Assembly: GCF_024296685.1 (NCBI RefSeq)
Contig: NZ_CP100763.1
Location: forward strand, 2,418,001 to 2,482,000
Source of the DNA: Natrinema marinum
GTDB lineage: Archaea; Halobacteriota; Halobacteria; Halobacteriales; Natrialbaceae
Reading direction: 5' to 3'
DNA: 64,000 nt
This document shows, one piece after another, positions 1-64,000 of this stretch; positions within the stretch are counted from its first letter, which is position 1; each line of letters begins with the position of its first letter. A model generated the notes under the pieces. The model worked only from the letters and a program-made list of their open reading frames with translations, was not told where the DNA came from and did not search any database. The translations under genes were made by a program, and so were the position numbers.

Positions 1-1713
1 GAGCTCGCCCGAGGCGGCGTCGCCGATGAGCGGTCCTTTCTCGAACTCGTTTTTACGCGAGGAGTAGTAATAGGGCGTCTCGGCTTTGAACTCGCCCGCG
101 CAGGTGTCGACCTGCTTGTAGGTGCGACCCGGCACCTCGGTCTCGACCGTGTCGACGTCCGCGCCGGCGGCCGCGGCGATCGTCGCGTTCGTGTGGCCGG
201 CGATCGCGGCCTCCGTGAAGTCGCCTTCCTGGGCCGCGAGCGTCGAGTCGGCGATGTTCTCGTAGCGCTCGGTGTACCACTCGAAGATGCCCGTCAGCGC
301 CACGATCTCGTCGACGGTGTAGCCGCGGTCGAAGGCCTCGAACATCGCGTAGGGGCGGTCCGGCGACGGACGCTCTAGGTACGCTTCCTCGAGTTCGGCG
401 TCGCTTACCTCGGCCCAGTCGACATCGGGCTCGTACTCGGAAGAGCGAAGCGCCTTCAGCAGGCTCTCCTCGAAGGTGCGGCCGATGGCCATCGCCTCGC
501 CGGTCGACTTCATCGCCGTCGTCAGCTCGAAGTCGACGTCGTCGAACTTGTCTTTGGGCCAGCGCGGAACCTTCGTGACCACGTAGTCGATCGCGGGCTC
601 GAAGGCGGCGGTGGTCTGGCCGGTGATCTCGTTTTCGATCTCGTGGAGGCGCTTGCCGAGCGCGACCTTCGCGGTGACGCGGGCGATCGGGTAGCCGGTC
701 GCCTTCGACGCGAGTGCAGAAGAGCGCGAGACACGGGGGTTGACCTCGACGACGCGGTACTCGCCGCCGGGGGTACCGTCGTCGTGCCACGCGAACTGGA
801 TGTTACAGCCGCCCTGAATGCCGAGTTCGCGGATGACGTCGAGCGCCGCGGTGCGCATCTCCTGGTGGCCCTCGTCGGGGACGATCTGGGAGGGCGTGAC
901 GACGGTCGACTCGCCCGTGTGGATCCCCATCGGGTCGATGTTTTCCATGTTACAGATGATGATACACGAGTCGTCGGCGTCGCGCATCACCTCGTACTCG
1001 TACTCGACCCAGCCAGCGATCGATTCGGTGATGAGGACTTCGCTGTTCCGGGAGAGGCGCAGCCCCTTGCGGACGCGACGGAGGAGTTCGTCGAACTCGT
1101 GGACGACCCCCGAGCCGGAGCCACCCAGCGTGTAGGTCGTCCGGGCGATGACCGGGAGCCCGCCGACCTCGTCGACGGCGGCCTGCACGCGCTCTTTCAG
1201 GTCCTCCTCGGTCAGCTCCGAGACCGCTTCGTCCTCCTCGAGCGAGATCGTGGTCGAGGCGGGAACCGGTTGCCCGATCTTCTCCATGCGCTGGCGGAAG
1301 AGATCGCGGTCCTCCGTCGCGTAGATCGTGTCCAGCGGCGTCCCCATAATCTCGACGTCGTACTCCTCCAAGACGCCTTCCTCGGCCAGTTCGGCGGTGA
1401 CGTTCAGCCCGGTCTGGCCGCCAAGGCCGGCGATGACGCCGTCGGGGTTCTCCTTGCGGATGATCTCGGCGATGGCGTCGGTCGTGATCGGCTCGATGTA
1501 GACCCGGTCTGCCATCTCCGGATCGGTCATGATCGTCGCGGGGTTCGAGTTCACGAGGACGACGCGGGCACCTTCCTCCTGAAGCGCCCGACAGGCCTGC
1601 GCGCCCGAATAGTCGAATTCGGCGGCCTGTCCGATCTGGATCGGGCCGCTCCCGATCAAGAGGATCGTGCGTCCGTCCCCTGTCTCGCCGTCTGCGGCGG
1701 TGTCCGTACTCAT
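1..1713 (-). CDS. carB: Carbamoyl-phosphate synthase large subunit (N-terminal part, cut by window edge)
   Basis: Large subunit of carbamoyl-phosphate synthase, which makes carbamoyl phosphate from ammonia (supplied by CarA from glutamine), bicarbonate and 2 ATP for pyrimidine and arginine synthesis in the cytoplasm. The first 571 residues are present and the frame stays open through base 1. The N-terminus has the LLIGSGPIQIGQAAEFDYSG start of the first ATP-grasp half, followed by VVLVNSNPATIMTDP, IAGLGGQTGLNVT and IIICNMENIDPMGIHTGES, all typical of CarB. The rest of the protein (about 500 more residues, including the second ATP-grasp half) must lie to the left. The ATG at 1713 begins MSTDTAADGETGDG, a haloarchaeal acidic leader before the conserved domain. 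No carA is visible next to it here. Identification is secure. Confidence 0.96.
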   Translation of the reverse strand, partial: MSTDTAADGETGDGRTILLIGSGPIQIGQAAEFDYSGAQACRALQEEGARVVLVNSNPATIMTDPEMADRVYIEPITTDAIAEIIRKENPDGVIAGLGGQTGLNVTAELAEEGVLEEYDVEIMGTPLDTIYATEDRDLFRQRMEKIGQPVPASTTISLEEDEAVSELTEEDLKERVQAAVDEVGGLPVIARTTYTLGGSGSGVVHEFDELLRRVRKGLRLSRNSEVLITESIAGWVEYEYEVMRDADDSCIIICNMENIDPMGIHTGESTVVTPSQIVPDEGHQEMRTAALDVIRELGIQGGCNIQFAWHDDGTPGGEYRVVEVNPRVSRSSALASKATGYPIARVTAKVALGKRLHEIENEITGQTTAAFEPAIDYVVTKVPRWPKDKFDDVDFELTTAMKSTGEAMAIGRTFEESLLKALRSSEYEPDVDWAEVSDAELEEAYLERPSPDRPYAMFEAFDRGYTVDEIVALTGIFEWYTERYENIADSTLAAQEGDFTEAAIAGHTNATIAAAAGADVDTVETEVPGRTYKQVDTCAGEFKAETPYYYSSRKNEFEKGPLIGDAASGEL

Positions 1714-1947
1714 CTGTCTTGTCGAATCGGAGTTCGCACATCGTAATAAGCCCCACGATACAGTACGAATCTCGAAACGCGTTTTCGAAATTCGAACCCA
1801 GGGGCCGAGATTCGGGGGATGCTGGTTTCCCGCCAGCGCGGCCGGTCTCTCCGGGGTGAGTGTGAACCTCACCCGCCCGATCGGTCGTCAGCTACGACCC
1901 GCGTGTGCGGTTTCGAACAGTCACAGCCGCTTCGGGCGGCCATATCT

Positions 1948-1953
1948 CTTATA
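1948..1953 (+). promoter_or_regulatory. TATA-like box of sensor kinase gene
   Basis: CTTATA lies about 32 bases before the ATG at 1985, so transcription would start at or next to the start codon. This is the leaderless arrangement usual in haloarchaea. The call is by inspection only. Confidence 0.4.
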
Positions 1954-1984
1954 GCACACCGGACCCTCCCTTCGAGTCGATCAG

Positions 1985-4264
1985 ATGGCTGCGTTCGGCA
2001 CCCTCGATTTTCACCCCTCACAGACCGTCGTCTACGCCGACCCGGACCCCACGGCCCGCCGGCGGATCGCCGACGAACTCGAGGCGGCCGCCGATCTCGC
2101 GGTCGAACCCGTCGCGACGGCAGTCGAGCTCCGAGACGCGCTCGCCGACGCCGACGGGTGTCCGTGCGTCGTCACCGAGTACCGACTCGAGGAAACTGAC
2201 GCGCTGTCGCTGTACGAACGCCTCCGCAATGACGGGCTCGCGGACGCCCCGTTCGTCCTCTTCACCGGCGACGGCGACGAGACGCTCGCCAGCGATGCGA
2301 TCACGGCCGGGCTGTCGGGGTACGTCCCGAACGACAGCGAAGACTCGGTCGAACGGTTGCTCGCCCAACTCGAGACGGTCACCGACGCGACGGACGACGA
2401 CGAGGGACGCGCGGTCGATCTCGACCGCGACCGGTTCGCCGCGGTGTTCGAGCACAGTCCCGACCCGATCATCGTGACGCGGTACGCCGACGCAAAACAG
2501 ATCGTCGACGTCAACCCGGCGTTCGAGGCGACCTTCGGCTACGCGAAGACGGACATCACCGGCAGCGCGATCGACGACGTGCTCGTTCCGGCGGACGGCG
2601 AACCCGTGGCCATCGCTGACGACGCCGGGCTCGAGGAGGTCATCACGGCCGACGTGGAGCGAGTGACGACCGACGGTCGGGGCGAATTCCGTCTCGTGGG
2701 GTTTGCGACCGAGATCGACGGCGACCAGTACGAGTACGCGATCTACACCGATGTCAGCGAGCAGAAGCGCCGAGAGCGCGAACTCGAGCGCTATCGCACC
2801 CTCGTCGAGACGGTCGGCGATTCGATGTACGTCCTCGATGTGGACGGCCGGATCGAGATGGTCAACGACGCGATGGCCGACAGGCTCAGCGAATCGCGTG
2901 CGAACCTCGTCGGGACGTATCCGTCGGACTACATGTCAAACGAGGATATCGAACGGGGGACGGAGACGCTGCTCGAGATCCTCGAGGACGACGACCGGCG
3001 CTGGGGGACCTTCGAGATGCGCTTCGAACCCGTCGACGGCGAGCCGTACATGGCAGAGGACAACGTCGCACCACTGGTCGACGACGACGGAGAACTGACC
3101 GGCAGCGTCGGCGTCATCAGGGACATCGCCGACCGGAAGGAGCGCGAACGGCGAATTCGGCGGCTCCACGACGGGACTCGCCGACTGATGACGGCGGCGA
3201 GTGCAGAGGAGGTCGCCCACGTCGCAGGCGACGTCGCTTGCGACGCCCTCGAGTTGCAAACCAACGCCGTCCACCTCTACGACGAGGCCGACGACGCGCT
3301 CGTTCCCGTCGCCGTCACCGAGCGAACGAGGGAGCTACTCGGTGACGTGCCCGCGATCGAGCGCGATGGCGGGCTCGCCTGGGACGCCTACGAGGCCGGC
3401 GAGGCCATCGCCCACGGTGACGTGCGCCACGATCCGAACGTGAAAAACCCCGAGACGCCGATCCGAAGCGAGGCGCACATCCCGATCGGCGACGAGGGGC
3501 TGTTCATCGTCAGTTCGACCGAGCCCAACGACTTCGACGAGGAGGCCCTCGCGCTCGCGAAGATCCTCGTCGCCAACGTCGAGGCCGCCCTCGAGCGCGC
3601 CCGCCGCGAGGACGAACTCGCCGCGCGGACGGCCGAACTCGAGCGCCAGAACGACCGCCTCGACGCCTTCGCCAGCACCGTCTCCCACGACCTTCGGAAC
3701 CCGCTGACCCTCGCCGCGGGCCACCTCGAGAACATAGCACCCCACGTCGCCGAGGAGGGCGAACGCTACCGCGAGGAGATAGCCTGGGCGCTCGAGCGCA
3801 TGAACGACCTCATCGAGAGCGTCCTCGCGCTCGCCCGCAGCGGCCAGCGACTGACCGAGACGGAACCGGTCGCCCTCGACGCGGTCGTCGATCGGGCCCA
3901 CCGAACCGTCGACCCGGACCTCGACCTCGTCCGCGACGAATCGTTACCGACGCTCGAGGCCGACGACGATCGCCTCCTCGTCCTCTTCGAGAACGTCTTC
4001 CGCAACGCCCGCGAGCACGCCGGCCCCGACGTGACGGTCACGATCGAGGCCACCGACGACGGATTCGCAGTCGCCGACGACGGCCCCGGCGCCCCACCGG
4101 CCGAGCGCGACGACATCCTCGAGTCGGGGTACACCACCGCGGCGGACGGCACCGGCTTCGGCCTCGCGATCGTCACCGAGGTCGTCGAGGCCCACGGCTG
4201 GTCGATTGCGGTCGAGGAGAGCGAGCACGGCGGGCTTCGACTAGCGGTTTCGACGGCGGGGTGA
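1985..4264 (+). CDS. Sensor histidine kinase: degenerate receiver, two PAS, GAF, HisKA, HATPase
   Basis: A 759-residue cytoplasmic sensor kinase; no membrane span is visible. Order: receiver-like domain (about 12-130), PAS 1 (about 145-262, starting FEHSPDPIIVTRYADA), PAS 2 (about 265-388, TVGDSMYVLDVDGRIE), GAF (about 395-535), HisKA with phospho-acceptor His568 in STVSHDLRNPLTLAAG, and a C-terminal HATPase with DDGPGAPP and TGFGLAIV. In the receiver the usual phospho-accepting aspartate position reads VTEYRL, giving Glu65. It probably cannot be phosphorylated normally and may act as a fixed or docking module. No response regulator lies next to it, so its partner is unknown. The ligand or redox signal cannot be read from sequence. 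Confidence 0.93.
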   Translation: MAAFGTLDFHPSQTVVYADPDPTARRRIADELEAAADLAVEPVATAVELRDALADADGCPCVVTEYRLEETDALSLYERLRNDGLADAPFVLFTGDGDETLASDAITAGLSGYVPNDSEDSVERLLAQLETVTDATDDDEGRAVDLDRDRFAAVFEHSPDPIIVTRYADAKQIVDVNPAFEATFGYAKTDITGSAIDDVLVPADGEPVAIADDAGLEEVITADVERVTTDGRGEFRLVGFATEIDGDQYEYAIYTDVSEQKRRERELERYRTLVETVGDSMYVLDVDGRIEMVNDAMADRLSESRANLVGTYPSDYMSNEDIERGTETLLEILEDDDRRWGTFEMRFEPVDGEPYMAEDNVAPLVDDDGELTGSVGVIRDIADRKERERRIRRLHDGTRRLMTAASAEEVAHVAGDVACDALELQTNAVHLYDEADDALVPVAVTERTRELLGDVPAIERDGGLAWDAYEAGEAIAHGDVRHDPNVKNPETPIRSEAHIPIGDEGLFIVSSTEPNDFDEEALALAKILVANVEAALERARREDELAARTAELERQNDRLDAFASTVSHDLRNPLTLAAGHLENIAPHVAEEGERYREEIAWALERMNDLIESVLALARSGQRLTETEPVALDAVVDRAHRTVDPDLDLVRDESLPTLEADDDRLLVLFENVFRNAREHAGPDVTVTIEATDDGFAVADDGPGAPPAERDDILESGYTTAADGTGFGLAIVTEVVEAHGWSIAVEESEHGGLRLAVSTAG

Positions 4265-4315
4265 CGAATCCGACTCGAGGAATCCGCTATACAGCAGCGT
4301 GATGGAGCCGGATGC

Positions 4316-4550
4316 GATGGCGCGCGCCGTCGGCCGGCCGAGCGACGCGAGATGCGAACCCAGTGAGCACCTCGGAACGCGAACGGTGACCGAAGGGAAC
4401 CGTGAGCGAGAGAGAGAGAGAGGACGGCCGATAACTCCGTGCGAGGGATGAGTGAGCGGAGCGAGGCCGAACGGAGTGTGGCCTCGCGAGCGAGCGAATC
4501 GGCTGGGGAGGACGTGGAAATCCCCCTGTTCGTGGAGTAGAAGGATACCA
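4316..4550 (+). repeat. Dispersed structured noncoding element, copy A
   Basis: Together with flanks this fills the 354-base gap between the kinase gene and the next coding region. It shares long identical blocks with 22480-22756 in the same orientation, including TCGGAACGCGA, TGCGAGGGATGAG and ATCGGCTGGGGAGGACGTGG followed by AAATCCCC. Between the conserved left and right blocks is a variable part that here forms an 8-bp stem (4461-4468 with 4480-4487). Near 4408-4421 there is a short GA-dinucleotide run. The right-hand block can fold GGGGA with TCCCC. Opposite-strand reading frames across it are low-complexity and unconvincing. It could be a structured RNA, a processing signal or a small non-autonomous element; sequence alone does not decide. 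Confidence 0.75.
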
Positions 4551-4618
4551 TCCCTCGGCCGGCGCTAGCTCGAGAACCGTTCGACCGCATCCGCCGCACA
4601 GGTCAACCCTCGGTACGG

Positions 4619-5155
4619 CTAGAGGGGTTGATCGTACTCGCTCTCGAACTCGCGTTGTCGCCGGTACTGGTCGACGAACTCCCCGACGTCGAACTCGAGC
4701 ATCTGGGACTCGAACTCGGTGACCGCGGCGTCGTCCTCGGCGTGGCTGACCGCGTGTTCCATGAGTTCGACGACGAGTTCGACGACGATCTCGTGGAGCC
4801 GCCGGGCGTCGAAGTCCGTCATCCACAGTAGCGTGTACCCGACGGCGCCGTCGTCGCTCGCGTCGTGGACGACCACTCGCTCGGGGAACTCCTCCATGAC
4901 GATCCCCAGCAGATGGGGCGTGCCGAACGAGTCGAACTCGTCGTCCGTGTCGATCGTCTCCTCGAGTACCGCCACGAGCGACTCCGGAAAGAAGCGCGAA
5001 GGTGGGTGCACGTCGGTCACGACGGCGTGGGGCTCGCCGCAGGGACAGCGGTACTCGCGCATTCCCAGATCGATCTCGTGGGGATCGACGGCCTCTCCGC
5101 AGGGAAGCTCGAGCCGATCGCCGCTATCTGCACCCGGAACGCGGGAGTCTGTCAT
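4619..5155 (-). CDS. Haloarchaeal conserved protein (DUF5815-like) with Cys-rich N-terminus
   Basis: A 178-residue acidic protein of unknown function that resembles the haloarchaeal family I know as DUF5815. The N-terminal third has LELPCGEAVDPHEI followed by YRCPCGEPHAV, a likely small zinc-binding module (Cys, then Cys-x-Cys). The rest is predicted mainly helical and ends in a glutamate-rich tail. An upstream in-frame ATG at 5182 is possible, but the ATG at 5155 (MTDSRVPG) matches the usual start of the family. It is divergent from the gene at 5279. No function can be assigned. Confidence 0.8.
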   Translation of the reverse strand: MTDSRVPGADSGDRLELPCGEAVDPHEIDLGMREYRCPCGEPHAVVTDVHPPSRFFPESLVAVLEETIDTDDEFDSFGTPHLLGIVMEEFPERVVVHDASDDGAVGYTLLWMTDFDARRLHEIVVELVVELMEHAVSHAEDDAAVTEFESQMLEFDVGEFVDQYRRQREFESEYDQPL

Positions 5156-5278
5156 TGCTCGAGATTGGGTTGGGACGGCCATAAGGCCGACGACTCCAGC
5201 CGTCCACACAGCGGCGAGCGGTCTCACACGCCGCGCTTGAGACCAAAGACTAACCGCGCGCTGGTGATGCGTTCGACC

Positions 5279-5548
5279 ATGACATCGACGACGGATTCCG
5301 TTCGCGTCTGGCTCGTCGAGCGCGGCTACACCAACCGCGACCTCGTGATCCTCCAGTACGCGACGCCCGACGGGGAGGGCGTCTACCGGCGAGAACTCGC
5401 GCCGCAGGCCCTCGAGGGGGCGACGGTGACCGCCGCCAAGGACGTCTCCCCCAGCGATCTCGAGGCGGCCGACGAGGCCGACGTCCAGCGGTACGCCGAC
5501 GAAGCGGCGCGGATGGCCGAGGAACACGAGCCCGACGACGAGATCTGA
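5279..5548 (+). CDS. Small haloarchaeal conserved protein, unknown function
   Basis: An 89-residue acidic cytoplasmic protein with no membrane segment. It begins MTSTTDSVRVWLVERGYTN, continues with a beta-rich part (LVILQYATPDGEGVYRREL), and ends in a charged helix. Codon use is typical of the neighbourhood, with G or C in third positions. I do not recognise a functional family. An ATG four codons upstream (5267) is an alternative start. It ends 50 bases before the stop of the convergent ABC permease gene. Confidence 0.7.
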   Translation: MTSTTDSVRVWLVERGYTNRDLVILQYATPDGEGVYRRELAPQALEGATVTAAKDVSPSDLEAADEADVQRYADEAARMAEEHEPDDEI

Positions 5549-5597
5549 CCGCCACGGACGAGACGCTCGCCGCGAGTCGACCGAAACGCGAGCGCGA

Positions 5598-6470
5598 TCA
5601 GAGATCAGAGTCGTCGAATCGGGTGTAGCCGATAGCCAGCGGAACGACGAGCCAGAGGCCGAGCACCACGAGGCCGATCTCGGGGCTCGTGTAGAACGGT
5701 TCGGCCGCCTCGGCGGACACCTGCACGCCGGCTCCCGACTGGGCGGGGTCGGCACCGGCCGTCGCGGCGATATCGGGCAACAGCGCGACGACCGCCGAGA
5801 AGTACGCCGCGGAGGGCGCGAGCTGTAGCAGTGGGAACAGCCAGTCGGGCATCGTCGACGGCAGCGCGAACCCGTTGACGACGTAGACGATCCCCATCGG
5901 AATCGCGTCCCAGAGCAGTTCGAAGACGACGAAGAAGCCGAGCGCCAGCGTCGTCGCGCGCGATGTCGACCCCGTCGTCGCCGAGAGGCTGACGACGATC
6001 GTCGCGTAAACGGCCGCGAAGGCCAGCGTGACCAGAACGAACGTCAGAGCCGCGAGGGCGTCGACCTCGCCGAGCAACGCGGCACCCACCCCGAGACCGA
6101 CGAGGAGCCCGACGCCGAGGCCGAGAACGAGAACGCCGGCCCGGCCGACGACTTTCCCGGCGAAAACCTGCCCGCGCGTGGTCGGCAGGGAGAGCAACAG
6201 CTTGATGCTCCCGAGTTCGCGCTCGCCGGCGAGGGACTTGTAGCAGACGACGATCGCCGCGAGCGGTACGAACAGCCCGACGAGCCCGATCGTGAAGAAG
6301 ATCAGCCCGCCGAAGGTCGCGCCGGCGGGCGATCCGAACATCTCGGGCACCTCGACGTAGGCGTACGTGGAAACGATCGAGAGGAGCACGAAGACGACGA
6401 CGAGCGACCACAGCGCCCGCGACTGGACGGCGTCTCGGAAGTCCTTCTTCGCGACGGTGGCCCAGGTCAT
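5598..6470 (-). CDS. ABC-2 type transporter permease
   Basis: A 290-residue integral membrane protein of the ABC-2 / NosY-NatB type, beginning MTWATVAKKDFRDAVQSRAL. Six hydrophobic segments are visible, for example in LVVVFVLLSIVSTYAYVEV, LIFFTIGLVGLFVPLAAIVV, VLVLGLGVGLLVGLGVGAAL and IGLVVLGLWLVVPLAIGY. The cytoplasmic LAGERELGSIKLLLSLP motif is typical of the family and marks the coupling region. Its ATG overlaps the TGA of the upstream ATPase gene by 4 bp (6467-6470), so the two are translationally coupled and form one exporter. The substrate is unknown; drug, peptide or copper-related export would all fit the family. Confidence 0.93.
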   Translation of the reverse strand: MTWATVAKKDFRDAVQSRALWSLVVVFVLLSIVSTYAYVEVPEMFGSPAGATFGGLIFFTIGLVGLFVPLAAIVVCYKSLAGERELGSIKLLLSLPTTRGQVFAGKVVGRAGVLVLGLGVGLLVGLGVGAALLGEVDALAALTFVLVTLAFAAVYATIVVSLSATTGSTSRATTLALGFFVVFELLWDAIPMGIVYVVNGFALPSTMPDWLFPLLQLAPSAAYFSAVVALLPDIAATAGADPAQSGAGVQVSAEAAEPFYTSPEIGLVVLGLWLVVPLAIGYTRFDDSDL

Positions 6471-7384
6471 GCTTCGACCTCCCGACCCTCGTTCGTGTAG
6501 CGGACGAACAGGTCCTCGAGCGAGGACTCGACGACCGAGAAGTCCTGTACCGGAGCCACTCCGTCGATGGCGTCCAGCGCGGCGAACTTCGAGACGCCGT
6601 CGACGCTCACCCGCAGCCGGTCGTCCTCGATCGACGCGCTACCGACGCCCTCGAGCCGTCGGACTCGCTCGAGGACACTCTCGTCGAGTTCCGAGACGTA
6701 GACGTACAGCGTTTCGCCGGTCTCGGTCGCGTCCCGGAGCCCGTCGATCGTGTCGACGGCGACGAGTCGGCCGCGATCGATGATCGCCACGCGGTCACAG
6801 ACCGCTTCGACCTGTTCCATGACGTGACTCGAGAAGAAGACGGTCGTCCCGCGGTCGTTCTCCTCGCGGATGATCTCGCGCATCTCTCGAGCGCCGTTCG
6901 GATCGAGGCCGGTCGAGGGCTCGTCCAAGATCAATAGATCGGGATTGCCCACCAGCGCCATCGCCAGCGCCAGCCGCTGGCGCATCCCCTTCGAGTAGCC
7001 GCCGGCCTTCCGATCGGCGGCGTCGGCGATCCGAACGCGCTCGAGCAATGCCTCGGGGTCGTCGTCGGCACCTTTCATCTCGATGGCAAACTCGACGTGC
7101 TGGCGGCCGGTGAGCCGGTCGTAGACGTGGTAGGCGTCGGGCAACACGCCGGTCCGGTCGCGGACGGCCAGCCCTTCCGACTGGGCGTCGTGACCCAACA
7201 CGGTCGCGGTCCCGCCGGTCGGTCGAATGAAGTCCAGCAGGATGTCGATCGTCGTCGACTTGCCCGCGCCGTTGGGGCCCAGAAAGCCGAATATCTCGCC
7301 TTCCTCGATCGTGAGGTCGAGCCCGTCGACGGCGACCACGTCGCCGAAGCGCTTGGTCAGCCCCTCGAGTTCAATCGCCGCCAT
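6467..7384 (-). CDS. ABC transporter ATP-binding protein
   Basis: The 305-residue ATPase of the exporter with the permease at 5598-6470. Walker A GPNGAGKST is at about residues 36-44, the signature SKGMR at 131-135, Walker B LLILDEP at 150-156, and an H-loop in SSHVMEQ. After the ATPase core, the C-terminal part from about residue 215 matches the accessory domain common in NatA/CcmA-type ATPases. The ATG at 7384 is chosen because MAAIELEGLTKRFGD is the family start. A 26-codon upstream extension to 7462 would run back into the predicted TATA box. Regulation is probably by the HTH protein encoded just upstream (7560-8474) through the palindromes at 7472-7520. Confidence 0.95.
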   Translation of the reverse strand: MAAIELEGLTKRFGDVVAVDGLDLTIEEGEIFGFLGPNGAGKSTTIDILLDFIRPTGGTATVLGHDAQSEGLAVRDRTGVLPDAYHVYDRLTGRQHVEFAIEMKGADDDPEALLERVRIADAADRKAGGYSKGMRQRLALAMALVGNPDLLILDEPSTGLDPNGAREMREIIREENDRGTTVFFSSHVMEQVEAVCDRVAIIDRGRLVAVDTIDGLRDATETGETLYVYVSELDESVLERVRRLEGVGSASIEDDRLRVSVDGVSKFAALDAIDGVAPVQDFSVVESSLEDLFVRYTNEGREVEA

Positions 7385-7471
7385 AGTCAACCCCCCGGTG
7401 CGCCGTCGTGACCCGTAGTGTCGGTGAGACGTGTCGCATGGAGGGTCATGCGCGGCGACCACGATAAGTAT

Positions 7472-7495
7472 TGTCGTTATCCCAACATAACGACA
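7472..7495. promoter_or_regulatory. Candidate operator: 9-bp inverted repeat with 6-nt spacer
   Basis: TGTCGTTAT (7472-7480) and ATAACGACA (7487-7495) are perfect complements around CCCAAC. The site directly abuts, on its upstream side, a TATA-like TACTTATCG read on the minus strand (7462-7470) that would drive the ABC operon. This is the position expected for an operator or activator site. The obvious candidate ligand is the 304-residue HTH protein encoded next door. Confidence 0.6.
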
Positions 7496-7504
7496 GCGAT
7501 GCTA

Positions 7505-7520
7505 CTCAAATATGTTTGAG
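7505..7520. promoter_or_regulatory. Second palindrome between regulator and ABC operon
   Basis: CTCAAA (7505-7510) and TTTGAG (7515-7520) flank TATG. It sits 10 bases from the first inverted repeat and between the stop of the regulator gene and the ABC promoter. It may be a second binding site, or a weak hairpin at the 3' end of the regulator transcript. Confidence 0.4.
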
Positions 7521-7559
7521 ACGGTCGGTCAACGGTAAGGCGAGCCGAGGAGCGAACCG

Positions 7560-8474
7560 TCAGCCGTCGTCGCTCGCTCCGGTTTCGACAGTCGCCGGGA
7601 CGACTGCAAACGAGTCGTCGATCTCGAGTCGAAGCGTCTCGCCGTCGAGAGTGATCGCGACCGTCGCCTCGAGCGGTTCGACGCTGGCGACATCGGTCGT
7701 GACCGCGTCCGTCACGAGGTACTCGAAGAACTCCCAGATCGGCGTGTCGGGCAGCGAGATCCCGTGCTCCCAGCAGAAGGCGAGCGCGACGGGGTGAAAC
7801 GCCGCCGAGACTTCGATCGGCATGCTGACCGTGAACCGACACTCGCGACACGTGTGCTCGAGAGTGTAGAACGTCCGGCCGTCGCGATCGTGCTCGGTGG
7901 CGTCGGTGTCGATCGGGCCGTAACACTCCGGGCAGACGGCGCCCCGAACCAGCGCGTACGTGCTCCAGATCCGATAGCCGACGCTGTCGACGACCGCCGC
8001 CGGCGACCGGTTTCGCGTCTGGCTTCGGGGCAGGAGATCGGTCACCAGCGTCGACTCGCAGGAATCACACCGAACCACGAACCGCTCGTCCTCGACCGTC
8101 GCGACGAGCGACCGCCCCTCGCAGAAGACGCAGGCACCGCCGACCGCCACGTCGTCGAAGCCGTGGGTGCTTTCGTACAGTCCGGAGCGGATCGTCCGAA
8201 CGATCTTGGTGCCGCCGTAGGTCAGCCGGTAGCCGTCGGGCGTCTCGGCGACGAACCGCCCGACGAGTCGGTCGAGGTGGTAGGAGAACTGTGACGTGCT
8301 GTCGACATCGACCGCGTCGTACAGCGCCGTGAACGGCAGCGAAAGCGGCTGTTCGCGCCGCTTTCGCTCGGCCTCGGCGAGCGCCAGGAGTATTTCGAGG
8401 CGCGTTCGGTTGCCGAGGGCGCCGATCGTGTCGACGATCTCCCCGTCGATCGGGTCGTCGTGTGACTGACTCAT
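7560..8474 (-). CDS. ArsR-like winged-helix regulator with two zinc ribbons
   Basis: A 304-residue cytoplasmic protein. Residues about 10-95 form an ArsR-type winged helix (IVDTIGALGNRTRLEILLAL; TSQFSYHLDRLVGRFV). It is followed by a CVFC...CDSC four-cysteine module at about 113-140 and a second set, CPEC...CREC, at about 180-215, both typical zinc ribbons. The C-terminal 80 residues are beta-rich and may sense a ligand. The domain organisation matches a haloarchaeal family annotated with DUF7347/DUF7351-type domains. It is encoded immediately upstream of, and in the same direction as, the ABC exporter genes, and is the likely regulator of them and possibly itself. The effector is unknown. 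Confidence 0.88.
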   Translation of the reverse strand: MSQSHDDPIDGEIVDTIGALGNRTRLEILLALAEAERKRREQPLSLPFTALYDAVDVDSTSQFSYHLDRLVGRFVAETPDGYRLTYGGTKIVRTIRSGLYESTHGFDDVAVGGACVFCEGRSLVATVEDERFVVRCDSCESTLVTDLLPRSQTRNRSPAAVVDSVGYRIWSTYALVRGAVCPECYGPIDTDATEHDRDGRTFYTLEHTCRECRFTVSMPIEVSAAFHPVALAFCWEHGISLPDTPIWEFFEYLVTDAVTTDVASVEPLEATVAITLDGETLRLEIDDSFAVVPATVETGASDDG

Positions 8475-8637
8475 CGTTCGGTGTTCCGATCGCGATCGGT
8501 ATAGCAGTAGTTGGGATGACAGCCTCTGTTCGAAGAGCGGTCTGAAGAGCCACAGTGGACAGTACTGCAGCTTTCGGACCGAGATACCCCCGATTTAGCT
8601 GCTGTCGAAATCCGACTGCAGAACACGAAAGAACTGC

Positions 8638-8841
8638 TTACCAGTTCGACCAGTCCGGCTCTTCGTGATGTTTTATCACGACGTGGGCGAGAAGATAGAG
8701 CGGCAAGAGGGTGAGTATCAGTAGAGAGACGGTTCCGCCCACTTCTCGAGAGAGTTCGTTCGTCGCGTCTGAGACGGTCTCGAGGGCGATTGCGGCCAAC
8801 AGATACGTGATGAGCGCGAGAAACCACTCCGTTCTGTCCAT
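8638..8841 (-). CDS. Small two-span membrane protein
   Basis: A 67-residue protein beginning MDRTEWFLALITYLLAAIAL. It has two hydrophobic segments (about 6-22 and 36-56) separated by a short charged loop, and ends HVVIKHHEEPDWSNW with a cluster of histidines and tryptophans. Codon use fits the genome. No family is recognised; its role may be purely local. The 160 bases upstream of the regulator start (8475-8637) hold no gene I can support. Confidence 0.65.
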   Translation of the reverse strand: MDRTEWFLALITYLLAAIALETVSDATNELSREVGGTVSLLILTLLPLYLLAHVVIKHHEEPDWSNW

Positions 8842-8963
8842 ACATCACTGTGCAATAGTTTCTGTTACGAATGTTCCGATTCGATGAATAGATGATTTTA
8901 CTGCCGAGAGCGCGGCCATTCGTCGTCGGGTGAGTGAATCAGGATCGTCTCGAGACACCGCGT

Positions 8964-9374
8964 TCAGGGCCAATCGTCTCGGACCTGCTCTGTGTCCTCT
9001 TCCTCGTCTTCGGCGTGAGTCGCCAGGATCCAGTCGGCCGCGTCGGCGGCGTCCTCGACGGCGAGATACTCCCAGTCGACCTCGTCGGCCAACTGCTCGT
9101 CCTCCTCGCTGGCACCGATGTAGACGTAGCGGTCGGTATCGAACTGATCCTTGACGCCCTCTAAGCTCTCCGCTTTCCCGCGGGGCCCGGAGAAGAAGTC
9201 CTGCCGGATGCGGTTCTTCCGCGTGAAGTTCGTCACGACGTAAGTCGGTTTCTCGGAGACGACGCCGATGTACTCGGTCCACCCCCTGGCGTCCTCGAAG
9301 ACGCGCTCGGGCGAGGCGAGTTCCTTCAGCGCCTCGAGTTCGAATGCCAGGGTCATGTCGCTGTCGCCGTTCAT
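8964..9374 (-). CDS. Haloarchaeal conserved protein (DUF7124-like)
   Basis: A 136-residue acidic soluble protein. The central block GVVSEKPTYVVTNFTRK followed by RIRQDFFSGPRGKAESL is strongly conserved in haloarchaea in my recollection (DUF7124). The fold looks alternating alpha/beta, and the C-terminal 20 residues are almost all acidic. No catalytic motif stands out. The start at 9374 (MNGDSDMTLAFELEALKEL) is preferred; the second methionine at residue 7 is possible. Function unknown. Confidence 0.8.
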   Translation of the reverse strand: MNGDSDMTLAFELEALKELASPERVFEDARGWTEYIGVVSEKPTYVVTNFTRKNRIRQDFFSGPRGKAESLEGVKDQFDTDRYVYIGASEEDEQLADEVDWEYLAVEDAADAADWILATHAEDEEEDTEQVRDDWP

Positions 9375-9447
9375 GCGTCAGGAAAAGCGCGCACGTGGGA
9401 AAACGACTTCGATACGGACGGCGCGTCGGCCCAGATGAATCGCCGGC

Positions 9448-9675
9448 TCAGGCGCGCTCGACACGGTAGTAGTCGGTAAAGACGATGACCTCGCCGGCCT
9501 CGAGGCCGGTCTCGGCCGCCGGAATCGCCCGGTCGTCGCCGACGGCCTCGTAAAACGCCGTCAGCGTCTCCGAATCGAGCTGATCGACGTGACGAACGGT
9601 CGCGGCCGCACCGAGGGAGTCAACGCGTTCGAGGGTCAGCGATCGACGACGGAGTTCACTGGCAGGCATGCTCAT
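9448..9675 (-). CDS. Small haloarchaeal conserved protein, unknown function
   Basis: A 75-residue protein, MSMPASELRRRSLTLERV at the start and VIVFTDYYRVERA at the end, without membrane segments. Base composition and codon bias are those of a real gene. The second methionine (residue 3) could be the true start. It is followed downstream by the DUF7124-like gene in the same direction with a 73-base gap, so the two may be co-transcribed. I do not recognise the family. Confidence 0.65.
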   Translation of the reverse strand: MSMPASELRRRSLTLERVDSLGAAATVRHVDQLDSETLTAFYEAVGDDRAIPAAETGLEAGEVIVFTDYYRVERA

Positions 9676-9837
9676 TGGTACCGAATGTCGTTCATCGACT
9701 TAACCGTTCTGTCGCGCCCGCTGAACTGTCTCCGATAGTAGGCCGGACGCGGGGGCTGTCGAGCGTAGCGAAAGCGAATCAAGTACGACCGTCGCGAGGA
9801 AAACGAGTCCGCTGCCGTCGAAACGCGGTTTCGGCGG

Positions 9838-11076
9838 TTACTGCTCCTGTTGTGGCGCGAGGTTGTCGAGGTCGACCTGTTTCTCGAGGAGGACCTCGGC
9901 CTGATCGGCGACCGGGCGCTGTTCGCGCATCAACTGCTTGTACTTGCTCTGGGGAGAGAGGTCGCCGATGAGGACGCCGCCGACGATCTTGCCGTCCTTG
10001 AACGCGATGCGTCGCCACTCGGTGTCGCTGTACTTGCGTTCGGCGTGCTCGTCGCCCAGCGTCGGGTGGCCGAAAGAGAGGAACGGGAAGTCGAAGTGCG
10101 TGATGGAGTACGAGGAGACCCACTCGAACTCTTCGGCCTCGTCGTCGGCGGCCATGTTGATCGCGGCGACCCGACCCTGTTCTTTCGCCGAGCCCCACGA
10201 ACCGTTCTGGGCCTCTTCGCCGAGCAGTACGTCGTAGAATCGCGTGATGTCGCCCGCGGCATAGATGTCGTCGACGTTCGTCTGCATGTACTCGTCGACG
10301 ACGATACCGTTGTCCTCCTCGAGGCCGGCCCCGCGGAGGTACTCGGTGTTGAACGTCAGGCCGATCGCGACGCCGGCGAAATCGCAGTCGTAGCGCTCGC
10401 CGTTGGGGTCGACGGCGGCGGTGACGTAGCCGTCGTCGTCGGTCTCGAAGTGATCGACGCCGCTGTCGAAGACGGGCTCGACGCCGACCCCGCGCATGCC
10501 CTCGTGCATGATCTCCGCGCCGTCGCTCGAGAGCGCGTAGCGCCACCAGCGGTCGCCGCGCATCAGGTAGTCGGCCTCGATGCCCTGTGCGCCACAGACG
10601 GCCGCGAAGTCGATGCCGAGGAGGCCGGCACCGACGATGACGCCTCGATCGGCTCGTTCGGCGTGCTCGCGGATGCCGCGGGCGTCCTGAAACGTCCAGA
10701 AGTGGTGGATGCCGTCGGCGTCGCTGTTGTCGACGGGCAGCTGCGTCGGCGTTCCGCCGGTGGCGACCAGCAGCTTGTCGTAGGAGACGTCGCCGCTGGC
10801 GTGCGTGTGGATGACCTTCTCGTCGGTGTCGACGCTCGTCACGTGCGTGTCCAATGAGAGGTCGATATCGCGGTCGTCGTACCACTCCTCGTCGTGAATC
10901 GAGATCGGAGCCTCGGGGAGCTTGCCTTTCGCGTGCTCCTTGATCAGAATCCGGTTATACAGAGGCTCCCCCTCATCGGTGATGACGGTAATCTTCGCGT
11001 CCGGGTCTTCCTCCCGGAGGGTCTCGGCGGCCGAACTGCCCGAGATCCCGTCACCGATGATGACGTACTGAGTCAT
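9838..11076 (-). CDS. FAD/NAD(P)-dependent pyridine nucleotide-disulfide family oxidoreductase
   Basis: A 412-residue cytoplasmic flavoprotein. The FAD-binding Rossmann motif is GDGISGSSAAE near the N-terminus, the NAD(P)H-binding motif is GAGLLGIDFA at about 147-156, and the second FAD motif is DDIYAAGDIT at about 268-277. There is no CxxC redox disulfide near the FAD domain, so it belongs with ferredoxin/rubredoxin or nitrite-reductase-type NADH oxidoreductases rather than thioredoxin-type enzymes. The electron partner is unknown because no ferredoxin or oxidase gene is adjacent. It is divergent from the DUF6149 gene. Confidence 0.9.
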   Translation of the reverse strand: MTQYVIIGDGISGSSAAETLREEDPDAKITVITDEGEPLYNRILIKEHAKGKLPEAPISIHDEEWYDDRDIDLSLDTHVTSVDTDEKVIHTHASGDVSYDKLLVATGGTPTQLPVDNSDADGIHHFWTFQDARGIREHAERADRGVIVGAGLLGIDFAAVCGAQGIEADYLMRGDRWWRYALSSDGAEIMHEGMRGVGVEPVFDSGVDHFETDDDGYVTAAVDPNGERYDCDFAGVAIGLTFNTEYLRGAGLEEDNGIVVDEYMQTNVDDIYAAGDITRFYDVLLGEEAQNGSWGSAKEQGRVAAINMAADDEAEEFEWVSSYSITHFDFPFLSFGHPTLGDEHAERKYSDTEWRRIAFKDGKIVGGVLIGDLSPQSKYKQLMREQRPVADQAEVLLEKQVDLDNLAPQQEQ

Positions 11077-11367
11077 ATCTCGAACGTTCGTAATGCGGGT
11101 TAAAGTGGGTTGCTATCTCGTCTATTTTGCCGGACGGGGAGCCACGACACAACGATCGTAAACTGTGAGCCGAATATGTTTACTGAACTGTCTTCGGTGC
11201 TATCCAGTTCGGTACCGGGCTCGAGAGAGCAAGGTTTGCTGCCATCTCCGACGCGATTCGCCGCGTGGCGGTCGCTCGCTCGCGCCGAACCAGCCGAAAG
11301 TCGACGGGCGAACGATTTAACATTGTTGTCCGAACCGTTCTTTAGGGACTGTTCCCAAGACGGTGGC

Positions 11368-11949
11368 ATGAAACTCCGCCAGAACGCGAAACACTTCGCC
11401 TATCGCAAGGCTCTCGAGACGCCGGGGATCCGCTCGGCGGCCACCGCGGGGCTGGTCAGGCTCCACACCAAAGTCTTCGCCGGCAAGGCCGATCCGGCCC
11501 ACGCCGAAGAACGGAAACCCCACCTCGACGGGCTCTTCGACGCGACGATGGACAGCTACCTGCGGGCGCTCCAGGAGGGCTACTCCGAGGCCGAGGCCCG
11601 CGAGATCACGCACATCCAGGCCAACTTCGACTTCTACAACCACGGCTGGACCGAGATGATGGAGTTCCCCACCGACGAACTCGAGGACCACTACGACCGC
11701 TATCGCGAGTTCTTCGAGCGCTGGGACGTGACGATCGACGAGCCGCTGGGACAGTTCGCGCCACCGGAGGGACTGACCGAGGCTCCCTCGACGCCCGAAA
11801 AGCTCGAGGACCCCGAACACCCCCACGCCGAGGGCGGCTTCGCCGACGACGTTTACGTCGAGACTGACGAGGGCGACCTTGTCGTGGGCGGACAGGAAGC
11901 ACCCGCTGACGTCGACGCATCACAGGCCGTCGGAAGCGAGGACCGCTGA
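11368..11949 (+). CDS. DUF6149 family protein
   Basis: A 193-residue soluble, helical protein of the haloarchaeal family DUF6149. It begins MKLRQNAKHFAYRKALETPG and carries the characteristic EITHIQANFDFYNHGW and EMMEFPTDELEDHYDRY blocks; the last 60 residues are acidic and disordered-looking. The ATG at 11368 fits the family start, and the long open extension upstream is noncoding by composition. The 290-base region 11077-11367 shared with the divergent oxidoreductase holds promoters and no further gene. Function unknown. Confidence 0.88.
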   Translation: MKLRQNAKHFAYRKALETPGIRSAATAGLVRLHTKVFAGKADPAHAEERKPHLDGLFDATMDSYLRALQEGYSEAEAREITHIQANFDFYNHGWTEMMEFPTDELEDHYDRYREFFERWDVTIDEPLGQFAPPEGLTEAPSTPEKLEDPEHPHAEGGFADDVYVETDEGDLVVGGQEAPADVDASQAVGSEDR

Positions 11950-12090
11950 CTCGAGGACGGCCAGCACCGGCGTCAGAGCGGAATTCTCGAGGTATGGACC
12001 GGCTACCGTCGTGTGCAGTCGCCCAAAGTCACGTCTCGAAGATAGTAACTCGGTCGTAACAATACGGAAACGTGACGTGTCTCGTCGGCA

Positions 12091-13338
12091 ATGCAACGAC
12101 GGACGTATCTCGCAGCGGCCGCGACGTTGGCGCTGGCGGGCTGTGCCGGGACCGAGACGAGCGCTCCGAACGACGAACCGGCGACGGAATCGACGAACAG
12201 CGACCCGCGGACCGATAGTGTGGACGACGGTGTGACCGACCGACCGAAGTCGGCCGAAACCGTCGATGACTTCGAGGAACTGGCCGCTTGGGAGGCCGTC
12301 GGTGGGACCCTCTCGCCGGCTCCCGACCGAGCCGTCGTCGGCTCGCAGAGCGGGCGGCTCGAGATTCCGGCGAGCGAATCGAGCAGCAGGCTCACGCGGG
12401 AGTTCGCGTCACCGTTCGACTGGTCGACCGCCGCGCCCGGCGTCGCCGTCGCGTCGGCCGATCTCGTCGTCCCCTGGCTCCGGCTGGTCGACGTCGAGGG
12501 CAACTGGGCCGACTTTCGGCGGGGAGTCAAGGGCGGCCTCCCCCTGATGCGGTACAACTTCGGCGTCGAGGAGCGCTCGGACGGGTTCGACCCGAGCGCG
12601 GTCGAAGCGGTCCACCTGCTCGTCTGGACGGGCGAGGGAACGGCGGGGACGGTCTGGTTCGACGACCTCCACGTCGTCCCGCGACCGGACCGCGGGAAGG
12701 TGATGATCCAGTTCGACGACTCCCACGTCACCGACTACACCGAGGCGCTGCCGATCCTCGAGGAGTACGGCTACCCCGCCGTCTCGTTCGTCACGACCGG
12801 TTACGTCGACGACGGGGTCGTCGGCGGCGATCCCCGACTCTCGACCGAGCAGGTCCGCGAACTCCACGACGCGGGGTGGTGTATCGCCAATCACACCGTC
12901 AGTCATCCGGACCTCCCGTCGCTCAGTCGGGCGGAGCAGGCCGCCGAGATCCGCGGCGGAAAGGAGTGGCTGCGCGAGCGCGGCTTCGACGACGGTGCGG
13001 ACTACTTCGCCTACCCGTTCGGGGCCTACGAACCGACGACGCTCGAGGTCGTGGCGGCCCACCACGACCTCGCCTGGGGCGGCGGCCCGCCGGCACAGGG
13101 CTACGTGGCGAACTCGCGACTCGCTCCGCGGATCGGTAATCCGAGCGCCAAGCGAGCGCGGGCAGCGATCGAACGCGCGGCGTCGATCCCCGGGATCACC
13201 TCGCTGTTCTTCCACCGACTCGAGGGCGAGTCTCTCGAGGACTTCGAGGCGACCGTCGAAGCGATCCGCGAGTACGAGGCCGCCGGCGAGATCGACGTGA
13301 TCCTGCCGGGGGACGTAGCGCGGGAGTTCGTCGTCTGA
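12091..13338 (+). CDS. Polysaccharide deacetylase family lipoprotein
   Basis: A 415-residue secreted lipoprotein. The N-terminus MQRRTYLAAAATLALAGC has a twin arginine and a lipobox with lipidated Cys18. Residues about 20-65 are an acidic linker and about 66-200 a beta-sandwich-like module ending in VWFDDLHVVPRPD, probably carbohydrate binding. The NodB/polysaccharide deacetylase domain covers about 205-410: VMIQFDDSH provides the Asp pair (usual motif TFDDG), NHTVSHPDL gives the metal-binding His-x3-His, and YFAYPFGAYEP and FFHRLEG are the later motifs. It likely removes acetyl groups from cell-surface or extracellular sugars. The DDSH variant is notable because the glycine after the Asp pair is lost. 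Confidence 0.9.
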   Translation: MQRRTYLAAAATLALAGCAGTETSAPNDEPATESTNSDPRTDSVDDGVTDRPKSAETVDDFEELAAWEAVGGTLSPAPDRAVVGSQSGRLEIPASESSSRLTREFASPFDWSTAAPGVAVASADLVVPWLRLVDVEGNWADFRRGVKGGLPLMRYNFGVEERSDGFDPSAVEAVHLLVWTGEGTAGTVWFDDLHVVPRPDRGKVMIQFDDSHVTDYTEALPILEEYGYPAVSFVTTGYVDDGVVGGDPRLSTEQVRELHDAGWCIANHTVSHPDLPSLSRAEQAAEIRGGKEWLRERGFDDGADYFAYPFGAYEPTTLEVVAAHHDLAWGGGPPAQGYVANSRLAPRIGNPSAKRARAAIERAASIPGITSLFFHRLEGESLEDFEATVEAIREYEAAGEIDVILPGDVAREFVV

Positions 13339-13418
13339 GAGGGACCGTAGACGAACGAACGCCACCGGTTCCCACACTGCTAAGTCCCCGGAGCGCCCGA
13401 ATTGGTGCAACGAATTAC

Positions 13419-14696
13419 ATGGCGCTGAACGCGAACGATCGGTCGATCGCCAACTTCACCATGGCGGGCCACGCGCTCGTCCACTGGTTCGAAACCTCGA
13501 TCCCGATCTTCCTGGTGGTCTGGCTCGACGAGTTTTCCGTCGGTGTCGCGCTCTTCGGCATCGTCGTCGCGCTTGGCTACGCGCCGTTCGGCCTCGGGGC
13601 GCTCCCTGGGGGAATCCTCGCCGACCGCTACGGGGCCCGGCCACTCGTGTTGGTCTGTCTCGGCGGCATGAGCCTCGCCTTTCTCGTCCTTGCCATCGCG
13701 ACCTCGATCTACGCCATCGCGGTCGGCCTGGTCCTCTGGGGCGTCGCCGCCAGCGTCTATCACCCCGCCGGCCTCTCGCTGATCAGCACCGGCGTCGAGG
13801 ACCGAGGCACCGTCTTCGCCTGGCACGGTATCGCCGGCAACGCCGGTATCGCGCTCGGCCCGTTCGTCACCGCCACGCTGCTGATCTTCCTCGAGTGGTC
13901 CGTCGTCGCGGCAATCCTCGCCGTTCCAGGCGTCATCGCGGTCCTCTACGGCCTCGGGGCGGAGTTCGACCCGACCGCCGCGGTCGCCGACGACGCCGAC
14001 GCTGGCCCGGACGAGGCGCTGTCGCCGGCGGACCTCCTCGGGAACTCGCGAACGCTGTTCGCCAGCGCGTTCGCCGTGGTCTTCGTCCTCGTTGCGTTCG
14101 AAGGGCTCTACTACCGCGGTACCCTCACGTACCTCCCCGAGATCCTCCACGGGCTGCCGGCGATCGAGGCGCTGGCCCTGCCGGCCGGCCTCGAGGGCAT
14201 TCAGCCGGCCGACTACGTCTACGTCGGCCTGCTGGTCGTCGGCATGGCGGGCCAGTACGCCGGCGGGAAGTTGACCAACCGCGTCTCGCCGGCCCGCGGA
14301 CTCGCGGCGATCTTCGCCGTTCTCGTGGTGCTCGCGCTCGCGTTCGTTCCGGTCACGACGGCCGAAGCGGGACTCGGTACGATCGTCGCGCTCTGTGGCC
14401 TGCTCGGTTTCTTCCTCTTTGCCATCCAGCCGTTCTACCAGAACGCCGTCGCGATCTACACGCCGCCGGACGCCCGCGGGCTCTCCTACGGCTACACGTA
14501 TCTCGCCGAGTTCGGCTTTGGCTCGGCGAGCATCGCCGTCGGCGGCTTCGTCCTCGGCGAACTCTCGCAAACGGTGTTTTTCGCGGTGATCGCCGGCTTC
14601 GCGGTCGGCGGCGGGCTTCTGGCGGGCGCGCTGCTGGTCGGCGACGGTCGGTTCGCGACGGCCGACGGCACGCTCGAGGCGAACGCGGACGACTGA
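13419..14696 (+). CDS. MFS transporter
   Basis: A 425-residue membrane protein with about 12 hydrophobic spans. After TM2, GILADRYGARPLVLVCLGG is the classic MFS loop 2-3 motif (G-x3-D-R-x-G-R-R type). The start MAGHALVHWFETSIPIFLVVW resembles the fosmidomycin-resistance/sugar MFS branch. The centre has a 30-residue acidic cytoplasmic loop (about 185-215). The substrate cannot be told. It is transcribed in the same direction as the deacetylase gene, 80 bases downstream, and is convergent with the binding-protein gene at 14751. Confidence 0.9.
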   Translation: MALNANDRSIANFTMAGHALVHWFETSIPIFLVVWLDEFSVGVALFGIVVALGYAPFGLGALPGGILADRYGARPLVLVCLGGMSLAFLVLAIATSIYAIAVGLVLWGVAASVYHPAGLSLISTGVEDRGTVFAWHGIAGNAGIALGPFVTATLLIFLEWSVVAAILAVPGVIAVLYGLGAEFDPTAAVADDADAGPDEALSPADLLGNSRTLFASAFAVVFVLVAFEGLYYRGTLTYLPEILHGLPAIEALALPAGLEGIQPADYVYVGLLVVGMAGQYAGGKLTNRVSPARGLAAIFAVLVVLALAFVPVTTAEAGLGTIVALCGLLGFFLFAIQPFYQNAVAIYTPPDARGLSYGYTYLAEFGFGSASIAVGGFVLGELSQTVFFAVIAGFAVGGGLLAGALLVGDGRFATADGTLEANADD

Positions 14697-14750
14697 CGGC
14701 AGACGGCCGTCGGCCACCTACTGCAGAAGAAACGATCAGCCAGCGGCTCC

Positions 14751-16103
14751 TCAGAGCCAGTACGGCGTCTGGTACTCGGCCGTCTGGTGATTCTTGGGCC
14801 AGATAACCTCCTGAACCCCTTCGCCCTCGTCGTTTTCCTGCCACTGCATATAGATGGCACCGTCGTCGCTTGGCTCGAGGTCGTGGGCGTACTGGTGGTC
14901 CTTGTCGTAGAAGCTGATCTGCCCAGTGGCGCCGTCGAAGTTGACGTTTTCGAGCGCCCCGATCACCGTCTCGGTATCTTGCGTCTTGGTCTGTTCGATG
15001 ACGTGTCTGTAGAGCATGACCGCTTCGTACGTCGTGTACCCGGTGTAGACGGGGGTCCCGCCGTACGTGTCCCGATACCGGCCCACGAACTGCTGTGTCA
15101 GGGGGCCGGCATCGCTGTTTGCGGTCGCACTGATCTGTGCGACGCCGTAGCGACACAGGCCGCCGGTCATCTCGTAGTAGGCCGGCAACTGCATCGGCAC
15201 GTGGATGCCACCGAACGCGAACGGTCGCGGCTGGGGTGGCACTTCGGGACGGTTCGGATACGCCCAGTCGAGCAGGGCGCTCGTCCCTGTGTGTGCAGTC
15301 AGAATGAACGCCGCGTCCGCGTTCGACGCTTCGGCCTCGTCGTAGAGCGACGAGAAGTCGTCGGATGCCGGCGGGTACCGCCGCTCCATCGTCACCTCGA
15401 CGCCGACGCCGTCGAGTTCGTCCTGCAGGATTTGCCAGGGTTCCTGCGACCACGGGTAATCTTCGACCAGCACGGCGACGGAGTTCCAGCCGATGTTGGA
15501 ACCGTTGTCGTCCAGAAAGTTGACCAAGTCTGTACCAAGGTCGTACGAGTTGGTCGGGCCGACGCGGAAGTGGTACTTGTATCGATCGTAGTTTTCACTG
15601 ACCTTCTGGCTGACCGCCGGGGTCGAGGCCCCACTCGTCAGGTGGACCGTCTGCTGTTCGGCGATATCCTCGATGATCGTCTCGAGCGAGGGGCTGTCGA
15701 AGACGCCAACGGTGACATCCGCATCCTCCTCGAGGACGAGTCGCTGGTACTGGCGACGCGCCTCGAGCGGACTCGAGTTCGTGTCGCCGACGGCGAGTTC
15801 GACGTGTCTGCCGAGAATCCCTCCCTTCTCGTTGATCTCGTCGACTGCAACCTGCGCACCGCGCACCATCCCCCGACCGATATAATTACTGTCCGGATTC
15901 GGCGCGAGAATGCCCATGGTGATCGGGTTCTCGCTTCCGGATCCCCCGGTGATCGACCCGAGGGTTCCTAGACACCCAGCGGTCGAGAGGCTGACCGCGC
16001 TGCCGGCCGTCGCGAGGACGCGTCGCCGCTGGAGACCGCTTCGTCGAGTCCGTTGGTCGGTCGCGAGGCTTGGGTCGTGCTCAGCCCCACCACATTCATC
16101 CAT
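14751..16103 (-). CDS. Amino acid/urea-type substrate-binding lipoprotein, paralog 1
   Basis: A 450-residue type I periplasmic-binding protein of the Leu/Ile/Val, amide or urea class. The N-terminus has a Tat-type QRRRVLATAGSAVSL and lipobox STAGC with Cys44, so it is anchored outside the membrane. The mature protein starts with ITMGILAPNPDSNYIGRGMV and contains NEKGGILGRHVELAVGD and SPLEARRQYQRLVLEEDADV, characteristic of the fold. It is about half identical by eye to the protein at 16331-17656 and shares its promoter layout. No permease or ATPase gene of an uptake system is present, and a chemotaxis transducer gene lies nearby, so it may serve as a receptor. Ligand unknown. Confidence 0.9.
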   Translation of the reverse strand: MDECGGAEHDPSLATDQRTRRSGLQRRRVLATAGSAVSLSTAGCLGTLGSITGGSGSENPITMGILAPNPDSNYIGRGMVRGAQVAVDEINEKGGILGRHVELAVGDTNSSPLEARRQYQRLVLEEDADVTVGVFDSPSLETIIEDIAEQQTVHLTSGASTPAVSQKVSENYDRYKYHFRVGPTNSYDLGTDLVNFLDDNGSNIGWNSVAVLVEDYPWSQEPWQILQDELDGVGVEVTMERRYPPASDDFSSLYDEAEASNADAAFILTAHTGTSALLDWAYPNRPEVPPQPRPFAFGGIHVPMQLPAYYEMTGGLCRYGVAQISATANSDAGPLTQQFVGRYRDTYGGTPVYTGYTTYEAVMLYRHVIEQTKTQDTETVIGALENVNFDGATGQISFYDKDHQYAHDLEPSDDGAIYMQWQENDEGEGVQEVIWPKNHQTAEYQTPYWL

Positions 16104-16330
16104 GTCGACCAGTCATTTTGTCTTCGGTCTCTTAACAATTGTGGCAGCTTATCAAAGGAGTGCTGGTTGCGATTGACACGCTAGAAACGTCCGCAGACCG
16201 GTTTGAAAACGATCGGAAACGAACACATCGCGGCTCGAGTGACCGCACGTGACGAAAAGCAATACAGTTCTCGGCGGGCGCCATCGCGGAACCGACGATC
16301 CCCCGTAAGTGCTCCGGGGACGACCGATTC

Positions 16331-17656
16331 CTAGAACCAGTCCGGATCGACATACTCGGCGGACGCGTGCTGATCGGGCCAAATGACCTCCTGAACGCCC
16401 TCGCCGTCGTCGGTTTCTCGCCACTGGAAGTACACCGGGTGGACGTTCTCCTCCCCGTAGATGACGTCGTGAGCGAACTGATGGTCCGGCTCGTGGAACG
16501 CTATCGTACCCGTCGTTCCGGTGAAACTGATATCCTCGAGTGTGCCGACCAGCGTCTCGGAGTCGACCGTCCCGGCCCGCCCGGCGGCGTCCGCGAACAG
16601 TTTGATCGCGTCGTACGCGATAAAGCCGGTGTAAACGGGGCTCTGCCCGCCGTAGGTCTGTTGATACGTATCGACGAACGGTTGCGTCTTGGGAGTGAGT
16701 TCGCTCGTCGACGTGGCACTGGCGTAGCCCACGGCGAATCGGCACGCGCCGTCGGTCAGTCGGTAGTACGATGGGAGCTGCATCGGGACGTGAATGCCGC
16801 CGAAGGCGAACTCCCGCTCCGTCGGTCCCCAGTCGAGTATGGCTTTGGTACCGGTGTGAGCCGTCGAGATGAATGCCGCATCAGCACCCGACGCCTCGAC
16901 GTCGTCGTAGATCGAGGAGAAATCGTCGGTCGCCGGCGGATACCGTTCCCACATCGTCACGTCGATATCGAGATCGCTGAAGCGGCTCTGATAGAACGCC
17001 CACAGCCCCTCGGTCCAGTCGTAGTCTTCGGCGAGCACGGCGATGGAGTCCCAGCCGATATCGCCCCCCTTCTCGGTCAGGAACTCGATCTGGGCCTGCG
17101 CGAGGTTCGAACCGTTGACCGGGCCGACGCGGAAGTGGTACTTGTACTTCTCGTACTCCTCGTTTACCATCTGACTGGCCGTCGTCGTCGCTGACCCGGC
17201 CGTGAGGTGGAGCGTCTCCTGCTCGGCGATATCGTCCATCAGCGGGACGAGCGCCTCGCTCGTAGAGATACCGACCGTGACGTCGGCGCCCTCCTCGAGG
17301 ACGAGCCGCTGGTACTGACGGCGAGCCTCTTGCGGGCTCGAGTTCGTGTCGCCGACGACCATCTCGACGTCGCGGCCGTTGATTTTACCCAGTTCGTCGA
17401 CGGCGATCCGTGAACCCTGGACGATCGAGCGCCCGATGGAGTCGCTGTCCGGGTTCGGTGCGAGAACGCCGACCGTCACCGGTTCGACGTCGTCGCTTCC
17501 GACGATCGATCCCGCCGTCTCGAGACACCCTGCAAGCGAGAGTCCGGCAGCGCTACCCGCGGTCGTTTTGAGAACGTGCCGGCGATCGAAGCCGCGTCGT
17601 CGGCTCAAGCCGACGGTGTTGCCTGTGGTCTCGCGATGGTCCTGAGAGTCGGTCAT
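16331..17656 (-). CDS. Amino acid/urea-type substrate-binding lipoprotein, paralog 2
   Basis: A 441-residue tandem paralog of the gene at 14751-16103. Twin arginine DRRHVLKTTAGSAAGLS and lipobox LAGC with Cys44 mark a lipoprotein. The mature part begins VTVGVLAPNPDSDSIGRSIV and keeps the NSSPQEARRQYQRLVLEEGADV block shared with paralog 1. The ATG at 17656 is chosen because it precedes the Tat signal; the 34-codon upstream extension is AT-rich promoter. It is divergent from the Htr transducer gene across 277 bases. Like its paralog it lacks transporter partners, so a role in ligand capture for chemotaxis is plausible but inferred. Confidence 0.9.
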   Translation of the reverse strand: MTDSQDHRETTGNTVGLSRRRGFDRRHVLKTTAGSAAGLSLAGCLETAGSIVGSDDVEPVTVGVLAPNPDSDSIGRSIVQGSRIAVDELGKINGRDVEMVVGDTNSSPQEARRQYQRLVLEEGADVTVGISTSEALVPLMDDIAEQETLHLTAGSATTTASQMVNEEYEKYKYHFRVGPVNGSNLAQAQIEFLTEKGGDIGWDSIAVLAEDYDWTEGLWAFYQSRFSDLDIDVTMWERYPPATDDFSSIYDDVEASGADAAFISTAHTGTKAILDWGPTEREFAFGGIHVPMQLPSYYRLTDGACRFAVGYASATSTSELTPKTQPFVDTYQQTYGGQSPVYTGFIAYDAIKLFADAAGRAGTVDSETLVGTLEDISFTGTTGTIAFHEPDHQFAHDVIYGEENVHPVYFQWRETDDGEGVQEVIWPDQHASAEYVDPDWF

Positions 17657-17825
17657 ATTGGCCAGTCGTTTCGACCTATCTTTCTTAACGTTTGCGAAGA
17701 ATATCAACAGATAGTTACGAATGTGTGAGTGCAGGGCTACTAATATCTGATTCTTCACCTTTTGGCGGAGAAATTACACTCCTACGTTAAATTATATGTA
17801 ATCCTATCGTAACGTGGACGGACGG

Positions 17826-17862
17826 GGGAAGAGCGTGGTTGTTTGGACACCACGCTCTTCCC
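17826..17862. repeat. Perfect 14-bp inverted repeat with 9-nt loop
   Basis: GGGAAGAGCGTGGT (17826-17839) and ACCACGCTCTTCCC (17849-17862) are exact complements. The site lies in the divergent region between binding-protein paralog 2 and the transducer, about 38 bases upstream of the transducer TATA-like box. It could be an operator seen as DNA, or a strong hairpin in an RNA reading through the region. Confidence 0.85.
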
Positions 17863-17899
17863 TTCCCCGATTATCAGCACCGATAACTTCGGAACATCA

Positions 17900-17905
17900 T
17901 TTATG
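17900..17905 (+). promoter_or_regulatory. TATA-like box of Htr transducer gene
   Basis: TTTATG is 29-34 bases before the ATG at 17934, placing transcription start within a few bases of the start codon (leaderless). This supports 17934 rather than an upstream start at 17814. Confidence 0.5.
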
Positions 17906-17933
17906 TAGTGACAACATCACGCGTGTGCTATCG

Positions 17934-20900
17934 ATGGATATCGCTAGACGATTGGTACCGACAGCTATCCGACGCAGGTACGCGGTCAAGTTCGGGATCG
18001 CGTTGCTAATTCTCGGGCTGTCGGTTGGCCTGATCGGATACGGGGCAACTGCAGGAATCACGAACCAAGTCGAAGATCGCGTTCAGACCGATCACGCATC
18101 TTCGGCCAGTCAGGAAGCACAGAGTCTGCAGATGTGGAACGAGCAGAACGAACACACGATCGGGACGATCGTCAGATCGGACGTCGTCGCCAGCGACGAT
18201 CCGGCGGCAATCCAACAGCGGTTCCTCGATTGGCAGGAACACCTCGATACGGACACGTTCGATATCTCCTACGTCGATATCGGCAACGAGACGGTGACAG
18301 CCAGCACCAACGGTGCCTACCGCGGTGTGCCGGCCAGCGAACTGAACAACGTCCCGAGCGAAGCCTACTCGCAGGCGACCACCACCGTTCCGTGGGTTTC
18401 CGACGCCTACGTCGCCCAAGGTGAGTTCGGACAGAACACCACCGTCATCACCTACGTCCAACTCTCCGCCGCAAACGAGGACCGGGCGGTCGTCTACACC
18501 GCCGATCTCGAGGCGTACGCTAACCAGCTCCAGGACAAGGACGGCGTCACGACGATGATCGTCGACGGCGACAACGAGATCATGCTCGACAACGCCGGCT
18601 ACGGCTCCGAAGGCCACCACGGCGACGGCCACAGCCGCGGAGAGGGCAGCGGCCACGACCACGCGACGCTCGGCACCACGTACAGCGGTGATACCAGCCT
18701 CCTCGAGGCTGCCCGAACCGACGGGGCGACCACGACGCGCATCTCCGGCTCGGAACTGAGCTTCGGCGGGGCGTACGGCTTCGATAGCAACGAATACGTC
18801 ACGAGTTCCGCGCGCGTGTTCGGGACCGACTGGGTCGTCGTGAGCCACGAGCCCAAGGGCCAGGCGCTCGGGTTCGTCAACACGATCAACCAGTGGGGGA
18901 TCTACGCGACGATCCTCGGCGTTCTCATGATCGGCGCGGTCGGAGCCGTCCTCGGCCGGAACACCGCCGTCTCGATCGACCGCCTCACCGGCAAGGCCGC
19001 CGAGATGGAGGAGGGCAACCTCGACGTCGACCTCGAGACCAAGCGGATCGACAACATCGGCCGGCTCTACAACGGCTTCGACTCGATGCGTGACGCGCTG
19101 CGCGAACAGATCGAAGAAGCCGAAGCCGCCCGCGAGGAGGCCGAACGCGAACGCGAGCGCGTCCAAGAGATCAACGACCACCTCGAGCAGAAGGCCGCCG
19201 ACTACAGCGACGTGATGGAAGCGGCCGCCGACGGCGATCTGACCGCCCGGATGGCCGCCGACGGCGACAACGAGGCGATGGCCGAGATCGCCGAGGACTT
19301 CAACGAGATGCTCGACGAGATCGAGCAAACCATCGCCGAGCTCAACCGGTTCGCGACCGACGTCGCGACCGCCTCCGAACAGGTGACCGCCTCGAGCGAG
19401 GAGGTCCGATCCGCCTCCCAGCAGGTCACCGGCTCGATCCAGGAGATTTCCGACGGTGCCGACCGGCAGAACGAATCGCTCCAGTCGGTCAACCAGGAGA
19501 TGAGCGCGCTGTCGACGACGACCGAAGAGATCGCCGCCTCCTCGAACGAAGTGGCCGACATCGCCGAGCGGACCGTCAACACCGGCCAGGACGGACAGGA
19601 AGCCGCACAGGAAGCGATCGCCGCGATGGACCAGATCGAGACCGAGGCGGGCAGCGCCGTCAGCGAGATCCGCCGACTCGAAGAGGAGGTCCAACAGATC
19701 GACGAACTGATCAACACGATTTCCGAGATCGCCCGCCAGACCAACATGCTGGCGCTGAACGCCAACATCGAGGCCTCTCGCTCCGCAGGTGGGAAAGACG
19801 ACGAAGGGTTCTCCGTCGTCGCAAAGGAGGTCAAGGCCCTCTCCGAGGACGTCGCGCAGGCGGCCGACGAGGCCGAAGACCGGCTCGAGGCGATCCGGGA
19901 TCGGACCGAGGAGTCCGCCGCCGAGGTCGAAGGCACCAGCGCGGACATCGAAAACGCCAGCGAGCAGGTCGAAGAGGCGGTCGAGGCGCTCGAAGAGATC
20001 GCCGAACTCGCCCAAGAGACCAACGTGGGCGTCCAGGAGATCTCCGCGGCGACCGAAGAGCAGGCCGCCTCGACCCAGGAGGTCGTGGCGATGGTCGACG
20101 ACGCGGCGACGATCTCCGAGGAGACGACCTCCGAGGCCGAAAACGTCGCCGCCGCGGCCGAAGAGCAGACCACCGCACTGACCGAAGTGACCAAGTCCGC
20201 CTCGAGCCTCTCCCAGCAGGCCGCCCAGCTATCCGAGGCGCTCGACCGGTTCGACACCGAGGTCGACCGCGAGGACGTAGACCTCACGTCGACGTTCGAC
20301 GCCGACGAGGAGCTGGCCGCCGAGGCGCAGTTCGAGGTCGATCCGGACGCCGGCGACGACGCACCCGACCAGAGCCGCGGAATCACGTTCGACGCCGACG
20401 ATACCGAGACGAGCGCACCGACCGCGTTCGACGACGGTGACGACGCCGGACTCGACATCGAGCAGGACACGCCGACCGGCGACCCACTCGGCACTGACCA
20501 GCCGACGACCGACGCCGTCGAGGCCGACTCGAGCGACGAGTCGCTCGGAGCCGGTCCCGACGACGACGCGGCGGCCCGTGAGGCGACGGACGCACCGGCC
20601 GGCGACGATGGAGCTACCGAGCTCGGTGCCGACGAGATCCTCGGACTCGAGGACGACCCGGCGGACACCACAGCGACCGACTCGCTCGCCGAGGAGCCGG
20701 ACGCGCCGGCGACCGACGCCGAGACGGCGTCCACCGACGACGCGGTCGGCTCGCTCGTAGAGGACGCCGAGGCGACCGAAGCTGACGAGGTCGACGACGA
20801 ACCCGCGGACGCGCCAGCGGGCGACGACGGCGCAGCCACCACCGACGACGCGGCCGCACAGCCGCTCGAGTCGGACGACGGCGGCTTCGGTAACGCGGCC

Positions 20901-21074
20901 GACATCGACGCACAGGACGGGACGGACGCGGCCGACGAGAGCGACTCCGACGAGCAGACGGCGGACGAAGCCCCGACCGACGAGGGCGACGAAGACGACG
21001 GCGACGAAGACGACAGCACCGCTGCGGCCGAAAGCGAGGACGTGTTCACCTTCGGGACGACCGAAGACGAATAA
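17934..21074 (+). CDS. Methyl-accepting transducer (Htr) with extracellular sensor and long acidic tail
   Basis: A 1046-residue membrane chemotaxis/phototaxis-type transducer. TM1 is at about 20-42, an extracellular sensor at about 45-320, and TM2 at about 322-345 (GIYATILGVLMIGAVGAVL). Two HAMP-like modules follow (about 345-400 and 420-470), then the coiled-coil signalling domain with its tip SEIARQTNMLALNANIEASR. From about residue 775 to the end is an Asp/Glu/Ala/Thr-rich tail of some 270 residues with repeated APAGDDGA-type segments, ending DVFTFGTTEDE. The extracellular part includes a histidine-rich loop (GHHGDGHSRGEGSGHDH, about 223-240) suggesting metal binding. It would signal through CheW/CheA, encoded elsewhere. 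The nearby binding lipoproteins are candidate ligand carriers. Confidence 0.94.
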   Translation: MDIARRLVPTAIRRRYAVKFGIALLILGLSVGLIGYGATAGITNQVEDRVQTDHASSASQEAQSLQMWNEQNEHTIGTIVRSDVVASDDPAAIQQRFLDWQEHLDTDTFDISYVDIGNETVTASTNGAYRGVPASELNNVPSEAYSQATTTVPWVSDAYVAQGEFGQNTTVITYVQLSAANEDRAVVYTADLEAYANQLQDKDGVTTMIVDGDNEIMLDNAGYGSEGHHGDGHSRGEGSGHDHATLGTTYSGDTSLLEAARTDGATTTRISGSELSFGGAYGFDSNEYVTSSARVFGTDWVVVSHEPKGQALGFVNTINQWGIYATILGVLMIGAVGAVLGRNTAVSIDRLTGKAAEMEEGNLDVDLETKRIDNIGRLYNGFDSMRDALREQIEEAEAAREEAERERERVQEINDHLEQKAADYSDVMEAAADGDLTARMAADGDNEAMAEIAEDFNEMLDEIEQTIAELNRFATDVATASEQVTASSEEVRSASQQVTGSIQEISDGADRQNESLQSVNQEMSALSTTTEEIAASSNEVADIAERTVNTGQDGQEAAQEAIAAMDQIETEAGSAVSEIRRLEEEVQQIDELINTISEIARQTNMLALNANIEASRSAGGKDDEGFSVVAKEVKALSEDVAQAADEAEDRLEAIRDRTEESAAEVEGTSADIENASEQVEEAVEALEEIAELAQETNVGVQEISAATEEQAASTQEVVAMVDDAATISEETTSEAENVAAAAEEQTTALTEVTKSASSLSQQAAQLSEALDRFDTEVDREDVDLTSTFDADEELAAEAQFEVDPDAGDDAPDQSRGITFDADDTETSAPTAFDDGDDAGLDIEQDTPTGDPLGTDQPTTDAVEADSSDESLGAGPDDDAAAREATDAPAGDDGATELGADEILGLEDDPADTTATDSLAEEPDAPATDAETASTDDAVGSLVEDAEATEADEVDDEPADAPAGDDGAATTDDAAAQPLESDDGGFGNAADIDAQDGTDAADESDSDEQTADEAPTDEGDEDDGDEDDSTAAAESEDVFTFGTTEDE

Positions 21075-21187
21075 CGCCCTCGCTCACGGCGGCGCGTCGC
21101 CGCCACGGGGGCTCGAGTCGCTGACGGCGCGACGGGTCGCCATCGTCGTTCGCTACCTTTTTGCCTGCAGTCTCGGAAGGAATCGGC

Positions 21188-22075
21188 ATGCTCACCGTGC
21201 GGGCACCCGCGACGAGTGCGAACCTCGGGAGTGGCTTCGACGTCTTCGGCGTCGCTCTCGGGACGCCCGCCGACGTCGTTCGCGTCGAACGTGCCCCGGA
21301 GACGACGATCACGGTCACCGGTGCCGGCAGCGAGTACATCCCGGAAGACCCAGCGAAGAACACCGTTGGGGCGGTCGCCGACGCGCTGGACGCGCCAGCC
21401 CACATCCGGATCGACAAGGGGGTTCGCCCCTCCTCGGGGCTCGGCTCGTCGGCTGCCAGCGCGGCCGCGGCGGCCGTCGCGCTGAACGCCCTCTACGACC
21501 GCGGCCACAGCCGGAGAGAGCTCGTCCCGATCGCCGCCGAAGGCGAGGCGCTCGTCTCCGGCGAGGCCCACGCTGACAACGTCGCCCCCTCGCTTCTGGG
21601 CGGGTTCACCGTCGTCACCGACGACGGCGTCACGCAGGTCGACGCCTCGATCCCCGTCGTTGCCTGCCTTCCCGAAATGTCCGTCTCCACGCGCGACGCG
21701 CGCGGCGTCGTCCCCGATTCGGCCGCGATGGACGACGTCGTCGACACCGTCGGGAACGCCGCCACGCTCACCGTCGGGATGACCCGAAACGACCCCGTTC
21801 TCGTCGGTAGGGGGATGAACGACGGCATCGTCACGCCCGAACGGACCAAGCTCATCGACGGCTACGACCGCGTTCGCGAGGCCGCCCTCGAGGCGGGCGC
21901 GACAGGTGTAACGGTAAGCGGCGCCGGCCCCGGAATGCTGGCGGTCTGCCACCGCCGAGATCGCCGGGCGATCGCCGCGGCGATGGTCGACGCCTTCGAC
22001 GCCGCCGGCATCGAGAGCCGGGCCTACCAGACCGCGGTCGGTGAGGGCGCTCGGCTCTACCGCGACGACTCGTAG
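21188..22075 (+). CDS. thrB: Homoserine kinase
   Basis: A 295-residue GHMP-family kinase that phosphorylates L-homoserine with ATP, the step before threonine synthase. MLTVRAPATSANLGSGFDVFG is the characteristic N-terminus, RPSSGLGSSAASAAAA (about 83-98) is the GHMP phosphate-binding loop, and VTVSGAGPGMLAVC near the C-terminus is motif 3. The ATG at 21188 is chosen because it precedes the conserved start exactly. No other threonine pathway gene is adjacent. The 108-codon membrane-protein gene begins 4 bases after its stop codon and is probably co-transcribed. Confidence 0.95.
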   Translation: MLTVRAPATSANLGSGFDVFGVALGTPADVVRVERAPETTITVTGAGSEYIPEDPAKNTVGAVADALDAPAHIRIDKGVRPSSGLGSSAASAAAAAVALNALYDRGHSRRELVPIAAEGEALVSGEAHADNVAPSLLGGFTVVTDDGVTQVDASIPVVACLPEMSVSTRDARGVVPDSAAMDDVVDTVGNAATLTVGMTRNDPVLVGRGMNDGIVTPERTKLIDGYDRVREAALEAGATGVTVSGAGPGMLAVCHRRDRRAIAAAMVDAFDAAGIESRAYQTAVGEGARLYRDDS

Positions 22076-22078
22076 CGG

Positions 22079-22405
22079 ATGGCCACGCGGACCGACGCGC
22101 TGTTGACGGTCGTCGTACTCGTCGTCGTCACCGTTGCGTACGCGGTCGTCGACGCGTCCCTGTCGGTGCCTTTTCTCGCCGGCGGCGCGGTCGGGACGCT
22201 CGCGTTCGAACTCGTCACGGCTCGCCATCGCGAGGCTGTCCGCCGCCGCTGGGAACGACCGTCGGTGCAAGCCGTGACGCTCGCCGTCGCGCTCGCAGGC
22301 ATCGCCATCGGGGCTCGCGTCGCTCCCGCCCGCGTGCTCTCGTTCGCGCTCGGGTCGCTGGTGGCGTATCTCGTCTTTCTGCTCGGCGTTGCGGTTTCAC
22401 GGTAG
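22079..22405 (+). CDS. Small membrane protein downstream of thrB
   Basis: A 108-residue protein with about four hydrophobic segments: LLTVVVLVVVTVAYAVVDA, VPFLAGGAVGTLAFELV, AVTLAVALAGIAIGARVA and VLSFALGSLVAYLVFLLGV. A basic loop (RHREAVRRRWERP) lies in the middle. It starts 4 bases after the thrB stop, so it is likely in the same transcript. I do not recognise a functional family. Confidence 0.8.
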   Translation: MATRTDALLTVVVLVVVTVAYAVVDASLSVPFLAGGAVGTLAFELVTARHREAVRRRWERPSVQAVTLAVALAGIAIGARVAPARVLSFALGSLVAYLVFLLGVAVSR

Positions 22406-22479
22406 TCGACCGCTCGAACACGGCCCTCGGGAATCCACCCCGACCGTTCAGTAACAGGGAGCTACGTTCCATTCCAACC

Positions 22480-22756
22480 CGATCAGCCCCAGCGGTGGCG
22501 CGCGCTGTCGGTCGACCGAGCATCGCGAGGCCGAACACAGTGTGCCTCGGAACGCGAGCGGTGACCGCGGGAAACCGTGAGCCAAGTGAGGCCGGCCGAC
22601 GATACTGTGCGAGGGATGAGCGAGCGAGCAAAGCGAGCGAACGTTAGCGCGGGACCGTCGGTCCCGCGAACCATACGAACGGGGCGAAGCCCCGTGAGTA
22701 GAAATCGGCTGGGGAGGACGTGGAAATCCCCCCGTTGCCACGGGAGCAGGACACAG
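22480..22756 (+). repeat. Dispersed structured noncoding element, copy B
   Basis: Second copy of the element at 4316-4550, same orientation. The left block (GGCGCGCGC, CCTCGGAACGCGA, ACCGTGAGC, TGTGCGAGGGATGAG) and the right block (AATCGGCTGGGGAGGACGTGG then AAATCCCC) are conserved. The variable centre here holds two perfect hairpins: a 9-bp stem with GTC loop (22648-22668) and a 7-bp stem with GAA loop (22679-22695). It lies in a 585-base gap between the membrane-protein gene (stop 22405) and the convergent pdxS (stop 22991). The rest of the gap has no gene I can support. Confidence 0.75.
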
Positions 22757-22911
22757 TTTCTCACACTCCCCATCAGCCCACACCGTTCAAGACACGACCA
22801 CGGTTGCCGACGAAACCCGGCTCTTGGGACCCACTCGAGTACAACGAGACCCGCTCCGATCGAGCGCCGAGCACCACGTCACGTCGGCTGTGGGTTCGAT
22901 CCCTTCACTCG

Positions 22912-22945
22912 AGTCGGAAACGCACGGAATAGTCGGAAACGCACG
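22912..22945. repeat. 15-bp tandem direct repeat, 19-bp period
   Basis: AGTCGGAAACGCACG occurs at 22912-22926 and again at 22931-22945, separated by GAAT. It sits just past the 3' end of pdxS, in the noncoding gap that also holds repeat copy B. No function is evident. Confidence 0.8.
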
Positions 22946-22990
22946 TACTCAACGTCGAAGAAGTGGGGTTCCAGTCGCGACGGGAGCGAT

Positions 22991-23899
22991 CTAAACGCCT
23001 CGGCCCTGCAGCTTCTCCTCCTCGGGGAGGTCGACGTTGGCGTCGCCTTTCATGCTCTTGCCGAGGTTCTTCGAGATCTCCGCGAGCGTCTCGGGGTCGT
23101 CCCAGTTGTTGGTCGCCTCGACGATCGCCTCGGCCATCTCGGGCGGATTCTCCGCGCCGAAGATGCCGCTGCCGACGAAGATGCCGTCGCACTCGTGGTG
23201 CATCATGAGCGCGGCGTCGGCGGGAGTCGCGATCCCGCCCGCCGCAAAGTTCACCACCGGAAGGCGGCCCATCTCGGCGGTCTCGTGGACGAGGTCCGCG
23301 GGCGCTTCGATCTCGCGGGCGTAGGCCTCGCGTTCCTCGTGGCTCATCCCCTCGAGTTTTCGGATCTCGCCTTTGATGGTGCGCTGGTGGTGGACGGCCT
23401 GATTCACGTCGCCCGTGCCGGCCTCGCCTTTGGTCCGGATCATCGCCGCGCCTTCGTCGATCCGGCGCAGGGCCTCGCCGAGGTCGCGCGCGCCGCAGAC
23501 GAACGGCGCGGTGAAGTCGCGCTTGTCGATGTGGTAGGCGTCGTCGGCGGGCGTCAGCACCTCGGACTCGTCGATCATGTCGACCCCGACGGCCTCGAGG
23601 ATCTGGGCTTCCTTCGTGTGACCGATCCGGGATTTGCCCATGACGGGGATCGAGACCGAGTCGACGATCTCCGCGACGTCGGCGGGGTCGGCCATCCGGG
23701 CGACGCCGCCGCGCTTGCGAATGTCCGCGGGGACGGCTTCCAGCGCCATCACCGCGACCGCGCCGGCGTCCTCGGCGATGCGGGCCTGTTCGGGGTCGAC
23801 GACATCCATGATGACGCCGCCTTTCTGCATCCGGGCGAACCCGCGCTTGACGAGGTCGGTCCCGCGTCGCAGTTCCTCGAGATCGGTGTCTTCCGTCAT
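22991..23899 (-). CDS. pdxS: Pyridoxal 5'-phosphate synthase lyase subunit
   Basis: A 302-residue (beta/alpha)8 enzyme that builds pyridoxal 5'-phosphate from ribose 5-phosphate, glyceraldehyde 3-phosphate and ammonia delivered by the glutaminase PdxT. The sequence is highly characteristic: [17 protein letters not shown] at the start, catalytic Lys89 in [10 protein letters not shown], Lys157 in [11 protein letters not shown], and [19 protein letters not shown] near the phosphate site. Length is normal for the family. pdxT is not adjacent, so it must be encoded elsewhere. It is convergent with the repeat-bearing gap. Confidence 0.97.
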
Positions 23900-24025
23900 A
23901 CTCGGCGGTTAGGAGCGCCCGCACTTACGCGTGTTCTTTGGGGACGGGTCGGCCGCGACGGCCCACATCGGTCGGCGCTGGCCGCTCGAGTCGACGGGAC
24001 CGGTGCAGTCGCCCCCGGCCCGCGA

Positions 24026-24808
24026 TCACCCGTGTAGTAGCTCGCCTTCGAAGAGACGCGCCCGGACGCGGGAGCCGTACAACCGGGTCAACGGCCGCTG
24101 CCAGAGTCCGAGTTCCCGTCGCAGGGGCGGCGCGATCTCGAGGCGCGTGCCACCGACGCCGAGTCCGAGCGCCACCTCGCCCTCGATCCGCGCCGGCGTC
24201 CGCAGGAGGTCGCCGTCGATCGTCGTGTAGCTCGCCATCGTCCAGTCGCGCCGACGGGGAGCAAAGCGGGGGCGGGCGACCTCGAGACGGACCGCCTCGC
24301 CGTCGCCGTAGCGACCGCCGGCGACGACGGCGCGGAGTCCGTTCGGCCCATCGGTCACCGTGATATCGGCTCGTTCCTTGGGATACCCCCAGAGCTCGCG
24401 CCCGAGCGCGACCGACGGGTCGGTCGTGACCGGCAGCCAGTGGACGTAGCCGCCGACCTCGCCGGCCGCGAGCTGTGCGATAGGCAGGTCGGTACGGCTC
24501 CCCTGGACCGCCGGCACGATGACGGCGAACTCGTCGTAGGGCTCGAGCCCGGTCTCGTTCCCGCGCCGTTCATCGGCGATCCCGGCCCGATCCGAACCGC
24601 CGACGCGGTGATACTGGATCCCGACGAGCGCGACGCAGCCGACGCCGGGCGCGATGGCGAGCGCGGAGAGGCCGTCCGGCAGGACCCCCTCGAGCCGGCC
24701 GCGACGAGCGGGAACCGTGACGCCGCCCATCGCAAAAGAGAGCTCGAGCGGCAGGTCTACCTCGTGACCGGTCGAGAGCCGCCGTCGCGCCCGTTCGACA
24801 GTAGTCAT
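24026..24808 (-). CDS. Acetoacetate decarboxylase family protein
   Basis: A 260-residue beta-rich protein of the acetoacetate decarboxylase superfamily. LWGYPKERADI (Lys144) matches the region of the Schiff-base lysine in true decarboxylases. The preceding VHWLPVTTDPSVALGREL and YDEFAVIVPAVQ segments are also family features. Members act on beta-keto acids or in other Schiff-base chemistry, so decarboxylation of acetoacetate itself is not assured. No linked pathway genes give a substrate. It is divergent from the DUF1405 gene with under 100 bases between them. Confidence 0.82.
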   Translation of the reverse strand: MTTVERARRRLSTGHEVDLPLELSFAMGGVTVPARRGRLEGVLPDGLSALAIAPGVGCVALVGIQYHRVGGSDRAGIADERRGNETGLEPYDEFAVIVPAVQGSRTDLPIAQLAAGEVGGYVHWLPVTTDPSVALGRELWGYPKERADITVTDGPNGLRAVVAGGRYGDGEAVRLEVARPRFAPRRRDWTMASYTTIDGDLLRTPARIEGEVALGLGVGGTRLEIAPPLRRELGLWQRPLTRLYGSRVRARLFEGELLHG

Positions 24809-24906
24809 AGCCGACGGTACGACGGGTGCCGTGGTAGTAGTACGGGTTCGAGGGCACGCCCTCGAGACCGCTACTGTTTTGCGGGTTCCGGCCGTCGCGC
24901 CGGACG

Positions 24907-25611
24907 ATGACCGCGTCGACTCGGCTGGCGGACCGCGAACGCGCAGACGGCGAGTCGCTGCCGGCGTATCTCGCGCCCGTGCCGCGCACGCTCGAGGATC
25001 TCGGGCTCCGCTTCGCGTGGCTCGTCGTGGCGATCAATCTCGCCGGAACGGCCTTTGGCTTCTGGTATTACTCGAGTCAGTTCGCCCTGACACCGGTCGC
25101 GATGTGGCCCTGGGTGCCCGACAGCCCGCTCGCGACGCTGTTCGTCGCGCTGGCGATCGCCGCCTGGAAGCTGGGCCGCGAGCAGCCGTGGCTGACCGCG
25201 TTGGCGTTTTTCGGTAACATCGTGTTGGGGCTGTGGACGCCGTACACGCTGCTCGCCTTCGCGGATTCCTACGCGTACCTCCCCGTCTGGATGTACCACT
25301 TCCTCTTCTGGAGTCACCTCGCGATGGTCGTTCAGGCGTTCGTCCTGCATCGGATCTCGGACTTTCCCGTCTGGGCGGTAGCGGTCGCCGCCGTCTGGTA
25401 CTGGAGCAACCTGATCGTCGACTACTTCGTGCCGATCGCCGGCGAGCCACACCACACGATCATCCCCGTCGAGCGGGACGCCTCGATGTTCCTCGGCGGC
25501 GACGCGCTGGGCGTGATCGCCGCTGGGGAAGTGACGTTCGTCCTGCTGGCACTGTTTCTCGCACTGTCGATTCGCGTCAAAAAGTCTGAGACGGTTGAGA
25601 GTCAGCCGTAA
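24907..25611 (+). CDS. DUF1405 membrane protein
   Basis: A 234-residue protein with six or seven hydrophobic spans and aromatic-rich loops. GTAFGFWYYSSQFALTPV, LWTPYTLLAFADSY and VYWxxFLFWSHLAM-like blocks, together with IVDYFVPIAGEPHHTIIP, match the DUF1405 family found in Firmicutes and haloarchaea. The conserved histidines in EPHHTIIP lie near the outer membrane face. Function is unknown. Confidence 0.87.
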   Translation: MTASTRLADRERADGESLPAYLAPVPRTLEDLGLRFAWLVVAINLAGTAFGFWYYSSQFALTPVAMWPWVPDSPLATLFVALAIAAWKLGREQPWLTALAFFGNIVLGLWTPYTLLAFADSYAYLPVWMYHFLFWSHLAMVVQAFVLHRISDFPVWAVAVAAVWYWSNLIVDYFVPIAGEPHHTIIPVERDASMFLGGDALGVIAAGEVTFVLLALFLALSIRVKKSETVESQP

Positions 25612-25627
25612 CGGCCGACCCGAGCGG

Positions 25628-25993
25628 CTACGCGGTCGGCGACAGGTCGGCGACGTACGCCAGCTCGAGGTAGGGATCGAGCGAGCGAGCCGCGGCCAAA
25701 CGCTCGACCGTTCCCGTCTCCGCGTCGTACCGCAGCACCTTCGAGTCGACGAGCTTTCGAAGGTGGTTGTGGTAGAACTCGACGGAGATCTGCTCGACGC
25801 GATCGCGAGTCGGAACGCCCTCGTGGTCGGCGATCTGCTCGACGAGTTCCTCGATGCTCACGGCTCCCACTCTCCGTGACAGGTAATACAGTGCGTACCG
25901 GCGCTGTTCATCGAGCAAAAGCTCGAATACCGTGTCTGTCGAGAGCGTGGCATCGGTTTCAGGGGTGTGGACGTCTGAGGTGTCTGTCTTCAT
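25628..25993 (-). CDS. DUF7344-type winged-helix regulator
   Basis: A 121-residue haloarchaeal HTH protein. FELLLDEQRRYALYYLS starts the winged helix, IEELVEQIADHE is the second helix, and SVEFYHNHLRKLVDSKVLRY is the recognition helix plus wing. It has no sensor domain. It is the only gene in its transcription unit. The 280 bases between its start and the valS stop (25994-26273) are AT-richer than average; a TTTATG box read on the minus strand near 26090 probably drives it. Targets unknown. Confidence 0.83.
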   Translation of the reverse strand: MKTDTSDVHTPETDATLSTDTVFELLLDEQRRYALYYLSRRVGAVSIEELVEQIADHEGVPTRDRVEQISVEFYHNHLRKLVDSKVLRYDAETGTVERLAAARSLDPYLELAYVADLSPTA

Positions 25994-26273
25994 TGGTGCT
26001 CTGTACTCGGCTTACACGACGGCGAGCAACGCATCGGCTCGAACCTACTTCAGCAGAGCACGGTTACTGATTGGAGGAAGCCAGCATAAACATTCTGTTA
26101 CCTGAAAGACACCGGACGTAATACCGTGCTACCGCGACCGAACGTCCAAAAATAGGACAAATATTGCACCAAGACTATCCGCGTAGATGATCAATCAGCG
26201 AATCCCGGCTCGAGGCCACCCGATTCGGCGCGGGACTCCGATCGGCCGGCCACGCGGTGAACCGCTCGGGTCG

Positions 26274-28985
26274 CTACTCGAGGATGACGACCGCCGACTC
26301 GGTCTCGATCATCTCGCCCTCGCCCGAGTAGGTCCGCTCGAACTCGACCTCGAAGAGGTCGTCCTCGAGTTCCTCGCCGGCGACACGGAGCACGCCCGCG
26401 TCGTCATCGATCTCGTACTCGCCGCTTTCGATCCCGCTGTCGATCTCGCCGACTTTCGAGCCGAATTTTGGGCCGAGCGTCGAGTAGTCGAGGTCGATCG
26501 ACGCCACCTCGGTCGAGATCTCCGGCTGTTCCTCGAGCACTGTCAGCTCCTGGACGTGCATCACGTGCTGGATCGCGTCCTCGAAGCCGTCGACCGGTCC
26601 GTAGACGGCCACCGACTCGAGATCGGCGTTCAGCGGGAGCTGATGCTCGCTCTTGTAGCGTCGCAGCGCGGAGATGACCTCCATGGCGGCCTCGCCGGCC
26701 TCGAGGTCGGCCTCGTACCCCTGCGGGGCGGGCCAGTCGCGCGTGTGAATGCTGTCGAGTCCACCGGCGGCTCGCGGCTCGCCCTGCTCACCGCTCGACC
26801 CTTCCGAGGCGCGTAGCGCCTCGCTATCCGCGTACACCGCTTGCCAGATCTCCTCGGTGACGTGGGGCAGGAACGGCGCCCACAGCTCGAGGAAGGTTCG
26901 ATGCGCGGTCCGCAAGGCGTACTGGGTCGAGGGCTCGTCCTCGCGGGTCTTGGCGATCTCGAGGTAGTCGTCACAGAAGGTGTTCCAGAAGAACGTCCGC
27001 AGGCGGTCGCGGGCCTTCGCGAACTCGTAGGCCTCGAAGTGGTCGGTCAGATCGGCGACGGCGTCGTCGAGTTCCGCGAGCAGCCAGCGGTCGATCGCCT
27101 CGAGTTCGTCGGGCTCGTCGGGGTCAGCGGGCGCGAGCGTGTCGACCAGCTTCGAGGCGTTCCAGAGCTTGCGCAGGAGCTTTTCGCCTGCCGTCAGGTC
27201 CTTCTCCTGATAGGGGAAGTCGTCGCCGACGGCGGCGCTGGCCGCCCAGAAGCGGACCGCGTCGACGGGGTACTCCGCGAGCACCTCGTCGGGTTCGACG
27301 ACGTTGCCCCGCGACTTGGACATCTTCTCGCGATTCTCGTCCAAGACGTGGCCGTTGATCATCGTCGCGTCGAAGGGCACCTCGCCGGTGTGCTCGTAGC
27401 ACTTGACGACGGTGTGGAACAGCCAGAAGGAGATGATGTCGTGACCCTGCGGGCGCAGATCGAACGGGTAGAGCTCGGGGTTGTCCATCGTGAACTCCTC
27501 GCTCTCTGCGTCCCAGTCCCAGCCGGCGTTGATCAGCGGGGTCAGCGAGGACGTGGCCCAGGTGTCGAAGACGTCCTCCTCGGCCTCGAACTCGTCGCCG
27601 CCGCACTCGGGACAGCTCTCGACCGGCGGCTCGTCGCTCAGGGGATCGACCGGCAGGTCCTCGCGCTCGGCCATGACTTCCTGATCGCAGTCCGCACAGT
27701 ACCAGACCGGGAACGGAATGCCCGAGTCGCGCTGGCGGGAGATCAGCCAGTCCCACTCTAGCCCTTCGATCCAGTGGCGGTACCTGGTAAACATCTTCTC
27801 GGGGTACCAGTCCATCTCCCGGCCGGCCTCGAGGTACTCCTCTTTGTGGTCTAAGATCTCGACGTACCACTGCTTGGAGACGCGGAACTCGACGGGGGTG
27901 TCACAGCGCTCGTGGACCTGCACCGTATGCGAAATTTCCCAGCGGTCGCGCAGGTAGCCTCCGTCGTCTAAGTCCTCGACGATGGCCTCGCGGGCCTCCT
28001 CGGTGGACATACCCTCGTAGTCGCCGGCGAGGTCGGTCATCGTCGCGGACTCGTCGATGGCAACCCGCAGCGGCAGGTCGTGGGCCTGGTACCACTCGAT
28101 GTCCTTCTGGTCGCCGAAAGTACAGCACATGACGATCCCGCTGCCTTTCTCCATGTCGACGCGCTCGTCCTCGATGATCGGCACCTCGTGGCCGAACAGC
28201 GGAATTCGGGCGGTCTCACCGACGAGATCCCGATTGTCCTCGTCGTCGGGGTGGACGAAGACGGAGACGCAGGCCGGAATCAGTTCGGGACGGGTCGTCG
28301 AGATGACGAACTCCTCGCGCGGTGCGTCCGAGCCCACGAGCTCGAACGCGATGTCGTTGAAGTGCGAGCCGCGTTCGTCGTCCTCGGTTTCGACCTGCGA
28401 GATCGCCGTTTCACACTCCGGGCACCAGATCGCGGGCGCCTTCTTTCGGTACTCCCGGCCCTTCTCGTGGAGATCGAGGAAGGACAGTTGCGAGATCCGC
28501 TGAACCCGAGGTTCGATCGTCTTGTAGGTGTTGTTCCAGTCGATCGAAGTGCCAAGCGCCTGCATCTTGCGGGTGAAGTCGGCCTCGTAGTCCGCACAGA
28601 CCTCTCGACAGCGTTCCTGAAATTCTCGGCGCTCGTAGTCCTGATGGCGGATATCCAGTTCCTTCTCCGTCAGTCGCTCGCTTGCGATTCCGTTGTCGTC
28701 GTAGCCGAACGGAAAGAGCACGGCGCCGTCGGCCATCCGCTGGAATCGTGCAGCGAAGTCCTGCAGCGTCGAGCCGTAGAGGTGACCCATGTGCAGGCTC
28801 CCCGAGACCGTCGGCGGCGGCGTATCGATCGCGTAGACGGTGTTGGGATCTCGCTTTTCATCACCCTCGTAGGCGTAGATGTCCTCGTCGATCCAGCGCT
28901 GTTGCCAGCGCGATTCGACGGCCTCGGGGTCGTAGCCACCCTCGAGGCTGGGTTCGTCGTCTCGCTCTGGCGAGTCCATACTCAT
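26274..28985 (-). CDS. valS: Valyl-tRNA synthetase
   Basis: A 903-residue class I aminoacyl-tRNA synthetase charging tRNA-Val. The signature HIGH-type motif is GSLHMGHLYG (about 60-69), the KMSKS motif is KMSKSRGNVVEPDEVL (about 560), and the editing domain between them includes the ISTTRPELIPACV block expected for ValRS. Zinc-type cysteine pairs occur at WCPECE and YCADCD/CPECGG. The archaeal C-terminal anticodon domain is full length. The start MSMDSPERDDEPS is acidic and either of its first two methionines is possible. Confidence 0.97.
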   Translation of the reverse strand: MSMDSPERDDEPSLEGGYDPEAVESRWQQRWIDEDIYAYEGDEKRDPNTVYAIDTPPPTVSGSLHMGHLYGSTLQDFAARFQRMADGAVLFPFGYDDNGIASERLTEKELDIRHQDYERREFQERCREVCADYEADFTRKMQALGTSIDWNNTYKTIEPRVQRISQLSFLDLHEKGREYRKKAPAIWCPECETAISQVETEDDERGSHFNDIAFELVGSDAPREEFVISTTRPELIPACVSVFVHPDDEDNRDLVGETARIPLFGHEVPIIEDERVDMEKGSGIVMCCTFGDQKDIEWYQAHDLPLRVAIDESATMTDLAGDYEGMSTEEAREAIVEDLDDGGYLRDRWEISHTVQVHERCDTPVEFRVSKQWYVEILDHKEEYLEAGREMDWYPEKMFTRYRHWIEGLEWDWLISRQRDSGIPFPVWYCADCDQEVMAEREDLPVDPLSDEPPVESCPECGGDEFEAEEDVFDTWATSSLTPLINAGWDWDAESEEFTMDNPELYPFDLRPQGHDIISFWLFHTVVKCYEHTGEVPFDATMINGHVLDENREKMSKSRGNVVEPDEVLAEYPVDAVRFWAASAAVGDDFPYQEKDLTAGEKLLRKLWNASKLVDTLAPADPDEPDELEAIDRWLLAELDDAVADLTDHFEAYEFAKARDRLRTFFWNTFCDDYLEIAKTREDEPSTQYALRTAHRTFLELWAPFLPHVTEEIWQAVYADSEALRASEGSSGEQGEPRAAGGLDSIHTRDWPAPQGYEADLEAGEAAMEVISALRRYKSEHQLPLNADLESVAVYGPVDGFEDAIQHVMHVQELTVLEEQPEISTEVASIDLDYSTLGPKFGSKVGEIDSGIESGEYEIDDDAGVLRVAGEELEDDLFEVEFERTYSGEGEMIETESAVVILE

Positions 28986-29559
28986 GCTCTCACCGCCCGT
29001 CGCGGGCGTCGTCGGTACATCGTCCGTCCGTATCGTTGACTATCGTCCATAGAGCGGTCGTTGTGCTGTGAATGCTGGTCGGCGACAATACATCCGTCGA
29101 ATCGGGGTTGGGAAACAGGGCTACAGGGCCCCTACGAAAACGGTGCCACGGGGCTCCCCACGGCGGACGAACGCGACCGTCCCGGAGACCGGCATACTCG
29201 TCACTTGGCCCGGCAACCCTGATAGCAGTTTCGTCGTCGCACCGGTGGGTCGACGACACGCTGCGCGTGACGGACTGCCGAGGCCCGTCGCCCGCAGCGC
29301 GATGGCCATCGAAGCGACGCGGCGCGTGGAGCACTGCGACCGGTGGGGTTTTATGTCGGGCGGAGAGAGCGGAACGTAGACGGCACGGTCAGGCAGCACC
29401 TTTCAACTCACGTGGTTTCCACGTGTGGTCACCGCTGACTGACCTACACCGTCGTTCTACTACTCGCGAGCCGCTGCTATCGTCGCTCAGACGAGTCCGT
29501 CCCGGACAGCACACACGTGGGCAAGCGCTGTCGCTCGAATTGCCGTTCGTGCACCCGAC
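28986..29559. other. 574-bp gap without a recognisable gene
   Basis: Between valS (starting leftward) and the stop of the CARF-type regulator gene. Reading frames here are short, overlapping and of poor codon quality. It must hold the valS promoter near 29000-29060. The only clear structure is the perfect inverted repeat CACGTGG-TTT-CCACGTG at 29409-29425. No tRNA, T-box-like leader or conserved RNA is recognised. Confidence 0.6.
29409..29425. repeat. 7-bp inverted repeat, TTT loop
   Basis: CACGTGG (29409-29415) and CCACGTG (29419-29425) are exact complements around TTT. It lies about 135 bases past the stop codon of the CARF-type gene read on the minus strand. This may be too far downstream for a simple terminator, and a protein-binding site is equally possible. 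Confidence 0.6.
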
Positions 29560-30462
29560 TCAGTTCTCGGTATCGTCGGAGTGGGCTCGTACCCATAGTT
29601 CGCCGATCCGCGACAGCCGCGTCCGATAGGATTTCCCGTGTTCTTCGCGTTCGATGTAGCCCTTCCCACCCGGTCCAAGCCGATCGACGTTGTAGATGAC
29701 CTTCGACCGGAAGCTGTCGGTGTACTCCTCGTTGAGTTCGCGGGCCAGCGATTCGGCCAGTTCCGAGACGGAGTCGAACTCACCGTCCTCGCCGAGTTTG
29801 TACAGAATGAGTTCCTCGAACGGTTTGACGTTCGAGAAGGAGGCGACCGGCAACTCGACGATGTGTTTCCCGTCGATCTCCTTCGCGCCGATCGTCGTCC
29901 CGCGCTCGTCGAACTCGTCTAACAGGTTGCGCGCGCTCTCGAGGCGGTCCGTCACCCGGTCGTTCTCGAGTCCGTCGTCCGCGCTCTGGAGGTCCTCGAG
30001 CAGCGCGATCTGCTCGCGCAGTTCTTCGGCGAGTTCGGTCTCTAAGTACTTCTCGGGGGCGGTGTAGTAGGTGTGGATCCCCTCGCGGTCCTCCTGGCGT
30101 TCGACCATCAGCGAGTGGGCGGCGGTCGCAAAGGCGAAGCTCACGGTCCGGGGCATCGCGGCGACGTTGACCCAGACCTCGTTGCCCCGGTCGAGTTCGA
30201 CGGTGATGAGATCGTAGGCCTGCTCGAAGGCCTCGTCGTAGTCGTAGACATCCTCAAGGACGAACCGCTCGGTTTCGGCTCCGAGCAGATTCTTGAAGTC
30301 CGTCTCGAGCTTCCGCGAGATGTGCCGAGAGTACTCGACGTTGGCCTCGCTGCCGACGGCCCCCTCGAGTAAGATGACGCTGTCGACGTCGATTTGATCG
30401 CGCACCAGCGGCGCGATCAGCCGGTCGTAGTCGAAGCCGACCGGGACGATGTGAGTTTGCAT
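29560..30462 (-). CDS. CARF-type (DUF6293, HFX_2341-like) transcriptional regulator
   Basis: A 300-residue cytoplasmic protein. The N-terminal 150 residues start MQTHIVPVGFDYDRLIAPLV and have Rossmann-like alternation with NVAAMPRTVSFAFATAAHSL, the pattern of DUF6293, a family related to CARF ligand-binding domains. Residues about 205-290 form a winged helix (VKPFEELILYKLGEDG; FRSKVIYNVDRLGPGGKGYIER). CARF domains bind cyclic oligonucleotides or nucleotide-like signals in CRISPR and other stress systems. No cas gene or CRISPR array is near, so it may answer to another nucleotide signal. The ligand is unknown. Confidence 0.88.
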   Translation of the reverse strand: MQTHIVPVGFDYDRLIAPLVRDQIDVDSVILLEGAVGSEANVEYSRHISRKLETDFKNLLGAETERFVLEDVYDYDEAFEQAYDLITVELDRGNEVWVNVAAMPRTVSFAFATAAHSLMVERQEDREGIHTYYTAPEKYLETELAEELREQIALLEDLQSADDGLENDRVTDRLESARNLLDEFDERGTTIGAKEIDGKHIVELPVASFSNVKPFEELILYKLGEDGEFDSVSELAESLARELNEEYTDSFRSKVIYNVDRLGPGGKGYIEREEHGKSYRTRLSRIGELWVRAHSDDTEN

Positions 30463-30512
30463 GGTCGACAGTTAGTCGGAGCCGTTACAAAACCACCGAG
30501 TCGACGGCCCGC

Positions 30513-30740
30513 TCACTCGACGAGCGGCATGACGATGCCGAACAGGAACGGGGAGGTAAAGCCGACGGCAAATCCGACGATCGTCAGCGCGAAAAGCAGC
30601 GTGTTCTCCCACTGCGGGAGCGAGCCGAACATCGCGTGGCCGACGAGTTCGCCGCCGGTGCCGACGACGAACAGCGCGAGCCCGAGGAAGAATCCCGCCT
30701 TCGCCAATTCGGGGTAATCGCGGCCGCTGTAGTGTGCCAT
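30513..30740 (-). CDS. Small haloarchaeal membrane protein
   Basis: A 75-residue protein MAHYSGRDYPELAKAGFFLG with two or three hydrophobic spans (FFLGLALFVVGTGGELVGHAM and LLFALTIVGFAVGFTSPFLFGIV). The SGRDYP start and GELVGHAMFG are, in my recollection, conserved in a small haloarchaeal family of unknown function. It lies between the Mqo-like gene and the CARF-type gene, same direction as both. Confidence 0.8.
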   Translation of the reverse strand: MAHYSGRDYPELAKAGFFLGLALFVVGTGGELVGHAMFGSLPQWENTLLFALTIVGFAVGFTSPFLFGIVMPLVE

Positions 30741-30816
30741 ATCGGCTCGTCAATCGTCGACTCGGTAATAGTTTCGATCTCGTCGAAAAGCGCGTGCAAC
30801 GGAGAACAGCTCTCCG

Positions 30817-32157
30817 TCAGTTCGCGCGCGGGAAGTTCCCGATCGTCTCCTCGCGGAACGCCGACTCGTCGAACTCGTACTCGTCGCCGAGGAACTCGAG
30901 CAGCGTGTGGGTGTCACGCATCGCGTTCTTGAGACAGGTCGAGGCGCCCGGCGACGGCGTGATGTTGAAGATGATGTCGTCACCGACGATCTTGGCCTCG
31001 CCCATGTCAAGGGACTTGTTCTTCGTGTCGACGATCTGGGGTCGGACGCCGCCGTAGCCCTTCGCGCGCTCGATGTCGTCGAGTTCGACGCTCGGGACGA
31101 CCTTCTGGACGTGCGGGAGGAACTGCTTCGGGCCGACCTCGGGGAGGTCGTAGACGAGGTTCCGGAGGACGTAGGGCAGCAGAATGCGGTCCGAGAGGAT
31201 GTTGGCGTAGCTCAGGAACGCCGCCGCGTTCAGCCCGAAGACGTCGAGGAAGTCGGTGACGGTCGAGATGCGGCCGCGCTCGAGGGCCGGGACGAGCTTC
31301 GCGGTCGGGCCAAAGCGCGTGATGCTGTCGTCGTGGACGTCCGCGTCGCCGTGGACGGCCGCGAAGGGCAGCTTCTTCATCTGGAGCGTGTAGACCTTCC
31401 CGTTCAGGAGGTCGTCGGCGAGGAAGAAGCTCCCGGCGACGGGGAGCAAGACCTTGTCCTGGCCGTAGCCGAGTTCCTTCGCGATCTGGAGGCTGTGCGA
31501 GCCGGCGGCGACGACGGTCGCGTCGCAGTCGAACCGGCCGGCACTCGTTTCGATCGTGTAACCCTCGAGCGTCGGCGTGATATCTTTTACCTTCGTCCCG
31601 GTGAAAACGTCGACGTGGGCTTCCTCGCGTGCCTCATCAACAAACGATTTCGTCGTCTCGCCGTAGTCGACGACGTAGCCGTCGGAGGTCTGCAAGGCGA
31701 GCATATCCTTCGAGGGATCGCGGCCCTCGACGACCTTCGGCTCGATCTCGGCGATCTCCTCGCGGCCGATCGGCTCCAGCTTCGGGAAGAGGTCGCCGAA
31801 GCCTTCGTCGTCGTAGCGCTGCTCCAGCTTGTCGACTTCCTCGTCGCCGACACCGAGGACCATCTTGCTGCGCTTTGCGTGCATCTCCCGATCGGGGTCG
31901 TGGTTCTCGAGGTAGCCGGCGAGGAGCTCCGCACCCTCTTTGACCTCCTCGGCTTTCTCGAGGGTGTAGTTGGTCTCGATGTCCCCGAAGTGGAGGGTCT
32001 GAGAGTTGTTCGTGTGATGGGAGTTGATCGCCGCGATCTCGGCTTCCTTCTCGATCAGTGCGATGGATTCGATGTCGGTAAACTTCGCAGTGGTGTACAG
32101 GAGAGACGCACCACTGATTCCGCCACCGACGATAACGAGGTCATACTTGCCAGACAT
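30817..32157 (-). CDS. FAD-dependent oxidoreductase of the malate:quinone oxidoreductase family
   Basis: A 446-residue flavoprotein. The FAD-binding motif GGGISGASLLYTTA is at residues 11-24, and HHTNNSQTLHFGDIETNYT matches the substrate-site region of Mqo-type enzymes. FNITPSPGASTCLKNAM near the C-terminus is the second family block. Membrane-associated Mqo oxidises malate to oxaloacetate and passes electrons to menaquinone. The haloarchaeal branch is divergent, so another 2-hydroxy acid (for example L-2-hydroxyglutarate) is possible. Start MSGKYDLVIVG is clear. Confidence 0.85.
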   Translation of the reverse strand: MSGKYDLVIVGGGISGASLLYTTAKFTDIESIALIEKEAEIAAINSHHTNNSQTLHFGDIETNYTLEKAEEVKEGAELLAGYLENHDPDREMHAKRSKMVLGVGDEEVDKLEQRYDDEGFGDLFPKLEPIGREEIAEIEPKVVEGRDPSKDMLALQTSDGYVVDYGETTKSFVDEAREEAHVDVFTGTKVKDITPTLEGYTIETSAGRFDCDATVVAAGSHSLQIAKELGYGQDKVLLPVAGSFFLADDLLNGKVYTLQMKKLPFAAVHGDADVHDDSITRFGPTAKLVPALERGRISTVTDFLDVFGLNAAAFLSYANILSDRILLPYVLRNLVYDLPEVGPKQFLPHVQKVVPSVELDDIERAKGYGGVRPQIVDTKNKSLDMGEAKIVGDDIIFNITPSPGASTCLKNAMRDTHTLLEFLGDEYEFDESAFREETIGNFPRAN

Positions 32158-32247
32158 GGTGGTTCTGAAAGGGTGTCATCTGAACCGCTCGACTCCAGAC
32201 AGATAACTCATCTTCTTTGCTGCCGATCCAGGCGATCAACGAACCGG

Positions 32248-32901
32248 CTATCGACGATCGCCGCCCGACTCGAGCGAGAGCCCCCGAAACAGGTCGACGA
32301 TCCGTTCGCGATCCCGGGCCGGATCGACATCGAGGGCGGCCGCGAGCAGGTCCGCTCCGTCGGGGGCCTCGAGCGGGAGGAGACCCCCGGCCACGACGTA
32401 CGCCTCACCGGCGGGCCAGACGGCCACGTGGGCTTCGGCGTCGATCGTCGCCGACGCGGTCTCACCGCTGGCGACATCGGTGTCGTCGGGCGCGTTCGCC
32501 GAATCGATCGGATACCCGACCTCGAGCACGGAGAGGTGGCCGACGGCCCCGTCCGGTCGGTCGATGTACTCGCTAGCGCGCTCTCCGCGGACCCCGATCC
32601 CGTCGTCCGCAAGGGTCTCGACGACACCCTCGCGGGCCTTCGGGGCGGCGACCTCGAGCGCCTCGGTCGGATCGAGGCCGATCGCCTCGAGCGAGGGGGC
32701 AATGCGCACGTCGACGGTGAACAGCGATCGGACCGGCACGTCGCCGTCTGCGCGGAGTCGCTCCGCGGCGTCGGCGGTCGGCCGGTGTTCGAAGACGCTC
32801 GTCTCGGCGGTGATCGTCGCCAGCGAGAGGGAACGGTCGTCGGTCCGGCGCGTGACGCGACGCCAGTCGTCGGTGATCGCCGGCGGGAGGTCGATGGCCA
32901 T
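32248..32901 (-). CDS. Haloarchaeal conserved protein, unknown function
   Basis: A 217-residue soluble protein beginning MAIDLPPAITDDWRRVTRRTD. It contains SLFTVDVRIAPSLEAIG, EALEVAAPKAREGVVE and AVWPAGEAYVVAGGLLPLEAPDGAD, which I recall as conserved in haloarchaeal genomes without an assigned role. The fold appears to be alternating strands and helices. The longer upstream extension to 33006 is of poor quality and would overlap the promoter shared with the divergent MaoC gene. Confidence 0.78.
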   Translation of the reverse strand: MAIDLPPAITDDWRRVTRRTDDRSLSLATITAETSVFEHRPTADAAERLRADGDVPVRSLFTVDVRIAPSLEAIGLDPTEALEVAAPKAREGVVETLADDGIGVRGERASEYIDRPDGAVGHLSVLEVGYPIDSANAPDDTDVASGETASATIDAEAHVAVWPAGEAYVVAGGLLPLEAPDGADLLAAALDVDPARDRERIVDLFRGLSLESGGDRR

Positions 32902-33029
32902 CGTCGCCGGGTACGCGACCGGGGTCGTTGAGGGTGGCGATTCACTGAAAGAGACGGCGGTCGAAGACGGTTTGCGGACTACGTATCCACAGGAACTTTT
33001 TGCCACTAGCTGTGCCAGAAGAGGATGGT

Positions 33030-33488
33030 ATGTCAGACCAAGACAGCCGATATTTCGAGGAGCTGGATGTCGGTGAGGAGTTCGACTGCGGGAGTATCGA
33101 CGTCGAGAAAGCGGAGATGCTCGAGTTCGCCGAGCGATACGACCCGCAACCGTTCCACGTCGACGAGGGGGCCGCGGCGGAATCGATGTACGGCGACCTC
33201 ATCGCGAGCGGTTGGCTGACGTGCGCGCTCACGGCCCGGTTGCTGGTCACGGGCTACATGAACAGGAACGCCACGCTCGGCGGGAATGGGATGGACGAAG
33301 TTCGCTGGCACCAGCCCGTATACGCGGGGGATACTCTGTCGGTTCACGTCGAGCTGGTCGAAAAGGAGGCGGGGGACAATCCGACGTTCGGACACACGAG
33401 GGTAAAGATCACTACGACGAACCAGGACGACAGCATCGTGCTTACGATGTACGGCCTCGGACTGGTCGAAAAGCGCAACGCAGCGTGA
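33030..33488 (+). CDS. MaoC family dehydratase (hot-dog fold)
   Basis: A 152-residue single hot-dog protein. FAERYDPQPFHVDEGAA gives the R-specific enoyl-CoA hydratase dyad (Asp38, His43). LIASGWLTCALTARLLV and NGMDEVRWHQPVYAGDTL are the expected following motifs. It probably hydrates enoyl-CoA intermediates in fatty-acid or polyhydroxyalkanoate metabolism. No polyhydroxyalkanoate synthase is near, so the exact pathway is open. ATG at 33030 is preferred over an upstream in-frame start because the conserved domain begins soon after. Confidence 0.88.
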   Translation: MSDQDSRYFEELDVGEEFDCGSIDVEKAEMLEFAERYDPQPFHVDEGAAAESMYGDLIASGWLTCALTARLLVTGYMNRNATLGGNGMDEVRWHQPVYAGDTLSVHVELVEKEAGDNPTFGHTRVKITTTNQDDSIVLTMYGLGLVEKRNAA

Positions 33489-33562
33489 CCTTCCGGCGCT
33501 TCGGTTTGCGGTCCGCCCCGAGCGCAGAGATCGTAGCACCGATCGTTGGTAGCTGCTGGTGC

Positions 33563-35125
33563 TCAGTCCGCGCCCGACTCCTCGAAGTAGATCGCGCGGC
33601 GCTCGGCGGCCGCCGGCGACGTGACCTGCGAGACGACGACGGTGACGAGCAGACCAAGTCCCATGCCGACGAGGCCGGCCGTCCAGCCGAAATACGATCC
33701 CTGAAACACCGTCGTCACGAGGGCCGTGAGCGGCGTCGTGAATCCACCGACAACGGGAACGACGCTGAACAGTTCGATGAGGGTTACGAGCCACGTTACG
33801 AACAGGGTCACGAGATAGAAGCCCTGACTCACGAGGACGCCCGCGGTGATCCCGGCTCGAGTGGTCCCCCGCCAGTAGAGCGCGAGCAGGACTGGGAGGG
33901 CGAGCTGGGCGAATCCGCTAAAGGCAGCGTCACCGATCTCGAACAGCGTCGCGGGCTGAAACAGGCTGGCGACGAACGCCGCGGTGGCGAAGGCCGCAAC
34001 ACCGCCGCGGGCCAGCAGATCTTCACGGCGATCGGAGAGGTCCCGTTCGACGAACGGGCGGTAGAGATCGCGCGTCATATACGACGACCCGGAGAGCAGC
34101 ATCGAGTCCGAGGAGGACATCATCGCGGCCATCGCGCCCGCGATGACGAGCGCGGCGAACCAGACCGGCGTGTACTCGGCGAGGACGGCCGGGAGGATGT
34201 TTCCGCTCTCGGGCATCGCGACGCCGAGGCCGGCGGCCCACGCGCCGAGCATGAACGCCGGGACGAACAGGAGGACACAGAGGATCGGCCAGAGGGCGAG
34301 CGAGCGTTTGATGACGGTCCGAGAGCCCGCCGCGAAGAATCGTTGGTTAACCTGCGGGAACATCGCGACGCCGAAGCCGATCGTGATCGCCGTCGACAGG
34401 ATCCACGGGACCGTGTAGACGCCGCCGCCGAGCGAGAGGTAGCCGGCGGTGTCGGGGTTGGCGGCGAGCGCCTCGGTCGCCGCGCCGGGGCCGCCCACGG
34501 CCGCGAGGACCCACAGCAGCGCGACCCAGGTCGTGACCAGCATGAACGCGCCCTGCAGCGTGTCGGTCCAGGCGACCCCGCGCATTCCGGCGGCAACGAC
34601 GTAGAGGATCATGAACACGGTGATCAGCCCGGCTCCCGCGGCGTAGGAGATCGCGCCGTTGGTCAGCGCCTCGAGGGCGGTGCCGGCCCCGACCTGCTGG
34701 AGCATGACGTAGGGGAAGAGCCACACCAGACTGACGCCGGCGACGAGCCCACGCAGGTACCGCGAGCCGAAGCGGTCGCCGAGCATTTCGCCGAGCGTGA
34801 CGTAGCCGTATCGCTGGCCCAGCAGCCACTGCTTGTAGCCGATGACGTACCAGAGGATGGCGAAGATGACCCCGTCCATCAGCCCCATGACGAGAATCCA
34901 CTCGGGGCCCTGCGCGTAGGCGATGTTCGGTCCCGCGAAGAAGGTAAACGCCGACAGGAGCGTCGCGAAGGTCGTGAACAGCAAGACGACCGTCCCGAGA
35001 GTGCGACTCGCGAGGTAGAAATCCTCGGCGGTGCGGTCGGTCAGCCGGTAGGCGACCAGCCCGACCGCGAGCGCGATCAGGAGATAGCCGACGATGATCG
35101 ACAGCTGAATCGCGACCGCGTTCAC
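33563..35125 (-). CDS. Sodium:solute symporter (SSS family)
   Basis: A 520-residue membrane transporter with about 13 spans. DFYLASRTLG after TM1 and GPNIAYAQGPEWILVMG, followed by YVTLGEMLGDRFGSRYLRG, are the SSS signature area; AAMMSSSDSMLLSGSSY in the middle is the sodium-binding region. It uses the sodium gradient to import an organic solute such as a carboxylate, proline or pantothenate; the exact one cannot be told. Its ATG overlaps the stop of the DUF3311 gene by 4 bp, the standard pairing for this SSS subgroup. Confidence 0.93.
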   Translation of the reverse strand: MNAVAIQLSIIVGYLLIALAVGLVAYRLTDRTAEDFYLASRTLGTVVLLFTTFATLLSAFTFFAGPNIAYAQGPEWILVMGLMDGVIFAILWYVIGYKQWLLGQRYGYVTLGEMLGDRFGSRYLRGLVAGVSLVWLFPYVMLQQVGAGTALEALTNGAISYAAGAGLITVFMILYVVAAGMRGVAWTDTLQGAFMLVTTWVALLWVLAAVGGPGAATEALAANPDTAGYLSLGGGVYTVPWILSTAITIGFGVAMFPQVNQRFFAAGSRTVIKRSLALWPILCVLLFVPAFMLGAWAAGLGVAMPESGNILPAVLAEYTPVWFAALVIAGAMAAMMSSSDSMLLSGSSYMTRDLYRPFVERDLSDRREDLLARGGVAAFATAAFVASLFQPATLFEIGDAAFSGFAQLALPVLLALYWRGTTRAGITAGVLVSQGFYLVTLFVTWLVTLIELFSVVPVVGGFTTPLTALVTTVFQGSYFGWTAGLVGMGLGLLVTVVVSQVTSPAAAERRAIYFEESGAD

Positions 35126-35403
35126 GGCGAGTCACCTCCGGAGCGCGGCCCGCGAGCGCGGTCGGCCGACGGCTCGGGTGCTGCGCTCGAGTCCCCCACG
35201 GCCGGTTCGATACCGACTCCCCAGGCGCGCTGGGCGAACACCCAGAAGACGACCGACGCGAGCCCCATCCAGCCGACGTGCCACCAGAGCCACACCGGCA
35301 GGCCGGCGACGACGGCCGACGACCCCCAGAGGAACCACGGCACCGCGAGCGCGGCGAGAACGATCGCTATCGCGAGCCAGATCCCGGTTTCGTTGCGAGG
35401 CAT
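35122..35403 (-). CDS. DUF3311 small membrane subunit of symporter
   Basis: A 93-residue protein with two spans (WLAIAIVLAALAVPWFLW and LWWHVGWMGLASVVFWVFA) and an acidic-basic tail. DUF3311 proteins are encoded just before SSS transporters and are thought to be accessory subunits. The ATG at 35403 (MPRNETGIW) is used; the upstream extension is promoter. The 4-bp overlap (35122-35125) implies translational coupling with the symporter. Confidence 0.88.
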   Translation of the reverse strand: MPRNETGIWLAIAIVLAALAVPWFLWGSSAVVAGLPVWLWWHVGWMGLASVVFWVFAQRAWGVGIEPAVGDSSAAPEPSADRARGPRSGGDSP

Positions 35404-35579
35404 ACCCGAGCGTTGGGCCCGACGTGGGTAATTCTTACTGTTCGAAGGACGATATCGAAGAGAATAATTCATCAGTTCTGCGACGGGGCCACGTCACGCG
35501 ATTTCCGGTAGCTGAAATCGCTCTTTCACCGAGGAAAAAGGGTATAGGTGTCTGACAGAGAATAGGAATCGAACCCCAC

Positions 35580-36356
35580 ATGGCCCGTCTGTTTCCCTTT
35601 CGCTCCGAGACGGCCGCCGAAGAGGGCCAACCCCGCGTCGTCGACCTCGAGGGCGAGGACGCCGACGCGGTCTTCGCCGCCCTCTCCTCGACGACGGCCC
35701 GCCGGATCTACGCCCATCTCGACGACGAACCCGCGACGCCGAGCGACATCGCCGACGCGATCGACTCCTCGATCCAGAACGTCCGCTACCACTTAGAGAA
35801 ACTCGAGGACGCCGGCCTCGTCGAGGTCGTCGACACCTGGTACTCCTCGCGGGGCAACGAGATGAGCGTCTACGCGACGACCGACGGCCCGCTGATCGTA
35901 ACCAGCAACGAGTCGCGTGCGACGCAACTGAAAGAGGCTCTCTCGCGGTTCATCGGCGGCGTCGGCGCGCTCGCTGGCGGTAGTCTGCTGGTGCAGTATG
36001 GTCTCACGCGGTGGCTCGCGCCGACCCCGGCGGGAACCGCCAACAGCGGCTCGCGGTCGGAGTCGGACGGAGCGGGCAACGGGAACGCGGGCGACGGCTC
36101 GAGCGACGGCGGCGGCTTCGGAATCGAGAGCACAAACGGCTCGAACGAGACGACGACCGGAAGCGGCGGCGCGGAACAGACGGATTCGGCCCTCGACGCC
36201 GGCAACGAAACGGCCCAGAACGCCACTGACGGCGGACTCGAGGCCGCGGAAGCGGTGTTCGCGACCGTCCCGCCCGGACTGCTCTTTTTCCTCGGCGGAC
36301 TCGTCGTCCTGCTCGCGGTGACGGTCTACTGGTACCGGACTCGACCGGCCCACTGA
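35580..36356 (+). CDS. Membrane-anchored ArsR-type winged-helix protein
   Basis: A 258-residue protein combining a winged helix (about 28-105: VFAALSSTTARRIYAHLDDEP; SSIQNVRYHLEKLEDAGLVEVV) with two membrane spans (GGVGALAGGSLLVQYGL at about 127-143 and LLFFLGGLVVLLAVTVYWY near the end). Between the spans is a 90-residue Ser/Gly/Asn/Thr-rich segment predicted to face outside, containing many N-x-S/T sites. The layout suggests an envelope-sensing regulator. Its promoter probably uses GGGTATAGG near 35540. It is upstream of dnaG in the same direction. Confidence 0.85.
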   Translation: MARLFPFRSETAAEEGQPRVVDLEGEDADAVFAALSSTTARRIYAHLDDEPATPSDIADAIDSSIQNVRYHLEKLEDAGLVEVVDTWYSSRGNEMSVYATTDGPLIVTSNESRATQLKEALSRFIGGVGALAGGSLLVQYGLTRWLAPTPAGTANSGSRSESDGAGNGNAGDGSSDGGGFGIESTNGSNETTTGSGGAEQTDSALDAGNETAQNATDGGLEAAEAVFATVPPGLLFFLGGLVVLLAVTVYWYRTRPAH

Positions 36357-36457
36357 GCCAGCGTCCCGCGACCGGTGTGGCGAGCGCGAGCCGGGCTCGA
36401 ACGCGTTCTCGAGCCTCCATCGAGGTCAACAGCTATTTCCCCCCCACGGACGAAATC

Positions 36458-36467
36458 GTATATAAAC
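36458..36467 (+). promoter_or_regulatory. TATA box upstream of dnaG
   Basis: GTATATAAAC, a strong TATA sequence, 56-65 bases before the dnaG ATG at 36523. Transcription would start near 36490, leaving a leader of about 30 bases. Confidence 0.6.
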
Positions 36468-36522
36468 AGGTCTCTGGACGCGATGCCCGCGTCACCGCGC
36501 CCCTCGCGGGGACAGATCTCCA

Positions 36523-37980
36523 ATGGAAGACACCTCGAAATACCTCATTCACGCGGACGTTACGGCTGACGGGGTCGTCGAGCGCAGCGACGTCGTCGGC
36601 GCGATCTTCGGGCAAACCGAAGGTCTACTCGGCGACGAGTTAGACCTGCGCGACCTCCGTCAGTCCGGTAAAGTCGGCCGCATCGACGTCGAAATCGCGA
36701 GCACCGGGGGCAACTCCCACGGTCAGGTAACGATCGCCACCAGCCTCGACAAGGTCGAGACCGCCACCCTCGCGGCCGCCCTCGAGACGATCTCCCGTGT
36801 CGGTCCCTGCCGGGCCGACCTCGAGATCCGCGAAATCGAGGACGTGCGGGCGGCGAAGCGAAAGGAGGTCGTCGACCGCGCGAAGGAACTGCTCCGGACG
36901 GGCTTCGACGACACGATCATGTCCTCCGACGAGATCTTGGCGGAGGTACGCGAGCACGTCCGCGTCGAGGACATTACCGAGTACGAAGGGCTGCCCGCCG
37001 GCCCCCGCGTGACCGACAGCGACGCCATCATCGTCGTCGAAGGTCGGGCCGACGTGCTCGCCATGCTCAAGTACGGCATCAAAAACGCCATCGCGGTCGA
37101 AGGAACGAGCGTCCCCGACGCGGTCGCCGAACTCACGCGCCACCGCACCGTCACCGCCTTCCTCGACGGCGACCGCGGCGGCGATCTCATTCTCGAGGAG
37201 CTCGCCCAGGTCGGCGACATCGACTACGTCGCCTTCGCGCCCGCCGACAGTTCCGTCGAGGAACTGGACCACCACGAACTGTTCGCCGCCCTCCGGAACA
37301 AGGTCCCCTACGAGACCGTCTCGGAACTGAACGAACCTCGAGAAGCGGTCGCCGCGACCGACGGGAGCACGACGCCGGCGCCGCCGCCGTCCGACGCCGG
37401 GACCGCGTCGCCGACGGTCGTCGACGAGGCAGGGGCCGATGCCGAGTGCGATTCCAAAGCGTCGTCCGCAGCGACCGACTCGAGCGACGCGACCGCATCG
37501 ACGGCGGCCGGCGACGGACCGCCGTCGAGAGCAAAGACCGATCGAGCGAACGCCGGTTCGTCGCCGAATTCGGCACAATCAGCACAGCCTGTGGGCGAAC
37601 GCGAGGATGAAGCGACCGATCGCAGCGAGCGGCGATCGCAGGCAGCCGACGACGCGGACCACGAACCCGAAACAGTCTACGGCCACGCGACGGCGGTCAT
37701 CCGCGCGGATACCGACCGCGTTCGGTTCCTCGACGCCGACGGCGAGCGAATCACCGACACCGACGCGTCCGACGCGTACGATGCCCTCGAGTCGGTCGAT
37801 CCGGTGCCGACGACGGTCGTGCTCGACGACATTCTGGGCCAGCAACTGCTCGATCTGGCGGCCGACCGTGGCGTCGAGCGGATCGTCGCGCGCTCGCTCG
37901 GCCAGTTCACCAAGCGACCGACCGGCGTCCGGATCCATGCAGTCGACGACATCGCCGAGCAGCCACCGAAAGAACCCTGA
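36523..37980 (+). CDS. dnaG: Archaeal DnaG (TOPRIM primase-like, exosome-associated)
   Basis: A 485-residue archaeal DnaG, a protein with primase-like TOPRIM chemistry that in archaea also associates with the RNA exosome. MEDTSKYLIHADVTADGVVE is the characteristic start. The TOPRIM domain includes Glu173 in VVEGRADVLAML and the acidic LDGDRGGD. Between about 285 and 385 is a haloarchaeal low-complexity insertion rich in Asp, Ala and Ser, followed by a conserved C-terminal domain (VLDDILGQQLLDLAADRGV). Length is typical for haloarchaea. It is monocistronic or first in its unit. Confidence 0.96.
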   Translation: MEDTSKYLIHADVTADGVVERSDVVGAIFGQTEGLLGDELDLRDLRQSGKVGRIDVEIASTGGNSHGQVTIATSLDKVETATLAAALETISRVGPCRADLEIREIEDVRAAKRKEVVDRAKELLRTGFDDTIMSSDEILAEVREHVRVEDITEYEGLPAGPRVTDSDAIIVVEGRADVLAMLKYGIKNAIAVEGTSVPDAVAELTRHRTVTAFLDGDRGGDLILEELAQVGDIDYVAFAPADSSVEELDHHELFAALRNKVPYETVSELNEPREAVAATDGSTTPAPPPSDAGTASPTVVDEAGADAECDSKASSAATDSSDATASTAAGDGPPSRAKTDRANAGSSPNSAQSAQPVGEREDEATDRSERRSQAADDADHEPETVYGHATAVIRADTDRVRFLDADGERITDTDASDAYDALESVDPVPTTVVLDDILGQQLLDLAADRGVERIVARSLGQFTKRPTGVRIHAVDDIAEQPPKEP

Positions 37981-38050
37981 GAAGGACCGATTCCCAGTGG
38001 GCGGGACCGGAACGGGCGGTTGATATACCGACAGGCCTGAGCGACCGGTA

Positions 38051-38242
38051 ATGACTCCCCCGCCATCGGCCGCGCTCGGGCTGCTCGGCGTCTGGGTACT
38101 GCTGACGTTCTGGGCGACGGCCACGACCGCGACGAACGTGACGGACGCCGACCGACGGTTCGAGCCGATCGACGTCGACGACCGATCCGATCGATCCTCG
38201 AGTACAGCCTCGACGAACGCCTTCTCCTCCGCCGACGATTGA
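38051..38242 (+). CDS. Small single-span membrane protein
   Basis: A 63-residue protein MTPPPSAALGLLGVWVLLTFW with one N-terminal hydrophobic segment and a hydrophilic Asp/Ser-rich tail. It starts 70 bases after dnaG in the same direction. Codon use supports coding, but the small size and lack of a known family make it tentative. Confidence 0.55.
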   Translation: MTPPPSAALGLLGVWVLLTFWATATTATNVTDADRRFEPIDVDDRSDRSSSTASTNAFSSADD

Positions 38243-38332
38243 GGCCGACGCGCGACGGGCGCAGACGCCAGCCGCGTCGGACGACACGGCGTCGCCGACC
38301 GCCGGTACGATCGGGACCGCGTCGCGCTGCCG

Positions 38333-39658
38333 TTAGCCGAACATGGCAAACGAGAGAACGAGCAACGCGCTAGCGATCGCCCCGGACAGCGTCGCGAGGA
38401 AGTTCACGCCCTGATTGCCGAGCACGGTGCCCTCGAGGGTCGCCCCGAGGAGGCTGTCGACGGTCATCCCGACGACTCCGGCGGCGACGATGATCGCCGC
38501 GCCGCCGGTCCTGACCTCGGGAAAGAGCCCGTAAGCGATGGCGGCGACGATCGTCGCGCCGGCGATGCCGGCGAGTTCGCCCTGCCAGGTGACGCCGCCG
38601 TCGGTGCCGGGATCGACCGGCTCGAGGGTGGTGATCAGTCGTGGCGTCTCGAAAACGCTGCCGATCTCGCTCGAGAGGGTGTCGCTCATCGCGGTAGCGA
38701 TCGAGCCCGCGAAGGCAAAGAGGAACAGCTCGGGGTCCCGCGGGAGGAAGCCGGCGTCGCTGGCCGCATAGCCCAGCACCGCGACGAGCGCGACGGCGGC
38801 GTTGCCGAGGACGTTGCCGCTGCCACGAGCGCCGTTGTTGTCCTCGGCGACGCCGAGTTCCGCCTTGCGATCGTAGCGGAACTTCGTCGAGAGTCCGCCG
38901 ATGGCGAAAAAGGAGATGAGGACGGCGAACCAGCCGTAGCCGCCGAGCACGATCGTCAACAGCGCGAGCAAGACGCCGGTCAGCATCCCGGCGACCGAGG
39001 CCGTCTCGAGGGCGTAGGAGGCGAAGCCGAGCGCGACGGTAATCGCGAGCGCGATGGCGACCTCGGTCGTCCCGATGGTCGGCTCGAGTTCCGCGAGCAA
39101 CCAGAGCAAGAGCCCGACCGAAAGGACGACGATCGGGTCGTCGGAGCGCAAGAGGACATCGCGCAGCAATGCGGCGAGGAACGCGCCGCTGGCGGCCAGG
39201 AAGACGACGATCGGGAGCGCCGACCCGACGGCGTCGCCGACCAGCGAGTGCGTAACGAGTTGGCCGACGATGGCGGCCGCGGTCGCGCTGAGAGCGAATC
39301 CGACCACGCAGACGACGGTCCGATCGGTCCGCAGTTTGACGAGCTGCTCGCCGAGATTACCGAAGCCGACGAGCAGGATCGTGCCGACGAAAACGGCGAC
39401 GGGCATCGACGCCGCGGTCGCCATGAGACCGAGCGCGACGCCGGAGAGCACGAAGGTGATGAGGCCGTAGAGCCTCGAATCCTCGTAATCGCCCGGATAG
39501 GCGAGCAGGTCGAACAGCGGCCCGTCGGTGATGACGTACGCGCCGAGCAAGACGACGCCCGCGACGGCCGCACCCACCCGCGGACCGAAGAGCGGAACGG
39601 CGAGCGAGAGCGTACAGAGAGCCGCAAACACGCCGGCTCGCCGAACGGGTGTCGTCAC
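38333..39658 (-). CDS. DUF92/TMEM19 family membrane protein (VTE6-like)
   Basis: A 441-residue membrane protein with about 11-12 spans. The C-terminal half carries the DUF92 signature: FFAIGGLSTKFRYDRKAELG, GSGNVLGNAAVALVA, IATAMSDTLSSEIG and VTWQGELAGI. The family includes plant VTE6, a phytyl-phosphate kinase, and other isoprenyl-phosphate kinases. In archaea it could phosphorylate isoprenyl or polyprenyl phosphates. It is divergent from the degenerate cis-prenyltransferase gene and near the catalytic one, so a polyprenol-phosphate role is plausible but inferred. Confidence 0.9.
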   Translation of the reverse strand: MTTPVRRAGVFAALCTLSLAVPLFGPRVGAAVAGVVLLGAYVITDGPLFDLLAYPGDYEDSRLYGLITFVLSGVALGLMATAASMPVAVFVGTILLVGFGNLGEQLVKLRTDRTVVCVVGFALSATAAAIVGQLVTHSLVGDAVGSALPIVVFLAASGAFLAALLRDVLLRSDDPIVVLSVGLLLWLLAELEPTIGTTEVAIALAITVALGFASYALETASVAGMLTGVLLALLTIVLGGYGWFAVLISFFAIGGLSTKFRYDRKAELGVAEDNNGARGSGNVLGNAAVALVAVLGYAASDAGFLPRDPELFLFAFAGSIATAMSDTLSSEIGSVFETPRLITTLEPVDPGTDGGVTWQGELAGIAGATIVAAIAYGLFPEVRTGGAAIIVAAGVVGMTVDSLLGATLEGTVLGNQGVNFLATLSGAIASALLVLSFAMFG

Positions 39659-39802
39659 GATATCGGTCCCTTTCTGTGGCGGTTACTTCAAGGTTCGTGA
39701 ACGCGGCTCGAGTCGGCGTTCACCGGCCTCAGCGGCCCGGTCAGGGAAGGCCTCGGCGTCCCCATCGGGCCGTCGCGACCCGTAACCGGTATCATACCAG
39801 CG

Positions 39803-40423
39803 GTGAAAGTCAGCCACGTGGGACTGTACGAACGGTATCTCGCCCTGCGGATCCGGCGCCACGAGGCCGACCCGCCCGACCACGTCGCGCTCGTGATCAC
39901 CGAACGCGACCTGTTAGAGCGAGGCGCCTACGAGACGCTCACCGATTTTTTCGAGTGGGCCGTCGAGTACGCCTCACAGGTGACCGTCTACGTGAGCGTC
40001 CTCGATGCGGCGGCGGTGCCGGCGCTCCGGCGCGAACTCGAGACGATCGAGGCACCACGCGAGGTCGCCGTTCGCGGGCCGGAGGACAAGACGCGCGCCG
40101 ACGCGCCGATCCAGATCGGCATCGGTCTCGGCGGGAAACACGAGTTCACCAGCGCGGTCCAGACGCTCGCCGAACGCGTCGACGCGGGCGAGCTCGCGCC
40201 CGAGGAGATCGACGACGAACACGTCGAGGGCCATCTGGTCTTCCCGTCAGAGCCGGACCTGGTCATCAAGACCGGTGCGGAGCGCCTCTCGGATTTCATG
40301 ATCTGGCAGTCGGTCTATTCGGAACTGTACTTCACCGATATCAACTGGCGAGATTTCCGCAAGCGGGACTTCCTGCGGGCGGTTCGGGAGTACTGCAACC
40401 GGTCGCGACGGTTCGGCCGATAG
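39803..40423 (+). CDS. cis-Prenyltransferase homolog lacking the DGNRR catalytic motif (Nus1/NgBR-like subunit)
   Basis: A 206-residue protein with GTG start. From about residue 105 it aligns well with undecaprenyl diphosphate synthases: GKHEFTSAVQTLAERVDAGE, then LVIKTGAERLSDFMIWQ and YSELYFTDINWRDF, and the C-terminus SRRFGR carries the RxG element (Arg203-Gly205). The N-terminal part reads VALVITERDLLERGAYETL where catalytic enzymes have DGNRR, so it cannot be active alone. It fits the noncatalytic partner of a heteromeric enzyme like Nus1 or NgBR. The presumed catalytic mate is encoded at 40887-41819. Confidence 0.85.
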   Translation: MKVSHVGLYERYLALRIRRHEADPPDHVALVITERDLLERGAYETLTDFFEWAVEYASQVTVYVSVLDAAAVPALRRELETIEAPREVAVRGPEDKTRADAPIQIGIGLGGKHEFTSAVQTLAERVDAGELAPEEIDDEHVEGHLVFPSEPDLVIKTGAERLSDFMIWQSVYSELYFTDINWRDFRKRDFLRAVREYCNRSRRFGR

Positions 40424-40439
40424 GTTCCCAGCGCGTCGG

Positions 40440-40808
40440 CTACTCGTTCGCGTCCGCTCGTGCGACGGGGTCGAGCGCCGGGATCGAATCGTCGCCGTCG
40501 ACGACCGGCCGCTCGAGCCGAACGACCCCGGCGTCGCGGTCGTACTCGAGTACGTCGTGAGCCTCGAGTTTCGGCAAGACGGTGTGGACGACCGAGACGC
40601 GGACGGCGTGCTGGTCGGCGTCGTCCCGGTGGCCCACGATCCGGATCAACCTGTCGAGCGAGAGCGGCGGTTCACACGTCGAGAGGACGTGGAGCGAGAG
40701 GCGCGTCCGCGGGTTCGCGAGGAGCGCGTACGCCTCGTCGAGCGGGACATCCGTGAGTCGAACGAACCGCTCGACGTCGACGACGGGCGCGGTATCGGGG
40801 GGTGACAT
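40440..40808 (-). CDS. DUF7344-like winged-helix regulator
   Basis: A 122-residue haloarchaeal HTH protein: DEAYALLANPRTRLSLHVLS opens the winged helix, and VSVVHTVLPKLEAHDVLEYDRDAG is the recognition helix and wing. It sits between the two cis-prenyltransferase genes, in the same direction as the catalytic one, whose transcript ends on the same side. It might control the cluster, but there is no direct evidence. Confidence 0.8.
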   Translation of the reverse strand: MSPPDTAPVVDVERFVRLTDVPLDEAYALLANPRTRLSLHVLSTCEPPLSLDRLIRIVGHRDDADQHAVRVSVVHTVLPKLEAHDVLEYDRDAGVVRLERPVVDGDDSIPALDPVARADANE

Positions 40809-40886
40809 CGCAGTTACTGTTGTTCGAATGATGGGTAAAGGTCTTGCGGTGAAACGAATCGGTCAGCGAGCGAGCCGTGGCGCGAG

Positions 40887-41819
40887 TCAGTCCGCGATTC
40901 GGCCGCTCGAGTCGCCGGCCTCGAGTTCGCTGGCGTCGGGTTGCTCGCCCGAGGGCAGCGAGTCGCGAAAGCGGTCGACGATCGAGCGGGCCTCGGCGAG
41001 TTCCGGCTCGCTGACGGCGCCCAGCAGGGCCAGCGCGCGTCGAGCGCGGGTCCGTCGCCAGGACGCCTCACGGTGTTCGTAGGTCCGGATTCCGCGGAGG
41101 AAGTCGGTCTTCGAGAACTCCGGCCAGTAGGGCGTACAGAAGAAGACGGCGGCCTCGTTGCCGTTCGCGTGCCACGGGAGGAAGTTCGACGTCCGCTCTT
41201 CGCCGGCGGGTCGAATGATGAGGTCGACGTCTCTGACCGGCCGGTCGTACAGTCGGTCCTCGATGTCTCCGACGTCGATCTCCGACGGCTCGAGTTCGCC
41301 GCTCTCGGCATCCTCAGCGACCCCGCGGGCGGCCTCGAGCAGCCGCGAGCGCCCGCCGTACGCGAGCGCGATGTTGAGCACGAACCGGTCGTACTTGCGC
41401 GTGCGCTGTTCGGCGTACTCGATGGCGTCTCGGACCCGCTCGGGGAGCAAGTCCGTCTCGCCGATGGCGCGAATGCTGACCTCGTTCTCGTGGACGCGGT
41501 CGGCGTCCGCGAACTCGTAGAGTTTCTCGCAGAGCAGATCGAACAGCGCCTCGTTTTGCTCGTCGGGGCGCTCGAAGTTCTCCGTCGAGAACGTGTACAG
41601 CGTCAGTTCCTCGACGCCGATGTCCTGACACCACTCGAGCACGCGCTCGGTCGTCTCGGCACCGGCACGGTGGCCCTCGTGGGCGTCGTCACCCCGGCCG
41701 CGGGCGTAGCGCCGGTTCCCGTCTTGGATCACGGCGATGTGAGTCGGTGCACCGGATATCTCTCGGGAGAGCAGCCGCTCGTAGGCCGCGTCGACGCGCT
41801 GACGGAGCCACCGCTTCAT
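40887..41819 (-). CDS. uppS: cis-Prenyltransferase (polyprenyl diphosphate synthase), catalytic subunit
   Basis: A 310-residue cis-prenyltransferase that extends an allylic diphosphate with isopentenyl units to give the lipid carrier for glycosylation. Catalytic Asp33 is in IAVIQDGNRRYARG, and LTLYTFSTENFERP and NIALAYGGRS are further motifs. In the C-terminal part, IIRPAGEERTSNFLPWH is followed by NGNEAAVFFCTPYWPEF instead of the usual AYAELYFTDVLWP, and the expected RxG is absent; the region reads REASWRRTRARRAL. It therefore seems to need the partner at 39803. The ATG at 41819 (MKRWLRQR) is preferred over 41837. Confidence 0.93.
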   Translation of the reverse strand: MKRWLRQRVDAAYERLLSREISGAPTHIAVIQDGNRRYARGRGDDAHEGHRAGAETTERVLEWCQDIGVEELTLYTFSTENFERPDEQNEALFDLLCEKLYEFADADRVHENEVSIRAIGETDLLPERVRDAIEYAEQRTRKYDRFVLNIALAYGGRSRLLEAARGVAEDAESGELEPSEIDVGDIEDRLYDRPVRDVDLIIRPAGEERTSNFLPWHANGNEAAVFFCTPYWPEFSKTDFLRGIRTYEHREASWRRTRARRALALLGAVSEPELAEARSIVDRFRDSLPSGEQPDASELEAGDSSGRIAD

Positions 41820-41995
41820 TACCCGAGGAAAAGTCACCGACGACTATGTGTCTTGTGTGTGACTACTTGTCAGTGGAGTAACCCGTGTCACGGGACGTTC
41901 GATCGTCGAAGCCGAACGAAACCCCGCCATACGACCCGTTCTCCGGTCCGTCGGAATCGTGACGGCTATCAGTTCGGGCCGTGAACGCCCGCTCA

Positions 41996-42397
41996 ATGGC
42001 AGACGCGATCGACGACGACCTCTATCAGCGGACCAAGGCACTGCTCGAGCCGGGCGAGATCGAACTCAATGGGGCGATCGTCCACACCGACTACGACGGG
42101 CAAGAAGACGTCAAGATGATGCAGGCCACGATCGACGTGGGCGATATCATCGCCGAGCACTCGGGCCACGACCCGAAGGACTGCTACGTCTACTCGGGCA
42201 ACGACGACACCGACTTCTCCTCGAACCAGCACCAGGGCCTGACCCTCGAGGACGAGGAGTTCGTCTGGGAGTGTCAGCAACTCCTCCGGGAGGGAAGCTT
42301 CGACATCGTCATCTACTACCGGGCGACGGCCGACCACGAGGCGATCCTCGAGGACGTCCGCGATCTCGGCTACGACGTGACCGGCGTCGAAGGCTGA
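41996..42397 (+). CDS. DUF5778 family protein
   Basis: A 133-residue soluble haloarchaeal protein. MADAIDDDLYQRTKALLEPG, VHTDYDGQEDVKMMQAT and DTDFSSNQHQGLTLEDEEF match DUF5778 as I remember it. No catalytic residues are obvious, and there is no transmembrane part. It starts at the ATG at 41996; a GTG 5 codons earlier is possible. It is divergent from uppS and upstream of the haem operon in the same direction. Function unknown. Confidence 0.87.
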   Translation: MADAIDDDLYQRTKALLEPGEIELNGAIVHTDYDGQEDVKMMQATIDVGDIIAEHSGHDPKDCYVYSGNDDTDFSSNQHQGLTLEDEEFVWECQQLLREGSFDIVIYYRATADHEAILEDVRDLGYDVTGVEG

Positions 42398-42426
42398 GTC
42401 GGCCGCCCGAGAACCGTCCCGGTTCG

Positions 42427-42432
42427 CTTATA
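42427..42432 (+). promoter_or_regulatory. TATA-like box of haem-biosynthesis operon
   Basis: CTTATA lies 25-30 bases before the ATG at 42457, giving a leaderless transcript for ahbAB and the genes behind it. Confidence 0.45.
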
Positions 42433-42456
42433 CGATCGCAGTCCCGACGGACAGCT

Positions 42457-43539
42457 ATGACCACGGATGTCGACCTCACGGAACGCGAGCGGGCGGTCGT
42501 CAACGCTTTTCAGGGCGGCTTTCCCGTCGCGCAACGGCCGTTCGAGCCCGCTGCCGCGGCCATGCGAGACCGCGGGGTCGACATCGACGCAGCGGCGTTG
42601 CTCGAGACGATCCGAGACCTCGACGAACGGGGCGTCCTCTCGCGGTTCGGGCCGCTCGTCAACGCCCAGGAGATCGGGGGCACGGCGACGCTGGTCGCCA
42701 TGCATGCCCCCGAAGAACGGTTCGACGAGGTCGTCGAGGCAGTCAACGGCCACCGCGAGGTGGCCCACAACTACGAGCGCGAACACCCGCACCTGAACGT
42801 CTGGTTCGTCGTAAGTGTGGCCGACGAGGCCCGCGTCGAGGAGGTGTTGGCCGAAATCGAAGCGGAGACGGGGCAGGAGACGTACAACCTCCCGAAACGG
42901 CGGGAGTTCCGCGTCGAGGCCAAGTTCTACGTCGACGGCCCGCTCGACGGCGACGGCGACGTTTCGGCGGCGGGAATCGATCTCACCCACCTCGGCCCCG
43001 ACGTGACGCCGACCGACGAGTCGACCCTCTCGCCGGCCGAACGCGACCTGATCCTCGAGATTCAGGGCGGCGTTCCGCTCACCGAGACACCCTACGCGGA
43101 CGTGGCCGCCGCGATCGGACGGGACGTAGAATGGGTGCTCGAGACCGTCAAACGGTTCGAACGGGAAGGCAAGATCCGGCGGATCGGCGTCGTGCCGAAC
43201 CACTACGCGCTGGGGTACACGGAAAACGGGATGACGGTCTGGAACGTTCCCGACGAGGTCGTCCCCGAGGTCGGCCCCGAGGTCGCCGCGCTGCCCTTCG
43301 TCACCCACTGCTATCAGCGTCCGCGTCACGAGGGGGTCTGGCCGTACAACTTCTTCGCGATGACCCACGGGCGCAGCGAGGCGGAGAGTCAACAGCGGAT
43401 CGAACAGGTTCGGGAACGGATGGAGGAGTACTGGGACGTAACACCCGATGACTGGGACAGCTTGCACTCGACACAAATATTGAAGAAAACCGGCATACGG
43501 ATGGCAGAGCGTGCCGATGCCAATACCAGAGAGCGATAG
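42457..43539 (+). CDS. ahbAB: Siroheme decarboxylase, fused AhbA-AhbB
   Basis: A 360-residue protein made of two AsnC/Lrp-like halves. Half 1 (about 1-165) carries RGVLSRFGPLVNAQEIGGTA, half 2 (about 185-360) carries EGKIRRIGVVPNHYALGYTE and HCYQRPRHEGVWPYNFFAM. Such proteins decarboxylate siroheme to 12,18-didecarboxysiroheme in the alternative haem pathway; AhbA and AhbB are separate subunits in several organisms. The neighbouring Met8-like and hemA genes support haem synthesis rather than transcription control. The haem-forming AhbC and AhbD are not in the window. A plain Lrp regulator role is the alternative. Confidence 0.88.
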   Translation: MTTDVDLTERERAVVNAFQGGFPVAQRPFEPAAAAMRDRGVDIDAAALLETIRDLDERGVLSRFGPLVNAQEIGGTATLVAMHAPEERFDEVVEAVNGHREVAHNYEREHPHLNVWFVVSVADEARVEEVLAEIEAETGQETYNLPKRREFRVEAKFYVDGPLDGDGDVSAAGIDLTHLGPDVTPTDESTLSPAERDLILEIQGGVPLTETPYADVAAAIGRDVEWVLETVKRFEREGKIRRIGVVPNHYALGYTENGMTVWNVPDEVVPEVGPEVAALPFVTHCYQRPRHEGVWPYNFFAMTHGRSEAESQQRIEQVRERMEEYWDVTPDDWDSLHSTQILKKTGIRMAERADANTRER

Positions 43540-43568
43540 CGCCGGACGAACGGACGCTATCTTCCCCT

Positions 43569-44225
43569 ATGATTCCACTCTTGCACGATTTCACGAACGA
43601 GACGGTGCTCGTCTTCGGCGGCGGCCCCGTCGGTGCCCGAAAGGCCCGACGGTTCGCCCGTGAGGCACAGGTACTCGTCGTCAGTCCCGCGTTCGCCGAT
43701 CGGGATTTCGGCGGTGCCGAATTGATTCGGGCCGTGCCCGCCCCCGACGATATCGCGGGCTGGCTCGAGCGCGCCACACCCGCACTGGTCGTCGCCGCGA
43801 CCGACGACGCGGCGGTAAACGAGGCCGTGGCCGAGGTGGCCCGCGAGCGGGGAGTGCTCGTCAACCAGGCGGACCAGTCGGGCGAGCGCGAGCGCGGCAG
43901 CGTCGTCGTGCCCGCAACCGTCCGCGAGGAGCCCGTCGTCGTCTCGATCGCGACCGGCGGTAAGGCACCCGCGCTGAGCAAGTACCTGCGACAAGAACTC
44001 GAGGAGCACCTCGAGGGGGCCGGCGAGATGGCCCGAGTCTGTGCCGGATTGCGCGAGGAATTGAAAGCGCGCGAGGTGCCGGCCGACCGCCGCCGACAGG
44101 TCGTCACCGACATCGTCAATTCTCCGGATCTTTGGACAGCTTTACGTACGGGTACTTCCAACTGTCGGCAAGTGATTGAGGACGTGCTGGGCGAACAACC
44201 GTCTACAGGGGGTGATCGGCCGTGA
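43569..44225 (+). CDS. Precorrin-2 dehydrogenase / sirohydrochlorin ferrochelatase-like (Met8 family)
   Basis: A 218-residue NAD(P)-binding protein: MIPLLHDFTNETVLVFGGGPVGARKARRF has the Rossmann GGGPVG motif, LVVAATDD marks the end of the Rossmann domain, and VSIATGGKAPALSKYLRQEL is the family motif leading into the dimerisation domain. It oxidises precorrin-2 to sirohydrochlorin with NAD+, and some members also insert iron. It starts 30 bases after ahbAB and its TGA overlaps the GTG of hemA (44222-44225), so this is one operon from glutamyl-tRNA to siroheme-derived haem. Confidence 0.93.
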   Translation: MIPLLHDFTNETVLVFGGGPVGARKARRFAREAQVLVVSPAFADRDFGGAELIRAVPAPDDIAGWLERATPALVVAATDDAAVNEAVAEVARERGVLVNQADQSGERERGSVVVPATVREEPVVVSIATGGKAPALSKYLRQELEEHLEGAGEMARVCAGLREELKAREVPADRRRQVVTDIVNSPDLWTALRTGTSNCRQVIEDVLGEQPSTGGDRP

Positions 44226-45556
44226 TTTCGACCGGCGTCGTCACGGCTGCGCGAGTGACCCACGACAGCGGGTGCGTCGACCAACTCGCCGCCGCTAGCC
44301 CCGAGAGTCAGGGCGCCGCCGTGACGGAGCTTCTGACCGTGCCCGACATCGAGGAGGCGTACGTCCTCTCGACGTGCAACCGAGTCGAAGCCTACGTCGT
44401 CGGCCCGGGCCACGCCGTCGGCCGGGCCGCGCTCGAGGAATTCTTCGCCGGGGTCGACGACGAGGCCGTCGTCACGACCGACCACGACGAGAGTCTGCGC
44501 CACCTGTTGCGAGTCGCCGCCGGCCTCGAGTCGGTGATCCTCGGCGAAGACCAGATCATCGGACAGGTCAGGACCGCCTACGAGGATGCCCGCGACGCCG
44601 GCGGCATCGGCTCGATGCTCGAGGCCGCGGTGACGAAGGCGATCCACGTCGGCGAACGCGCCCGCACCGAGACGACGATCAACGAGGGCGTCGTCTCGCT
44701 GGGCTCGGCCGCGACGCGCCGCGCCGCTCAGGAGATCGACCTCGAGGGAGCGACCGCGCTGGTCGTGGGCGCCGGTGAGATGGGCCAACTCGCCGCCCGC
44801 AGCCTCGCGGCCGCCGGCGTCGACGAACTCGTCGTCGCCAACCGAACCGTCGCCCACGCCGACCACCTCGTCGACGACGTCGACGGCGAGGCCGACGCTC
44901 GAGCCGCGCCGCTCGAGGCCCTCGAGACCGTCGCGACCCGCGCCGACGTGGTCATCGCGGCGACCGACAGCGAGGAGCCGGTCATCGAACCGCGCCATCT
45001 CGAGTGTGGCGACGGAGCCGATCAGGTGATCGTCGACCTCGGCCAGCCCCGCGACGTCGCACCGTCGACCGGCGCGTTGCCCGCAGTCCGGGTCTTCGAT
45101 CTGGACGACCTCGAGTCGATCACCGCCGAGACGCGCGAACAGCGCGCCGATGCCGCCCGCGAGGTCGAGACGATGATCGACCGCGAGTTCGACCTGCTCG
45201 CGGAACAGTACAAGCGCGCTCGCGCCGACGAGGCCATCGCCGCGATGTACGAGTCCGCCGAGCGGATCAAAGAACGGGAGGTCGAGACGGCGCTGTCGCG
45301 ACTCGACGGCGACGACGTCTCCGACGAACAACGCGAGGTCGTCGAAGCGATGGCCGACTCGCTGGTCAACCAGTTGCTCGCGCCGCCGACCAAGAGCCTG
45401 CGGGAGGCGGCGGCCGAGGACGACTGGAGCACCATCCACACCGCGCTCCAGTTGTTCGATCCAGAGTTCGGCGCGGACGACGGCCCGTTCGCGCCGCCGT
45501 CGATGGCCGCCGTCTCGAACGGCGAACGAGGGATCGGCGCGACCGACGACGACTGA
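44222..45556 (+). CDS. hemA: Glutamyl-tRNA reductase
   Basis: A 444-residue enzyme that reduces glutamyl-tRNA to glutamate-1-semialdehyde with NADPH, the first committed step of tetrapyrrole synthesis. The catalytic Cys52 lies in VLSTCNRVEAYVV, SVILGEDQIIGQVR is the second conserved block, and ALVVGAGEMGQLAARSL binds NADPH. The C-terminal dimerisation domain (about 300-420) is followed by an acidic tail. GTG start, overlapping the preceding stop codon, is clear from context. In haloarchaea this usually needs HemL, which is not here. Confidence 0.96.
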   Translation: MISTGVVTAARVTHDSGCVDQLAAASPESQGAAVTELLTVPDIEEAYVLSTCNRVEAYVVGPGHAVGRAALEEFFAGVDDEAVVTTDHDESLRHLLRVAAGLESVILGEDQIIGQVRTAYEDARDAGGIGSMLEAAVTKAIHVGERARTETTINEGVVSLGSAATRRAAQEIDLEGATALVVGAGEMGQLAARSLAAAGVDELVVANRTVAHADHLVDDVDGEADARAAPLEALETVATRADVVIAATDSEEPVIEPRHLECGDGADQVIVDLGQPRDVAPSTGALPAVRVFDLDDLESITAETREQRADAAREVETMIDREFDLLAEQYKRARADEAIAAMYESAERIKEREVETALSRLDGDDVSDEQREVVEAMADSLVNQLLAPPTKSLREAAAEDDWSTIHTALQLFDPEFGADDGPFAPPSMAAVSNGERGIGATDDD

Positions 45557-45690
45557 GCGCCGGTGCTCGCGTCTGTTTTCGCGTACTCCGTGTGGTGCGT
45601 ACGGGTAGCCACCGTTCACAGGACATAGAGCGCCGCCGCTGACGCGTATCGGGACTGGAAAACCCTACCCAGTATCGGTCGAAAGACGGG

Positions 45691-46023
45691 TTACCGACCC
45701 GGCGCGCCGTACTCGACGTGGACCGTCGGGACGCTCGCAGAGTCGGGCGCTTCGTTGCCGTTCCAGTCGACGAGTCGGACGTTGGCCATCTGGCCGGAAA
45801 AGCGGAAGCGCTGGACGCCCACGTCGATCGCTCCTTCGGCGACGCCGCCAGCGATCACGGTCCCCTCGGCCATCGGGTCATCGACGAGCATCTCGAGGTC
45901 GCCATCGACGGCGATCTCGAAGTTCGACGGGACGCCTCGGCCGACGATCGTGACGAGATTCGGTAGTTGACTGTCGTTCGCAGCTGCATCAGTATCGTTC
46001 TGTACCGGCGTATCGCGTGCCAT
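45691..46023 (-). CDS. Haloarchaeal conserved protein, unknown function
   Basis: A 110-residue protein beginning MARDTPVQNDTDAAANDSQL, then a beta-rich part (LVTIVGRGVPSNFEIAVDGDL; FRFSGQMANVRLVDWNGNEAP). No signal peptide or membrane span. The all-beta pattern with glycine turns suggests a small sandwich. I do not recognise the family. It is convergent with hemA and divergent from the pseudogene at 46153. Confidence 0.7.
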   Translation of the reverse strand: MARDTPVQNDTDAAANDSQLPNLVTIVGRGVPSNFEIAVDGDLEMLVDDPMAEGTVIAGGVAEGAIDVGVQRFRFSGQMANVRLVDWNGNEAPDSASVPTVHVEYGAPGR

Positions 46024-46152
46024 GCTTCGATAAGCCGAGCATCCCGGCATAAGCTTTCCTGTCGAAATAATGGTAAGATGGCGTGAATACGGCGAAACGG
46101 TTACCAGTCGCAGCCACCGGTGGCTGCCCGGCCAACGGTTACACGAAACGGC

Positions 46153-46427
46153 GTGGCCGGGGGGATCCGACTGCTCGAGTTGTATCAGGCCGAGGGCTGT
46201 CCACACAGCGAGCAGGTTCGCGAGAAACTGACGGCGCTCGGCGTCTCGGACGTGATCCACAATCCGCGACGGCCCGGGAGCGACGGCGAGGGACGAAACG
46301 AGTTGACCAAGCGGGCGATGATCGACATCGGTGGCGAGGACGCGATCCCGTTCCTCGTCGATACTGACCGGAGGACTCGCGCTACGAGAGCGACGAGAGC
46401 GTCGACTATCTAGACCGTCACTACGGC
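46153..46427 (+). pseudogene. Glutaredoxin/GST-N-like gene broken by a frameshift
   Basis: The first frame reads LLELYQAEGCPHSEQVREKL and, further on, IGGEDAIPFLVDTD, a thioredoxin-fold protein with a CPHS active site. After about 46368 that frame turns into junk and stops, while the -1/+2 frame continues with YESDESVDYLDRHYG, the expected C-terminus (its last codons at 46383-46427). The break lies at about 46369-46371. No ATG precedes the domain; GTG 46153 or ATC at 46165 (possibly a lost ATG) are the candidate starts. The second frame also lacks a nearby stop. It is either a pseudogene or a sequencing error. Confidence 0.72.
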
Positions 46428-46447
46428 TGCTCCGGCGGAGTTCCCGG

Positions 46448-46645
46448 TCAGTCGCTCGAGGGGACGAGGTCGCGAACGAAGAGTTCGCCAGGGATGTCGG
46501 GCGTCGTCGGACGCACCGCCGACTCGCGCGAGTCGATCGTATGTCCCGTCTCGACGTGGTGTTCGATCGCCGCACGGGAGCGGGCGCGCTGAGAGGGCAG
46601 GTCCGTCGAATCCGCGCTCCAGTCGCAGTCGAGGCAGTACTTCAT
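46448..46645 (-). CDS. Small zinc-finger-like protein
   Basis: A 65-residue protein, MKYCLDCDWSADSTD, with Cys4-x2-Cys7 and, 20 residues later, AIEHHVETGHTID carrying His residues spaced like a C2H2 finger. Small zinc-finger proteins of this type are common in haloarchaea. Its ATG overlaps the stop of the HalOD1 gene by 4 bp (46642-46645), so the two are co-expressed. Confidence 0.72.
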   Translation of the reverse strand: MKYCLDCDWSADSTDLPSQRARSRAAIEHHVETGHTIDSRESAVRPTTPDIPGELFVRDLVPSSD

Positions 46646-46950
46646 CGTGCGTCCGTCTCCGGCCCCACTCCTGAATCCTTTTCGGTGTCGGGGTCGTCCC
46701 CGAGGCCGACGCTGCCGTCGCTGCCGACGCGGACCCGATAGTCGTGAAACCGAAACGTAACCGTGCCGGTCGCCCGGTCGCCGGTCATCGTCGGCTCGAA
46801 CAGCGCGTCCAGTGCCGCCGGATCGATCGAGTCGTGTAGCGGTGGCGACACCTCGAACGGATCGATCCCCTCTCGAGCCGCGACGGCTTCCACGACGCGG
46901 ATCGACACCGGCCCCCGCTTCGACGTCGCGTTCGATGTGCGGAAATCCAT
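46642..46950 (-). CDS. HalOD1 output-domain protein
   Basis: A 102-residue protein. Residues about 13-85 (VSIRVVEAVAAREGIDPFEV; PPLHDSIDPAALDALFEP; GTVTFRFHDYRVRVGSDG) match HalOD1, a haloarchaeal domain often found at the C-terminus of signalling proteins or alone. The acidic tail is disordered. It is followed directly by the zinc-finger-like gene (4-bp overlap). Its target is unknown. The long upstream extension to 47097 is noncoding in quality. Confidence 0.83.
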   Translation of the reverse strand: MDFRTSNATSKRGPVSIRVVEAVAAREGIDPFEVSPPLHDSIDPAALDALFEPTMTGDRATGTVTFRFHDYRVRVGSDGSVGLGDDPDTEKDSGVGPETDAR

Positions 46951-47189
46951 TAGCCGTACAAGACTACCTAAGCAGATAAATGAAGTGGTATTTTGCGTTT
47001 CGACTCGACGGCAGAAAATCTGTATTCTGGCCGAGCAACGTGAAACGAGATACCGCAGGGGTGGATCCCGAGGGCGGCAGCTGAGCAAAACGCTCACTCC
47101 ACACGCGAGCCGTCGTCGTGATCCGAACCGACGTGATCGAACGGGCGGCTGTGCTCTGATCGAAGTAACTCCGACGTGTCAACCTCGAG

Positions 47190-47432
47190 TCAGATGGAAT
47201 CCAGTTTCTCGGCAGCGGTTTCGATATCGTCGGCATCCATACCGACGACTTCGACATGGACACTCTGTGACCCGGTCAGGAGTTCGTGCGCGCCGACGAC
47301 GTTCGGAACCGAGATCACGCGCTCACAGAGGCGCGTTCACTCGGCGACGGGTGCGGTACAGACAAACAGGAAATGGTGCGGTGCGCCGGCGGCTTCGAAG
47401 TCGATCACCGGCGCCAGAGGTGAGCCAAGCGG
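47190..47432 (-). pseudogene. C-terminal remnant of Lrp/AsnC-type regulator with an in-frame TGA
   Basis: Directly behind the HAD stop codon, the same reading frame gives APVIDFEAAGAPHHFLFVCT, then APVAE, a TGA at 47339-47337, TRLCERVISVPNVVGAHELL and TGSQSVHVEVVGMD, ending KLDSI with a TGA at 47192-47190. This is the ligand-binding (RAM-like) half of a haloarchaeal Lrp/AsnC regulator. The internal TGA is one C-to-T change from CGA. The DNA-binding half is missing because the frame begins where the HAD gene ends. It looks like a decayed gene left after a deletion. Confidence 0.75.
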
Positions 47433-48068
47433 TCAGTACAGTTCGTCGAACGACTCGACGCGATAGTCGCCGAGGACACACTGACCGCGGCGCTCGTGGC
47501 CGAGGCGTTCGACGTGGATCGCGTCGAGGCCGGCGTTCCACGCCGCCCCAACGTCGCAGGCACCGTCGCCCGCGAGCACGCCGCGATGACCGTTGTGGCC
47601 GACGCCGAGATCGGTCATGACGCGCTCGACGGGGTTCGGATCGGGTTTCCAACCCGTCTCCTCGGTACAGCACAGTTGCGCATCGAACCAGTCGCCGATT
47701 CCGAGGTGATCCAGCACCGGCTCGGCGAGGAACTCCTGGCAGTGGGTGACCAGCCCGACCGGTTCCTCGAGGTCGGCGACGAACGCGGCGTCGTCGTGGA
47801 GGTAGGTCTGTTCGGCGCGAACCAGCGGATCCTCTTCCTCGTGGAACGCCGTCCAGAACGCCCCGGGATCGACGCCCCACGCCTCGAGTTGGCGGTCCCG
47901 GGAGCCGGTCAGGCCGTGCCAGAGGATCTCAGCCTCTCGGTCGGTAAACCCGCGGCCGAGCCGGTCGCCGACCCGGTCGAACACCGACCGCGTGTAGGAC
48001 CACTCGACGTCGACGAGCGTGCCGTCGAGGTCGAGCAGCCAGAAGTCGTAGTCGGGCTCGGAGGCCAT
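47433..48068 (-). CDS. HAD-superfamily hydrolase
   Basis: A 211-residue phosphatase-like enzyme. Motif I is FWLLDLDGTLVDVEW with nucleophile Asp13 and Asp15, motif II is the Thr in VGLVTHCQEF, the Lys of motif III is in TGWKPDPNP, and LAGDGACDVGAAWNAG is motif IV. It belongs to the phosphoglycolate-phosphatase/beta-phosphoglucomutase group; the substrate is unknown. The ATG at 48068 (MASEPDYDFW) is used; an upstream MSP- start is possible. The stop codon is immediately followed by the Lrp remnant. Confidence 0.9.
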   Translation of the reverse strand: MASEPDYDFWLLDLDGTLVDVEWSYTRSVFDRVGDRLGRGFTDREAEILWHGLTGSRDRQLEAWGVDPGAFWTAFHEEEDPLVRAEQTYLHDDAAFVADLEEPVGLVTHCQEFLAEPVLDHLGIGDWFDAQLCCTEETGWKPDPNPVERVMTDLGVGHNGHRGVLAGDGACDVGAAWNAGLDAIHVERLGHERRGQCVLGDYRVESFDELY

Positions 48069-48172
48069 CGGGGACAGGAATACGTGGTTCTCGAGTAAAT
48101 GCCTATCGGCTGGGCGACAGCCGGCCGTCGGCCGACGAGCGACCCGTCGACGGGACTGCCGGCCGAGCGCGA

Positions 48173-49144
48173 TCAATCGGCTGTCGGCCGCACCCGCTCC
48201 GCGTACTCGGCGACGATCGGCTCGTCGGCGGGGCGGAACTCCCCGGTCCAGACCGTGTCCGGGTCGATCTCACCCTCGAGCAGCGCCGTCTCCGAGAGCG
48301 TCTCGCCGAGGCGACGCCAGCGGGCCGGGTCCTGTGCCCCCCAGCCGTGCTCCCGGACGTACGGGGTGAACTGGAGCCGGTGGGCGGCGGTCTCGAATTT
48401 GAGCCGCTCGATCTCCCGGTTGCGCTCGAGCGTGGCGTTCCGGCCGACGAGCACGTCGACGGCGCGGTCGGGGTCGCGGGTCGCGACGGCCCAGCCGCGG
48501 GCGGTCGCCCGGAGGAACGAGCGGACCGTCTCCGGCTGTTCGTCCGCGAACGCGGGGCTCGTGACGAGCGTCATGCCGTAGATCTCGAGGGAGTCGCCGA
48601 TCGGGAGTTCGTCGGGGGTACGGTCGTGCTCGCGGCCGATCTCGATCCCGTTGGTGACGACGCCGACCGCAGCGTCGACCGTGCCGTCTATCACTTTGTG
48701 CTGGACGCGGTGGTGGGTGTGGGGGTCGACCTGGAGCAGGTCGACTTCGTCGCGGATCCCGGCGTTCTCGAGTAGTTGGGCCGTCAGAATGCGCGTCTTC
48801 GTCGCGGAAGGCGCGACGGTCCGGCCCGCCAGCTGTTCGGGTTCGGACAGTTTTCCGCCGAAGACGTCCCGCAGCGTGTAGACGGCGGCCGGCGTCTTCT
48901 GGGTGACCGCCGCGACCGCCAGTGGGTCGAACCCCTCGCTCTGTTTCGCGAGGACGGCGCTCGCGCCGGCCAGCGCGATATCCGCGTCGCCGGTGGCGGC
49001 ACGTTCGGCCGCGTAGGGCGAGCCGTGGCCCTCGACGAACTGGACCTCGAGGCCCTCGTCCTCGTAGAACCCTTCCTCGCGCGCGAGGAAGTACGGCGAC
49101 TGGAAGCCGTTTGGTTCCCAGTTGAGTTGGAACGTGAGCGTCAC
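48173..49144 (-). CDS. NMT1/THI5-like binding-protein-fold protein, third of the triplet
   Basis: A 323-residue protein with GTG start, VTLTFQLNWEPNGFQSPYFL, and no signal peptide or lipobox. YAAERAATGDADIALAGASA and AVAAVTQKTPAAVYTLRDV match NMT1-type binding proteins (pyrimidine-precursor, taurine or nitrate type). Cytoplasmic members of this fold can be enzymes, for example THI5-type pyrimidine synthases, but the Cys-rich metal motif of THI5 is not visible here. Its GTG overlaps the TGA of the preceding gene (49141-49144). No permease or ATPase is linked. Function open. Confidence 0.8.
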   Translation of the reverse strand: MTLTFQLNWEPNGFQSPYFLAREEGFYEDEGLEVQFVEGHGSPYAAERAATGDADIALAGASAVLAKQSEGFDPLAVAAVTQKTPAAVYTLRDVFGGKLSEPEQLAGRTVAPSATKTRILTAQLLENAGIRDEVDLLQVDPHTHHRVQHKVIDGTVDAAVGVVTNGIEIGREHDRTPDELPIGDSLEIYGMTLVTSPAFADEQPETVRSFLRATARGWAVATRDPDRAVDVLVGRNATLERNREIERLKFETAAHRLQFTPYVREHGWGAQDPARWRRLGETLSETALLEGEIDPDTVWTGEFRPADEPIVAEYAERVRPTAD

Positions 49145-50151
49145 GCTTCCACCTCGAGATCCGTCCGGAACAACCCCTCGGGCAGTTCGTCGACGCCCAG
49201 CGCGTCCGCACCGGCGACGGCCTTGAGTCGGTCGAACAGCCGCTCCATCCCCGCGACGGTCGAGGCGTCCCAGTCGGGGACGACCATCGCGCGCCACCGA
49301 TCGCGGACGGCCCGGATGACGGCGGGATCGTCTTCGTACATGAGCTGCGCGCCGATCTCCTTCCAGAGGTCGTCGTCGCGCTGTAAGCGCTCGACGGCGT
49401 CCCGGTAGGCACCCTGAAACCCGCGAACAGCGTCGGGGTGATCGGCCAGGTACGCCTCGCTCGTCAGGAACGTCGAGACGGGGATCGGTCGGTCGCCGTC
49501 GGTATCGGCCAGGCGACCGACCAGCCGCGACATCGGGAGCACCTCCCGGTAGGGGCCGGTCTCGACGATCTCCGGAATGATCTGCCAGAACTGGAGGACA
49601 GCGTCGACCTCGCCGTCGCGGAGCAGTCGAGTGAGTTCGACCTTCGAGCCGGCCTCGACCGGCGTCGCCGTCTCGTCGGGATCGAAGCCGTGGAACTCCC
49701 GACAGGCCGCCCGGACGAGGATCCAGTTCTTGTCGAGTCGCCTGACGACGCCGATGCGGCGCCCGGAGAGGTCCGCGAGACCCTCGATCGGCGACTCGTC
49801 CGGCGCGACGAGGCCGCCGACCGTCTGCCCGTAGGGGTGGAAGGCGACGATCGGCGCGCCGTCGGCGCGCTCGCGGGCCGTCGAGACGTAGTCGATGTCG
49901 ATCAGGTCGGCGTCGCCCTCCTGAAGTTTCGCCTCGACGGTCTCGAGGCCGGACTCGAGTTCGTCGGAGACCAGTCGCAAGTCGAGGTGGAAGCCGTGGT
50001 CGTGGTCGTAACCGAAGCGCGTGATCGTATAGAGCAGGTACCGGGGGCTGCCGTTGTGCTCGAACCGCGCGCGCAACACCGGTCGGTCGCCGGGGTCGCC
50101 CTGGCACTCGTCGATGGCGGCCTGTTGGGAATCGATGTCGATGTCGGTCAT
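49141..50151 (-). CDS. NMT1-like binding-protein-fold protein, second of the triplet
   Basis: A 336-residue soluble protein beginning MTDIDIDSQQAAIDECQGDP. There is no signal peptide. ADLIDIDYVSTARERADGAP, the SGRRIGVVRRLDKNWILV block and DAVLQFWQIIPEIVETG match type II binding-protein folds of the NMT1/TauA class. It starts 29 bases after the first gene of the triplet and overlaps the third by 4 bp. Together the three are probably one operon acting on one small molecule. It could be an enzyme or a cytoplasmic carrier. Confidence 0.8.
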   Translation of the reverse strand: MTDIDIDSQQAAIDECQGDPGDRPVLRARFEHNGSPRYLLYTITRFGYDHDHGFHLDLRLVSDELESGLETVEAKLQEGDADLIDIDYVSTARERADGAPIVAFHPYGQTVGGLVAPDESPIEGLADLSGRRIGVVRRLDKNWILVRAACREFHGFDPDETATPVEAGSKVELTRLLRDGEVDAVLQFWQIIPEIVETGPYREVLPMSRLVGRLADTDGDRPIPVSTFLTSEAYLADHPDAVRGFQGAYRDAVERLQRDDDLWKEIGAQLMYEDDPAVIRAVRDRWRAMVVPDWDASTVAGMERLFDRLKAVAGADALGVDELPEGLFRTDLEVEA

Positions 50152-50180
50152 TGTGATGGGTGTCGCTGGTTGGGAATCGG

Positions 50181-51074
50181 TCAGAGTGGCGCGACGATAT
50201 CGTCGATCGTCGCGTCCCCGTCGAGCAGGTCGCGGGCCTGCATCCACGCGAGGTGGTCGTCGAGTTCGTCGCGGTCGACGGGGTCGGGCACCTCGTAGCG
50301 CGGCACGGTGAGATCCTCGCGGACGGCAGCCACGTCGACCTCGTCGAACAGGGCCGGCGCGATCGATTCCTCCGCTTCGAGCATCTCGAGGTAGGTGTCC
50401 CGGAACGCGTCCGGCTCGGCGTTGATGTCGGCGACCGCGCGTTCGTAAGCGCACAGGAACGCCTCGAGCAGGTCGCGGTCGACCGCGTCGCTCCCGACGA
50501 TCCCCATGTGGTTGTCGTACTCGAGGAGTCGCCGGAAGCCGAGGTGATCGGCCAGCGTGCTGTGGGGGTCGATGAGCGTCACGGCGTCGACCCGGCCCTC
50601 GGAGAGCGCCCGGAGCCGATCGGTCGGCATCCCGCAGCCGACGAGGTCGACCGCGTCGGGGGGAACGTGCTCCTCAATGGCCTTTCTGGCAGTGTACTCC
50701 TGACCGGTCCGCAGGTTGACGCCGACCGGCACGTCGGCGAGGTCGGCCGGCGTCTCGAGGTCGGAATCGGGCCGAGTGAAGACGGTATAGGGGAGTTCGG
50801 CGAAGGTACCGTTCGCGACGATGCGCCCGTCGTCCATCTCCCACGTCCGGCGGATGCTCTCCCACTTGCAGATGGGATAGAGGTCCACGTCGTAGTCCTC
50901 GGTCAGCGTCTCCTCGGCGGGGATATACTTTACCTCCACATCGCGTCGGTCGCGCTCGATTAGATCGACCGCGAGCCCCTCTTCGCGGAAGTACCCCCGT
51001 TCGCTCGCCACCGTCTGGGGTAGCATGAACGAGAAGGGGAGGTGGAACAGCCGAACCGATTGGTGTGCTAACAT
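50181..51074 (-). CDS. NMT1-like binding-protein-fold protein, first of the triplet
   Basis: A 297-residue protein, MLAHQSVRLFHLPFSFMLPQ at the start, then VASERGYFREEGLAVDLIE, the usual opening of NMT1-type binding domains. The start is not a signal peptide: it is short and moderately hydrophobic with no cleavage or lipobox motif. Further blocks are ADLADVPVGVNLRTGQEYTA and GRVDAVTLIDPHSTLADHLG. It is first in the operon; its TATA-like element (minus strand GTTTTAAG, 51099-51106) is about 25-32 bases before the ATG. Substrate and reaction unknown. Confidence 0.8.
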   Translation of the reverse strand: MLAHQSVRLFHLPFSFMLPQTVASERGYFREEGLAVDLIERDRRDVEVKYIPAEETLTEDYDVDLYPICKWESIRRTWEMDDGRIVANGTFAELPYTVFTRPDSDLETPADLADVPVGVNLRTGQEYTARKAIEEHVPPDAVDLVGCGMPTDRLRALSEGRVDAVTLIDPHSTLADHLGFRRLLEYDNHMGIVGSDAVDRDLLEAFLCAYERAVADINAEPDAFRDTYLEMLEAEESIAPALFDEVDVAAVREDLTVPRYEVPDPVDRDELDDHLAWMQARDLLDGDATIDDIVAPL

Positions 51075-51102
51075 GGGACAATCGACACCGAAGAGGGGCT
51101 TA

Positions 51103-51123
51103 AAACGTTTCCATGATACGTTT
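51103..51123. promoter_or_regulatory. Candidate shared operator between divergent promoters
   Basis: AAACGT (51103-51108) and ACGTTT (51118-51123) flank 9 bases. The left arm overlaps the minus-strand TATA-like box of the triplet (51099-51106) and the right arm overlaps the plus-strand box TTTATC (51121-51126) of the cupin gene. One dimeric regulator bound here could control both. Confidence 0.55.
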
Positions 51124-51157
51124 ATCAGTGGCGACGTGGGGAGTGTTGACTGTTCCC

Positions 51158-51526
51158 ATGCAGCAGCTATCGACGACCCGCGCGGCGTTCGACGAGGTCG
51201 CGGACGGAGTGTACCTCGCGGACCTGCCGACGGGGCAACGAGCGGGAATGGTCTACTGGCGGATCGAATCGGGGGCGACGCTACCGGTCCACAAACACGC
51301 GAACGAGCAGATCGGGTTCGTCCTCGAGGGCGAACTCACCGCGCTCGTCGAGGGCGAGGAGTACCCCCTCGAGGCCGGCGATTCGTACCTGTTCCGGCGC
51401 AACGAGCGCCACGGCGCGGAGAACCGGACCGACGAGGACGCCGTCGGCATCGGGGTCCTCGCGCCACCGCGCGAGGAGCCCGACTGGCGACAGACGCCGT
51501 CGCGCTCGCGGGCCGACCGGGCCTGA
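51158..51526 (+). CDS. Cupin-domain protein
   Basis: A 122-residue single cupin. LPVHKHANEQIGFVLEGELTA supplies His-His-Glu metal ligands and ERHGAENRTDE the final His. It probably binds a divalent metal and either a small ligand or substrate. It is divergent from the binding-protein triplet, with promoters overlapping a shared palindrome. The leaderless ATG at 51158 fits the TATA box at 51121. It may act on or sense the same molecule as the triplet. Confidence 0.87.
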   Translation: MQQLSTTRAAFDEVADGVYLADLPTGQRAGMVYWRIESGATLPVHKHANEQIGFVLEGELTALVEGEEYPLEAGDSYLFRRNERHGAENRTDEDAVGIGVLAPPREEPDWRQTPSRSRADRA

Positions 51527-51629
51527 CGTGCTCGCGAGGTCGCCGTCTTCGGCCGCCTCGAGCCACTGCCGCGGAGTCGGCGGCCACGCCTCGGACAGCC
51601 TCTTGAGGGTTCCCGTGGTAGCCTCGCGT

Positions 51630-52058
51630 ATGGACGCCGTCGATCACATCAACGTCGACGTCGACGCGCTCGAGCCCTGCTACGAGTTCTATCGCGACAC
51701 GCTCGAACTCGAACTGGTCAGACCCCCCGAAGACTTTCAGGGCGAACACGCGATGTTCCGGGCCGGCGAGACGGTCGTCACGCTCGCCCAGACTGGTCGC
51801 GCCGAGAACTGGGACGAGCGTGGGCTCGCCCACCCGCTCGACAAGGCACACCTGGCGTTTGCCACCGACCGCGAGCGCTACGAGTCGCTGATAGACGAGG
51901 TAGACGGGCAGTTCCCGAAGCAGGGACCGTACGACTGGGACGAGTTCGAGGGGTTCTACTTCCTCGATCCGGACGGAAACCTGCTCGAGGTGATCACGTA
52001 CGACGCGCCCGACGGCGAGCGGTCGCGGCCGCTGCTCACACACGACGACGTCGAGTAA
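51630..52058 (+). CDS. VOC family protein (glyoxalase/dioxygenase fold)
   Basis: A 142-residue two-module VOC protein. MDAVDHINVDVDALEPCYEFY opens the first beta-alpha-beta-beta-beta unit, with His6 as a likely metal ligand; LDKAHLAFATDRERY and FYFLDPDGNLLEVITYD give the second His and the Glu. Members include glyoxalase I, bleomycin-resistance proteins and ring dioxygenases; this one cannot be placed exactly. Same strand as the cupin gene, 104 bases downstream. Confidence 0.87.
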   Translation: MDAVDHINVDVDALEPCYEFYRDTLELELVRPPEDFQGEHAMFRAGETVVTLAQTGRAENWDERGLAHPLDKAHLAFATDRERYESLIDEVDGQFPKQGPYDWDEFEGFYFLDPDGNLLEVITYDAPDGERSRPLLTHDDVE

Positions 52059-52089
52059 CGGACGCGGCCGGAGTCAGCGCGTCACGTCG

Positions 52090-52644
52090 TTACTGTCGCC
52101 CGCGCAGGAACGTCGTCGGCTCGTCGGACGACGTCTCGAGGGGGGGCTCGACGGCCTGCGTTTCGGCCGCGGTCAGCCACTGCTCGACGGTGTACGTTCG
52201 GCCCTCGTCCGGCTGCGGGTGATCCGTATACGGGACGACGCCGCGGAGCCGGTCGTCGGCTCCATAGAGCGCCAACGCCAGCAGCGGGACCCGGACCCGC
52301 TCGCGCGCCTCGTCGTCGAGACCGAGCGGCGACGTAGGTACCTCCTGTCGGCGGAAGGCCGGCTCGAGCGAGTACCCCCGTCGGTCGGCCCAGCGTTCGA
52401 ACTCGACGACGAGGTCGTTACGGGTCCGCGAGGGCTCGTCCGCGAAGGCGTGTCGCGACGGCCACTGATCGACCCGAACGTCGGCGACGGTGTCGCGGTC
52501 GGCGAGCGTCCGAAGGCGGTCGACGAGCGTCCCGACGTGCCGAGAGACCGCCCCGGGGATGCCGGAGCGTACGTAACACTCGATCCGGACGTCGCCCCAG
52601 AGCGCCGTCTCGACGGCCGGCACGGCAGTCTCATCGGCAGACAT
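52090..52644 (-). CDS. Haloarchaeal protein of unknown function, paired with a mini-HTH
   Basis: A 184-residue soluble protein beginning MSADETAVPAVETALWGDVR. It includes VRIECYVRSGIPGAVSRHVG, RVPLLALALYGADDRLRGVV and GRTYTVEQWLTAAETQAVE. I recall this type from haloarchaea without a function. It overlaps the preceding HTH gene by 14 bases and is probably controlled or assisted by it. Confidence 0.72.
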   Translation of the reverse strand: MSADETAVPAVETALWGDVRIECYVRSGIPGAVSRHVGTLVDRLRTLADRDTVADVRVDQWPSRHAFADEPSRTRNDLVVEFERWADRRGYSLEPAFRRQEVPTSPLGLDDEARERVRVPLLALALYGADDRLRGVVPYTDHPQPDEGRTYTVEQWLTAAETQAVEPPLETSSDEPTTFLRGRQ

Positions 52645-52846
52645 AGCCGCCCTCCGTGCGTCGAACGAGGTCCTTGGCGGTGAGCGACTCGAGGACGGCA
52701 AAGAGCGTGAGCTTGGACAGCCCGAGCGTCCGCTGAAGGTCGGTCGCTCGCGCTTGGCCGCCGACGCGGAGGGAGAGATAGACGAGTTTCGCCTGCGGCG
52801 AGGCGATTTCGTCCGGGACCGGCTGGTGTTGGTTACTCGTATTCAT
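52631..52846 (-). CDS. Mini winged-helix DNA-binding protein (MarR/TrmB-type)
   Basis: A 71-residue protein, MNTSNQHQPVPDEIASPQAK, that is only a winged helix: LVYLSLRVGGQARATDLQRT, then LGLSKLTLFAVLESLTAKDL and the wing RRTEGGYVC. It overlaps the next gene by 14 bp (52631-52644). Such small regulators usually repress their own operon. Confidence 0.83.
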   Translation of the reverse strand: MNTSNQHQPVPDEIASPQAKLVYLSLRVGGQARATDLQRTLGLSKLTLFAVLESLTAKDLVRRTEGGYVCR

Positions 52847-52972
52847 TGCTACTCCGGGCCACGACCGTGTACATAAATTCCCGGAGGTCCATGTGCACAA
52901 GTGACATGGTGTGCGCGATCCCACCGGCCGCCGCTGTCGGCGGCGATCGGTCACGGCGTCGGAAGCGACGCC

Positions 52973-53368
52973 TCACTCGTCCGAATCGGTCACGCGAACG
53001 CTCGAGCCCAGATACTTCGAAAGGGCTTCAGAGACGGTCTCGGCTTTGAACGCCGCGAGATCCGCGGCGATTTCGCCTTTCAACGCGTCGAAGTACGCCT
53101 CGTCGGTCTGGAGTTCGCGGAAGTCGACGGCCTCGACGGTCCGCTCGGGGACGCCGAGCCACTCGGCAGCGAGGCGGCGGGCGTAGTCCTCGTCTCCTAC
53201 CTCGCCGCGCCACAACGTGTTGCGGAAGAACAACCAGCTCTCGGTGCCCGGCTCCGGAGCCTCGCGAAACAGGGTGACCGTCGTCGCCGCGCTGCCCGGT
53301 TCGAGGGAGACACCCTCTCGAGCAGGCTCGAGTCGGACCCGAACGCGGAAGGCGTAGCGGGCGTCCAT
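52973..53368 (-). CDS. LWR-salt protein
   Basis: A 131-residue protein of the haloarchaeal LWR-salt family. MDARYAFRVRVRLEPAREGV is the usual start, and NTLWRGEVGDEDYARRL contains the LWR motif that names the family. Further conserved parts are SEALSKYLGSSVRV near the end. Function is unknown; it lies 15 bases downstream of the pterin dehydratase gene in the same direction. Confidence 0.9.
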   Translation of the reverse strand: MDARYAFRVRVRLEPAREGVSLEPGSAATTVTLFREAPEPGTESWLFFRNTLWRGEVGDEDYARRLAAEWLGVPERTVEAVDFRELQTDEAYFDALKGEIAADLAAFKAETVSEALSKYLGSSVRVTDSDE

Positions 53369-53383
53369 CGCGACCGTCGGGGA

Positions 53384-53665
53384 TCAGGCGTTGCGCTCGG
53401 ACTCGATCAGGTCTGCCATCTCGAGGTCGGCGTCGGTGATGCCGCCTTCCTCGTGGGAGGTCAGCCGAACCTCGATTTCCGAGTAGCGGATGACGATCTC
53501 GGGGTGGTGGAACTGCGCTTCGGCGATCTCGCCGACCATCTGGGCGAAGTTGACGCCGCGGAGGTAGTCGTCGAACTCGTAGACGCGAACGATCTCGTCG
53601 CCGTCGCGCGTCCACTCGTCTGGGAGTTCCGCCTCGATTTCGTCGTCGGAAAGCAGGTCAGCCAT
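53384..53665 (-). CDS. Pterin-4a-carbinolamine dehydratase (PCD/DCoH)
   Basis: A 93-residue enzyme that dehydrates 4a-hydroxytetrahydrobiopterin to recycle the pterin cofactor. EAQFHHPEIVIRYSEIEVRL with the following SHEEGGIT fits the PCD signature: His-His-Pro, the aromatic residue six further on, and the third His. The ATG at 53665 (MADLLSDDEIEA) is the family start. No phenylalanine hydroxylase is adjacent. Confidence 0.93.
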   Translation of the reverse strand: MADLLSDDEIEAELPDEWTRDGDEIVRVYEFDDYLRGVNFAQMVGEIAEAQFHHPEIVIRYSEIEVRLTSHEEGGITDADLEMADLIESERNA

Positions 53666-53746
53666 GTGGGGCCGAACGCAAGCCACCCAAATAACGATTG
53701 TGCCACGTTGGCATCTCAGCGCGCCGTCCCGGCGGTCGATAGGGGG

Positions 53747-54406
53747 TCAGTCGAGCCGCGACTGCTCGCCCGCGGGCTGGAGTTCAGCGTCGACCAGCGT
53801 CTCGTAGGCCCGGCGGAACCGCTCGGAGAGCGCCTGATGGGAGATGCCCAGTTCTCCGGCCAACTCCTCCATCGAAATGCTGCGTGGAATCTCGAAGTAG
53901 CCATACTCGAGGGCCGCCTCGAGGGCCTCCTGTTGCTCGGGCGTCAGCCGCGTCTCGTGGCCGCCGACATCGGTCACGTCGGTCACCCGTCGGAGGTCGG
54001 CGTTGACGCCGCGCTCGACCAACTGGTCGTAGGCGTCACAGAGCGTGTCCCGGTCGCGGTAGCGCACCGTCACCTGCCACCAGCCGTCGGTCGCCCGCGC
54101 CTCGAGCAACGAGCCGCCGTCGGCGAGCAGGTCGTCCCAGAGCCGGTTCGTGCCCGACCCCTCCGAAAACGTCACGTCGTACAGCAGCCGCGAATCCGTC
54201 TCGACGAGGAGTTCCGCGGTCTCGACCGACGGATCCGCCGCGAAGGCGGCGTCGGCGGTCTCGTGATCGACACCGTCTACCCACAGCGACGGCCGGGTCT
54301 TCGATACCGAGGACTCGAGTTCGAACGTGGCCGCCGGCGCGCGCTCGAAGGCGATCGCCAGCGCCGTCTCCGCCGCGGGAAGCCGAAGGTCGGCTATCGT
54401 CGACAT
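53747..54406 (-). CDS. Bat-like HTH_10 regulator
   Basis: A 219-residue protein related to the C-terminal half of bacterio-opsin activator. Residues about 1-150 are a beta-rich sensor (LAIAFERAPAATFELESSVS); about 160-215 is the HTH_10 domain, TPEQQEALEAALEYGYFEIP followed by ISMEELAGELGISHQALSER. No membrane part. Targets are unknown; it is divergent from the small membrane gene at 54604 across about 200 bases. Confidence 0.9.
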   Translation of the reverse strand: MSTIADLRLPAAETALAIAFERAPAATFELESSVSKTRPSLWVDGVDHETADAAFAADPSVETAELLVETDSRLLYDVTFSEGSGTNRLWDDLLADGGSLLEARATDGWWQVTVRYRDRDTLCDAYDQLVERGVNADLRRVTDVTDVGGHETRLTPEQQEALEAALEYGYFEIPRSISMEELAGELGISHQALSERFRRAYETLVDAELQPAGEQSRLD

Positions 54407-54571
54407 CGGGCGTTGTACACCGCCACGGCGTAAAAACCGCTGTTACGGTGAGGCTGACTGTCGGCTTCGGTGACACCGATCGACGGTACGACTCGAGTCG
54501 GCGCCGACGAGTAGCCACCGTGAGCGGTGTCGAGACGTTTCGAAGATCGCTCGACGGTTCCGGTCCGAAAA

Positions 54572-54580
54572 GATATATAC
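54572..54580 (+). promoter_or_regulatory. TATA box of small membrane-protein gene
   Basis: GATATATAC is 24-32 bases before the ATG at 54604, a strong leaderless promoter. Confidence 0.6.
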
Positions 54581-54582
54581 TG

Positions 54583-54594
54583 TTGGACATCCAA
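54583..54594. promoter_or_regulatory. Palindrome overlapping the transcription start
   Basis: TTGGA-CA-TCCAA lies between the TATA box and the start codon of the gene at 54604, where a repressor would block initiation. Confidence 0.4.
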
Positions 54595-54603
54595 TCATTC
54601 CCC

Positions 54604-54876
54604 ATGGCTTACGCCCGAACTGAGGGACGATACGTCTCACGGTCCACGTGGTCCTCGCTGAGCTATGCGACCATGCAACTGATGACGACGATCACGCTCG
54701 TGGCCCTCACGGCGTCGCTGACTGCGGTGTCGATGGGTGCAGCCGAGGACGTCGTGGCCGTCGCACTCGTGGCCATCGCCGTCATCGGTCTCGGCCTCAC
54801 GCTCGTCCGGCTTTTCGTCACACTCGAAACGAGTGGAATCCCGCTGCTCGAGGACGACCGCACAGCGGCCACGTGA
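54604..54876 (+). CDS. Small two-span membrane protein
   Basis: A 90-residue protein MAYARTEGRYVSRSTWSSLS with two hydrophobic segments (TTITLVALTASLTAVSM and VAVALVAIAVIGLGLTLVRLFV). The TATA box and palindrome just upstream suggest tight regulation, possibly by the Bat-like protein encoded divergently. Family not recognised. Confidence 0.75.
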   Translation: MAYARTEGRYVSRSTWSSLSYATMQLMTTITLVALTASLTAVSMGAAEDVVAVALVAIAVIGLGLTLVRLFVTLETSGIPLLEDDRTAAT

Positions 54877-54967
54877 CCGCTGTTTCGTCGTCGATCCGTC
54901 GGCACTGCCCCGATCGGACACCGATTCGCCGAACGAACTGACCCGAGCGCTGTGTCGGGCCACCGCA

Positions 54968-55159
54968 CTATCGCTGCCCCAGTCCGGCTCCGAGAGCGAC
55001 CCCCATCGCGATCCCCAGCGGGAGCCAGAGCGCGATATTCTCCGTCGCGACGCCGATCGAGACGCCGATTCCGGTTCCGATCGCGATGCCGGCCGCAATG
55101 TCGTTCTCTCCGTCGTCGCTCTCGTCCGCAACCGTCGGCTCGCCGTCTCGGTCGGCCAT
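54968..55159 (-). CDS. Glycine-zipper membrane protein
   Basis: A 63-residue protein MADRDGEPTVADESDDGEND with an acidic head and then GIAIGTGIGVSIGVATENIA and PLGIAMGVALGAGLGQ, two Gly-zipper hydrophobic segments. This type is frequent in haloarchaea. Role unknown, possibly a self-associating membrane peptide. Confidence 0.7.
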   Translation of the reverse strand: MADRDGEPTVADESDDGENDIAAGIAIGTGIGVSIGVATENIALWLPLGIAMGVALGAGLGQR

Positions 55160-55213
55160 ACGTAGCCGATCGTGGCCAGGCAAGTTAGCTGTCGGTGTCG
55201 CCCCTGATTCACC

Positions 55214-56644
55214 TCAGCCGGGCTCCGAGGACGGCCGATACCGCCGGCTCACGGCCTTCCACCGGCCGGACCGGAACAGCCAGTAGTTGATCCCGCCCGG
55301 CACGGCCGTCTCGAGGAAGAGCGCCAGATAGAGGCCGCCGACGCCGAGCGGCGTGACCAGTCCCAGCGCGGCCGCCGGGAGCGCGAACGCGTACCGGCCG
55401 AGCAGCGAGGCGACGAACGGCCAGCGGGTGTCGCCGGCCCCCAGCAGCGCCCCCGCCGCGGCCCCGTCGATCCCAAAGGTGACGGAACTGACCGCGCCGA
55501 CGACGACGAAGACGGCCGCCTGCGCGAGCGCATCGGGGTCGGAGACGAACAGCCCCGCGATCGGCTCGGCGAATATCATCACCAGCGCGGCTACCCCCGC
55601 GTAGAGGACGGTCGAGAGCCGGATGATCGCCGCTCCGTAAGCGTCCGCCTCGGTCTCCTCGGCCGCGCCTAGGTGCTGGCCGACCAGCGAACTCGAGGCC
55701 AGCGACAGCCCCCAGTTGACGCTATTGATCAGCCCGCGCACGCGCCGGCCCACCTCGAGGGCCGTGACGACGACCGGCCCGAACGTGGCGGCGATCCACA
55801 GCAGCGGGAAGACGACGAGCCCCTGGGCGAGCCGGCGGCCGATCTCCGGCGTAGCGATCTCGATCAACTGGCGGATCATCGCCGCGTCGAACGGCGGGCT
55901 CGAGCGCGTGATCGGGACGGGGCTCGGCTGCATCCCGAGCCGGCCGTACGAGCGGCCGAACATCCCCCACGCGAGGACGAGCGTCACGAACCCGCTCGCG
56001 AGCGTCGTCCCGATCGCCGCGCCGGCGACGCCCATCCCGAGTCCGAAGATGAACGCGCCGCTGAGGACGATGTTGAGTATCGCCCCGCCGGCGCGAGCCA
56101 TCATCTCCGTGAACGTGTCGCCGACGCCCGTGTACGTGCGACTGGCGACGAGATTGAGCAGTTCGAAGACCACGGCCGGCGCGACGTAGACGAGGTAGGT
56201 CGTCCCGTAGCGACGCGGGGCCGGGTCGGCGCCGAGCAGGTCGATCAGGGGCCCGGCGAAGGCGAGAAATACGGCCACGACCGGGATCGACAGCGCGACC
56301 GCGAGCACGGCGCTCTGGGAGACGGCCAGCGACGCGCGATCGGCCGCCTCGCCGCCGTAGTTCTGCGAGACGAGCGTGACGGTGCCGCCCGCGAGGCCGA
56401 GTCCCAGCATCGTCACCAGCTGCCAGTAGCCGAGCGCGAACGCCAGTCCCGCGGTGCCGGCGGTGCCGACGGCGACCCCGACCATCGCGAGGTCGGCCGT
56501 CTGCTTGGACATGATCGCAAAGCCCGTGACGATCCGGGGCCACGCGAGCTCCATCGTCGGCCAGAACCGCTCGGCGTCGATGATCCCCAGGCGCTCGAGC
56601 GCGCTCACGAGAATCGAGACGACGGCGAGCTGCCGCGCTTTCAT
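55214..56644 (-). CDS. MATE family efflux transporter
   Basis: A 476-residue, 12-span membrane protein with two MatE halves: GYWQLVTMLGLGLAGGTVTL and, in the second half, NWGLSLASSSLVGQHLGAAE and IDGAAAGALLGAGDTRWPFV. It exports organic cations or drugs using an ion gradient. The ATG at 56644 (MKARQLAVV) is chosen; the 32-codon extension upstream is unlikely coding. Confidence 0.92.
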   Translation of the reverse strand: MKARQLAVVSILVSALERLGIIDAERFWPTMELAWPRIVTGFAIMSKQTADLAMVGVAVGTAGTAGLAFALGYWQLVTMLGLGLAGGTVTLVSQNYGGEAADRASLAVSQSAVLAVALSIPVVAVFLAFAGPLIDLLGADPAPRRYGTTYLVYVAPAVVFELLNLVASRTYTGVGDTFTEMMARAGGAILNIVLSGAFIFGLGMGVAGAAIGTTLASGFVTLVLAWGMFGRSYGRLGMQPSPVPITRSSPPFDAAMIRQLIEIATPEIGRRLAQGLVVFPLLWIAATFGPVVVTALEVGRRVRGLINSVNWGLSLASSSLVGQHLGAAEETEADAYGAAIIRLSTVLYAGVAALVMIFAEPIAGLFVSDPDALAQAAVFVVVGAVSSVTFGIDGAAAGALLGAGDTRWPFVASLLGRYAFALPAAALGLVTPLGVGGLYLALFLETAVPGGINYWLFRSGRWKAVSRRYRPSSEPG

Positions 56645-56760
56645 CGACCGTTCTTTCGGTACCGGTGCCTTCGGTCTATCGGCTCCGGCACTCGAGGCCG
56701 GCCATCGGAGTTGGTGACGATTCGCAATTACTATTACCAAGTTGTCACTACATCGGCCGT

Positions 56761-57345
56761 ATGTGTCCGCCCTCCCTGTGTCGACTCCGAACGGTCGCCC
56801 TCGCGACCGCGATATCCCTGCTCACCGTTCCCGCGGTGGCACTCGCACAGCGAAGGCCGAACGGGTTCGAAACCGGTACCGAAACCGCGGCCGCCGCGCC
56901 GTGGTACGTTCAGGCGATCATCGCCGGGGGGATCACGCTCGTCATCGGTGGTCTGCTGGTCGCGGTCGTGCCCGACAGCACGCGGCGACGAACAGATTTC
57001 GCGCTCGAGTCGCCCGTGCTCGCATTGGTCTACGGCGTCGCCAGTTTGGTGGCTGTGATCGGGACTTCGGTTCTGTTAGCGATCACAGGGATCGGACTGT
57101 TGCTCGCGGTTCCGATGCTCCTGATTTTCGCCCTCGTGGCGCTGGTGGCCAGCGTGTACGGCTATCTCGCTGTCGGTCGGCTCGTCGGCGACGAGTGGAC
57201 CCTCGCGTTGGGGAGCGCGGTCGTCGTTTCGATTGCGGTCGGTGTGGTTCCGGTTCTCGGCCCCATCATCGGATTCGTCATCGGTAGCATCGGACTGGGA
57301 ACGGTCGTCATGACGATCCAGGAGGATCGGAATTCACGACCGTGA
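56761..57345 (+). CDS. Membrane protein with signal peptide, unknown function
   Basis: A 194-residue protein. The first 28 residues (MCPPSLCRLRTVALATAISL then LTVPAVALAQ) look like a cleavable signal. Four further spans follow, including IIAGGITLVIGGLLVAVVP and SVLLAITGIGLLLAVPMLLI. The overall look resembles C-terminal membrane parts attached to bactofilin-like proteins, but no bactofilin domain is present. It overlaps the convergent geranylgeranyl-reductase-like gene by 12 bases at the 3' ends. Confidence 0.75.
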   Translation: MCPPSLCRLRTVALATAISLLTVPAVALAQRRPNGFETGTETAAAAPWYVQAIIAGGITLVIGGLLVAVVPDSTRRRTDFALESPVLALVYGVASLVAVIGTSVLLAITGIGLLLAVPMLLIFALVALVASVYGYLAVGRLVGDEWTLALGSAVVVSIAVGVVPVLGPIIGFVIGSIGLGTVVMTIQEDRNSRP

Positions 57346-58419
57346 GAGCACCGCTCTGAGGTGATCGATCGAGAGCAGCGACGTCGGCCGGTCCATGTGG
57401 ACGCCGATCTCGCCCGACAGCGCGCTCAGACCGAGCCGCTGGACCGGCTCCGGCAGCGAGTACGCCCGCCGAAGCCAGCGGCCGAGTTCCTGCTCGCGCT
57501 CCAGGTCCGCGCGCCAGGCCCGCTCGTAGGCCGCGAGCGAGGTCGGCCGGTCGGGGTCGATCTCGCGGGCGGCGTGGTCGGCGCTGGTCATGCCGTAGAG
57601 GATGCCGCCGCCGGTGAAAGGCTTGGTCTGAGCGGCTGCGTCGCCGATGAGGAAGGCCCGCCGCGTCGTGACGCGGTCCGGGGGGCCGATCGGGATCGCC
57701 CCCGAGCAGCGGTGGGAGACGTCGATCTCGTAGCCGTCGATCAGTTCCTCGAAGTGTTTGGTCACCTGCACGCCCGGCGGGGCCGCCAGCCCGTACTCGA
57801 CGCCGGCCTCCCCGCGGGGGATGCGCCACGCGAAAAAGGTCGGCGGCGTGAGGTGAACGTCGACGAAGTCCTGGTGGTCGTCCTCCTCGGAAAAGGCGAG
57901 AACGCCGTGAAGCAACTCCTCGGGCTGGGGCAACTCGAGTTGGTCGCGCACTCTCGAGCGCGGGCCGTCGCAGCCGGCGAGCATCTTCGCCTCGACCTCG
58001 AGGGTGCCGTCGGGACCGTTCGCGACGATTGCGACGCGGTCGCGGTGCTCGGAGACCTCGGTGACGGTGTGATCCTCGCGAACGTCTGCACCCGCCTCGC
58101 GGGCCCGCTCCGCGAGGTGGCGGTCGAGTCCGACGCGGTCGATGACGTTCGAGGCCACCTCGCGCTTGTAGAACGGGTAGGCGTCGCTGCGCGGGCCGCC
58201 GACGTGGAATCGCGCCCCGTAGATCTCGTTCTGGAACAGCTCGTCGCGAGCGCCCTCGCCGGTGAACTCCCAGATGTCGGTGCTGACGTGGCCCGAACAG
58301 GCCAGTGGCTCCCCGATGGTCCCCTTCTCGAGGGCGAGCACGTCGTAGCCGTCTTCGGCGGCCCGTCGGGCGAAGCGCGCGCCCGGCGGCCCGACGCCGA
58401 CGACGACGAAATCGTACAT
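57334..58419 (-). CDS. Geranylgeranyl reductase family flavoprotein
   Basis: A 361-residue FAD protein. VVVGVGPPGARFARRAAEDG is the FAD fold, PLACSGHVS the substrate-site region, and RAFLIGDAAAQTKPFTGGGI the second FAD block. Members saturate double bonds of archaeal lipids, menaquinone tails or polyprenols. This one is divergent from the main digeranylgeranylglycerophospholipid reductases, so the substrate may be another isoprenoid. The ATG at 58419 (MYDFVVVGVG) is the family start. Confidence 0.87.
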   Translation of the reverse strand: MYDFVVVGVGPPGARFARRAAEDGYDVLALEKGTIGEPLACSGHVSTDIWEFTGEGARDELFQNEIYGARFHVGGPRSDAYPFYKREVASNVIDRVGLDRHLAERAREAGADVREDHTVTEVSEHRDRVAIVANGPDGTLEVEAKMLAGCDGPRSRVRDQLELPQPEELLHGVLAFSEEDDHQDFVDVHLTPPTFFAWRIPRGEAGVEYGLAAPPGVQVTKHFEELIDGYEIDVSHRCSGAIPIGPPDRVTTRRAFLIGDAAAQTKPFTGGGILYGMTSADHAAREIDPDRPTSLAAYERAWRADLEREQELGRWLRRAYSLPEPVQRLGLSALSGEIGVHMDRPTSLLSIDHLRAVLSRS

Positions 58420-58522
58420 AGTCGTCGGGTTCACGTTGGAGAGTAAATAACTTCTCGAGACGCGTTCGGGAAAACAGACGACGCGGCCCGGATGGTGTGG
58501 TCCACCGTCGGTGTCGTCGGGC

Positions 58523-58702
58523 TCAGTCGGTCGCGGACCGCGAGGCCACTCGAAGCATCGCGAAGACCGCCAGGCAAACCGCCAGCCCCAACACTCCATA
58601 CTGGACGCACCACACCGCCGAATCGAGAAGCGAGATACCAGTGACGGTAAGCGCCATGGCCGTCGTCAGAACGACGACCCACGAGTCGGTCCCTTGGTCC
58701 AT
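58523..58702 (-). CDS. Very small two-span membrane protein
   Basis: A 59-residue frame, MDQGTDSWVVVLTTAMALTV, with two hydrophobic spans and a basic end (RVASRSATD). It lies in the gap between the geranylgeranyl-reductase-like gene and the cyclase gene. Its composition and two clean spans support a gene, but no family is recognised. Confidence 0.5.
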   Translation of the reverse strand: MDQGTDSWVVVLTTAMALTVTGISLLDSAVWCVQYGVLGLAVCLAVFAMLRVASRSATD

Positions 58703-58842
58703 GGGCTCTAGTCATGTATCTGACATTTAATAGCTGGCGATCGTCGATCATCACACGGAATCCGACGACCGCTCGAGCGGTCGGGAAATCGCAAACAGCC
58801 GGTGCAGTCACGCTTACATGGCTCCCCCGAAACGTGGCCATC

Positions 58843-59667
58843 ATGCGCGATCTGTTGACAGCCGACGATACCACGCTGATCGACCTCAGCATCGGCCTCG
58901 AGGACGGGGTCGCGAGCGAACCCACACCACCGAAAATCGACGCCTTCGACCACGAGGCGGGCGCACAGCGACTCGCCGAGACTCTTCAGGCGCAAGGCTA
59001 CGACGTGGCCGCCGAGGATTTCCCGGACGGCATGGGGCTGGCATGGGAGGACCTCGAGGTGATCCCCCACGCCGGCACCCACATGGACGCGCCCTGGCAT
59101 TACGGCCCCGAAGTCGACGGCGAACCGGCGAAGACGATCGAGGAGATCCCCCTCGAGTGGTGTCGCGGGAGCGCGGTCGTCCTCGACTTCCGGCGGATGG
59201 AGCCCGGCGCGGAGATCGGCGTCGACGACCTCGAGGAGGCCCTCGACGACCTGGGTCACGAGCTCTCGCCGGGCGAGATCGTCCTGATCCAGACGGGAGC
59301 CGACGAGCTGTGGGGGCAGCCCGAGTACCTGACCGAGTTCCCCGGAATGGGAGCTGAGGGGACGAAATATCTCGTCGAGCAGGGGGTGAAGGTGATCGGG
59401 ACGGACGCCTACGGGTTCGACAAGCCCTTCACCGCGATGGGCGAGCGCTACGTCGAGTCGGGGGACGAAGACGAGCTCTGGCCGGCACACTTCGCCGGCC
59501 GCGAGGTCGAGTACTGCCAGATCGAGAAGATGGCGAACTTAGACGCCTTGCCTCGGAAGACCGACGTACCGATCGTCGCCTTCCCCATCAAAATAGAGAA
59601 CGCCAGCGGCGGCTGGGTGCGACCGGTTGCCGTTATCGACGACGAGACGGGAGGTGATCTCGCATGA
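58843..59667 (+). CDS. Cyclase family protein (kynurenine-formamidase-like)
   Basis: A 274-residue metal-dependent hydrolase. The family motif is HAGTHMDAPWHYG (His76, His80, Asp82, His86). Other blocks are IDLSIGLEDGVASEPTP at the start and VIGTDAYGFDKP. Members include kynurenine formamidase and isatin hydrolase. Its stop overlaps the ATG of the fumarylacetoacetate-hydrolase-like gene by 4 bp, so both likely serve one catabolic route for an aromatic or related compound. Confidence 0.9.
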   Translation: MRDLLTADDTTLIDLSIGLEDGVASEPTPPKIDAFDHEAGAQRLAETLQAQGYDVAAEDFPDGMGLAWEDLEVIPHAGTHMDAPWHYGPEVDGEPAKTIEEIPLEWCRGSAVVLDFRRMEPGAEIGVDDLEEALDDLGHELSPGEIVLIQTGADELWGQPEYLTEFPGMGAEGTKYLVEQGVKVIGTDAYGFDKPFTAMGERYVESGDEDELWPAHFAGREVEYCQIEKMANLDALPRKTDVPIVAFPIKIENASGGWVRPVAVIDDETGGDLA

Positions 59668-60659
59668 AACTCGCGACCTTCGAAGTCGACACCCCCGTGG
59701 GTCCCGTCGAACGAATCGGTGCCGTCGACGAATCGACCGCGTCGGACGACGCGCCGGCTGGCGAGGCGACCCTCGTCGATCTCACCGCCGCCTACGGCGC
59801 GGCCCTCGCAGCCGAGGGCGAACCCGCCCCCGCAGACCTCGCCCGCGCGCACGTCCCGCCGGAGATGATCGCCTTCTTGGAGCGCGGGGACCGGGCGATC
59901 GACGACGCGCGCGAAGCCGTCGAGTACGCGGCCGAGACCGACAGAGAGCGCGGCCCTGGCGGCGCGAAACTCCGGTACGACCCCGACGAGTACCGACTGC
60001 TCGCGCCGCTGCCGCGTCCGAACTCGATGCGCGACTGCATGGCCATCGAGGAGCACGTCCAGAACAGCATGGACGGCGAGATCGCGGACGTCTGGTACGA
60101 GCTGCCGGTCTACTACAAGGGCAACGCCGACAGCGTCGTCGCACCGGGCGAGACGGTCCAGTGGCCCGACTACTCACAGATTATGGACTACGAACTCGAG
60201 ATCGCGGCCGTGATCGGCAAGCGCGGCCGCGACATCCCGGCCGCGGAGGCCGAGGAGCACATCGCCGGCTACACCGTGTTCAACGACTTCAGTGCCCGCG
60301 ACATCCAAGGGAAGGAGATGGAGGGGCGGCTCGGTCCCGCGAAGGGCAAGGACTTCGCCAACGGGCTCGGCCCCTACTTCGTCCCCCGCGAGGACATCGA
60401 CGTGCTCTCCGCCCCGATGACCGCCCGAATCGACGGCGAGGTCTGGTCCGAAGGCACTGTCGACGAGATGTACCACTCTTTCGCGGAGATCGTCGAGCAC
60501 ATCTCCCAGTCCGAGACGCTCCACCCCGGCGATGTCATCGGCAGCGGCACCGTCGGCGAGGGCTGCGGCCTCGAGCTCGGCCAATGGCTCGAGGACGGCG
60601 ACACCGTCGCACTCACAGTCGAGGGGATCGGCACGCTCGAGCACACGGTCGTCGAGTAG
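59664..60659 (+). CDS. Fumarylacetoacetate hydrolase family protein
   Basis: A 331-residue enzyme of the FAH superfamily. DYELEIAAVIGKRGRDIPAA holds the metal-binding acidic residues, VFNDFSARDIQGKEMEGRLG is the family block, and IGSGTVGEGCGLELGQWLED the C-terminal one. Members cleave carbon-carbon bonds of beta-diketo acids or hydrate/decarboxylate ring-fission products. It overlaps the cyclase gene by 4 bp. The pathway cannot be named without a ring-opening enzyme nearby. Confidence 0.93.
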   Translation: MKLATFEVDTPVGPVERIGAVDESTASDDAPAGEATLVDLTAAYGAALAAEGEPAPADLARAHVPPEMIAFLERGDRAIDDAREAVEYAAETDRERGPGGAKLRYDPDEYRLLAPLPRPNSMRDCMAIEEHVQNSMDGEIADVWYELPVYYKGNADSVVAPGETVQWPDYSQIMDYELEIAAVIGKRGRDIPAAEAEEHIAGYTVFNDFSARDIQGKEMEGRLGPAKGKDFANGLGPYFVPREDIDVLSAPMTARIDGEVWSEGTVDEMYHSFAEIVEHISQSETLHPGDVIGSGTVGEGCGLELGQWLEDGDTVALTVEGIGTLEHTVVE

Positions 60660-60684
60660 GCGGGACCGACGCGGCTGTCGGCCG

Positions 60685-63219
60685 TCAGTCATCGCCCGCG
60701 GCCGTCGCCGCCGGCTCCGCCCCGTCCGCGACGCGGCTGACGTCGGCGTACCGCGCCCAGAGCGCGAGCATGCTCGGGAGGACGAGTACGCTTACGAGGA
60801 ACGAGGTGACGAGCGCGAGCACGACTAGCAATCCGAGGCTCTCGATCTGCGGATGCGGGTGCAACAGCAGCGCCAGGAACGCCGCTGCGGAGGTGAGCGT
60901 GCTGCCGAGCAACGCGCCGCCGGTCCCGATGACGGCCGCTTCGAGCGCCTCGTAGGCGCTCCCGCGGCGCTCGAGTTCCTGCGCGAAGCGATCGCTGACG
61001 TGGATGTTGTAGTCGATTCCGAGTCCGACGACGAGACTCATCAGGAGCGCGGTGAGCAGGGTCAAGGGCACGTCGAGCAGGAACATGCTCCCGATGACGA
61101 GCCCGGCGACGAGGACGATGGGAACGACGGTCACGGCCCCGAGGCTCGCGCTGCCCTCGGTCAGTCGATAGATGCCGATTAAGCTGACGGCGATCACACC
61201 CAGCGCGAGGGCCAATACGTAGAGGATTCCCTCCGTCACTTCGGCCAGTTCGGCCTGCATGACAGCAGCGGGACCGGCCGCGGTCGCGGTCAGGTCCGCG
61301 TCGCCGTTCTCGATCGCGGCGGCTGCCTCCTGCATCCCGTCGGCACGCTCGTCGGCCGTCTCGCTTCGGTCGACGGTGACGAGCAGCCGGAGGGATCGGT
61401 ACTCGCCCTCGTCCGTCCGTTCGATCACCTTCCCCGCCTCGTCGGGTGCGACCGCGAAGAGGCGGTCGTAGACCGACTCGAGGTCACGGTCCGGAACCCC
61501 GTCACCGTTCGCGTCAGCCCCCTCGAAGGTCGCGGCGAACGACTCGTTTTCCGCGGCGGCGGCCTCCATGACCGACAGTGGCGACACCACCGACTCGACA
61601 CCCTGCTGGTCAAACGCCACTCCCGTCTCGTGGGCCCGTTCGACCCCGTTGTTGACCTGCTCGAGGGTTCCGGGAGCCGTCACGTCGTCCTCGATCAGTA
61701 TTTGGGAGCGGCCCGTCTCGTCGTCGCTCGACTGGTATTGCTCCGTGACGTACAGCCGGTTCTCGATGAACGCCGACTCTTCCCAGGCCATGGGGCCGGG
61801 CAGGTCCGTCTTCCAGTCGGCGACGGGTTCGGTCCGCTGTTGGAAGCTCTCTTGCTCCAGTGCGGGCCACGCTGCCGCCCCGGCTGTTCCAGCGACGAGC
61901 GCGACGACGATGACGACGGGCGCGGCCCGCTTGGCGAGGCCGACGCTGCCGCCGAGCGCGCGCCGCAGGTAGCGGCCGTGACCGAGCGGTTCCTTGTGCC
62001 GATCGAGGCCGACGCGCTCGCAGAGGCCGTCGATGCTGATCTTCAGCGCGGGGACGAGCGTGACGAAGATGACGAATGCCGAGATGACGCCGAGCGTGAT
62101 CCCGATCGCCATGTTCCGGATCGAGGTCACCGGGTTGACGACGTTCGAGAGGAAGCCGATCGCCGTCGTCACCGTGACCAGTGCGAGCGCGACGGCGACC
62201 GACCGGACCGACCGCGTCATCGGCGGGCGGATCCCCTCGCCGTCTCCACGCTGTTCGCGATAGCGCATGAAGACGTGGAACCCGAAGTCGATGCTGATGC
62301 CGGCGATCATCACCGGCCCGATGATCATCGTGATTCCTGCCGAGACGCCTAACCAGCCCAAGATGCCGAACATCCAGACGATCGAGACGACGACGCCGAT
62401 CATCCCGACGATGACGTCGACGAGATCGCGGTAGGTGAATGCGAGAATGCCGAGGATGAGCGCCAGCGCGACCGGCAGGACGAGCGTCACCGTGTTCGAG
62501 TACATCTGCTGGTTGAGGTCGCCGACCGCGTGCTCGCCGAGAGTGAAGAAGGATGGCTCGTCGTGGTCGGCGGCCGCCTCGTAGAGTGCCCGCTGTGCGT
62601 CGCTTGGCGTCCCAGCCGACTCGGCCGCCCCATCCGTTTCGAAACGGAAGATCATCCGACGACTCTCAGCCGTCGCGGTTCCCGGTTCGTAGCTGCGGGG
62701 CAACAGCGAGAGCGCGCCCGACTCCGCGGTCAGCGTCTCCGCGACGAGCGCTTCGACCTCGTCGTCGTCGGTCGACTCGAGGGCTGCGATCTGTTCCTCG
62801 AGCGTCGCGTTCAGGTCGCCCGCCGCTCGCGTCGCGATCACGTTCGCGACGCCGGTGACGCCCCGCTCGCCAGCGAGCGCCGCCGACACCGACTCGTTTT
62901 TCAGCACCGTCCGCTGGTACTCGAGGGACTCGATCAAGGTCGCCTTCGAGAGCGCGTTGTCGCCTTCGTCTCGAACGTAGACGGCCGCGACCGAGACGTT
63001 CTCTCCCCGATTGCTCCCGTCGTCGTAGTGTTCGTCGATGTACGTCGCCTTCTGTGCGGCCGTCGTCTCGCCGACGTCGCCGCCGCCCGCCTGACTGGAC
63101 GTGTCGAGATTCCCCATCCCGACGACCATCCCGGCGGTCATGAGCAACAAAACGACGATCACGAGCCGATTGTGGCTCGTGACCGCGTCGATACACCCGT
63201 CGAGTACGTCTCGTACCAT
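60685..63219 (-). CDS. MMPL/RND-family membrane transporter
   Basis: An 844-residue protein with 12 spans in two halves, each a span, a large extracellular domain and five more spans. IIGPVMIAGISIDFGFHVFM and LLMSLVVGLGIDYNIHVSDR are the paired sterol-sensing/MMPL motifs (each with an Asp in span 4). The second extracellular domain includes GANANGDGVPDRDLESVYD-like Asp-rich sequence resembling a calcium loop. It probably exports lipids or hydrophobic solutes. The ATG at 63219 (MVRDVLDG) is preferred. Confidence 0.92.
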   Translation of the reverse strand: MVRDVLDGCIDAVTSHNRLVIVVLLLMTAGMVVGMGNLDTSSQAGGGDVGETTAAQKATYIDEHYDDGSNRGENVSVAAVYVRDEGDNALSKATLIESLEYQRTVLKNESVSAALAGERGVTGVANVIATRAAGDLNATLEEQIAALESTDDDEVEALVAETLTAESGALSLLPRSYEPGTATAESRRMIFRFETDGAAESAGTPSDAQRALYEAAADHDEPSFFTLGEHAVGDLNQQMYSNTVTLVLPVALALILGILAFTYRDLVDVIVGMIGVVVSIVWMFGILGWLGVSAGITMIIGPVMIAGISIDFGFHVFMRYREQRGDGEGIRPPMTRSVRSVAVALALVTVTTAIGFLSNVVNPVTSIRNMAIGITLGVISAFVIFVTLVPALKISIDGLCERVGLDRHKEPLGHGRYLRRALGGSVGLAKRAAPVVIVVALVAGTAGAAAWPALEQESFQQRTEPVADWKTDLPGPMAWEESAFIENRLYVTEQYQSSDDETGRSQILIEDDVTAPGTLEQVNNGVERAHETGVAFDQQGVESVVSPLSVMEAAAAENESFAATFEGADANGDGVPDRDLESVYDRLFAVAPDEAGKVIERTDEGEYRSLRLLVTVDRSETADERADGMQEAAAAIENGDADLTATAAGPAAVMQAELAEVTEGILYVLALALGVIAVSLIGIYRLTEGSASLGAVTVVPIVLVAGLVIGSMFLLDVPLTLLTALLMSLVVGLGIDYNIHVSDRFAQELERRGSAYEALEAAVIGTGGALLGSTLTSAAAFLALLLHPHPQIESLGLLVVLALVTSFLVSVLVLPSMLALWARYADVSRVADGAEPAATAAGDD

Positions 63220-63351
63220 GTCGTTTCCATCTCGAGGCGGAAATAGCATAAAAAGGGAATCACGGTTTCCGACCGTGAAACTCGCCGAGGGCCCGCGACT
63301 GCGGCCGGTCGGCAGACGGCCACCTATGCGCTCGAGGCGGCGGGCAGCCCG

Positions 63352-63702
63352 TTATAGTCCGCCGTCGACCGCCTCGTACTCGTGGGCGGCGCTCGAGGTA
63401 AGGAGAACGCCGATCACGCCGAGATAGCCGGCGAAGAACTCGATATCGAGGCCGTTCGTGACGACGACACCGAAGATACCCGCACCGAAGAGTCCGATCG
63501 CGTAGCCGAGTTTATCCGTCGATCGGTCGAATACGAACGCCTCGCGGGAGAGCAGCGCCGGGTACTGGACGACGAAATACGCCCAGCCGGTGTAAAGCGC
63601 ACCCACGCCGATTGCAGCGTAGACACTGGCTTCACCGAATCCGAACACGGCTCCGCAAGCGATCACGCCGACGCCGACTGCGATCGGAAGTGCGCGATCC
63701 AT
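63352..63702 (-). CDS. Four-span membrane protein, unknown function
   Basis: A 116-residue protein MDRALPIAVGVGVIACGAVF with about four hydrophobic segments and a short acidic tail (AHEYEAVDGGL). The ATG at 63702 is used because the upstream extension is promoter-like. It follows the same direction as the MMPL gene. Family not recognised. Confidence 0.7.
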   Translation of the reverse strand: MDRALPIAVGVGVIACGAVFGFGEASVYAAIGVGALYTGWAYFVVQYPALLSREAFVFDRSTDKLGYAIGLFGAGIFGVVVTNGLDIEFFAGYLGVIGVLLTSSAAHEYEAVDGGL

Positions 63703-63784
63703 ATCATCTTCGCGAACGCACCTGATAATAAGTATCGCGTACAAGCACAGCCGAAAGCGGGATCCGTCCGAGAACGAACGATAC

Positions 63785-64000
63785 TCAGTCCTCGCTCGAG
63801 CCCTCGAGCAGGGTCCAAAAGCGCTCGGTGTCGCCCTCGAAGCGCTCGAGCAACTCGCGCATCTCCGCGCGGTGGTCGTCGGTGATCTCGACGTGGACCA
63901 TCCCCTCGTCGGGTTGGCCGTAGACGACGCTTGCGCCGTCGGGTGCGGCGACGATGGCGGGCAGCGCGACCAGGTCCTCTTCGCCGTCGACGAGAATCGT
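63785..64000 (-). CDS. C-terminal part of a haloarchaeal protein cut by the window edge
   Basis: The last 71 codons of a gene running in from the right. It reads [20 protein letters not shown], then [20 protein letters not shown] and ends LLEGSSED. The alternating strand and helix pattern with an acidic end fits a small soluble protein. Not enough is present to name it. Confidence 0.65.

Follow-up and report, generated by a model that had tools for sequence, protein, structure and literature searches.

The window, a 64,000-nucleotide stretch of the Natrinema marinum genome, contains two copies, A and B, of a non-coding element (Table 1). The first-pass annotation had placed both correctly, on the same strand, as well as their perfect hairpins, one of 8 bp in copy A (4461-4468/4480-4487) and two in copy B, of 9 bp (22648-22656/22660-22668) and 7 bp (22679-22685/22689-22695). 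With copy A as the query, a whole-genome search retrieves copy B at an E-value of 1.6e-24, plus dozens of further partial matches, so that the likeness of the two copies is not due to chance. The right-hand block of similarity first described is present, but the right end of the family lies ca 25 nt beyond it (..GTTGCCACGATAGCAGGACG); this end is found in copy B and is degenerate in copy A. It had also been proposed that conserved ends enclose a freely changing core. The middle does differ between the copies. However, it is not free, because it holds a shared core (the 3' strand of P1, GCGAGGGATGAG and P3), and the differences are due to arms and modules that vary at fixed positions around this core.

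Table 1. Features of copies A and B in the window
Feature	Position in window	Strand	Basis or genome position
Copy A (3' tail degenerate)	4314..4546	+	genome 2422314-2422546
Copy A, P1 5' strand (CGCGCG)	4321..4326	+	model R1 structure
Copy A, P1 3' strand (CGTGCG)	4438..4443	+	model R1 structure
Copy A, 8-bp hairpin inserted in P3 (GCGAGGCC/GGCCTCGC)	4461..4487	+	sequence and fold
Copy A, nearly invariant segment CGGCTGGGGAGG	4500..4511	+	copy alignment
Copy B	22492..22757	+	genome 2440492-2440757
Copy B, P1 5' strand (CGCGCG)	22499..22504	+	model R1 structure
Copy B, P1 3' strand (TGTGCG)	22606..22611	+	model R1 structure
Copy B, module M1 (hairpins of 9 and 7 bp) within the P3 3' arm, GAACG/AATCGG on either side	22644..22702	+	
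Copy B, nearly invariant segment CGGCTGGGGAGG	22706..22717	+	copy alignment
Copy B, P4 hairpin CGTGG..CCACG with possible GGGG:CCCC pseudoknot	22719..22742	+	covariation alignments

Two copies in the window had been taken to imply many in the genome, and this is the case. The core GGCTGGGGAGGACGTG, searched with up to three mismatches, occurs 120 times in the 3,766,003 bases of the genome, as compared with 56 times for the reversed control. Model R1, a covariance model built from 15 simple copies, gives 47 matches below an E-value of 1e-4 in this 3.77-Mb genome, corresponding to about 41 loci once split matches are joined. The family extends through the class. Model R1 matches 197 of 292 sampled Halobacteria genomes at E 0.01 or better, representing 58 of 77 genera, in a survey limited to ten scored candidates per genome, in which a few of the weakest matches may be chance. 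The hosts include Natrinema, Halosimplex, Halorussus, Natronococcus, Halobium, Halococcus and Haladaptatus. Deeper scoring finds 26-86 copies in six genomes of other families. Exactly one copy is present in all seven g30 genomes tested and in three of the four g29 genomes. The model finds no match in some of the sampled genomes, including two congeners; the element is thus not essential to the class. On plasmids it was found at 13 places, all on five haloarchaeal megaplasmids, and on viral contigs and phages not at all. In two congeners, G192 and G090, all matches (43/43 and 41/41) lie on the largest contig, about one-eighth of each genome being elsewhere. A search of Rfam 15 at gathering and relaxed thresholds gave no match, nor did the open-access literature searched yield any description of the family.

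Family members measure about 144-320 nt. In ca 30 copies aligned on the core, GCGGTGGCGCGCGCTG is followed by a variable arm, then by GTGCGAGGGATGAG and a second arm, and finally by GAATCGGCTGGGGAGG and a hairpin ending with GTTGCCACGATAGCAGGACG. The shared core is composed of a stem P1, two arms P2 and P3, the segment CGGYTGGGGAGG and a hairpin P4. In P3 and other arms, steps of two base pairs alternate with tandem G.A mismatches. Most of the segment CGGYTGGGGAGG is unpaired in the structure model, yet it is nearly invariant. This model, consisting of P1 to P4 and of a possible GGGG:CCCC pseudoknot, was drawn from a sequence-only alignment of 15 copies that lack large inserts. In this alignment, 92.5% of the cells are paired and 18 of 36 pairs show two-sided changes; slid controls give 23-49% of paired cells and 3-7 such pairs. 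No two-sided change is seen in P4 or in the pseudoknot among the 15 copies, and the pseudoknot is therefore not proven. With 112 copies from several genera, 94.3% of the cells are paired and two-sided changes affect 25 of 32 pairs, in an alignment fitted to the model; alignments fitted in this way (A2 and A4) lean towards its structure. Covariation is thus strong both in the alignment made independently of the structure and in the larger set, as anticipated by the initial suggestion of a selected structure. A lack of further copies or of covariation would have refuted the guess, and both are present. G.U or U.G occupies 268 cells of the 112-copy alignment, as compared with 36 for A.C or C.A. 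This strand-specific constraint indicates that the + strand is the one that folds. The folding energy of single sequences is only mildly low (z-scores of -1.9 and -1.8).

Some copies carry additional modules within this core. A 61-nt block, M1, sets apart two orthologous copies (G192:290350 and G106:C6:32575) that are otherwise 97% identical; it is located between GAGCG and AATCGG in one of them and is also present in copy B. M1 forms two hairpins, which covary in their own right (98.6% of the cells paired). A second block of ca 53 nt, M2, is found in other copies between GAGG and GGATGAG. M1 was also considered as an independent mobile unit. This was rejected because the genome has four exact matches to M1, each of them within an element.

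The 109 copies of three congeners are all intergenic and none overlaps a called gene. Pairs less than 600 nt apart are tail-to-tail in 16 of 16 cases in these congeners, which represent fewer independent cases because several pairs are orthologous; a few head-to-head pairs were observed in other genera. No TATA-like box was found in the 70 nt upstream of the 109 copies, and thus no sign of an own promoter. Among single copies, inspection by eye revealed a clear TATA-like box only at the sole copy of genome G257 (L126, just upstream of 1501), where TATAAAAG lies ca 12-19 nt upstream. No terminal inverted repeat, of the kind expected for a MITE, was seen in the aligned copies.

Comparison of congeners shows turnover. 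Where copy A lies, the neighbouring genes are ca 366 bp apart in the genome studied here, as against 14-126 bp in ten congeners, which have no element there. At the site of copy B, the gap is ca 600 bp as compared with 119-174 bp in five congeners, again without the element. At both sites, the flanks are too diverged for junctions or a target duplication to be read. These empty sites, in at least ten congeners for copy A and at least five for copy B, together with the ca 41 occupied loci, agree with the earlier idea of a non-autonomous many-copy element. In G192, the place orthologous to that of copy A (G192:C1:352192-353417; L449, L259) contains a TnpB gene, and a further copy of the element lies close by. 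Closer congeners share many sites, with 44 orthologous occupied pairs. Between G192 and G090, identity is 0.90 in the element and 0.82 in the 50-nt flanks (Wilcoxon p 2e-4). At one site where G090 has a tail-to-tail pair, G192 and G106 lack the + copy, and G192 retains only a tail-like inverted repeat of ca 20 nt. Many copies are more similar to a non-orthologous copy than to their own orthologue. This gives a hint, and only a hint because the sequences are short, of exchange between copies.

Single copies were compared in two orthologous sets. In g29, four copies (L127, L128, L131 and L136) lie 3' of the same gene, whose product ends with VAAKVLNG. In g30, five copies are at one place and two at another. 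Together, the two sets contain nine pairs with compensated changes and four unpaired cells, in an alignment fitted to the model. It follows that the fold is under selection even in copies with no visible sign of spreading.

A first explanation to be weighed is that of purely selfish DNA resembling the bacterial REP/BIME and REPIN repeats, whose + strand would adopt its fold as single-stranded DNA, at the replication fork, and would be recognized and copied by a trans-acting enzyme, with no RNA function. Like these repeats, which are associated with RAYT transposases, the element is palindromic, dispersed over the chromosome in many intergenic copies, frequently absent from orthologous sites and arranged in inverted doublets. 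REPINs also display compensatory changes, along with inverted doublets (PMC3116915). The strand-specific tolerance of G.U, or G.T, fits folded single-stranded DNA too and does not by itself exclude it. However, no Y1 transposase of the REP type (PF01797) was found in the genome studied here or in other genomes with 41-86 copies (it is absent from G000, G106, G293, G146 and G072), and no cognate RAYT gene was found near the repeat. Moreover, REPs and REPINs are palindromes of 20-60 nt, whereas the element is a far more elaborate multi-arm fold of 144-320 nt with a core conserved throughout the class, and in two genera compensating changes are kept by single, vertically inherited copies. We consider this explanation rather doubtful. 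ERIC and BOX, two other bacterial families of intergenic repeats, ca 100-200 bp long and either interrupted by insertions at fixed positions or assembled from modular boxes, also resemble the element. The archaeal family differs in spanning a whole class; the likeness is one of description and no sequence relation is claimed.

The element could also derive from IS200/IS605 as a non-autonomous PATE, or be a stand-alone omegaRNA of a TnpB or IscB nuclease. It is indeed structured, non-coding and multi-copy, and may form a pseudoknot close to its 3' end. PATEs, common in Haloquadratum, are likewise palindromic non-coding repeats invaded by other small elements (PMC3119063). However, Rfam gives no match although it includes haloarchaeal omegaRNA families (RF02656 and RF02657; PMC12558985). 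The Y1 transposase is absent from the genome studied here, although it may have been present in the past. The R1 core was found neither at 30 TnpB loci of six genomes nor at 10 Y1 loci, with the exception of a single neighbouring copy that is unrelated to them, and half of the TnpB matches of G192 are on another contig whereas its elements are all on the main one. In contrast to PATEs, no link with TnpA or TnpB was found, and in the two genomes checked the element occurs on the main chromosome only. The omegaRNA (sotRNA) and HEARO RNAs are of similar size, but the TnpB searches showed no nuclease gene in cis to the element, and the core was not found at the 3' end of tnpB at the loci examined. 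Stand-alone copies are known for HEARO RNA. The IS605 transposase link was rejected on the basis of the Y1 and TnpB searches, and we consider the PATE or omegaRNA identity very unlikely. A cis-acting 3' element of the upstream gene, such as a terminator or a 3' UTR structure, would account for the many sense copies located 20-110 nt past a stop codon and for the T-rich first 15 nt downstream. However, orientation is neutral: 60 copies have the upstream gene in sense and 49 have it in antisense (21 versus 26 in tandem contexts), and the neighbouring genes have no protein family in common. On the basis of orientation this role was rejected, and we give it hardly any credence.

We find it somewhat probable that the family is a selected structured RNA which, in many lineages, has increased in number as a non-autonomous REP-like chromosomal element. 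Base pairs kept by compensating mutations, the lack of an Rfam match and the many copies point to what is probably a new working RNA, spread through genomes. The folded molecule would be RNA, single-stranded DNA appearing less likely. In the proposed scheme, the + strand would fold into the short closing stem P1, the variable arm P2, P3, CGGYTGGGGAGG and the terminal hairpin P4, with selection acting on this fold also in genera that have a single vertically inherited copy. The putative RNA would most likely be made by read-through transcription, which we propose because no promoter is seen, and would most likely bind a host protein or RNA through its constant segment and its G.A arms. The element would have been multiplied to dozens of intergenic chromosomal copies with help from a copying machinery in trans, its outer arms being swapped between copies.

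A further possibility, which we put forward only tentatively, is that a functional RNA, ancestral in haloarchaea and to this day single-copy and selected in some genera, became in others a SINE-like dispersed element with interchangeable peripheral arms. We found no description of a SINE-like element of this kind in archaea. The family adds a well-supported, class-wide, RNA-like member, absent from Rfam 15, to much-studied archaea. It combines a structured RNA retained by vertical descent with a dispersed repeat, which are usually encountered separately. Beside haloarchaeal genes there are probably dozens of such loci that are not annotated.

Downstream of the core, the 3' tail is lineage-specific. 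A GCCACGATAGCAG-like tail is present in 99 of 111 Natrialbaceae cores and in none of the 27 cores of other families. A CTGAAAGGG-type tail follows 9 of these 27 cores, as compared with 0.5% of control windows. The copies of family f6 (L122 and L142) have GTGCGAGCAGGACGCTTC on their 3' side, which resembles the Natrialbaceae tail, the rest being different. In copies from other families (L129, L133, L134, L140 and L143-L145), the extension 3' of the core carries GCGGTGCTGT-like repeats and GGACTGAAAGGGGC. The extension with these repeats is possibly an alternative 3' domain.
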